Of a stretch of 32,081 nt of DNA, positions 1 to 32,081 are shown one piece after another. This DNA is from Minisyncoccota bacterium (GTDB taxonomy: Bacteria; Patescibacteriota; Minisyncoccia; Phycocordibacterales; Phycocordibacteraceae). The position numbers and the translations under genes are program-made. The stretch lies in contig JAQVIY010000001.1 in assembly GCA_028695415.1 (NCBI GenBank), positions 177,067-209,147 of the forward strand, written 5' to 3'. The first letter of the stretch is position 1; every line of letters starts with the position of its first letter. The notes under the pieces were generated by a model, which saw nothing but the letters and a program-made list of their open reading frames with translations, made no database searches and had not been told where the DNA came from.

Positions 1-841
1 CGTTCTTCCCTACGAGGAGACGTCCGCGCCCCGGCGGTGCTTCATATTTTTCAAGCGCTCGAAGCGCATCAGCAAGCGACAGAGAGAACGCGTGCGCCAC
101 CGCTAGTGCTGCGGCCAACGGCGGTATCTGTGTTGCGCCGACGGAGCCTTTCTCAATACAAGTTCCCCGTTCGCCGTCGATTCGCACCTGCGCCTGCATA
201 CCCGCTACCCCGCTGGCGTCAGAATAGAAGCTGACATCGCTCACCTGTACCGTTGCGTCCTCTGCCGAACCAAATGAGATGATGCGTGCGGGCGTACGCT
301 TCGCATTACTCATCGCATAGACATCATCAGACGAGACGATAAGCGGCGCGGCGGCCGCGAGCGTGTATGCGGGAGAAAACTCTTCTTCGCGCACCGCCTC
401 GGGCGAAGAATACGCTTCGACATGCACCGGTATCTCCGGTAATCGGGTAACGACAACTGCGTTTGGCGTCGCGATGCGCAGTATGCGCGCAAGGTCGCCC
501 GGCCTATCAGCCCCCACTTCGAGCACGAGCATATTCGGATAATGATTGGGGAGCATAAGAAGCGCAAGGATATTTTTTGCGGTAGAAAACCATGCTACCG
601 GATCACTCCATGGATTCTCTACCCCGAAGATGGTAAACGGCACGCCAAATTCGCTGTTGAAACTCTTCTCGCTCGCCCGTACGAAAAAACGCTCCGAGAG
701 CACCGCCGCTACCGCGTCCTTGGTCGAAGTCTTCCCCACCGAGCCGGTTATCATCACGATGTGCGGACGATACCGGCGGATAACCGCCCGCGCAAAAAGT
801 GCGAGGATGAAGGCAACGACAGATTTCAGCATTTTTTTCAT
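1..841 (-). CDS. murF: MurF-like UDP-MurNAc-pentapeptide ligase (partial, runs off left edge)
   Basis: Not in ORF track because it is open at the window edge. Reverse translation starts MKKMLKSVVAFILALF..., contains the Mur ligase P-loop ITGSVGKTSTKDAVAA and ...YEAPPGRGRLLVGKN at the edge. Directly downstream of ftsI. Confidence 0.85.
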   Translation of the reverse strand, partial: MKKMLKSVVAFILALFARAVIRRYRPHIVMITGSVGKTSTKDAVAAVLSERFFVRASEKSFNSEFGVPFTIFGVENPWSDPVAWFSTAKNILALLMLPNHYPNMLVLEVGADRPGDLARILRIATPNAVVVTRLPEIPVHVEAYSSPEAVREEEFSPAYTLAAAAPLIVSSDDVYAMSNAKRTPARIISFGSAEDATVQVSDVSFYSDASGVAGMQAQVRIDGERGTCIEKGSVGATQIPPLAAALAVAHAFSLSLADALRALEKYEAPPGRGRLLVGKN

Positions 842-852
842 AGGATAGCGGG

Positions 853-2595
853 TTATGGCGTAACGGCTGAGCTCGTAGCGATACCGCGATCGGGCGGCAC
901 CGCGTAATAATCAATGAGGAAGTGCGTGAGGTCAAGGAAGGTCGTCCCGAGCGTGTCGGAGGCATACGTTACCCCCTGCGGATCGTTCGTATAGAGCAGA
1001 ATGATAAAGCGCGGACTATATGACGGAAAAAACCCCGTAAACGAGTGGAAGAAACGATCGGTATAGTACCCGCCGCGCCCGTCGGTGAGCTGGGCGGTAC
1101 CCGTCTTCGCGGCGACTGACATCGTAGGTATCTTCGCCTGCCCGTTCTGGAGCTTTTCGTCAACGACGGCGGTCATCATCGCTGTCGTCTCACGCGCGGC
1201 TTCGGGAGAGAACACCGGCACCGTTTGGCCCCAATCGAGCGTGCGCTCGATACCGGAGTCGAGACGAACGGCGCGCGCAATATGCGGCGTGACCATCACG
1301 CCGCCGTTGGCTATCGCCCCGAGAGCGCGAATCATCTGTATCGGCGTCTCGGCGATGCCCTGTCCGAATGATGCCGTGTCGTACCCGACCTGCTGCGGCT
1401 TGCTCAGATTGCCGAGAAGCGAGCGGCCTTCGTTCGGCAGGTCAATGCCCGTCTTCGCCCCGAACAGTTTTGTGAAGTATGAACGGAACGTATCTTGCCC
1501 AAGCTCGGTCGCGACCCACGAAGCACCGACGTTGAGCGACTGTACGATGATTTGTTGCATAGGGATGACGCCGCGCGCCTTCAGGTCCCAGTTGCATATC
1601 TTCGCTTTGTTTACCGTGATACACCCCGTATCGTTATACGTCGTCTGGGGCGTAATGACGCCTGCATCAAGCGCGGCGGTCATAGTCAAAGGCTTCATGA
1701 TAGAGCCAAATTCGTGTATGTGCTCAACGAGCGGATTGCCGAGTGCGGTACCCTCCACGTTCTGCAGGTTATTTCCGTCATAGGATGGGTAGGTCGCGAT
1801 AGCTAGGATGGCACCGGTCGCAGGATCCATGATGATGCCGCCAGACTCTTTGCTCGAATATTTCTGACTTACCTTGGCCAAGTCATCCTGCAGGCGCGTC
1901 TGTACTTCCGGCTCGATGCTCGTTATGACGTCCCCTTCACGCGCATCCTTGGCGGCGACGAGCAAATTGCCGACGTTTGAGAAAAGCTCTGCAAAGAAAT
2001 TCTTGTAGAGCGAATCGCCGGAGCGCGAGAGTGCGTCATCATAGGTCGCCTCAAGACCGGTCCGACCGGCAAGCAAATCGCCTGAACCGTAGGTCACAAT
2101 ACCTATTGATTGTGAAGCGAGCGTGCCACCCGGGTAATAGCGCCATCGCTCCCGCAGGATTTGCATGCCAGGAATCTCTTTCTTCGCGAGTATCTGGCCA
2201 TTGGTATCCGAAAGATGATGGACGACTTCGATATATACCTGATTCTTCTTCGCGGCGGCAGCGAGAAACGCGTCGTGCGAGAGCGCGTCCGGCGCGACGG
2301 TAGAGAGAGCAGCGTATGCCGCCTCGGGGTCGCTCAAGGTCTGCGGGTTTATCGCGACGAGAAATCCGGTCGCCAAGGTCGCGGCAGAGATAAGGGTACC
2401 GTCCTTACGGGTAAAGTATATTGCACCACGATCGAAGAGTCCGCTCCCGCCTGCGGCGAACTGTCTGTCGGCCTTCTGCGAATAGTCGTCTCCGTGCACT
2501 ATCTGTATGAAATAGAGACGAGTGAAGACCGCAAGTGCAATAAGTATGATGAACAGAAGAACAAGGCGGATGCGTGAACGGAACTGTGCACGCAT
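853..2595 (-). CDS. ftsI: FtsI/PBP3-like class B penicillin-binding protein
   Basis: N-terminal TM, SIMKPLT (SxxK) and KTGTAQ motifs; dcw cluster position. Confidence 0.92.
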   Translation of the reverse strand: MRAQFRSRIRLVLLFIILIALAVFTRLYFIQIVHGDDYSQKADRQFAAGGSGLFDRGAIYFTRKDGTLISAATLATGFLVAINPQTLSDPEAAYAALSTVAPDALSHDAFLAAAAKKNQVYIEVVHHLSDTNGQILAKKEIPGMQILRERWRYYPGGTLASQSIGIVTYGSGDLLAGRTGLEATYDDALSRSGDSLYKNFFAELFSNVGNLLVAAKDAREGDVITSIEPEVQTRLQDDLAKVSQKYSSKESGGIIMDPATGAILAIATYPSYDGNNLQNVEGTALGNPLVEHIHEFGSIMKPLTMTAALDAGVITPQTTYNDTGCITVNKAKICNWDLKARGVIPMQQIIVQSLNVGASWVATELGQDTFRSYFTKLFGAKTGIDLPNEGRSLLGNLSKPQQVGYDTASFGQGIAETPIQMIRALGAIANGGVMVTPHIARAVRLDSGIERTLDWGQTVPVFSPEAARETTAMMTAVVDEKLQNGQAKIPTMSVAAKTGTAQLTDGRGGYYTDRFFHSFTGFFPSYSPRFIILLYTNDPQGVTYASDTLGTTFLDLTHFLIDYYAVPPDRGIATSSAVTP

Positions 2596-2602
2596 ACTCG
2601 GA

Positions 2603-2896
2603 TTAGCGGAGCGCCGTTACGCTCTCCTCCCGCACAAACACTTTCTGGACAGGCTTTGCATACCCGAGAGCGGCATAGTCGATGTTGGTAAGGTGTGCCA
2701 CCCCTGCGAGGTACTGCCCTTCGAGTACCGCTACCGCGGCTTCATCATTCTTCACCGACTGCGAGAACTCGACCGTAAACGCGGCGTAGCTCATAACCAC
2801 GGCGATAAGACCGATATAGGAGACGAGCAGAACACCGACAACGCCGTAACAGAGCGAGAGTGCAGAAAACGGAATATGGTCGCGAATATTATGCAT
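2603..2896 (-). CDS. ftsL: FtsL-like short single-TM protein
   Basis: Small protein with one TM between rsmH and ftsI; positional call; start at MHNIRDH. Confidence 0.55.
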   Translation of the reverse strand: MHNIRDHIPFSALSLCYGVVGVLLVSYIGLIAVVMSYAAFTVEFSQSVKNDEAAVAVLEGQYLAGVAHLTNIDYAALGYAKPVQKVFVREESVTALR

Positions 2897-3839
2897 ACGA
2901 AAGAAGAGTATCTGCAGGATGCGCCGGCTCCGCATACGGCAGAGCGGCCGCACGCTCGAAGACGCGCAATTTCGCGCTCCGCGCGCGGCGGTTCGCGAGG
3001 AGCTCGGTGCGCGAAGGGCTTACCGGCTTCTTCGTCGCCTCGCCCTGCCCCGCCTCTGCCTCCGCGCGGAGCACGTTCTTCACGATGCGATCTTCGATGC
3101 TGTGGAATGAAATGACGGCGAGCCGTCCGCGAGGCGCAAGTACCGCGAGCGCGGCGGCAAGCCCCTCTTTGAGGGCTCCGAGCTCATCATTGGTTGCGAT
3201 ACGAAGCGCCTGGAAGGTCTTGGTTGCCGGATGCGTCTTTCCCGTGCGATACCACGCGGGTACGCCCGACTCAATAGCGGCAACGAGCGCTCCGGTTGTG
3301 AGTATCCTCTCTTTTGCGCGTGCCGCGACTATCGAGCGCGCAATGGAGCGTGCGAATCGCTCCTCGCCGTAGGTGAAGATGATATCCGCAAGCTCTTCTT
3401 CAGACGACGTGTTCACAATATCTGCGGCCGTTTCGCCCCCTTCGCCATAGGTCATGAGAAGCGGCTCGTCAGACTGGAACGAGAAGCCGCGCGGTGCGGC
3501 TATCTGATACCCGCTCCAACCGAGGTCAAAGAGAATCTTGTCGACCTGCCCGATACCGAGACGCTCGAGAACGCGTGCAAGATTGCGGAAGTTGTCGTTG
3601 ACGATGTGCGCGACGGGACGGTTTGTGCGGCGGTCGCGCGCATATGCCTCGCGCCCGCGTTCGACCGCCGCTGGGTCGGCATCGATGCCGACGATAACGC
3701 CGCCTTCGCCAAGCGCGGCGAGCAGGCTCTCGAAATGCCCCGCCCCGCCTATGGTCGCATCTACCACCGTCTCACCCGGCTGCACACTGAGCGCATCAAG
3801 CACTTCTTTCATCATCACACTGTCGTGTTTGGCTTCCAT
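2889..3839 (-). CDS. rsmH: 16S rRNA (cytosine1402-N4)-methyltransferase RsmH
   Basis: MEAKHDSVMMKEVLDAL...VVDATIGGAGH...; follows mraZ. Track ORF extends to 3953; start placed at MEAKH. Confidence 0.93.
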   Translation of the reverse strand: MEAKHDSVMMKEVLDALSVQPGETVVDATIGGAGHFESLLAALGEGGVIVGIDADPAAVERGREAYARDRRTNRPVAHIVNDNFRNLARVLERLGIGQVDKILFDLGWSGYQIAAPRGFSFQSDEPLLMTYGEGGETAADIVNTSSEEELADIIFTYGEERFARSIARSIVAARAKERILTTGALVAAIESGVPAWYRTGKTHPATKTFQALRIATNDELGALKEGLAAALAVLAPRGRLAVISFHSIEDRIVKNVLRAEAEAGQGEATKKPVSPSRTELLANRRARSAKLRVFERAAALPYAEPAHPADTLLSYA

Positions 3840-3840
3840 A

Positions 3841-4269
3841 TCAGTTCTTATTACCGAGCGTTTCGGCAAAGGCGTTCGCATCGCGCTCGATATCCCTCGT
3901 GTACTTCTTCCACGCACCCTCCTCCCATATCTCAACTCGGTCGGCAACACCAACGATAACCGCCTTGTTTTTCAAATCGGCGAAACTCTTCAAATGGTCC
4001 GGCACGAGCACTCGACCGGCGGCATCGACCTCGGCCTCCATCGCTCCGGCGAGAAAAAGGCGCGCGAGACCGCGCGCTGCAGCTGTACCCCCCGCGTGTA
4101 CGACGCGGCTCTCCGCCTCTTTCGCCCATGCCTTCTTCGGATACACCGAGAGACAATGGTCGAGGCCGCGTGTCATTACGACAGCGCGGCCGAGCTCCTT
4201 TCGAAACTTCGAGGGGAGCGAAACGCGATTCTTAGGGTCGAGGGTGTGCAGATATTCGCCGATAAACAT
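3841..4269 (-). CDS. mraZ: Transcriptional regulator MraZ
   Basis: MFIGEYLHTLDPKNRVSLPSKFRKELG with two SpoVT/AbrB-like halves. Confidence 0.95.
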   Translation of the reverse strand: MFIGEYLHTLDPKNRVSLPSKFRKELGRAVVMTRGLDHCLSVYPKKAWAKEAESRVVHAGGTAAARGLARLFLAGAMEAEVDAAGRVLVPDHLKSFADLKNKAVIVGVADRVEIWEEGAWKKYTRDIERDANAFAETLGNKN

Positions 4270-4321
4270 ATCAAATAGTCAGTGAGTGAATCGGGAGAGA
4301 TAGGCCACCATTCCCGCCCCT

Positions 4322-4367
4322 CCACTTCATCCCACTACTTATGCATTGTACTCCACTCTCCCCCACT
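4322..4367 (-). promoter_or_regulatory. Candidate MraZ operator: four AGTGG repeats (CCACT on +) and -10-like TACAAT
   Basis: CCACT at 4322, 4332, 4353, 4363 (spacing 10/21/10); TACAAT on - strand (4345-4350) between the pairs. Confidence 0.6.
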
Positions 4368-4548
4368 CCCCTAGCAAGAGTTATCCACACCGCTTCCTTA
4401 GCGACATAAAATTTGACTTTCTCTATTTTATTTCAAAATAACACTGTCCACAGTGTGCTTTATGTGGTCTGGTAGTAAAATAGAAATACTTCGTAAGGAG
4501 GTCACAGACGGACAGTAGTTAGTAGATTATTCAATAACCAGTTCTCGT

Positions 4549-4604
4549 AAGAGCTCTAGTCGTGGGTAATCGTCTAAGTACGATTCTCTGCGAGTAGGGC
4601 TCTT
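4549..4604 (+). other. Long imperfect stem-loop immediately 5' of tRNA-Leu
   Basis: AAGAGC/GCTCTT, CTA/TAG, TCG/CGA, AATCGT-ctaagt-ACGATT pair in nested order, followed by TT. Confidence 0.6.
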
Positions 4605-4606
4605 TT

Positions 4607-4695
4607 GGCGAGTTGGCAGAGTGGTCTAATGCACTCTCTTTAGGAGAGAGCGGCTTGTTGAGGGCCCGCGGGTTCGAATCCCGCACTCGCCGCCA
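4607..4695 (+). tRNA. tRNA-Leu (anticodon UAG), CCA encoded
   Basis: Acceptor GGCGAGT/ACTCGCC, anticodon arm CTCTC-TTTAGGA-GAGAG, long variable arm, T-arm GCGGG-TTCGAAT-CCCGC, terminal CCA. Confidence 0.95.
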
Positions 4696-4872
4696 GTTAT
4701 CCCCGCTTCATTGAAAAGTACACTTGCGTGCGCTATACTGGAGAAGCCCTCAACAGGCCTGACCTCGCGTCAGAGTTTCGTATCCTTTTTTGAGATCCTT
4801 TTTCGGAGATTTCGATTAGATTGTCGAGTCGAATCAAAAAGTCTCTGGATTCCTCATTCGACAAAGGACGCG

Positions 4873-4907
4873 AAAACAACAGCCCCGCGCAAGCGGGGTT
4901 TGTTGTT
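4873..4907. terminator. Bidirectional intrinsic terminator between tRNA-Leu and lysS
   Basis: AAACAACAGCCCCGC-GCAA-GCGGGGTTTGTTGTTT between convergent units. Confidence 0.75.
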
Positions 4908-4936
4908 TGTATGGTAGATACTTCCCGGAAGTTAGG

Positions 4937-6394
4937 CTACTGCCGAGGACGCATAAGCGGGAATATCTGTGCTTCGCGCACAGAGACGCCCTCAAGGAAG
5001 CTGAAGAGACGTTCAGAGACTCCAAAGCCGAAAGCCGGTGGCATACCGTATTCGAGAGCCTCGACGAAATCTTCATCGGGCATCTGCGCCTCTTCGTCGC
5101 CTGCCGCACGGAGCTCTCCCTGGCGCTTGAAACGCGCCGCTTGATCAAGCGGGTCATTGAGCTCGCTGAACCCCTTGCCAATCTCGCTCCCTGCGAGCAT
5201 AACTTGGAAGCGTTCGACGACGCGCGGATCATCTTTGCTCTTTTTGGCTAAAGGTTCGAGATACACCGGCACATTCACGAGGAACCCGGGACCACCGAGC
5301 GACTTACGGACTTTCTTCCACAATAAGTCCACGATACGGCCGATTTCTGGAACATCAGGAACGGGAATGTTCTCTTTTTTGAGAAGCGCAATCAAGTCTT
5401 GCGTCTTTTCATCGCTCTCGCGCGGATCGAAACCATATTCTTTTTTCATAAGCTCACAAAAATCGTATGTCTCCCATTCTTTATCCATGTCTATGTCAAA
5501 ACCTTTGATTGAGAACTTACGCGTACCATACACTTTGTCCGCTATCGTGCGATAGAGATCGACTATCATTTCCTTCCCCACTTCGTAATCCTTGAACGCT
5601 TCATAGAATTCGAGCTGAGTGTAATCCTGTGCATGCTCGGCGCTCATGCCTTCATTGCGGAATATGCGACCAATCTCGAATGTCTTAGGGAGTCCGGCGA
5701 CCATGAGCCGTTTCTGCCAGAGTTCACCAGCAGAAATGCGAAGGTACACGTCTATATCAAGTGCATTGTGATGTGTCACGAACGGACGTGCCTCCGCGCC
5801 GCCGGTCATTGTCTCAAGAACAGGTGTCTCGACTTCTACGAAATCACGCTCAAGGAGATACGAACGGATCGTGTTCCAAAATACAGAACGGCGTTTTATA
5901 CGATCCGCAAGATCTTTGGTGAGGAGAATGTCCAGATAGCGCTTGCGATAGCGCTCATCTTCGTCTTTGATACCAAACCATTCGTCAGGAAGCGGACGGA
6001 GCGATTTCGCGAGCATGCGCCAGCCGGTCGCTTCAAGCGAAGATTGCCCGCGCTTGGTCGTAAAGGCGATGCCGGAAACTTCGATGATGTCGCCCGTATC
6101 GACAGTCGCGATAAAAAGATCATACGCATCATTCATCTTATCGCGTTGGAGGTAGCACTGCCCCTTCTCTCCATCAAAGAGATCGACGAAGAGAGAACCT
6201 CCGTGCTCCCGAAGGCTCATCACTCTGCCTGCGAGAGCGACTTGTTCGCTCTCTTTAAGAAGAGTCGCATGATTCGCGAGGAAATCGGCAACCATGTGCG
6301 TCCGATGCGTCTGCGCCGGATACGGGTCGACGCCCGTCTTTACAAGCCGGTCAAGCTTGATGAGCCGTTCGTTGCGGATATCCTCAAATGCCAT
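4937..6394 (-). CDS. lysS: Lysyl-tRNA synthetase (class II)
   Basis: 485 aa with class II aaRS motifs (FRNEGMSAEHAQDYTQLEFYEA). Confidence 0.95.
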   Translation of the reverse strand: MAFEDIRNERLIKLDRLVKTGVDPYPAQTHRTHMVADFLANHATLLKESEQVALAGRVMSLREHGGSLFVDLFDGEKGQCYLQRDKMNDAYDLFIATVDTGDIIEVSGIAFTTKRGQSSLEATGWRMLAKSLRPLPDEWFGIKDEDERYRKRYLDILLTKDLADRIKRRSVFWNTIRSYLLERDFVEVETPVLETMTGGAEARPFVTHHNALDIDVYLRISAGELWQKRLMVAGLPKTFEIGRIFRNEGMSAEHAQDYTQLEFYEAFKDYEVGKEMIVDLYRTIADKVYGTRKFSIKGFDIDMDKEWETYDFCELMKKEYGFDPRESDEKTQDLIALLKKENIPVPDVPEIGRIVDLLWKKVRKSLGGPGFLVNVPVYLEPLAKKSKDDPRVVERFQVMLAGSEIGKGFSELNDPLDQAARFKRQGELRAAGDEEAQMPDEDFVEALEYGMPPAFGFGVSERLFSFLEGVSVREAQIFPLMRPRQ

Positions 6395-6406
6395 GGGCTC
6401 AGTATA

Positions 6407-6880
6407 CTACGCCACCTTCTCGATGGTGTAGGTCTGCTTGCCCGAGGGAGTCTCGAAGGTGAATGAATCGCCCTTCTTTTTGCCCATAAGCGCGTTCCCG
6501 AGAGGGGAAATATGCGAGAGCTTCTTCACGCGCATATCGGCTTCTTCACTGCCGACGATGGTGTATTCGTGTACGTCAACACTGCCCTCTTTCTTTATAG
6601 AGACCTTCGAATTGAAACCAACCTCATTTTTCTTCTTGCCGTCGGTGACTATCTTCGTATTCTTCACGAGTTCTTCGAGCTTCTTGATGCGCTCCTCGGT
6701 CGCCGCTTGCAAATCACGCGCCTCCTGATATTCGGCATTCTCGGAGAGGTCGCCAAGCGAACGGGCGTATTCGAGACTCTTTGCGATTTCAGTACGGCGC
6801 ACCGTCTTCAGGTTCTCAAGCTCTTTCACCATCTCGTCAAACTTCTCCTGCGAAACAACAACTTCTGGTATGTCAGTCAT
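6407..6880 (-). CDS. greA: Transcription elongation factor GreA
   Basis: LSENAEYQEARDLQ..., SPLGNALMGKKKGD. Confidence 0.95.
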   Translation of the reverse strand: MTDIPEVVVSQEKFDEMVKELENLKTVRRTEIAKSLEYARSLGDLSENAEYQEARDLQAATEERIKKLEELVKNTKIVTDGKKKNEVGFNSKVSIKKEGSVDVHEYTIVGSEEADMRVKKLSHISPLGNALMGKKKGDSFTFETPSGKQTYTIEKVA

Positions 6881-6984
6881 AGTGCACGCATTGTACGTGA
6901 CCCTCGCCGAAGCGCAACTTTTTCAACCCCCGCCGAGATTTTTAACGAACGAAGAGAGTATAAAAATCTGCCACAGGGGTACTT

Positions 6985-7020
6985 CCATTTCTCTAAGCGG
7001 AATACCGCAAGAGAAATTGG
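6985..7020. repeat. 16-bp imperfect inverted repeat in the mrdA-greA gap
   Basis: CCATTTCTCTAAGCGG-aata-CCGCAAGAGAAATTGG. Confidence 0.7.
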
Positions 7021-7039
7021 TCGCAGTGGGGTTATGTCA

Positions 7040-8710
7040 TCATAAGCCCCCAACATACGGAGAATTTTCGGCGTGGAGCGCATCAAAAAATTGCTGCATC
7101 ACATTCACCGCCTGTTCGCCCGCGCCCTCGGGCCCGCGCTCAAGCACCACCGCAAACGCGTACTGAGGATTGTCGTAGGGGAAGAATCCTACCACCCAGG
7201 AGTTGTCATACTGATTGCGCGTGCCGGTTTGTGCGGTACCGGTCTTCGCGGCGACTGAAACATAGGGGAAATTGATGGCGCTCGCGAGCGCGCTCGTGAC
7301 GCCCTGGCGCATACCGGAGCGCACGACCGCGAGCGCATCTCTATCAACATTTATTTTTGTAAAAACAGGTGGTTGGTTCGCGAGCAGTGTCGGCGTGAAG
7401 AGTTTTCCGCCGTTCGCGACCGCCGCGATAGCGCGCGCCATTTGCACCGGCGTTACCTGTACCGAGTACTGCCCTATCGCGGTGAAATAGGTGTCACCCA
7501 AGTACCACGGTTCATCGAATGTCGCTTTTTTCCACTCAGGATTCGGAATGAGTCCCTTCGCTTCGCCGGAGAGATTGATGCCGGTCGTCGTCCCCATACC
7601 GAACTGCCGATACCAGTATTCAAGCCGATCGATGCCGAGCCCTTTTTGAGAGCCGAAGCCGCCGCCAACCGTATAGAAGAAGACGTCAGAAGACCACGCG
7701 ATAGCCTTACGCACGTCAACCGGCCCGAGAGCCCGCCAACCTTTATAGATGAACTCTTTCCCGGGGTGATACGGGTCAGGAATTTTGAGAACTCCCGGGT
7801 CGTCGATGACCGTGTTCGGCGCAATAAGCTTGTCGGTGAGAGCTCCCGCCGCCACGAGCGGCTTCACAATAGAGCCCGGCGCATACACGCCCTGTATCGC
7901 ATGATCGAGAAACGGCCGCCCCGGATTAGCGTTGTATGCCCTGATAGTATCGGCAGGGCCGCCATTACTCATCACATTCGGGTCATAACTCGGATACGAG
8001 ACGATAGAACGCACGGCGCCGGTATGCACATCGAGAATGACGCCGGCGCCCGCTATGAACGAATGCGCAACGGCAGTATCAGCGACCGCGCGCATCAGCT
8101 GCTTCTGCATGTTCGCGTCAATCGCCAGCTGAAGCGTCTCCCCGCTCTTCGCTTCGACGAGCGTACCTTCAGAACGGATCTTGCCGAGCGCGTCTGTCTC
8201 GGTGAGAAGCTGTCCGTTCTCGCCGGTAAGAAGACTGTCGTACTCGGCCTCGAGCCCGCTCACGCCGGTCTCGCTCGTATCGTAGTACACACCCTTTGCA
8301 TCTTTCTTCGGGTACGAGACATACCCGATTATCTGACTCAGAGACGGGAACGGATACCTGCGCATCGTACTGCCGTCGTCCCGCGTAGAATTCTCTGCGA
8401 CGACCACGCCGTTCACATCGGTGATAACGCCGCGCGGAGCAAACAGCGTTCTGACTTCGAGGCTATTATGCGTGCTCTCTGAAGCGAATGCGGCTCCCTC
8501 GGTAATCTGGAGATTCCAGGTGCGGGCGACAAGGAGGAGAAACAGGAGCGCGATCCCTATGGAGAGATATACAAAAGTCCCGTGAGAGAGAGGTTTTTCA
8601 AGCCGCCCCTCGAAGCGCGCGCGGTCAAAGGCGGGCGTGTTTGATGCGTCAAGAAATATCTCATCGGGAGCTATCTCAGGATCCCATCGTTTTCTGCGCA
8701 ACCAGAGCAT
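7040..8710 (-). CDS. mrdA: PBP2/MrdA-like class B penicillin-binding protein
   Basis: PGSIVKPLVA and KTGTAQT motifs; follows mreBCD. Confidence 0.92.
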   Translation of the reverse strand: MLWLRRKRWDPEIAPDEIFLDASNTPAFDRARFEGRLEKPLSHGTFVYLSIGIALLFLLLVARTWNLQITEGAAFASESTHNSLEVRTLFAPRGVITDVNGVVVAENSTRDDGSTMRRYPFPSLSQIIGYVSYPKKDAKGVYYDTSETGVSGLEAEYDSLLTGENGQLLTETDALGKIRSEGTLVEAKSGETLQLAIDANMQKQLMRAVADTAVAHSFIAGAGVILDVHTGAVRSIVSYPSYDPNVMSNGGPADTIRAYNANPGRPFLDHAIQGVYAPGSIVKPLVAAGALTDKLIAPNTVIDDPGVLKIPDPYHPGKEFIYKGWRALGPVDVRKAIAWSSDVFFYTVGGGFGSQKGLGIDRLEYWYRQFGMGTTTGINLSGEAKGLIPNPEWKKATFDEPWYLGDTYFTAIGQYSVQVTPVQMARAIAAVANGGKLFTPTLLANQPPVFTKINVDRDALAVVRSGMRQGVTSALASAINFPYVSVAAKTGTAQTGTRNQYDNSWVVGFFPYDNPQYAFAVVLERGPEGAGEQAVNVMQQFFDALHAENSPYVGGL

Positions 8711-8773
8711 TATCTGATGATACTCGCCCCGTGAGATAAGAGAAAGTTGCTCAAAACTCTCCAGTCAAGATGA

Positions 8774-9031
8774 TTATCTCATGGGACTCGTTTGGAGCTG
8801 GTAGCGCACGAGAGCGGCGATAATCGATACCGCGAGCCCAGAGAGTGTCGCTATAGGCCACGACCCGGAGGAGGGAGCGTAGTAGAGCGTATCGGCGAAC
8901 AGGCCGACCGCCACCGGTACGAGCGGTTCAAAAAATGATGTCACAAAGGTGAGGACTATCGTGAGCGGCCACGGGAAAAGGATAGCCGAAACGAATGAAG
9001 CGATGGTGAGAATACCGTTGCGTATGTTCAT
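8774..9031 (-). CDS. mreD: MreD-like small membrane protein
   Basis: Hydrophobic 85-aa protein between mreC and mrdA; positional call. Confidence 0.6.
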   Translation of the reverse strand: MNIRNGILTIASFVSAILFPWPLTIVLTFVTSFFEPLVPVAVGLFADTLYYAPSSGSWPIATLSGLAVSIIAALVRYQLQTSPMR

Positions 9032-9873
9032 GGAGTCGAGGTTGCTATCGAAAAAGAATTGCGAAATGCGGCTCCCGTATCACGTACGACAACCCACGAA
9101 AGTGAGAAAGGATTTTGCGCGGGCATGATACGGAGCGTGACGCCAGGTGCCGACAAGTCGCTGTCAATGCGCACCACACTCCCTATTGGCAACATCCCCG
9201 GCCCTGGAGCAAACACCACATCGCCAACAGCGACTTGCGCTGAACGTGAGACCGTAGCGCGAAGCGTTCCACCACCCGCGCCGGTGATACGGAGCGGTAA
9301 ACTTGTCTTGCCGACCCAACCTTCTATTTGCGCTTCCGGAGCCGAGAAGAGCGTTGCGCGAGAAAAGTCGTTCGTGACCGCAGAAATAATGCCGAGCGGC
9401 ACATTGCCCGCGCCAAAGATTTCCTGTCCGAGCGTTACCCCCGCGCTTCTTCCCGCCGCGAGTACGAGCGTATCGTACGGGCTCGCGGGCGGGCGGGCGA
9501 CCACGCCCGCAAGGATTCCCGAAGCGACGGTTCCTTGCGTGCCTCCACCCCCGACAAGCGCGATGAGGCTTGCTTCCTTTTCCCTCAGTGCCGCATTCTC
9601 GCTCGCGAGCGCGGCGTTCTCATTTACCAGTTGTTCATTCCGCGCGGCGAGCGCCGCCGTATCTCCGAAACTATTGAAAAAAGAGTGGCTCACCGCATCA
9701 ATGCTCTCCGCAGTGCGGAATGCTGGCACGAACGCTTGCAAGAAAAAATTCGGCGCCACAAGCCGTACGAAGAGTACGAAGAGAGTAAAGAGGAGCGCCA
9801 GCGCCCCCCACGAGAGACTCGCAGACGACAACAGCGCATTACGCCTCGCTAAGAATGTCCTCTTCATCGACAA
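9028..9873 (-). CDS. mreC: Rod shape-determining protein MreC
   Basis: N-terminal TM, coiled coil (LAARNEQLVNENAALASENAALREKEASL), beta domain; downstream of mreB. Confidence 0.88.
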   Translation of the reverse strand: MSMKRTFLARRNALLSSASLSWGALALLFTLFVLFVRLVAPNFFLQAFVPAFRTAESIDAVSHSFFNSFGDTAALAARNEQLVNENAALASENAALREKEASLIALVGGGGTQGTVASGILAGVVARPPASPYDTLVLAAGRSAGVTLGQEIFGAGNVPLGIISAVTNDFSRATLFSAPEAQIEGWVGKTSLPLRITGAGGGTLRATVSRSAQVAVGDVVFAPGPGMLPIGSVVRIDSDLSAPGVTLRIMPAQNPFSLSWVVVRDTGAAFRNSFSIATSTP

Positions 9874-10891
9874 AGAAGTCTACGTAGGGCGCGGGATCTT
9901 CGGTCACAATACCGGCACCGCGCACGACGGCCGTCAGCGGGTCGGGTGCGACCCTCACCGGAACCCCGAGCATCTTCGCGAGTATTTGCGGGAGTCCGCG
10001 CAAGAGCGCCCCGCCGCCAAAAACGGTCACGCCATGTTGAAGGACGTCGGAGAGAAGTTCGGGCGGTGTCGACTCTATAACCTCTTTCATCGCATCCATG
10101 AGCGACTCAAGTGAAGGTGTGATGGCTTCGCGTATGTGCGTATCATTGAGCATAATCTCGCGCGGGAGTCCGGTCGCAAAGTCGCGTCCACGCACGTTCC
10201 GCGAGAGCGTCTCGGAGAGCGGCACCACAGCGCCAATGGACATCTTCACGTCCTCGGCAGTGCGCTCGCCGATGCCAAGCTTGAATTCGCTCCGCACATA
10301 TTCGATGATGTTCTCGTTGAAACGATCACCGGCGACATGCGAGCTCTTACTCGCGACAACGCCTTTGAGCGCGATGACTGCAATGTCGGTCGTACCCCCG
10401 CCGATATCAAGCACCATCGTACCGACGGCATCATGCACCGGCAGCTTAGCGCCGATAGCTCCCGCGACCGGTTCTTCGAGTATGATAGCCTCGCGTGCAC
10501 CCGCGTTCCTCGCAGCATCCCGCACCGCGCGACTCTGTACGTTCGTCACGCCGGTCGGCACGCCTATCACGACCCGCGGGCCAAAGAGGCGCACACGACC
10601 GTTCTGTGCCTTGTTGATGAGATACGAGAGCAGCTCCTCGGTCACCTCGAAATCAGAGATAACGCCGTGGCTCAAGGGGCGCACGACGCGAATGTGCGCA
10701 GGCGTCTTACCAAGCATCGTTTTGGCTTCCTTCCCCACTGCGACGACCTGATGCGTCTTATCGTTGACCGCCACGACCGATGGCTCGTTTATCACGACGC
10801 CCTTGCCGCGCACATACACGAGCGTGTTCGCGGTACCGAGATCTATCGCGATGTCACTCGAGAAGAGGGCGTTTTTAGAAAACCGCGCCAT
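9839..10891 (-). CDS. mreB: Rod shape-determining protein MreB (copy 1)
   Basis: DIAIDLGTANTLVYVRGKGVVINEPSVVAV..., DIGGGTTDIAVIAL. Confidence 0.95.
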   Translation of the reverse strand: MARFSKNALFSSDIAIDLGTANTLVYVRGKGVVINEPSVVAVNDKTHQVVAVGKEAKTMLGKTPAHIRVVRPLSHGVISDFEVTEELLSYLINKAQNGRVRLFGPRVVIGVPTGVTNVQSRAVRDAARNAGAREAIILEEPVAGAIGAKLPVHDAVGTMVLDIGGGTTDIAVIALKGVVASKSSHVAGDRFNENIIEYVRSEFKLGIGERTAEDVKMSIGAVVPLSETLSRNVRGRDFATGLPREIMLNDTHIREAITPSLESLMDAMKEVIESTPPELLSDVLQHGVTVFGGGALLRGLPQILAKMLGVPVRVAPDPLTAVVRGAGIVTEDPAPYVDFFVDEEDILSEA

Positions 10892-10892
10892 A

Positions 10893-11026
10893 CCCGGTTA
10901 GGACAACGTGGCATTACCCTGTGTGTTCGAGGGAATTGCCCGCTGTTGTCTCATATTATGCACGTTGATAATCATACTGCTTCCCTTACAAGGGGCGATG
11001 ACACGATGCCATGTTGTCCTACCGGG
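10893..11026. mobile_element. Candidate MITE-like element with ~20-bp terminal inverted repeats and CATA flanks
   Basis: CCCGGTTAGGACAACGTGGCA (10893-10913) vs TGCCATGTTGTCCTACCGGG (11007-11026), one indel and one mismatch; CATA at 10889-10892 and 11027-11030. Confidence 0.55.
10898..10975 (-). CDS. Possible 25-aa mini-ORF upstream of mreB
   Basis: MIINVHNMRQQRAIPSNTQGNATLS*, SD-like AGGGAAG before ATG, stop 6 nt before mreB ATG. Confidence 0.3.
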   Translation of the reverse strand: MIINVHNMRQQRAIPSNTQGNATLS

Positions 11027-11031
11027 CATAG

Positions 11032-12267
11032 CTATTGCGCGAGTACTTCCACACGCGATTTCTTCTCTACCTTTCCGGTTGCGCGATCTACTACTTCGAA
11101 CTCACCCGTGGCGACAGACTCCTTACCAACCACAATTCTCTTCGGGATACCGAGCAAGTCGCTCTCGGCGAACTTCTCGCCCGCGCGCAAGTCACGATCG
11201 TCATACAAGACTTCGACATCCGCCTTCGTGAGGTCGTCGTAGAGCGTGTCAGCGGCTTTGGAGACATCATCACCATCGTGACCCAATGAGACAAGATGAT
11301 ATTTGAATGGCGCAACGGCCTCGGGCCACACGAGCCCCTTCTCGTCGGCAAGCGTCTCGACGAGAGCGCCGACGAGGCGCGAAGGACCAATTCCATAACA
11401 GCCCATAACGACCGGGTGCTTCTTCCCCTCCGCGTCCGTATACGAGAGACCGAGCGGTTCGGAAAAGCGAGTACCGAGCTTGAAGATGTTTCCCACTTCA
11501 ACTGCGGGAGCCTCTTCAAGGCTCGTACGTTCGATACCGAGATCAGCAAGTACCTCGTCAGTAAGCACTTCTTTATTGATGGCGATATTCTTTTCTCGCG
11601 AGATATAGATTGTATCCTCACCGGCGCTACAGAGCGTCTGGAATTCGTGACTGTATTTCGAGAACGCGCCGCCCGAAGCGAAGGTTATAAAGGTGCGTTC
11701 TCCGAGCCCGACACGCGAGAAGACATTGCGATACGCTTGTGTCGCCTTCTCATAAAACGCATCGAGATCTGCCTGATCGGCATGGAAAGAATAGAGATCT
11801 TTCATCAGAAATTCGCGACCGCGCATGACGCCGGACTTCGCGCGTTCTTCATTTCGAAACTTTGTCTGAATCTGATACGCCGCGAACGGCAGGTCGCGAT
11901 ACGAGCTCACATACTGCGAAGCGATGTGCGTGATGGGCTCTTCATGCGTCCAGCCGAAGCCGGTCTCGCCCGCCGCCTTGAGTTCTGTCTTGAACCATAC
12001 ATCCTGCTCCCAACGATCGGTCTTCTTCCAGAGCTCGGCGTTCTGGAGCGCCGACATCGAGAGCTCCTGCCCGCCTATTGTGTTCATCTCTTCGCGAATG
12101 ATACGGACGATGTTATTGAGAACACGAAGCCCGAGCGGGAGAAACGAGTAGATGCCCGCGGCCTCCTTATGGACGAACCCGGCGCGCACGAGGAGCTGGG
12201 CGTTCTTTGACACTTCGTCAGCAGGTGCGAGCTTGCGTGTTTTAGTAAAAAGTTGTGACTGCCGCAT
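11032..12267 (-). CDS. proS: Prolyl-tRNA synthetase lacking a large editing insertion
   Basis: MRQSQLFTKTRKLAPADEVSKNAQLLVRAGFVHKEAAGIYSFLPLG..., FRNEERAKSGVMRGREFLMKD, MGCYGIGPSRLVGA. Confidence 0.93.
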   Translation of the reverse strand: MRQSQLFTKTRKLAPADEVSKNAQLLVRAGFVHKEAAGIYSFLPLGLRVLNNIVRIIREEMNTIGGQELSMSALQNAELWKKTDRWEQDVWFKTELKAAGETGFGWTHEEPITHIASQYVSSYRDLPFAAYQIQTKFRNEERAKSGVMRGREFLMKDLYSFHADQADLDAFYEKATQAYRNVFSRVGLGERTFITFASGGAFSKYSHEFQTLCSAGEDTIYISREKNIAINKEVLTDEVLADLGIERTSLEEAPAVEVGNIFKLGTRFSEPLGLSYTDAEGKKHPVVMGCYGIGPSRLVGALVETLADEKGLVWPEAVAPFKYHLVSLGHDGDDVSKAADTLYDDLTKADVEVLYDDRDLRAGEKFAESDLLGIPKRIVVGKESVATGEFEVVDRATGKVEKKSRVEVLAQ

Positions 12268-12330
12268 TGGTGAACAGTATACGCCCGCCCTGCCCGCTCG
12301 GCAAAAGCGATCGTCTATCCACAGCAAAAG

Positions 12331-12359
12331 TTGACTCGCTCTAAAAGAAACGATACATA
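12331..12359 (+). promoter_or_regulatory. Sigma70-like promoter of an orphan + strand transcription unit
   Basis: TTGACT - 17 bp - TACATA. Confidence 0.65.
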
Positions 12360-12365
12360 TACAGA

Positions 12366-12524
12366 AGAAGCTTCTGTAGTTCTGTCTAATCGTATCAATA
12401 ACCGCATAGGGAGAGTCGTCATGTTCGACACAAAGCCTTTCTTCAACACATCTCCCTCAACGCGTTAGTTTCCTCCCGCTAGCCGCGGGCCGCCCGGATG
12501 ACACTCCCGTCATCCGGTTTTTTT
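12366..12524 (+). ncRNA. Candidate small RNA / leader-peptide transcript (~160 nt)
   Basis: Bounded by the promoter at 12331 and the terminator at 12494-12524; carries a 15-codon ORF MFDTKPFFNTSPSTR (12421-12468). Confidence 0.5.
12494..12524 (+). terminator. Intrinsic terminator
   Basis: CCGGATGAC-actccc-GTCATCCGG-TTTTTTT; T-tract only on + strand side. Confidence 0.85.
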
Positions 12525-13653
12525 ATCCGACGATGCGGAAGATGTCGTGCGCGGTGACAACGAGCATCAGGAGGACAAGGAAAACGAAGCCGATGGCGTT
12601 TATCGCCTGCGAAACGTTCGGCTTGATAGGTCGGCGGATGATGCTCTCGATAATGACGAAGAGGAGACGACCGCCATCAAGCGCGGGGACGGGAATAAGG
12701 TTGATGAGCGCGAGATTTATAGAGATGATAGCCATAATCGAGAAGAGGTCGCCCCACCCCTGCGACGAGGCCGTGCCGACTGCACCCGCTATGCCGACCG
12801 GTCCCGCGACCTGCGAGAGGTCAACCGAGAGGGTGAACACGCCCGCGAAGAATTGCCAGAGTCCCTGTGCGGTGAGTACGGTTGCGCCCCAAGTGAGCTT
12901 CGCACCTTCGACAAGCGCCGCACCAAAGGAGAGCGGTACGATACCGATAGTCGCAACTTCAACGCCGAGCGCCGCTCGCGAAGGATCAGAAGAAATGATT
13001 CCTGTTTCCGGACGCGCGAAGAGCGTTGCCTTCTCCCCGCTTCCGTGGCGGACAGAAAGCGCGATGGTCGTATTGCCGCGTCCCTCAGTCACGAACTTCA
13101 TAAACTCAGCGGGGCTGAACCCGGTAAAAACGAAATGTCCGTCTTCGGCTGAAAGGATCGAATCGCCCGGGAGAAGTCCTGCCTCCGCTGCCGGCGATCC
13201 AGGGAGCACGTTCGCTACCGCGAGCTCCATACTCTGCGCTATCGGAATCTCGTCCTCGCTGAGCACACGCGGCGTCCCGGCGATAAGCGCGCCGGTAACA
13301 AGTATGTAGGCGAATACGAGATTCATCGTCACGCCCGCAGCAAGCACAATAGCCTGCGCAAGGCGCGATTTCGTAGAAAATGACCTTGTGTCCGCCACTT
13401 GCCCCGTAGCCAACTGCGTCTGCGCGGTTACGGTACCGGGGTCTTCGCCATAAATCTTCACGAAGCCCCCGAATGGCAACCAGTTGAGCGTGTACTCCGT
13501 CTCACCTTTCTTACCCAAGAGAAGCGCGCGCGGCGGGTAGCCGAGCCCGAATTCGTCCACGCGCATTCCCGAGAGTTTCGCCGCGACAAAATGCCCGAGC
13601 TCATGCACCACAATGAGCGCGACGATAACGACGATAAAAATGACAATGCTCAT
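12523..13653 (-). CDS. rseP: RseP-like M50 site-2 metalloprotease with PDZ domain
   Basis: VHELGHFVAAKLSG (HExxH), PDZ-like region, C-terminal LIPVPALDGGRL. Confidence 0.93.
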   Translation of the reverse strand: MSIVIFIVVIVALIVVHELGHFVAAKLSGMRVDEFGLGYPPRALLLGKKGETEYTLNWLPFGGFVKIYGEDPGTVTAQTQLATGQVADTRSFSTKSRLAQAIVLAAGVTMNLVFAYILVTGALIAGTPRVLSEDEIPIAQSMELAVANVLPGSPAAEAGLLPGDSILSAEDGHFVFTGFSPAEFMKFVTEGRGNTTIALSVRHGSGEKATLFARPETGIISSDPSRAALGVEVATIGIVPLSFGAALVEGAKLTWGATVLTAQGLWQFFAGVFTLSVDLSQVAGPVGIAGAVGTASSQGWGDLFSIMAIISINLALINLIPVPALDGGRLLFVIIESIIRRPIKPNVSQAINAIGFVFLVLLMLVVTAHDIFRIVG

Positions 13654-14204
13654 TAGTTGGCGATTTCCGCTTCTTTCTTTTTCAGAACCTCAGCAAGTTT
13701 CTCGTTACCCGCGTCGATGAGCTTCTGCACCTCGCCTTTGAGACGCGTCACTTCATCCTTCCCCATTCCTCCCGCCTTTTCCGCTGCTTCGAGCGCTTTC
13801 ATCGCGTCGGTGCGGTGCTGGCGGAGCGTCACCTTCGCCTGCTCGGTCTTATCGCCTGCGATCTTTGAGAGTTGAGTGCGGCGCTCACTCGTAAGCTCGG
13901 GGAACGAGATACGGAGCCCCTGGTCGTCAGTCGAAACGCCGATGCCGAGGTCGGCGTCGGTAATACCCTTCTCTATCACCTTCAGGAGCTCCTTATCCCA
14001 CGGGATGATGCGGAGCGTACGAGCATCTTCGACCGAGACATTCGCGAGTTCGCGAATCGGGGTGCGGGTGCCGTATGCCTCAGGCTTCACGCCATCGAGA
14101 AGCGTCGGTGTCGCACGCCCCGTGCGTACACCCGAGAGCTCGCGCGCGAGCCACTCTTCGGTCTCTTGTATCTTGCTCTTCAGTGGTGAAAAATCGTATG
14201 CCAT
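13653..14204 (-). CDS. frr: Ribosome recycling factor
   Basis: ELSGVRTGRATPTLLDGVKPEAYG..., IPWDKELLKVIEKGI. Confidence 0.95.
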   Translation of the reverse strand: MAYDFSPLKSKIQETEEWLARELSGVRTGRATPTLLDGVKPEAYGTRTPIRELANVSVEDARTLRIIPWDKELLKVIEKGITDADLGIGVSTDDQGLRISFPELTSERRTQLSKIAGDKTEQAKVTLRQHRTDAMKALEAAEKAGGMGKDEVTRLKGEVQKLIDAGNEKLAEVLKKKEAEIAN

Positions 14205-14211
14205 GCCACCA

Positions 14212-14904
14212 CTATATCAAATTTTTTGGCGTCACAATCGCGAGGTGTTCGAGGATCTGCTTCACCGGCGCGCTTCGGTCGTGGAGATAGCCGCGCAGAA
14301 TCTGAATCTCTTCCAAAAGCGTACCGGAGGATTTTGTAAGCCCTCTGTCGCGAGTAATGATTTCGATACCGTTTAGAATGGCGATTGCCCGATCGCGATT
14401 TTCTCGCCGCTCTTCTTCATCTTTCCCGCTCGCAAGTTTTTTTATCATCGCACTGCGCTTCTCCTTGCTCGCCTTTATAAACTCCTCCGCACTCTCCGGA
14501 ATGTTGGACGCCGTACGTCCAACATTCAAGACTTGAACACGCGAGCGAAGCGTCGGGAGGAGTCCTCCCAGGGTCGGGAGGATGAGGAAGAGATATGTCC
14601 CCTTCGGCGGTTCCTCGAATATTTTCAGGAGTGCATTCTGCGCCTCGTGATACACGCGACTCGCCGCGATGATGATGACTTTAGTCTCACCCTTAAAGGG
14701 CGCGCCCGCGGCGAGTTCAGAAACGCGCCGCGCATCGTCAACCGAAAGCAACCCGTATCGCATAACGACGACATCGGGATTGCCGGCAATTTCCATTCCT
14801 AACTCTTTCTCCGTCCACGCCTGTGCGACCTCAATCCCTTCCTCTATCTCTGCTTCTATGATAAATGCGTGATGTCGAAGATACCGATCCGCGAGGTGCT
14901 GCAT
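14212..14904 (-). CDS. DNA polymerase III delta'-like (HolB-like) subunit
   Basis: ARRVSELAAGAPFKGETKVIIIAASRVYHEAQNALLKIFEEPPKGTYLFLI; start placed at MQHLADRYL. Confidence 0.75.
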   Translation of the reverse strand: MQHLADRYLRHHAFIIEAEIEEGIEVAQAWTEKELGMEIAGNPDVVVMRYGLLSVDDARRVSELAAGAPFKGETKVIIIAASRVYHEAQNALLKIFEEPPKGTYLFLILPTLGGLLPTLRSRVQVLNVGRTASNIPESAEEFIKASKEKRSAMIKKLASGKDEEERRENRDRAIAILNGIEIITRDRGLTKSSGTLLEEIQILRGYLHDRSAPVKQILEHLAIVTPKNLI

Positions 14905-14942
14905 GGAACAATTATACCTTCCCTCACCGTCGTTGAAGGCTA

Positions 14943-14971
14943 TTGACATCAGTATACAGTACTGATACAAT
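14943..14971 (+). promoter_or_regulatory. Near-consensus promoter with palindromic operator in spacer
   Basis: TTGACA - 17 bp - TACAAT; ATCAGTA-TACAG-TACTGAT palindrome at 14948-14966. Confidence 0.85.
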
Positions 14972-15007
14972 GGAGTTTAGGTTAGTTAACTGACATAAGG
15001 AGTTCTT

Positions 15008-15298
15008 ATGGCACCGCATCTTGTAGGTGTAGTGACGATGATTCTTGCAGGAGCAATGGCCCTCATTGCGCTACCAAGACAAATCGTAAAGAATCACAGA
15101 GACAACCGTGTCGGTATTGACTGGTGGATTATAGTTCTCTCTTTCGGCGTGTATGCATCGAGGGCGTTGTACGGTTTTCTCATCGGGAGCTACTTCATTA
15201 TGGTGCCCGACATCTTGGGAACCATATTCTCATCAGTTCTCCTCTACCAACTCCTCGTGAAGCCTCGCATACGGTTTATCGAGAGACTGGGATGCTAG
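15008..15298 (+). CDS. SemiSWEET/PQ-loop-like small membrane protein
   Basis: 96 aa, three hydrophobic segments, LPRQIVKNHRDNRVGIDWW ... YGFLIGSYFIMVPDILGTIFSSVLLYQLL; SD AAGGAG. Confidence 0.65.
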   Translation: MAPHLVGVVTMILAGAMALIALPRQIVKNHRDNRVGIDWWIIVLSFGVYASRALYGFLIGSYFIMVPDILGTIFSSVLLYQLLVKPRIRFIERLGC

Positions 15299-15310
15299 AA
15301 ACTATTATTG

Positions 15311-15350
15311 CTGCTCGGAAGCTGTCTGCTTCTCGAGCAGTTTCCTTTTT
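15311..15350 (+). terminator. Intrinsic terminator after SemiSWEET-like gene
   Basis: CTGCTCGGAAG-ctgtctg-CTTCTCGAGCAG-TTTCCTTTTT. Confidence 0.8.
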
Positions 15351-15357
15351 ATACAAT

Positions 15358-16383
15358 TTATTGTTTCGCCAATATCGATTTCTGGTAGGTATTCAAATGC
15401 TTGAGCGCGATGCCGGTACCGCGCGCAACACAGAAGTACGGGTCTGTCCCTAGCTTCGCGACGACGCCGGTACGACGGAACACGAGTTCGGGCATTTGGC
15501 GGAGCTGTGAGGAGCCGCCGGTGAGGATGATGCCATTATCGATGATGTCGGCGGCGAGCTCGGGCGGCGTATCCTGGAGCACCTTGCGTATCGCCTGCGT
15601 CATCTCGCGCAGCTCGCGCGTCATCGCCTGTACGATGTCGTTGGTAGAAAGTTCGACGGTGCGCGGGAGGCCGCTCATCAGATCGCGTCCTTTTATCGGC
15701 AAAGCGAGCTCCTCGTTCAAGGGCACCGCCGCACCTATCTTTATCTTGATCTCCTCGGCGGTTTTATCGCCAATAGCGAGATTGTGCTGCTTCTTGATGT
15801 GGTCGACTATCGCGCGGTCAAGCCGGTCGCCCGCGCACTTCACCGAGGTCGAGGCGACGATGCCCCCCAAGGAAATCACCGCAACATCGATAGTGCCGCC
15901 GCCGATGTCGGCGACCATGCGCCCCATTGGCTCATGGATGGGAATGCCCGCACCGATGGCGGCAAGGATAGGCTCCTTCACCACGAATGCATTTTTCGCC
16001 CCAGCCTTGAGCGCCGCCTCGATAACCGCGCGCTTCTCGGTACTCGTCACTCCCGCAGGCACCGATACGAGCACGGTCGGCTTGAACGGATTTCTCCCGA
16101 GCGCCTTGCGTATAAAGTAGCGAAGCATCGCCTCGGTCACGCGATAGTCTGCTATGACGCCGTCCTTCATTGGACGATACGCGATGATGTCGTCGGGTGT
16201 GCGGCCTATCATCTGCTTCGCCTCTGCGCCGATAGCGAGGATCTTGTTCCCGCCGAACTTACCGTGCGCCTTCCCTACCGCAACCACCGACGGCTCGTTG
16301 ATGACGACTCCTTTATTCGGGACGAATACCAGGACATTCGTCGTACCAAGGTCAATACCGAGCTTTGGAGAGAAGAAAGACAT
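15358..16383 (-). CDS. MreB-like actin homolog (copy 2)
   Basis: MSFFSPKLGIDLGTTNVLVFVPNKGVVINEPSVVAVG..., DIGGGTIDVAVISL; start at 16383 rather than the track start. Confidence 0.92.
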   Translation of the reverse strand: MSFFSPKLGIDLGTTNVLVFVPNKGVVINEPSVVAVGKAHGKFGGNKILAIGAEAKQMIGRTPDDIIAYRPMKDGVIADYRVTEAMLRYFIRKALGRNPFKPTVLVSVPAGVTSTEKRAVIEAALKAGAKNAFVVKEPILAAIGAGIPIHEPMGRMVADIGGGTIDVAVISLGGIVASTSVKCAGDRLDRAIVDHIKKQHNLAIGDKTAEEIKIKIGAAVPLNEELALPIKGRDLMSGLPRTVELSTNDIVQAMTRELREMTQAIRKVLQDTPPELAADIIDNGIILTGGSSQLRQMPELVFRRTGVVAKLGTDPYFCVARGTGIALKHLNTYQKSILAKQ

Positions 16384-16408
16384 GTGCCGTAATGGTACAC
16401 TACCTCGT

Positions 16409-17713
16409 ATGCAAGGAGAAATGAACTTCATTATCGAGGGCGGTAAGCCGCTCTCGGGCACCGTCGAGACCAGTCGGTCTAAGAACGGCGCGGTCGCCCT
16501 CCTGGCCGCCTCGCTCCTCAATCGCGGTACAACGACGCTGCAGAATGTGCCGAGAATCGAGGAGGTGAACCGCCTTATCGAAGTGCTTCGCTCACTCGGC
16601 GTCTCGGTCGAATGGAAGAATGCCGACGTCGTCATCACGCCGCCCGAGAATATATCTCTTGCTACTATCGACCGCGCAGCGGCGATGCGCACGCGCAGCA
16701 TCCTCATGTTCATCGGCCCTCTGGTTCATCTCTTCAAGGAGTTCGAGCTCCCGCAGTCGGGCGGCTGTACGCTCGGTATCCGCACTGTCCGCCCCCACTT
16801 TATGGCGCTTGAGAAATTCGGCGTCTCGATCGAGACTCGCTCCGATAATTATCAGATAACGCACACGAAGCTCGTCCCCGCCGAAGTCGTGCTCTATGAG
16901 TCGAGCGACACCGCGACGATAAACGCACTCTTCGCCGCCGCGCGCATCGCGGGGACGAGCGTTATCAAATATGCGTCGGCGAATTACCAGGTGCAGGAGG
17001 TATGCGGTTTCCTGCGCGCGCTCGGTGTCGGTATCGACGGGCTTGGTACCACGACGCTCACGATACGCGGCGTCGCCGATATCAAGACGAATATTTCATA
17101 CAGTGTCGCCGAAGACCCGACTGATGCGATGTTCTTTATCGCGGCGGCAATAGTAACCGGCTCCGCCGTCACTATTGCCGCCGCGCCGATCGAATTCCTC
17201 GAAGTCGAACTTCTGTTGCTCGAAAAAATGGGGCTCCAGTATTCCCTCTCAAATCAGCGCGTCTCGGAAAATGGCATCACGAAGCTCGTCGACATTTCTC
17301 TCAAACCCTCCGAGCTCATCGCCTTCCCCGAAAAGATACATGCGCGGCCTTATCCCGGGCTCAATATCGATAATCTCCCGTTCTTCGCGGTTATCGCAAC
17401 TCAAGCGAAAGGAAAAACGCTCATTCACGATTGGGTCTACGAGAAGCGCGCTATTTATTACACCGACCTCGATAGACTCGGTGCGACCACGAACCTCTTC
17501 GACCCACACCGCATCTCTATTGAGGGTCCGACGCGGCTCAAGGCGGCCGAGGTTATCTGCCCGCCCGCGCTCCGCCCCGCAACCATCATCTTGGTCGGCA
17601 TGCTGGGCGCCAAGGGCCGCTCGGTGCTCCGCAATGTCTATTCGATAAATCGCGGCTACGAAGACATCGTGCATCGTCTCCAAACACTCGGCGCACATAT
17701 CGAATCGGCGTAA
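16409..17713 (+). CDS. murA: UDP-N-acetylglucosamine 1-carboxyvinyltransferase
   Basis: MNFIIEGGKPLSGTVETSRSKNGAVALLAASLL...; catalytic Cys loop SGGCTLGIRTVRPH. Confidence 0.93.
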   Translation: MQGEMNFIIEGGKPLSGTVETSRSKNGAVALLAASLLNRGTTTLQNVPRIEEVNRLIEVLRSLGVSVEWKNADVVITPPENISLATIDRAAAMRTRSILMFIGPLVHLFKEFELPQSGGCTLGIRTVRPHFMALEKFGVSIETRSDNYQITHTKLVPAEVVLYESSDTATINALFAAARIAGTSVIKYASANYQVQEVCGFLRALGVGIDGLGTTTLTIRGVADIKTNISYSVAEDPTDAMFFIAAAIVTGSAVTIAAAPIEFLEVELLLLEKMGLQYSLSNQRVSENGITKLVDISLKPSELIAFPEKIHARPYPGLNIDNLPFFAVIATQAKGKTLIHDWVYEKRAIYYTDLDRLGATTNLFDPHRISIEGPTRLKAAEVICPPALRPATIILVGMLGAKGRSVLRNVYSINRGYEDIVHRLQTLGAHIESA

Positions 17714-17770
17714 CATACGCCGATTCGTGCTCCGAAATCGCTTTGTCGCGGCGCACGTTATACTTTACCT

Positions 17771-18055
17771 ATGAAATCCATCGGCGAGATGATGCCCGAG
17801 TTCGAGAAACGCGCGGCGGCGGCACCGAAGGGCAGGAAACGGCTCACCGAGCGCGGCGAGCTCATGCGCTTCTTCCTCCGCCACCTGAACTATTCGCGTA
17901 AGCAGGACGGTCTCGCACCGATGACGATGGCCCACCTCGGCACTGTACTCGAACAGATTCCGACAAAAGATTTGTACTATCTGAAGAGCGTCTGCAGTCA
18001 GGCAAAGAGCTTTAGTAAAAAATTCTGGTGGGAGCTCGACCCGACAAAGCACTAA
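17771..18055 (+). CDS. Small hypothetical protein
   Basis: 94-aa ORF with TATACT 6 nt upstream of ATG; coding-like composition. Confidence 0.65.
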   Translation: MKSIGEMMPEFEKRAAAAPKGRKRLTERGELMRFFLRHLNYSRKQDGLAPMTMAHLGTVLEQIPTKDLYYLKSVCSQAKSFSKKFWWELDPTKH

Positions 18056-18103
18056 CGATAGGCCATCTTTATTTTGTTGTGCCGCTGGGCTATACTAGGC
18101 AAC

Positions 18104-18640
18104 ATGAAAGAAATCGTGCAAGATGGCGCAACGGTATTGCGCGGCGAGGCGAAGCCCGTCCCCGAAGATATGTTCGGGACGCCGGTACTCGCGCAGATTA
18201 TCAGCGACATGAAAGAGTCGCTCGACCCCGAACTCGAGGGTGTCGCTATCGCCGCGCCACAGATAGCCGTCCCGTACCGCATCTTCGTCGTGCGAAAGGA
18301 TCGTACGCTCCCCTTGCCGCCGATTGAGGAAAATGAGACTATCCCGCCGCCACCTCCACCCTCTTACGAGGTTTACATCAACCCCGAGATAGTGAAGACC
18401 TCGCGACGGCGAGCGAAGATGGACGAAGGCTGTCTCTCGGTGCGCGGCGTCTACGGCACGACCAAGCGGCACGAACGCGTAACGGTGCGTGCGAGAAATG
18501 AAGACGGTTCGCGCTTCGAACGCGGCGGTGGTGGTATTATGGCGCAAATATTTGAACACGAGATAGATCACCTCAACGGAATTCTTTTCATTGACCACGC
18601 CGAACACCTAATCGAGATCAAGCATGCCGTCCCTCAATAA
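18104..18640 (+). CDS. def: Peptide deformylase
   Basis: GVAIAAPQIAVP, DEGCLSVRGVYG, FEHEIDHLNGILF. Confidence 0.95.
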   Translation: MKEIVQDGATVLRGEAKPVPEDMFGTPVLAQIISDMKESLDPELEGVAIAAPQIAVPYRIFVVRKDRTLPLPPIEENETIPPPPPPSYEVYINPEIVKTSRRRAKMDEGCLSVRGVYGTTKRHERVTVRARNEDGSRFERGGGGIMAQIFEHEIDHLNGILFIDHAEHLIEIKHAVPQ

Positions 18641-19469
18641 TTCTCGGGATCTTCGACAATCGCATAAATTTATATACTTCGGTACACCGACGGTCGCGAG
18701 CGAGACGCTCGCGACCCTTATCGAACACGGCTTCGCACCCGTGCTCGTCGTGACTTCTCCTGATGCGCCGCGCGGACGCGGGCTTATCCTCACCCCCTCG
18801 CCAACTAAAGTGCTCGCGCTTGAGAAAGGCATTCCCGTCCTTACGCCCGAGAAGCTTGATACGGAGGCGATTTCCGCTATTGCCGCCTACGAAGCTGAGT
18901 ATGGAGTCTGTGTTGCCTACGGCAAGATATTCCCTGAAGAACTCATCCGTACCTTCCCGAAAGGAATACTCAATATCCATTATTCGCTTCTCCCGAAATA
19001 TCGCGGCGCAACGCCGCTTGAGACCGCGCTCCTTGCGGGCGAACACGAGACCGGGGTGACGATACAGAAGATGGTGAAGGAACTCGATGCAGGCAACATC
19101 ATCGCACAGGAAGCAACGCCTATCGCTTCGAGCGAGACTGCGCGTGAGCTCCGTCCGCGTCTCATCGAGCTTGGGGCGCGTTTGCTTACTGAGACGCTCC
19201 CGGCATTTGAACGGGGCGAGATATCACCCGTGCCTCAGGACGCGTCACGCGCGACGCGTGCATACAAAATAAAAAAAGAAGACGGGCTCCTCTCGCTTGA
19301 TGCGTCTCCCGAGGAGAATTGGAACAAGTACCGCGCCTATGCTGACACTATCGGCACCTATTTCATGCAAAACGGAAAGCGCGTGAAGGTGACAAAAGCG
19401 GAATTCACTCGTGGTGAGTTTCGCATTTTGCGCGTCATACCCGAGGGTAAACGCGAGATGGATTTCTAA
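18624..19469 (+). CDS. fmt: Methionyl-tRNA formyltransferase
   Basis: FIYFGTPTVASETLATLIEHG..., LNIHYSLLPKYRGATPLETALLAGEHETGVTIQKM; overlaps def. Confidence 0.93.
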   Translation: MPSLNNSRDLRQSHKFIYFGTPTVASETLATLIEHGFAPVLVVTSPDAPRGRGLILTPSPTKVLALEKGIPVLTPEKLDTEAISAIAAYEAEYGVCVAYGKIFPEELIRTFPKGILNIHYSLLPKYRGATPLETALLAGEHETGVTIQKMVKELDAGNIIAQEATPIASSETARELRPRLIELGARLLTETLPAFERGEISPVPQDASRATRAYKIKKEDGLLSLDASPEENWNKYRAYADTIGTYFMQNGKRVKVTKAEFTRGEFRILRVIPEGKREMDF

Positions 19470-19828
19470 CGGCCGAAGCGAAGCATCTCCTTGACCTTCG
19501 CGTGGCCGCGCTTCCAGAGCGTGCGCGTGCGCCCGCGCGCGTGCCGTATTTCAGCCTCAAGTTCGCTCCGCACCCTGTCTGCCGCGCTCTCAGCGCTCGG
19601 CTTCACTGCTTCGGCGTGATACACCCTATCGTTCACGACAAGCCGCGCGACGAGCCGCGTCGGCTCTGACGACCGTCCTTCAGGCGGCGCCTCCTCAAGT
19701 TCTATCTCAAGCAATGCCCGCTCGCCTTCTTCACCAAGGAGTCGAAGCGGGGCGGCGAGTTTCTCTTCGAGCAATCTTTCTGTCTGGGGAGAGAGCTGGT
19801 ATTTCGTCGCCTTGATAGTTATGTTCAT
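19466..19828 (-). CDS. hpf: Ribosome hibernation promoting factor (HPF/RaiA-like)
   Basis: MNITIKATKYQLSPQTERLLEEKLAAPLRLLGEE..., VVNDRVYHAEAVKPSAESAADRVRSELEAEI. Confidence 0.85.
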   Translation of the reverse strand: MNITIKATKYQLSPQTERLLEEKLAAPLRLLGEEGERALLEIELEEAPPEGRSSEPTRLVARLVVNDRVYHAEAVKPSAESAADRVRSELEAEIRHARGRTRTLWKRGHAKVKEMLRFGR

Positions 19829-19838
19829 ATGAGAAAAG

Positions 19839-20057
19839 TCAGCTGCTAATACTTATCATTTTAGCGCGAGAACGATGTCCTGTCAGGATACGCACCTTGC
19901 CTAAAGGCTTCCCTACCCGTAGCGCGATGAGCTCGCGTACGCGATTATTCGCGCGGTTCCCTGTCGCCGGCTCGCGAACCGAGATAAGGAGCGTCTCCCC
20001 TTTCTCCTCGACTTTCTCCTTCTTCGCGTCTGGCGTAACGAAAACTTTGAGGTACAT
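19839..20057 (-). CDS. DUF167/YggU family protein
   Basis: MYLKVFVTPDAKKEKVEEKG...REPATGNRANNRVRELIA...VRILTGHRSRAKMI. Confidence 0.85.
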   Translation of the reverse strand: MYLKVFVTPDAKKEKVEEKGETLLISVREPATGNRANNRVRELIALRVGKPLGKVRILTGHRSRAKMISISS

Positions 20058-20297
20058 TTATTTCTTCGCGTACTGTTCTTGCAGATACGCGACGATGTCG
20101 CTCGACTCATACATCTCGACCCCGCGCTCGCGGTCGACCAGGTAGGGTACTTGCCGCTTCCCTCCTCGTGCGACGAGCTCGGCAATTATCGCTTCGTCAG
20201 CGATATTTTTCTCCTCAAAGGTTACACCGAGATCGGCTCCAGTATCGAGCACCTTGTGGCAGAACGGGCAGCCCGTCTTTACATACAGAGTCAGCAT
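20058..20297 (-). CDS. Glutaredoxin-like protein
   Basis: LYVKTGCPFCHKVL, QVPYLVD, MYESSDIVAYL. Confidence 0.88.
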   Translation of the reverse strand: MLTLYVKTGCPFCHKVLDTGADLGVTFEEKNIADEAIIAELVARGGKRQVPYLVDRERGVEMYESSDIVAYLQEQYAKK

Positions 20298-20370
20298 ATC
20301 TATGAGAGTATCATACCGCTATCACCATTCCTCGATTTACTTCCCTCGCTAAGCCTCGTACACTAAGGAT

Positions 20371-20655
20371 ATGGACATCTTGACCCTTTCGTTCGACGTT
20401 TTGATAGCTTTGTTGTCGCTGTGGGTGCTCGTGAAGTTGACCGGCTACGGCGGGCCTATCGGGCAGGCGCTCAACATGGTCGGCTACGGCATCATCACCA
20501 TTGGCGTCTCGCAATTCATCGAGACCGTCGGCCTCTACTTCTTGGGAGACGCGGGAATGGGCATCGTCGAGATAGTACATTTCTTCCATCATCTCGTTCT
20601 CCTTGCCGGTATGCTTCTTGTGTTCTTCGGATTCAAGAAATTGATGAACGAATAA
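20371..20655 (+). CDS. Small membrane protein of unknown function
   Basis: 94 aa, three hydrophobic segments; TACACT 6 nt before ATG. Confidence 0.65.
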   Translation: MDILTLSFDVLIALLSLWVLVKLTGYGGPIGQALNMVGYGIITIGVSQFIETVGLYFLGDAGMGIVEIVHFFHHLVLLAGMLLVFFGFKKLMNE

Positions 20656-21156
20656 TTAAGAGTTGAGAGCCCAGAGCGCGTAGTTCAAATATGAGGCGAA
20701 GCTGACCCAAGCGATATACGGCACGAGAAGCCACGCGGCCGGCTGAGACACTTTCGCGAATGTCCAAATCGTGGCAACTATCGAGAACCAAAGGAAAATG
20801 ATTTCGACAAACGCTGTCCCTAGAGCATGAAGGCCGAAAAAGATAATTGACCAAAGCGTATTGAGTATCAGCTGGCACGCGAATATGCCAACGGCGATTT
20901 TTACCCCTCTGCGATCAAATCCATTCTTCCAGACGAGGAACAGGGCGACGCCCATAAGAGCATAAAGCAGCGTCCACACCGGACCAAAGACCCAAGCTGG
21001 CGGATTAAGAACCGGTTTTGTAAGGGCGGCATACCAGGTCGGAATTGACGATACGGTAAAGACTGTCCCGATCACGCCCGCAAGCTCGGAAACTGCGACG
21101 GAGATAATGAGTTTGAGAGTGTTATTCATACTTGAAACGATACTCTGCTTCCCCAC
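20656..21156 (-). CDS. tspO: TspO/MBR family protein
   Basis: TWYAALTKPVLNPPAWVFGPVWTLLYALMGVALFLVW..., WSIIFFGLHALG..., LLVPYIAWVSFASYLNYALWALN. Confidence 0.93.
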   Translation of the reverse strand: MGKQSIVSSMNNTLKLIISVAVSELAGVIGTVFTVSSIPTWYAALTKPVLNPPAWVFGPVWTLLYALMGVALFLVWKNGFDRRGVKIAVGIFACQLILNTLWSIIFFGLHALGTAFVEIIFLWFSIVATIWTFAKVSQPAAWLLVPYIAWVSFASYLNYALWALNS

Positions 21157-21206
21157 AATCGTCTACCTAAAGACTGCGCGGGACTGTCCTATGGAGATGA
21201 CTACCT

Positions 21207-21238
21207 AGGTAGCAAGGGCTACCATTGCCTTGCTACCT
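21207..21238. repeat. Perfect 11-bp inverted repeat
   Basis: AGGTAGCAAGG-gctaccattg-CCTTGCTACCT; no T-tract. Confidence 0.8.
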
Positions 21239-21315
21239 GATCAGCCCTCGCCGTGTGAAAGCTGTTCCCGCCTGTGAAGTATAGAAATGATGAACCGCCT
21301 CCTAACGGTTCATAG

Positions 21316-21771
21316 TTAGTGGCGGCTCATAGAAAGTAACGGGAGCACTTCGCTGGCAAGGGGATCACCATAATCAACGAAACGCACCCTACCATCAAAT
21401 GTACACACATTGCAGTCATTGAAGAGGTCAGATCGTTGCAGGTGTGGCGGAAGCAACGGTTGTTCCTTGAGGAGATCCCTCATGGCATCTGGGTGCCCGA
21501 TTGGTTCTCCGCGAAGCATTACAATCACGAATCCCCAGACGTAACATCCTATGACTGGTGCAATTGGATATTCTGGATGTTCGCGAGAGATTTGCACCTC
21601 ACGGCGGTTTGCAATAATACCGCCAAATAGCGTCTCAAGAATCGTCTTGATGAGACTCCCTTCATACTTCTTGAACCGTTGTTTTAGCATCCCTTCAGAA
21701 TGAGCCCTGAGGAGGATGTAGAACGGAACAAGCGGTCTAATGGGGAATGCTATCTTTACAACCACGTCGCT
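21316..21771 (-). CDS. Hypothetical protein
   Basis: Coding-like ORF (start at MSDVVVKIAF; may extend to 21858); C-terminal TFDGRVRFVDYGDPLA. Confidence 0.55.
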   Translation of the reverse strand, partial: SDVVVKIAFPIRPLVPFYILLRAHSEGMLKQRFKKYEGSLIKTILETLFGGIIANRREVQISREHPEYPIAPVIGCYVWGFVIVMLRGEPIGHPDAMRDLLKEQPLLPPHLQRSDLFNDCNVCTFDGRVRFVDYGDPLASEVLPLLSMSRH

Positions 21772-22059
21772 CATTATGATAACGAGACGTGTACATCCTG
21801 TCTTTATTTGCACGATGACCTCCCGTATCACTTGATTGAACAGATATGCCCGAAACAACAGAGAGCTCTTTACGAGCCCGAACTAGATCTTATATACTAT
21901 GAATAATATGCACTGTCAAATCTAGCTCCGTGAGAACATCACACGGGAGCCTCCCCGGCCTCCTTCTCCGCAGAGTAAAATTGTCGAACCTTGATATAAA
22001 AGGAACCCTGCAGCGTGGACACGCGACGCGGGGGCTCAAGGTCCAGTGCTTGTTTGGAT

Positions 22060-22094
22060 AAATAAAAAAGAGCCGCTCGCAACATACGAGCGGC
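22060..22094 (-). terminator. Intrinsic terminator on minus strand
   Basis: Minus strand GCCGCTCG-tatgttg-CGAGCGGC-TCTTTTTTATT. Confidence 0.88.
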
Positions 22095-22114
22095 CCATGA
22101 ATGGTGAATCCAGA

Positions 22115-22450
22115 TCAGGAGATAAGCCTGTCGGCCTGAATTTCGACTCTTACCCCGGCTCGCTCGAAAGCGATCAAGCCCGGCTCAAGGTCAAGCACGT
22201 CGCTCCAACTCGCAATCTTCGGGGTAATTCTACTGCCGTCGATTTTGAGGTAGCCGCGTGCCCTCCATGCGGGAAGGTGATTTCTTGTCATCTGTTCCGG
22301 CATGGTCCGGTAATAGATGCGACGTTCGCCGATGGCCGCGGGTGTACCCGGTGCCGGCGGCGCGAAGTTCAACTGGATGAAGTTCGTCCCCCAGTCTTCG
22401 TCGATACCGGTTGCCTTCAGCTTATAGCGAGCGAGCGAGCGAGCCGACAA
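22115..22450 (-). CDS. Hypothetical ORF (possible out-of-frame 3' part of upstream gene)
   Basis: TTG-start ORF beginning in the GCGA repeat, followed by a minus-strand terminator. Confidence 0.4.
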   Translation of the reverse strand: MSARSLARYKLKATGIDEDWGTNFIQLNFAPPAPGTPAAIGERRIYYRTMPEQMTRNHLPAWRARGYLKIDGSRITPKIASWSDVLDLEPGLIAFERAGVRVEIQADRLIS

Positions 22451-22629
22451 GGTATGTTGCCAGCCTGTTCGTACTCTTTATTGTCCCAGTGCAAATCTGC
22501 GCGATATTGGATTGCACGCATCGGCGCGCGATTCTCCATGACACCCCACTCGAGATGCTTTGGCCACTTCGGGAACATCTTCTGTGTCTTATCAAACGCG
22601 GTCTTGATCGCCTCCTCTTTTTTCTTCAT
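22417..22629 (-). pseudogene. TPR-like fragment in a different frame from the upstream ORF
   Basis: MKKKEEAIKTAFDKTQKMFPKWPKHLEWGVMENRAPMRAIQYRADLHWDNKEYEQ continues the helical repeat of the preceding ORF; ATGA overlap at 22626-22629. Confidence 0.5.
22427..22444. repeat. Tetranucleotide repeat (GCGA)4.5
   Basis: gcgagcgagcgagcgagc at the junction of ORFs 22417-22629 and 22115-22450. Confidence 0.95.
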
Positions 22630-23207
22630 GTCGCCGATACGAGCCCGACATAGGTCTGTATATAATCCTCATCCATCTTAAGCGTCTTCTTGAGTAGCCG
22701 TAACGCTTTCTTCGCGCCTTCCTTACCTTCATCGCACAACTCCATCGCATCGTAATACAAATCATCCTTTTCACACATCATATCGGCGATATATCCTGTC
22801 TCCCTTTTGGCCGTCATCTGCCGCACCACATGCTCCATCACCGCCTCGGCCGCGAACGCGTCCGCGAGCTTCTTCGCATCGCCTCCCTCCCCATTGCGCA
22901 TGAGCTCGCACAGCGCGCATCCGTCACATCCTTTGAACACCTCGCGTATCTCAACGCGAGGGTTCGTCGTCAGCCACTCGCTCACACACTCCCACGCCTG
23001 ATCAGAAATGAATTGGTCCCACGCGTGAATCCAACCGTCCGTCTCCTTCTCCAAGAAATCCTCGAACGCACGCCGGCCGCCTTTCTTGAATGTCTCCTCC
23101 GCGCCAGGCGCTATGCCCGGCCAGAGCTCATGCAGGAAATATCGGACGTTCTCCGCATATTCGGCATCAAGTATTCGTCCATATTCACTTATCTCCTCCA
23201 TCACCAA
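22626..23207 (-). CDS. TPR/helical-repeat protein, N-terminal part, CxxCxxC motif
   Basis: FKGCDGCALCELMRNGE and ...ALRLLKKTLKMDEDYIQTYVGL; overlaps the DUF2130 3' end. Confidence 0.65.
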   Translation of the reverse strand: MVMEEISEYGRILDAEYAENVRYFLHELWPGIAPGAEETFKKGGRRAFEDFLEKETDGWIHAWDQFISDQAWECVSEWLTTNPRVEIREVFKGCDGCALCELMRNGEGGDAKKLADAFAAEAVMEHVVRQMTAKRETGYIADMMCEKDDLYYDAMELCDEGKEGAKKALRLLKKTLKMDEDYIQTYVGLVSAT

Positions 23208-24696
23208 GTTCGAGTGCTTTGATTTGTGGAAGGGTTACCAGTCCACTCAAGTCACCATACATACCGACAGTGTTCGTGATGACTTTTTTGATTTGCTTCT
23301 CTCGTTCGGCCCATATTTTTTCATACGCGAGACGCTCTTTTTTTAATCCATCGTCCATGCTTGCAAAAGCTTCGACAATGGCTTCAACACGCTGGCGGAA
23401 TTCTACGCCCGTTAGATACGAATAGAGGACCTCCATCTTTTCATTTTTCCCCACTGACATTGCACGCTCACGCGTAACAGATTCAAGATTTGTGCGTAAC
23501 GCTGCCGCAAGAGCGCCTGCGAGTTGTACGTCGCAGATCCAGACTCCGTCACGAAATACAAAACCTTTTACGTCTTGCGGTAATGCGGTAGACACTATGA
23601 CTGCAATTTCGGCCTTGACAGCGCGTTGGTCATCCTTGAGCTTTTGTATCCACCCCTCACTCCACGCCTTTGTCCGTTTTGATTCCCAGACAATCTGTCC
23701 ACACTCACGCCCGGAACGGTCTCGGACTTTTTGTGTGATATCTGCCCCCTTAACACCCTTTGGTACTGGTTGAATGTCGTCGAGAGGAAACTCTGTTTGT
23801 AGAAGTTCCTCAAGACTGAGTTCTAAGACCTCGCCCTGCGTCTGTTGAGATCCTTGTTCAAGTTTACGAGCGAGCTCGTCTTTTGCTTTGGTGGCGTCAG
23901 TAAGCTGCTTCTTCAACTGTCCGATGATGTATTGGTGTTCTTCTGCTGCCTTCTTGGCAGCATCTTCTGATATTTTCTTGCGTTCTTCATCAAGTTGACG
24001 CTGCTTCTCCAGCTCGAAACTTTTTCGCTCCTCTTCGAGCTGATTCTTCTCCCTTCGCAACGAAATCTCCATAGTGTGCGCCTCCTGGAGTTTTGCATCT
24101 TTCTCAGCCATCTGTTCCTCTAATAATTTCTTCTCGGCTTCTTTTTCCTTCTCAATATCGTCGATCTGACGTTGCAGCTTCGCAGTATCTTTTTCTACCT
24201 GTCTCGATACCCGAGCAAATGCCTCGTCTTCAATCTTCTTGCGTCCTTCTTCGAGTTTCTTTTCTTTCTCTGCTTCGAAATTTTCCCTCTCTGTTTCCAG
24301 TTTCTTACGCTCGGCGCGAGCCTCTGCCATTTCTGTGTTTGCCTTTGTCAATTTCTCGTCACGTTCTTTTATTTGTGCCTCAAGAAGTTGAAGCTCTGCG
24401 GCTTTTTGTTTATCCGCCTCTGCTTGTGCGTTTTTCCAAAGGGCAACCTTCTCCGAAGCGACCTTCTCTGCTACTTTCTTATTGATTTCCACTTGAGCAT
24501 TCTGCCGTGCTTCGGCAAGCTTCTGTCGCTCTTGTTCAATCTCTTTCTTCTGTCTTTGCAGCTCTGCTTCTTTCGCCCTGCTTTCTGAAGCAAGAGTCTT
24601 TTTGAGCCGCTCTTCGATCTGGTGTGTCAACGCTTCATCGATAGAAATGATCTCGTTGCAATGCGGACACTCAATCTTTTGCTGGTTTTCGTTCAT
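23185..24696 (-). CDS. DUF2130-like coiled-coil protein with N-terminal zinc finger and candidate PD-(D/E)xK region
   Basis: IECPHCNEIISIDEAL, ~250-aa charged coiled coil, GADITQKVRDRSGRECGQIVWESKRTKAWSEGW. Confidence 0.75.
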   Translation of the reverse strand: MNENQQKIECPHCNEIISIDEALTHQIEERLKKTLASESRAKEAELQRQKKEIEQERQKLAEARQNAQVEINKKVAEKVASEKVALWKNAQAEADKQKAAELQLLEAQIKERDEKLTKANTEMAEARAERKKLETERENFEAEKEKKLEEGRKKIEDEAFARVSRQVEKDTAKLQRQIDDIEKEKEAEKKLLEEQMAEKDAKLQEAHTMEISLRREKNQLEEERKSFELEKQRQLDEERKKISEDAAKKAAEEHQYIIGQLKKQLTDATKAKDELARKLEQGSQQTQGEVLELSLEELLQTEFPLDDIQPVPKGVKGADITQKVRDRSGRECGQIVWESKRTKAWSEGWIQKLKDDQRAVKAEIAVIVSTALPQDVKGFVFRDGVWICDVQLAGALAAALRTNLESVTRERAMSVGKNEKMEVLYSYLTGVEFRQRVEAIVEAFASMDDGLKKERLAYEKIWAEREKQIKKVITNTVGMYGDLSGLVTLPQIKALELGDGGDK

Positions 24697-24704
24697 AAAG
24701 AGGA

Positions 24705-24878
24705 TCAATGATATTTCCTCACACCCTTGAAGGGGTGGTTTTTGTCTGATTTCTGGTTGATGAATTTGTTGGTTGTCGTGTCGATCTCGACCCATCGTTC
24801 TGTTTTTGGGTTGTAAACTTGCTTGCGGTTGCGCACCGCACCCACTCTTCCAGGACCTTTTGGAGGATTAGTAGCCAT
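24705..24878 (-). CDS. 57-aa basic protein
   Basis: Not in track (<60 aa): MATNPPKGPGRVGAVRNRKQVYNPKTERWVEIDTTTNKFINQKSDKNHPFKGVRKYH*; fits 1 nt after hsdS and 8 nt before the DUF2130 gene. Confidence 0.75.
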   Translation of the reverse strand: MATNPPKGPGRVGAVRNRKQVYNPKTERWVEIDTTTNKFINQKSDKNHPFKGVRKYH

Positions 24879-24879
24879 A

Positions 24880-26241
24880 TTATTTCGCGTTAGATTCTAT
24901 TAACTCTTCTACCTTACGCTTCGCCTCGTCGAGCAGGCGCTTTGCCTCGGCACGCGCCACATGCGACTCGCGCACCATCTCGGCGATCTTTTGTTGTACC
25001 TTATCTGGCAAAACAGGCACCAACATTTCTTTAATACTCTCTTTCGGCACTGCCGTTAAAATCGTGCCTGCACATCGCTGCTCAAGCTGGTAGCGGAAAA
25101 CGACACTCTTCGCGAGCACGAGCAGTACCTCTGGCAAAATCTCTTTGCTCCTAAACTGGAAGAAGCCCGTGGAGGCAACATGCCCAGATTGTGCCTTATC
25201 AACGAGCGCAACCTTCTCAAGTGAGCCCTCGACGCTTGACACGATGACGTCATTTGCCTTAAGTAAGCGCTTCGCGCGGCTCGGTGTCTCCTTACTCACC
25301 ACCACCGACGCGCCGTCGATAACCCCTATCGGCGCATTAATGTTCGAGAGTTCGACGTAGTTGATCTCTTTATCGGGCTCTTTTGTCGGGTCAAACCGCG
25401 CTGGGACATTCTCAATCACGTCTTCAAGTCGCTTGGCTTTATACGCTCGCAACTTCTCCACCAACTTCTCATATCTCGACTGGAAGTATTCGGCGTCGAT
25501 GCGCCCTGCGGTCTTCACCTCTGACAATTTCGCCACGCTCCACAACTCCCCCGACGCCTTCTCTTCAAAATCCGCCAGCCCCAATTCCTCAAGCAACATC
25601 TCCTCGGCTTGAATATATAGATTCTTTGCGTTTTTGAATGCCTTCTCAGCACGAAGGGTTAAAGCGGCTATTTTTTCTTTTTGGTCGACAGAAATATTAG
25701 GGACTATGAAATTACGGATGTCTTCCAGATGAAGGTCAGGCTGTGAAATACCCTTGGCGGATCTAATCGCTTGAAATCGGCCAAATTTTGAATTTAGAAA
25801 GGTTGAAAGAAAGTACTTGTCGACATCCGATACCCCCTTAAGAACAGCTAAACTAACGAAGATATTAAAACTCGGCGCGCTATCTGGGACAACAGCACTG
25901 ATTCCGACTGACCCCACTTTGGTAAGCAAAATGTCTCCAACAACTGGTTTGCAACTCTTTAGGATCTTGTCAAATTCTCGCGTTATGAATGAAATGTCCC
26001 CATCAAAATTTATTTGTTGCTCTGTGACATCTTTCACCATTAGAAATGGGACTCCGCTTTTTTGATATTCCGGCGTCTGATGAGAGCCATCTGTTACCTT
26101 CGTACATAAATCTCCAAGTCTTTGATAAGATAGTTCCTTGATTTTCTCGACAGCGTCTAGATACTCCGGCTGATAGTATTCCGCATCCAGCCGCTTCGCG
26201 CCTTCGAGTTCTGATCTTTTGATTAACGAGAAAACGACCAT
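24880..26241 (-). CDS. hsdS: Type I-like restriction-modification specificity subunit HsdS
   Basis: Two half repeats (KRLDAEYYQPEYLDAVEKIKELSYQRLGDL / GRIDAEYFQSRYEKLVEKLRAYKAKRLEDV), each with a recognition-domain-like segment. Confidence 0.9.
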   Translation of the reverse strand: MVVFSLIKRSELEGAKRLDAEYYQPEYLDAVEKIKELSYQRLGDLCTKVTDGSHQTPEYQKSGVPFLMVKDVTEQQINFDGDISFITREFDKILKSCKPVVGDILLTKVGSVGISAVVPDSAPSFNIFVSLAVLKGVSDVDKYFLSTFLNSKFGRFQAIRSAKGISQPDLHLEDIRNFIVPNISVDQKEKIAALTLRAEKAFKNAKNLYIQAEEMLLEELGLADFEEKASGELWSVAKLSEVKTAGRIDAEYFQSRYEKLVEKLRAYKAKRLEDVIENVPARFDPTKEPDKEINYVELSNINAPIGVIDGASVVVSKETPSRAKRLLKANDVIVSSVEGSLEKVALVDKAQSGHVASTGFFQFRSKEILPEVLLVLAKSVVFRYQLEQRCAGTILTAVPKESIKEMLVPVLPDKVQQKIAEMVRESHVARAEAKRLLDEAKRKVEELIESNAK

Positions 26242-26243
26242 GA

Positions 26244-27059
26244 TTAGACTTTACTTAATTTGTCTTTGCAATCTTTGCAGTAAATAGAATCGTAAATGGT
26301 CGAGTCAATCGCGTAATCGGGCATAAAGATCTTCCCGCAGCCGGAACATTTCGGACCAACTGAAGATAAAGATAATGCTGAATTAATCCCTAGAACTGAC
26401 GCACCGAATTGATATGGGGAACTCCCAACGAACGGGACACGGCGTCCGTCTATTTGTATTTCCTTAATTTGCTTCTCGAGAACCACGATTTTCTTTTTAA
26501 GCTCATCGATCTTACCTTCGTCTTTCAAAACAGCGAGTTCTTTCCGTTTTTCAAGAATCTCAAGCATGTATGACTGAAGAACCTCTTTTTCTTTCTTGTC
26601 TATTTCAATAGACCTTTCTTGTACCGCTTGAAGTTCGGGGACAACATCTACCCAATCCGCTAGACCTGCAGAAATGTTAAGCATTATGGTTGAAAGATGT
26701 CGATCTGTTTCTTCGAGTGCTTTTTTACCTTCTTTCCCAACATTCTTAAATGAAGCGACCCAAGCTCTAATCTGTACAATTTGCTCACGAATAGCTTCAA
26801 GATTTCTCAACGCTGACCGCCCCTTCTTCTCTAGAACATTTTCTGTAGCGAGATGACTGAAATCGTTTTTTATAAAACTGCCTGCCACTCCTGCAAATAC
26901 ACTCCCTAAGACTGAAAGTAGCGTGGCAAAAAGAGTATTGCTCTTAAAAACGAAAGCGAAGATTAAACTGACTGTCGTCAGAATGATAAAAATAACTGAC
27001 CCTGGTCCGAGGAACACCCCTAAAAATCTGCACCAATCATTTTTTAAATTTTGCCACAT
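26244..27059 (-). CDS. Membrane / coiled-coil / zinc-ribbon protein of unknown function in the R-M operon
   Basis: Two N-terminal hydrophobic segments, coiled coil, C-terminal CSGCGKIFMPD...YCKDCKDKLSKV. Confidence 0.8.
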   Translation of the reverse strand: MWQNLKNDWCRFLGVFLGPGSVIFIILTTVSLIFAFVFKSNTLFATLLSVLGSVFAGVAGSFIKNDFSHLATENVLEKKGRSALRNLEAIREQIVQIRAWVASFKNVGKEGKKALEETDRHLSTIMLNISAGLADWVDVVPELQAVQERSIEIDKKEKEVLQSYMLEILEKRKELAVLKDEGKIDELKKKIVVLEKQIKEIQIDGRRVPFVGSSPYQFGASVLGINSALSLSSVGPKCSGCGKIFMPDYAIDSTIYDSIYCKDCKDKLSKV

Positions 27060-27060
27060 G

Positions 27061-29013
27061 TTATTTGAGAGGTTTATCTTTAATAAACCTCAAATACCCC
27101 TCCGCGATGTCGTCGAGGTCGGTGTCGAGGACTTTGCGACCCTTGGTGTCGTGCGCATAATTGCCGCTCGCATCCTTCTTATAGACATAGTCGCCCGAGT
27201 TGTCCTTGCCCGCCTTCTTTGAGACTGCCATGAAGATCGGATAATCCGCCTCTGGCTCACCCGCCTCGCCTCCCCACTTCTCTAAGAAAAGGACACTCGT
27301 TTTGGTGCCGGTGTGCGGCTTGAAAGTGTTGCCGTGGAGCCCGACCACCGCCTTGATGCGCGCCTTATCGAAGAGATAGTCGCGCACATACTCCATGTTG
27401 GTGTTGTTGAGGACCCCCTGCGGGAGGACGATCGCCATCCGCCCGCCGGGGCGGAGCATGTCGAGCGTGCGCTCGATAAAGAGGATGTGCCGCTCGATCT
27501 TGCCGACCAACTTCCCCTTCTTCTTGCCAAAGAGGTATTGCCGCAGGAGGCCTTGATCCTTGATCTCGCCGGCAAAGGGCGGGTTGGTGAGGATAACGTC
27601 GAAGTTGAAATAATGAAAGGTCTTTTTATTCTCGGCGTCGTCGGCGGTGGTCGCCTGTGGTGCAAGCTTGCCTTGGAGCTTAGCGCGTGCGTCGAGAAGC
27701 TGGGGCGTCTCGCCCTGCCACTCGCGCGGGTCGAGCGAGTTTAGTTTGAAGAGGTGCGAGCGGCCGTCGCCCGCGATGAGCATGAGTGCGCGCGAGACCT
27801 TGGACACTTCATCGGCAAAGTCGATCCCCCAGAGATGCTCGCGTGCATATTCCTGCATTGCGGTGTCAGAGCCGCCGAGGTGCGTATCGCGGACGTAGTG
27901 CATCGCGCCCACCAAGAAGCCGCCCGAGCCCGCAGCCGGGTCGAGCACGTCTTCGCCCTCCTTTGGGTTGAGCATCTTCACCGCCATGCGGATCACGTGC
28001 CGCGGGGTGAAGTATTGTCCCTTTGCTCCGCGCGAGACCTCGGCGATCAGATGCTCGAATGCTTCGTCGACGATCGATAGGTCAGAGCCGAAGAGACGCG
28101 CCTTCTCGAGCTCGCCGACCACGACCGAGAGATGTTCCTGTGAGAGGTCAATGTTTTCTTGATCAAAGAAGGTGCCGGGCCACTTCTTGATCGACTTCTT
28201 GAAGAGGTCGTTGATGACGGCGTAGGTCTTGGCTGGGTCGCGATACTTGCGGAAATGCACCTCCTTATCAGGGCGCGTGGTGCGCGCCTCTTGCTCGTCA
28301 TAGAGCTTGGCGTAGATGAGCTTGAACACTTCGTTAAAGACGTTCCCGCCCGCGTTGGCGAGGACGAGCTCCTCCATCGTAGTGATGAGATCCTTCAGGT
28401 CGACATCGGTGCGCGTATATTCAAAATACGTCTTCTTCTCTTCAAGGAGATCATCGATAGTCTTATTGGCGGCGGGCAGCTCGGGGAGCGTGTCGTCGAA
28501 CTCCTTCGGATAGGGACGATAGAGGATGATGCGCTTCGCGCCGTTGCTCCACACGCCGATCTCCGACCCTTCGGCATTCAAATATCCCTTGAGCTGCTCG
28601 ATGCCCTTGCTCTCGGTCGGCGCCTTCACCTCGACGAGGATATACGGGGTGATCTTGTCGGGCTTGTACACGACAATGTCGACGGCCTTTGCATGAATCT
28701 CGCGCCCGAAATGCACACTCTTCTCGGTATCGATGCGATCCATTGGATAACCGTAGTGCACATTGAGTTTGTGTAGCCAGAGCTGGCGGACGATCTCTTC
28801 AGGACGGCTGGTGCCCTTCTTCTCGTCATACACGAAACGTGGCTTGGCTGATTTTAAATCCTTAAGGTAGTAGCGGCCGGGTTCATCTTCAGTAATCTCA
28901 AGCACTATGTATACATCCAGACCTTCAAACTCTTTCAAGCCGAAAGTTGCATCAGCATCTTTAAAAATCTTACCGATGACTTCTTCTGCGCGATTTGGTT
29001 TCTTTGTTGCCAT
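27061..29013 (-). CDS. HSDR_N-type nuclease domain fused to N6-adenine methyltransferase (HsdM-like)
   Basis: N-term VDIVVY...YILVEVKAP (D112...E128-x-K130); SAM motif DVLDPAAGSGGF; NPPF motif VILTNPPFAGE. Confidence 0.88.
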   Translation of the reverse strand: MATKKPNRAEEVIGKIFKDADATFGLKEFEGLDVYIVLEITEDEPGRYYLKDLKSAKPRFVYDEKKGTSRPEEIVRQLWLHKLNVHYGYPMDRIDTEKSVHFGREIHAKAVDIVVYKPDKITPYILVEVKAPTESKGIEQLKGYLNAEGSEIGVWSNGAKRIILYRPYPKEFDDTLPELPAANKTIDDLLEEKKTYFEYTRTDVDLKDLITTMEELVLANAGGNVFNEVFKLIYAKLYDEQEARTTRPDKEVHFRKYRDPAKTYAVINDLFKKSIKKWPGTFFDQENIDLSQEHLSVVVGELEKARLFGSDLSIVDEAFEHLIAEVSRGAKGQYFTPRHVIRMAVKMLNPKEGEDVLDPAAGSGGFLVGAMHYVRDTHLGGSDTAMQEYAREHLWGIDFADEVSKVSRALMLIAGDGRSHLFKLNSLDPREWQGETPQLLDARAKLQGKLAPQATTADDAENKKTFHYFNFDVILTNPPFAGEIKDQGLLRQYLFGKKKGKLVGKIERHILFIERTLDMLRPGGRMAIVLPQGVLNNTNMEYVRDYLFDKARIKAVVGLHGNTFKPHTGTKTSVLFLEKWGGEAGEPEADYPIFMAVSKKAGKDNSGDYVYKKDASGNYAHDTKGRKVLDTDLDDIAEGYLRFIKDKPLK

Positions 29014-29017
29014 AGTG

Positions 29018-29653
29018 TTATGCGATAGCTTGCCACTGACTCCCTTTAAGGACTGATACCACCTTGCCCTTGAGGATTGTCTCGTCGGTAAAGAGGATAT
29101 TTTGATATTTTGGATTCTCTGGTTTGAGGTACACGTACGGCGGTTTATCTTCAGAGATAAAACGCTTCACGGTGCCTTCATCGCCGATTTCGGCGTATAC
29201 GATATCGCCAGAGATAAATTCTTTTTTGGTCTGGACGAGGATTGCGTCGCCATCGTCAATGCCGGCATTCACCATCGAATCGCCGGCGATCTTAAGCATG
29301 AACATTTCTTCAACAAGTCTTGAAACCTCGTTCGACAAGGTGCGCCACTCTCCCGAAACGCGAATTGCCTCAGCGGGGAGGCCTGCGGTCGTCGTCCCGA
29401 GCATGGGAGCGAGTGGTGGCCGACCGATCGTCTGATAGCCGAGGTTGGTGATGGCGATACTGCGCGCGCCGGGCTCTTTCTTTACACAACCACCCTTGCG
29501 GAGTTTCTCGAGAAGATCAGTGACTGATTGATTAGAGGCCACGCCGAGATTTTCTCGCATCTCCTCAAACGTCGGCGGGAATCCGCTATTGGTCATGAAA
29601 TCGTATATGACCTGTAGAAGCTCTTTTTGCCTTTCAGTTACGCCATTTTTCAT
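29018..29653 (-). CDS. lexA: LexA repressor
   Basis: Winged-helix N-term TERQKELLQVIYDFMTNSGFPPTFEEM; Ala-Gly cleavage site TTAGLPAEAI; GDSMVNAGIDDGD Ser; GTVKRF Lys. Confidence 0.93.
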   Translation of the reverse strand: MKNGVTERQKELLQVIYDFMTNSGFPPTFEEMRENLGVASNQSVTDLLEKLRKGGCVKKEPGARSIAITNLGYQTIGRPPLAPMLGTTTAGLPAEAIRVSGEWRTLSNEVSRLVEEMFMLKIAGDSMVNAGIDDGDAILVQTKKEFISGDIVYAEIGDEGTVKRFISEDKPPYVYLKPENPKYQNILFTDETILKGKVVSVLKGSQWQAIA

Positions 29654-29788
29654 CAAGTATAGTGTACCCGACTATTTATACAGGTATCTAGTATGTATCT
29701 GTTGATAACTAGCCAGACCAGCAAATCGGTCTTATCTTAAGAACCGCAGGTAGAAGGGAGAGTATGGACAGGCACGATTTTGTTCTTG

Positions 29789-30000
29789 CAAAAAATGCAA
29801 AGGAGCCCGTGCTCCGCGGGTAGGACCGCGAGTACGCTTTTCGAAGCTTACAGCTTCAGTACACCTTGCGGATAGTTTGCTTCAAGAAATCGCAAACTAT
29901 GCTCGCAAGGTCTTCGAATCCTACACGGAAGCCTCCCAGGCTTCCTCCGCGGAGCAGTAAAAGAAAAGACACCCTTTCGGGTGCTTTTCTATTCTGCTCC
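29789..30000 (-). ncRNA. Candidate structured RNA: five consecutive stem-loops, the last terminator-like
   Basis: Stems 29951-30000, 29927-29945, 29864-29910, 29843-29857, 29802-29815; minus-strand GGAGC-acgg-GCTCC-TTTGCATTTTTT. Confidence 0.45.
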
Positions 30001-30120
30001 GAGCGGTGCGAGAGCTTCGAACCGTCATTCTGAACGGGTGGCACTCCTACGAGATGGAGGCTGCCGTAAAGGTGCTCCGGCGCGAGTCGCCCTTTGAGCA
30101 CGTGGACTGAGTTATCCGCA

Positions 30121-30147
30121 AAAATGCCCCGGCTGGGCCGTGGGCAT
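30121..30147 (-). terminator. Possible minus-strand intrinsic terminator
   Basis: Minus strand AATGCCCacGGCccaGCCgGGGCATT followed by TTT. Confidence 0.45.
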
Positions 30148-30187
30148 TCACGCTCGCTATGGGCTTTTATTATAACCCCTGCTTAGG

Positions 30188-30212
30188 ACTGGCGAGAGGT
30201 TATCTCGCCAGT
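30188..30212. repeat. Perfect 10-bp inverted repeat upstream of transposase
   Basis: ACTGGCGAGA-ggtta-TCTCGCCAGT. Confidence 0.8.
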
Positions 30213-30430
30213 GCCAAACCAAGGTTGGTCTTAGCCAAGCACTTCGCCATGCATCAGGCGAATCCATTGGCACGTCAGCTGACCGTTTTGGATGTTAGCT
30301 TCCTTCGGGCAAAGGCCTCAAATAGGTTTATCCACTCCAGTGGCCGGTTTGCCTGATCGGGTGAATTCTATTCAAAATGCCGTTCGGGGTACCCGGCGGT
30401 TTTTTCGTTCCGGCCGATAACCAAAAAACC

Positions 30431-31612
30431 ATGAATACCAACGTATTAAGTTATGCCGAGTACCAGAGAAAAGTTAAAGGTCTAAAGACTCCGGAGGACG
30501 TCGCAGCGTTCGCCCAAGAGCTGCTCGCCCCCGTGCTCTCAACTGGAGATAGAAATGAGGAAAGCGAGGACGAGCGAAAGGATACCAGGAGTGCCCCTCC
30601 TGCGGAGATTACGCGAAAGCGCGTACACCTGCCAAAGGACAAGATGCACGCGCTTCGAAGCATTGCGTCTTCCGAGGTCGGAGTGTTCAGCCCGTGGTTC
30701 GATGTCGTTGGAAGCGACACCGAGGCTATGGTCATAAGCCTGTACGCAAAAGGACTTACCACCCGTGACATCTCGAACTACCTGAAAAATATGCACGGCA
30801 TTGAAATCGCGCAGCCGTCGATCTCGGCGATCACCGACAAAGTGTTTCCGCTGGTGAAAGAATGGCAGTCGCGCTCACTCTCGTCGTGCTACCCGGTAGT
30901 ATACCTCGACGGCCTGCACTTCAAGGTGCGCGACGCAGGTAAGATCGCTTCAAAGGTCGCATACATCGTTCTTGGTATCAACCAGTACGGACAGAAAGAA
31001 GTGCTGGGCATTTGGGTCAGTGAATCCGAAGGCTCAAAGTTCTGGATGCATGTTCTCAACGACCTCAAGAACCGAGGCGTCGATGACATTCTGATCGCAT
31101 GTGTCGACGGCCTCAAGGGATTCCCAGAGGCAATCAAAGCGATTTATCCGCACACAGACGTGCAGGTCTGCATTACACACCAGATCAGGCACACCATCAT
31201 GTTCATCCCGCACAAGGATAAAAAGCAATTCTGCGACGAGCTGAAAACAATCTACATTGCTCCGACCGAGGAAGCAGGATTGGAAGCTCTGAAGCAGATG
31301 ATGGAACGGTGGCCGCAGTACCGCTCTTACCTCAAGAGCTGGGAGACCCGATGGATTGACCTTGCGCCGTTCTTCAATTATCCGCAGCCGATCCGCAAGA
31401 TGGTGTACACCACAAACGCTATCGAGAATCTCAACAGGCAATTCCGCAAGGTGACCAAGACAACTACCATCTTCCCTCACGATGACGCGCTTATAAAGCT
31501 CCTGTGGCTCGCGCAAGCGGACATCACGCAGGGATGGGTGCTTACCACCAGGAATTGGGGCGAGGTGTTGGCACAGCTCAACATCCTCTTCCCGGATCGT
31601 GTTCACTTCTAA
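30431..31612 (+). CDS. IS256-family (mutator-type) transposase
   Basis: YPVVYLDGLHFKVRD, ILIACVDGLKGFPEAI, CITHQIRHT, YTTNAIENLNRQFRK; DDE residues present. Start placed at MNTNVLSY. Confidence 0.92.
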   Translation: MNTNVLSYAEYQRKVKGLKTPEDVAAFAQELLAPVLSTGDRNEESEDERKDTRSAPPAEITRKRVHLPKDKMHALRSIASSEVGVFSPWFDVVGSDTEAMVISLYAKGLTTRDISNYLKNMHGIEIAQPSISAITDKVFPLVKEWQSRSLSSCYPVVYLDGLHFKVRDAGKIASKVAYIVLGINQYGQKEVLGIWVSESEGSKFWMHVLNDLKNRGVDDILIACVDGLKGFPEAIKAIYPHTDVQVCITHQIRHTIMFIPHKDKKQFCDELKTIYIAPTEEAGLEALKQMMERWPQYRSYLKSWETRWIDLAPFFNYPQPIRKMVYTTNAIENLNRQFRKVTKTTTIFPHDDALIKLLWLAQADITQGWVLTTRNWGEVLAQLNILFPDRVHF

Positions 31613-31679
31613 GCCACGAGCCATCGTCGAAATTAATTAACTAACACGGCCGGGACGATGCCGCACGGCAACCCCAACC

Positions 31680-31706
31680 AAAAGCCACGGGCACACCGTG
31701 GCTTTT
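31680..31706. terminator. Bidirectional intrinsic terminator
   Basis: AAAAGCCACGG-gcaca-CCGTGGCTTTT between convergent genes. Confidence 0.75.
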
Positions 31707-31709
31707 GCG

Positions 31710-32081
31710 TTAGGCTTTGATTTTCTTTCTCACAAGGAGGTAAATGATGCTGAGGACTATGCCGATACCGATTGGCGGAATCGCGTAAAGCACGAGATTA
31801 GCGACGTTGAACAATAGCGATGCGCTGGTGTTTAAAATATTAAAGAGCCACGGCACGAGATAGGCGTAGGAAATATACATCAGCAACAGCCAGACCAATG
31901 CCTTCATGAGATTGTAGAGCTCCCACATGTCAAAAGCCTTAACGACGATATCGTGCAGGACTTTATAGAAGCGCAGTACGTACAGCAACAGGCCAAGCGT
32001 ACAGAAAGTGAACGCGCTGTAAAATGCCCGGACAAAGACGCTTGGCTCGGACAGGGGCGCGATGTGCTGCCACTCGAACTT
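31710..32081 (-). CDS. Multi-TM membrane protein (partial, runs off right edge)
   Basis: Frame stays open to the window edge: KFEWQHIAPLSEPSVFVRAFYSAFTFCTLGLLLYVLRFYKVLHD...; the track start at 31988 is internal. Confidence 0.65.
   Translation of the reverse strand, partial: KFEWQHIAPLSEPSVFVRAFYSAFTFCTLGLLLYVLRFYKVLHDIVVKAFDMWELYNLMKALVWLLLMYISYAYLVPWLFNILNTSASLLFNVANLVLYAIPPIGIGIVLSIIYLLVRKKIKA

What the first reader, a model, noticed from the sequence alone, without database searches (positions are those of the whole stretch)
22060..29666. LexA-headed restriction-modification-like operon with unusual extra components
Minus-strand genes follow almost without gaps: lexA stop 29018 / fusion start 29013; 27061/27059; 26244/26241; 24880/24878; 24705/24696; 23185 overlaps the next ORF. 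A terminator closes the run at 22060-22094. The unit therefore encodes LexA, a nuclease-methylase fusion, a membrane/coiled-coil/zinc-ribbon protein, HsdS, a 57-aa basic protein, a DUF2130-like protein and a TPR-like protein. No HsdR motor ORF is visible. Known R-M logic is methylase plus specificity plus nuclease; co-transcription with an apparently bona fide LexA would tie it to DNA damage. Its function as a defence or damage-responsive system is inference.
Basis: partly seen in the sequence, partly recalled or inferred. Interest (0 to 1): 0.75.

Follow-up and report, generated by a model that had tools for sequence, protein, structure and literature searches.

The report
LexA-headed restriction-modification operon in Patescibacteria
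A tiny-genome bacterium carries a DNA-cutting-and-marking defence operon led by its own copy of LexA, the repressor that falls apart when DNA is damaged; in related bacteria LexA is fused outright to many different DNA-marking enzymes, which suggests an undescribed way of wiring such defences to DNA breaks.

Summary
The operon is real. Seven minus-strand genes with gaps of 1-8 nt run from lexA to a strong terminator. The missing HsdR is explained: the nuclease-methylase fusion is a BsaXI/BcgI-type RM subunit. All four BsaXI nuclease residues are kept (E97, D112, E128, K130), and it is paired with a two-TRD S subunit, so no motor is needed. The 57-aa protein is PADLOC candidate PDC-S38. The TPR-like gene looks broken. 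A normal hsdR with its own hsdS lies on another contig.

The LexA link is recurrent. The closest homologue (same genus) has the same lexA-RM pair. In about 40 other Patescibacteria loci a complete LexA (cleavage site and Ser-Lys dyad kept) is fused to N6/N4, D12, C5 or type I-like methyltransferases, usually with a convergent ORF, often a type II restriction endonuclease. Two more loci have lexA followed by a methylase. The promoters share an 11-bp-period direct repeat, usually next to the -10 box (two sets: 16/23 and 15/20; 0.6 expected in the first). The window lexA has it too.

I found no such fusion in plasmids, isolated phages, 50 other genomes or open-access papers. Best reading: a dedicated, auto-cleavable LexA represses this operon and DNA breaks release it. 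Nothing was tested experimentally.

The parts
29700..29708 (-). DnaA-box-like 9-mer TTATCAACA (one mismatch to TTATCCACA)
   Evidence: exact or 1-mismatch copies lie upstream of 33 of 41 LexA/LexA-methyltransferase genes tested
29684..29700 (-). Putative LexA operator: direct repeat AGATAC-N5-AGATAC (period 11), followed by CTG and a -10-like TATAAA (29680-29675)
   Evidence: only exact match in the genome; about 3% chance for one shuffled 80-nt stretch; same architecture as the LexA-methyltransferase promoters
29018..29656 (-). lexA: complete repressor-protease (an ATG lies 3 nt after the TTG start); A91-G92 cleavage site, S127, K164
   Evidence: TIGR00498 137 bits over cut-off 111; PF01726 + PF00717; residues conserved in alignment A5
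27061..29013 (-). RM fusion: HSDR_N_2 PD-(D/E)XK nuclease (E97, D112, E128, K130) + N6-adenine methyltransferase (DPAAGSGG at 358, NPPF at 477)
   Evidence: best solved relative RM.BsaXI 8w0p, E 4e-33
26244..27059 (-). N-terminal hydrophobic segments, coiled coil, C-terminal CxxC...CxxC; no family
   Evidence: hydropathy and CxxC pairs
24880..26241 (-). HsdS-type specificity subunit, two TRD-like halves
   Evidence: PF01420 E 1e-6; MAD5 model full length but below cut-off; self-similar halves
24705..24878 (-). 57-aa basic protein, PADLOC candidate PDC-S38
   Evidence: E 9.5e-24; 80 loci in many phyla kept at 54-71% identity; model is a three-stranded sheet, pLDDT 68
23185..24696 (-). CxxC-containing N-terminus + long coiled coil + DUF2130 domain with D319...E338-x-K340
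   Evidence: PF09903 E 1e-65; invariant D/E/K in A3; fold model of that domain unreliable
22417..23182 (-). TPR-like gene, probably broken (193-aa ORF plus the 70-aa ORF 22629-22417 in another frame)
   Evidence: 366-aa intact homologue in L066
22070..22096 (-). Intrinsic terminator closing the run

Best explanation
The locus is a type IIB-like restriction-modification system: a fused nuclease-methyltransferase RM subunit plus an S subunit. A dedicated LexA, encoded as the first gene, is its autorepressor. In undamaged cells LexA sits on the 11-bp-period direct repeat beside the -10 box and keeps the operon low. When breaks form (from phage attack, damage, or the system cutting an under-methylated chromosome), RecA filaments make LexA cut itself at A91-G92 and the operon is derepressed, raising RM and S together. 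In relatives the repressor is fused to the methyltransferase, so repression and its relief are built into the modifying enzyme. There the likeliest benefit is more methylase when the chromosome is being cut. Shown by sequence: gene order, domains, catalytic residues, repeats, recurrence, and presence of recA. Inferred: DNA binding, RecA-driven cleavage, induction, restriction.
For: LexA is complete and over the TIGR00498 cut-off; A-G site, Ser and Lys invariant with the fusions. The same-genus contig L113 has lexA (71%) followed by the same RM gene (76%). 21 LexA-methyltransferase fusions were scanned: all match LexA_DNA_bind and S24, and the set carries N6_N4, D12, C5 and N6_Mtase methylase domains. 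18 more in the order: all have S24, 17 have LexA_DNA_bind, and methylase families match across the set. In the order search most of the roughly 45 best LexA matches lie in frames of 436-909 aa. Convergent partners include TaqI, MvaI/BcnI, MamI, HindIII, EcoRV, BglII, NgoFVII and BsaWI families. Unfused lexA is followed by a methylase (and a TdeIII nuclease in L198) in L198 and L199. Period-11 perfect 6-mer repeats upstream: 16/23 (0.63 expected, maximum 3 in 100 shuffles) and 15/20 in a second set; other periods give 0-3. Seven of 32 stand-alone LexA genes also show it. The RM subunit matches RM.BsaXI and keeps the four residues shown essential there (PMC11997821). recA is present.
Against: No expression, cleavage or restriction data. 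The window repeat (AGATAC) differs in sequence from the TTTCKR repeats of the fusions, and a single 80-nt stretch would show such a repeat by chance about 3% of the time. L113 lacks the repeat and has a GACCATATGGTC palindrome instead. The second set had no shuffles of its own and includes close relatives. The full seven-gene order was found only here. Close RM homologues in L114 and L115 have no lexA beside them, so LexA is an add-on and not required for the RM+S pair.
Confidence: 0.7

Rival explanations
1. This lexA is the cell's ordinary SOS master repressor and the R-M genes are merely parked behind it.
For: It passes the lexA equivalog cut-off; most genomes of the phylum sample have a LexA match (330 of 380).
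Against: The genome has a second LexA-family gene, though that one lies near terminase- and methylase-like genes. Only 74 of 148 relatives have any LexA match. In the order the best matches are mostly methylase fusions. The exact operator-like repeat occurs once in the genome.
Confidence: 0.15
2. The LexA part is only an autorepressor that sets methylase dosage (like the HTH ends of some methylases, from memory), with its protease activity irrelevant or not RecA-driven.
For: Autoregulation alone explains the promoter repeats and fusion to methylases. RecA-independent LexA-like autocleavage exists (IrvR, PMC7101444).
Against: The cleavage site and Ser-Lys dyad are invariant across fusions and the window LexA, which dosage control alone would not require.
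Confidence: 0.25
3. The operon is a MADS-type or other multi-gene defence system, with the DUF2130, S38 and membrane proteins as its effectors.
For: The RM and S subunits match the MAD2 and MAD5 models over most of their length; S38 is a PADLOC candidate and lies near HsdR/M/S-like clusters in 9-12 of 80 loci.
Against: Both scores are far below the MADS cut-offs (302 vs 720; 145 vs 400), and none of the other window genes tested matched a further MADS component.
Confidence: 0.12

Closest known systems
Type IIB restriction-modification enzymes (BcgI, BsaXI)
   Same: Nuclease-methylase fusion with the four catalytic residues, plus a separate two-TRD S subunit, no motor (PMC11997821).
   Different: Headed by lexA; the fusion is shorter (650 vs 916 aa); extra S38, DUF2130 and membrane genes.
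LexA / S24 SOS repressors
   Same: HTH + S24, A-G site, Ser-Lys dyad; direct repeats of TTTC-N7-TTTC type at the fusion promoters, resembling from memory the alphaproteobacterial GTTC-N7-GTTC box.
   Different: Tied by operon or fusion to R-M methyltransferases rather than to DNA repair genes.
R-M controller (C) proteins and autoregulating methylases
   Same: A small DNA-binding module encoded with the R-M genes that would set their expression (known systems from memory).
   Different: Here the module is a damage-cleavable protease-repressor, fused to several unrelated methylase families.
MADS (methylation-associated defence system)
   Same: RM and S subunits resemble MAD2 and MAD5.
   Different: Below both cut-offs; other MADS components not found.

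Membership tests
Type IIB R-M (RM+S) | Nuclease and N6-methylase fused in one chain, catalytic residues kept | tested here: met
Type IIB R-M (RM+S) | Separate S subunit with two target-recognition domains | tested here: met
   Methylase_S match; both halves matched by S-subunit models and by each other
Type IIB R-M (RM+S) | Cuts DNA on both sides of a bipartite site | not testable with these tools
   needs purified enzyme
Type I R-M | HsdR motor with the M and S genes | tested here: not met
   none in the operon; the genome's only hsdR match is on contig C11 with its own hsdS
LexA repressor | LexA DNA-binding domain + S24 with cleavage site, Ser and Lys | tested here: met
LexA repressor | RecA-stimulated self-cleavage and operator binding | not testable with these tools
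   recA gene present; repeat found
MADS | MAD2 and MAD5 above curated cut-offs | tested here: not met
   302 of 720 and 145 of 400 bits
MADS | The remaining mad genes | tested here: not met
   no further mad match among the ten window proteins scanned; the rest of the genome was not searched
PDC-S38 | Match to PADLOC PDLC05010 | tested here: met
   E 9.5e-24

The most novel reading that the evidence does not exclude
Patescibacteria use a distinct class of restriction-modification systems in which a self-cleaving LexA, fused to or heading the methyltransferase, senses RecA filaments made at breaks (including those the system itself makes) and responds by raising methylation, a built-in guard against self-restriction.
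Probability: 0.4. Interest if true: 0.88.

Novelty: new variant of a known kind. Interest (0 to 1): 0.78.

Why it matters
R-M systems must stop cutting their own host when methylation falls behind. Known regulators set timing or dosage. A repressor that is itself destroyed by the signal of DNA breaks, and is physically part of the methylase, would close that loop directly. The pattern covers several methylase chemistries and many nuclease families across Patescibacteria, so one set of bench tests would speak for a whole group of systems. The full-text searches, limited to open-access papers, found no account of natural LexA-methyltransferase fusions.

Tried and rejected
RM homologues in IMG/VR: no pattern match. 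DUF2130 homologues there: none confirmed. S38 as a strict R-M partner: rejected as too strong; it occurs in very varied neighbourhoods, with HsdS/M/R-like clusters in only 9-12 of 80 loci, and in few Patescibacteria (8 of 380). S38 fold search: no match with E below 0.6. DUF2130 model: nuclease-like domain at pLDDT below 50, so no fold claim and no fold search; no PDB relative by sequence. Promoter consensus scan: no better than shuffles, so the -10 box is by eye. Operator pattern elsewhere in the genome: only the lexA site is exact; near matches were not followed. Repeats flanking the island: the repeat finder gave only weak short matches, so no claim of element ends. First attempt to read stand-alone LexA promoters failed through a wrong filter; redone.

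Full report
Observation. From 29656 to 23185 on the minus strand six ORFs follow with gaps of 4, 1, 2, 1 and 8 nt, then a TPR-like ORF starting 2 nt after the DUF2130 stop. A strong terminator closes the run. The last gene is probably broken: its homologue in L066 is one 366-aa protein, whereas here the same sequence is split between a 193-aa and a 70-aa ORF in different frames.

What the R-M part is. The 650-aa protein matches HSDR_N_2 and N6_Mtase. Its best solved relative is RM.BsaXI (8w0p, E 4e-33). Reading the printed alignment, BsaXI E73, D90, E105 and K107 correspond to E97, D112, E128 and K130 here, and a script confirmed those residues. The BsaXI authors report these four as catalytic and conserved in the type IIB family (PMC11997821). 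With a two-TRD S subunit this is the RM+S layout, which needs no HsdR motor. A complete hsdR exists on contig C11, next to its own hsdS and the end of an hsdM. Whether subunits are shared cannot be told.

Extra genes. The 57-aa protein is PADLOC candidate PDC-S38, kept at 54-71% identity in 80 loci of many phyla and near HsdS/M/R-like clusters in 9-12 of them. In L033 it follows an HsdS gene, as here. In L177 it lies next to a LexA-methylase fusion. The DUF2130 protein carries D319 and E338-x-K340, invariant in five homologues, which would fit a PD-(D/E)XK nuclease. The fold model is too poor to test that. The membrane/CxxC protein has no family.

LexA. It passes the lexA equivalog cut-off. 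The A91-G92 site, S127 and K164 are invariant in an alignment with eight others. The genome holds a second LexA on C8 (29% identical), near terminase- and methylase-like ORFs, and a recA.

Recurrence. In the same genus, L113 has lexA (71%) followed by the same RM gene (76%), cut by the contig end. A LexA search of 148 relatives then showed many LexA matches inside frames of 500-635 aa. Twenty-one such ORFs were extracted. All match LexA_DNA_bind and Peptidase_S24, and the set carries N6_N4, D12, C5 or N6_Mtase/Eco57I methylase domains. Most have an opposite-strand ORF touching the 3' end. Twenty of these partners were scanned, and Pfam restriction families appear among them: TaqI 4, MvaI/BcnI 2, MamI 2, NgoFVII 2, and EcoRV, HindIII, BglII, BsaWI and MutH one each; several have no match, and one partner (L184) is itself a methylase. 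A search of 397 genomes of the order listed most of its roughly 45 best LexA matches in frames of 436-909 aa. Eighteen more were scanned: all S24, 17 LexA_DNA_bind, with methylase families across the set. Two further loci have separate lexA then methylase genes: L198 (with a TdeIII nuclease third) and L199.

Outside the phylum. With one fusion (L165) as query, no plasmid or phage record covered 80% of it, although the methylase half alone reaches about 63% identity. In 50 genomes of other phyla no LexA match over the cut-off lay in a frame longer than 362 aa. One IMG/VR contig carries a fusion with its convergent partner. These are limited samples.

Promoters. The last 80 nt before 20 fusion genes, window lexA, L113 and L117 were tested for perfect 6-mer direct repeats at each period. 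Period 11: 16 of 23, against 0.63 expected and at most 3 in 100 dinucleotide shuffles; other periods 0-2. A second set of 20 (17 fusions, L198, L199, L218) gave 15 at period 11 and 0-3 elsewhere; no shuffles were run for it and some members are close relatives. The repeat is typically TTTC(T/G)(A/G), next to a TATAAT-like box. Among 32 stand-alone LexA genes 7 show period 11, against 0-3 at other periods. Window lexA has AGATAC-N5-AGATAC then CTG-TATAAA; that exact pattern occurs once in the genome. For the window alone, chance is about 3%. Three of four unfused lexA genes that head methylases (window, L198, L199) have such a repeat, each with its own sequence; L113 does not.

Mechanism. The simplest reading is a dedicated autorepressor that is destroyed when RecA filaments form. 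In the fusions this gives a methylase that represses its own gene and is released from repression by breaks. In the window it would raise RM and S together. I put about 0.7 on dedicated LexA control of this operon and about 0.4 on the wider self-protection model. Plasmid-induced alleviation of EcoKI restriction in E. coli does not need SOS activation (PMC11109961), so the model is not a restatement of that.

Conduct of the tests. The choices of 80-nt stretches, 6-mers and period were made after seeing the promoters; the second set was the check. ORF starts were partly chosen by rule. E-values and cut-offs are those printed by the tools.

Noticed in passing
L165-L184, L116, L301-L321, L218: LexA fused to DNA methyltransferases of several unrelated families, mostly with a convergent ORF that is often a type II restriction endonuclease; found while checking the finding and used as its main support.
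   Followed up: yes
window 29700-29708 and promoters of the fusion genes: TGTGGATAA/TTATCCACA, the DnaA-box sequence, lies upstream of 22 of 41 genes exactly and 33 of 41 with up to one mismatch; 47 exact sites (some counted twice in overlapping loci) against 5.9 expected in 560 kb. It also occurs at other promoters, so it may be a general element.
   Followed up: partly
L185:5306-7615, L187:4491-5807, L188:3148-5169: Schlafen group 3 helicase domain fused to a C-terminal S24 peptidase.
   Followed up: no
L190:3328-4683 and 4990-5616: lexA next to a SMODS/AGS_C nucleotidyltransferase of CBASS type.
   Followed up: no
L117:5590-10839 (G000 C8): Second LexA of the genome beside ORFs that read as methylases and a terminase, prophage-like.
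   Followed up: no
window 30377-31612: IS256-family transposase upstream of the operon on the other strand.
   Followed up: no
window 22115-22629: Small ORFs between the TPR-like ORF and the terminator; one continues the TPR homologue in another frame.
   Followed up: partly
L033-L112: PDC-S38 is strikingly conserved (54-71%) across many phyla in varied neighbourhoods; function unknown.
   Followed up: partly
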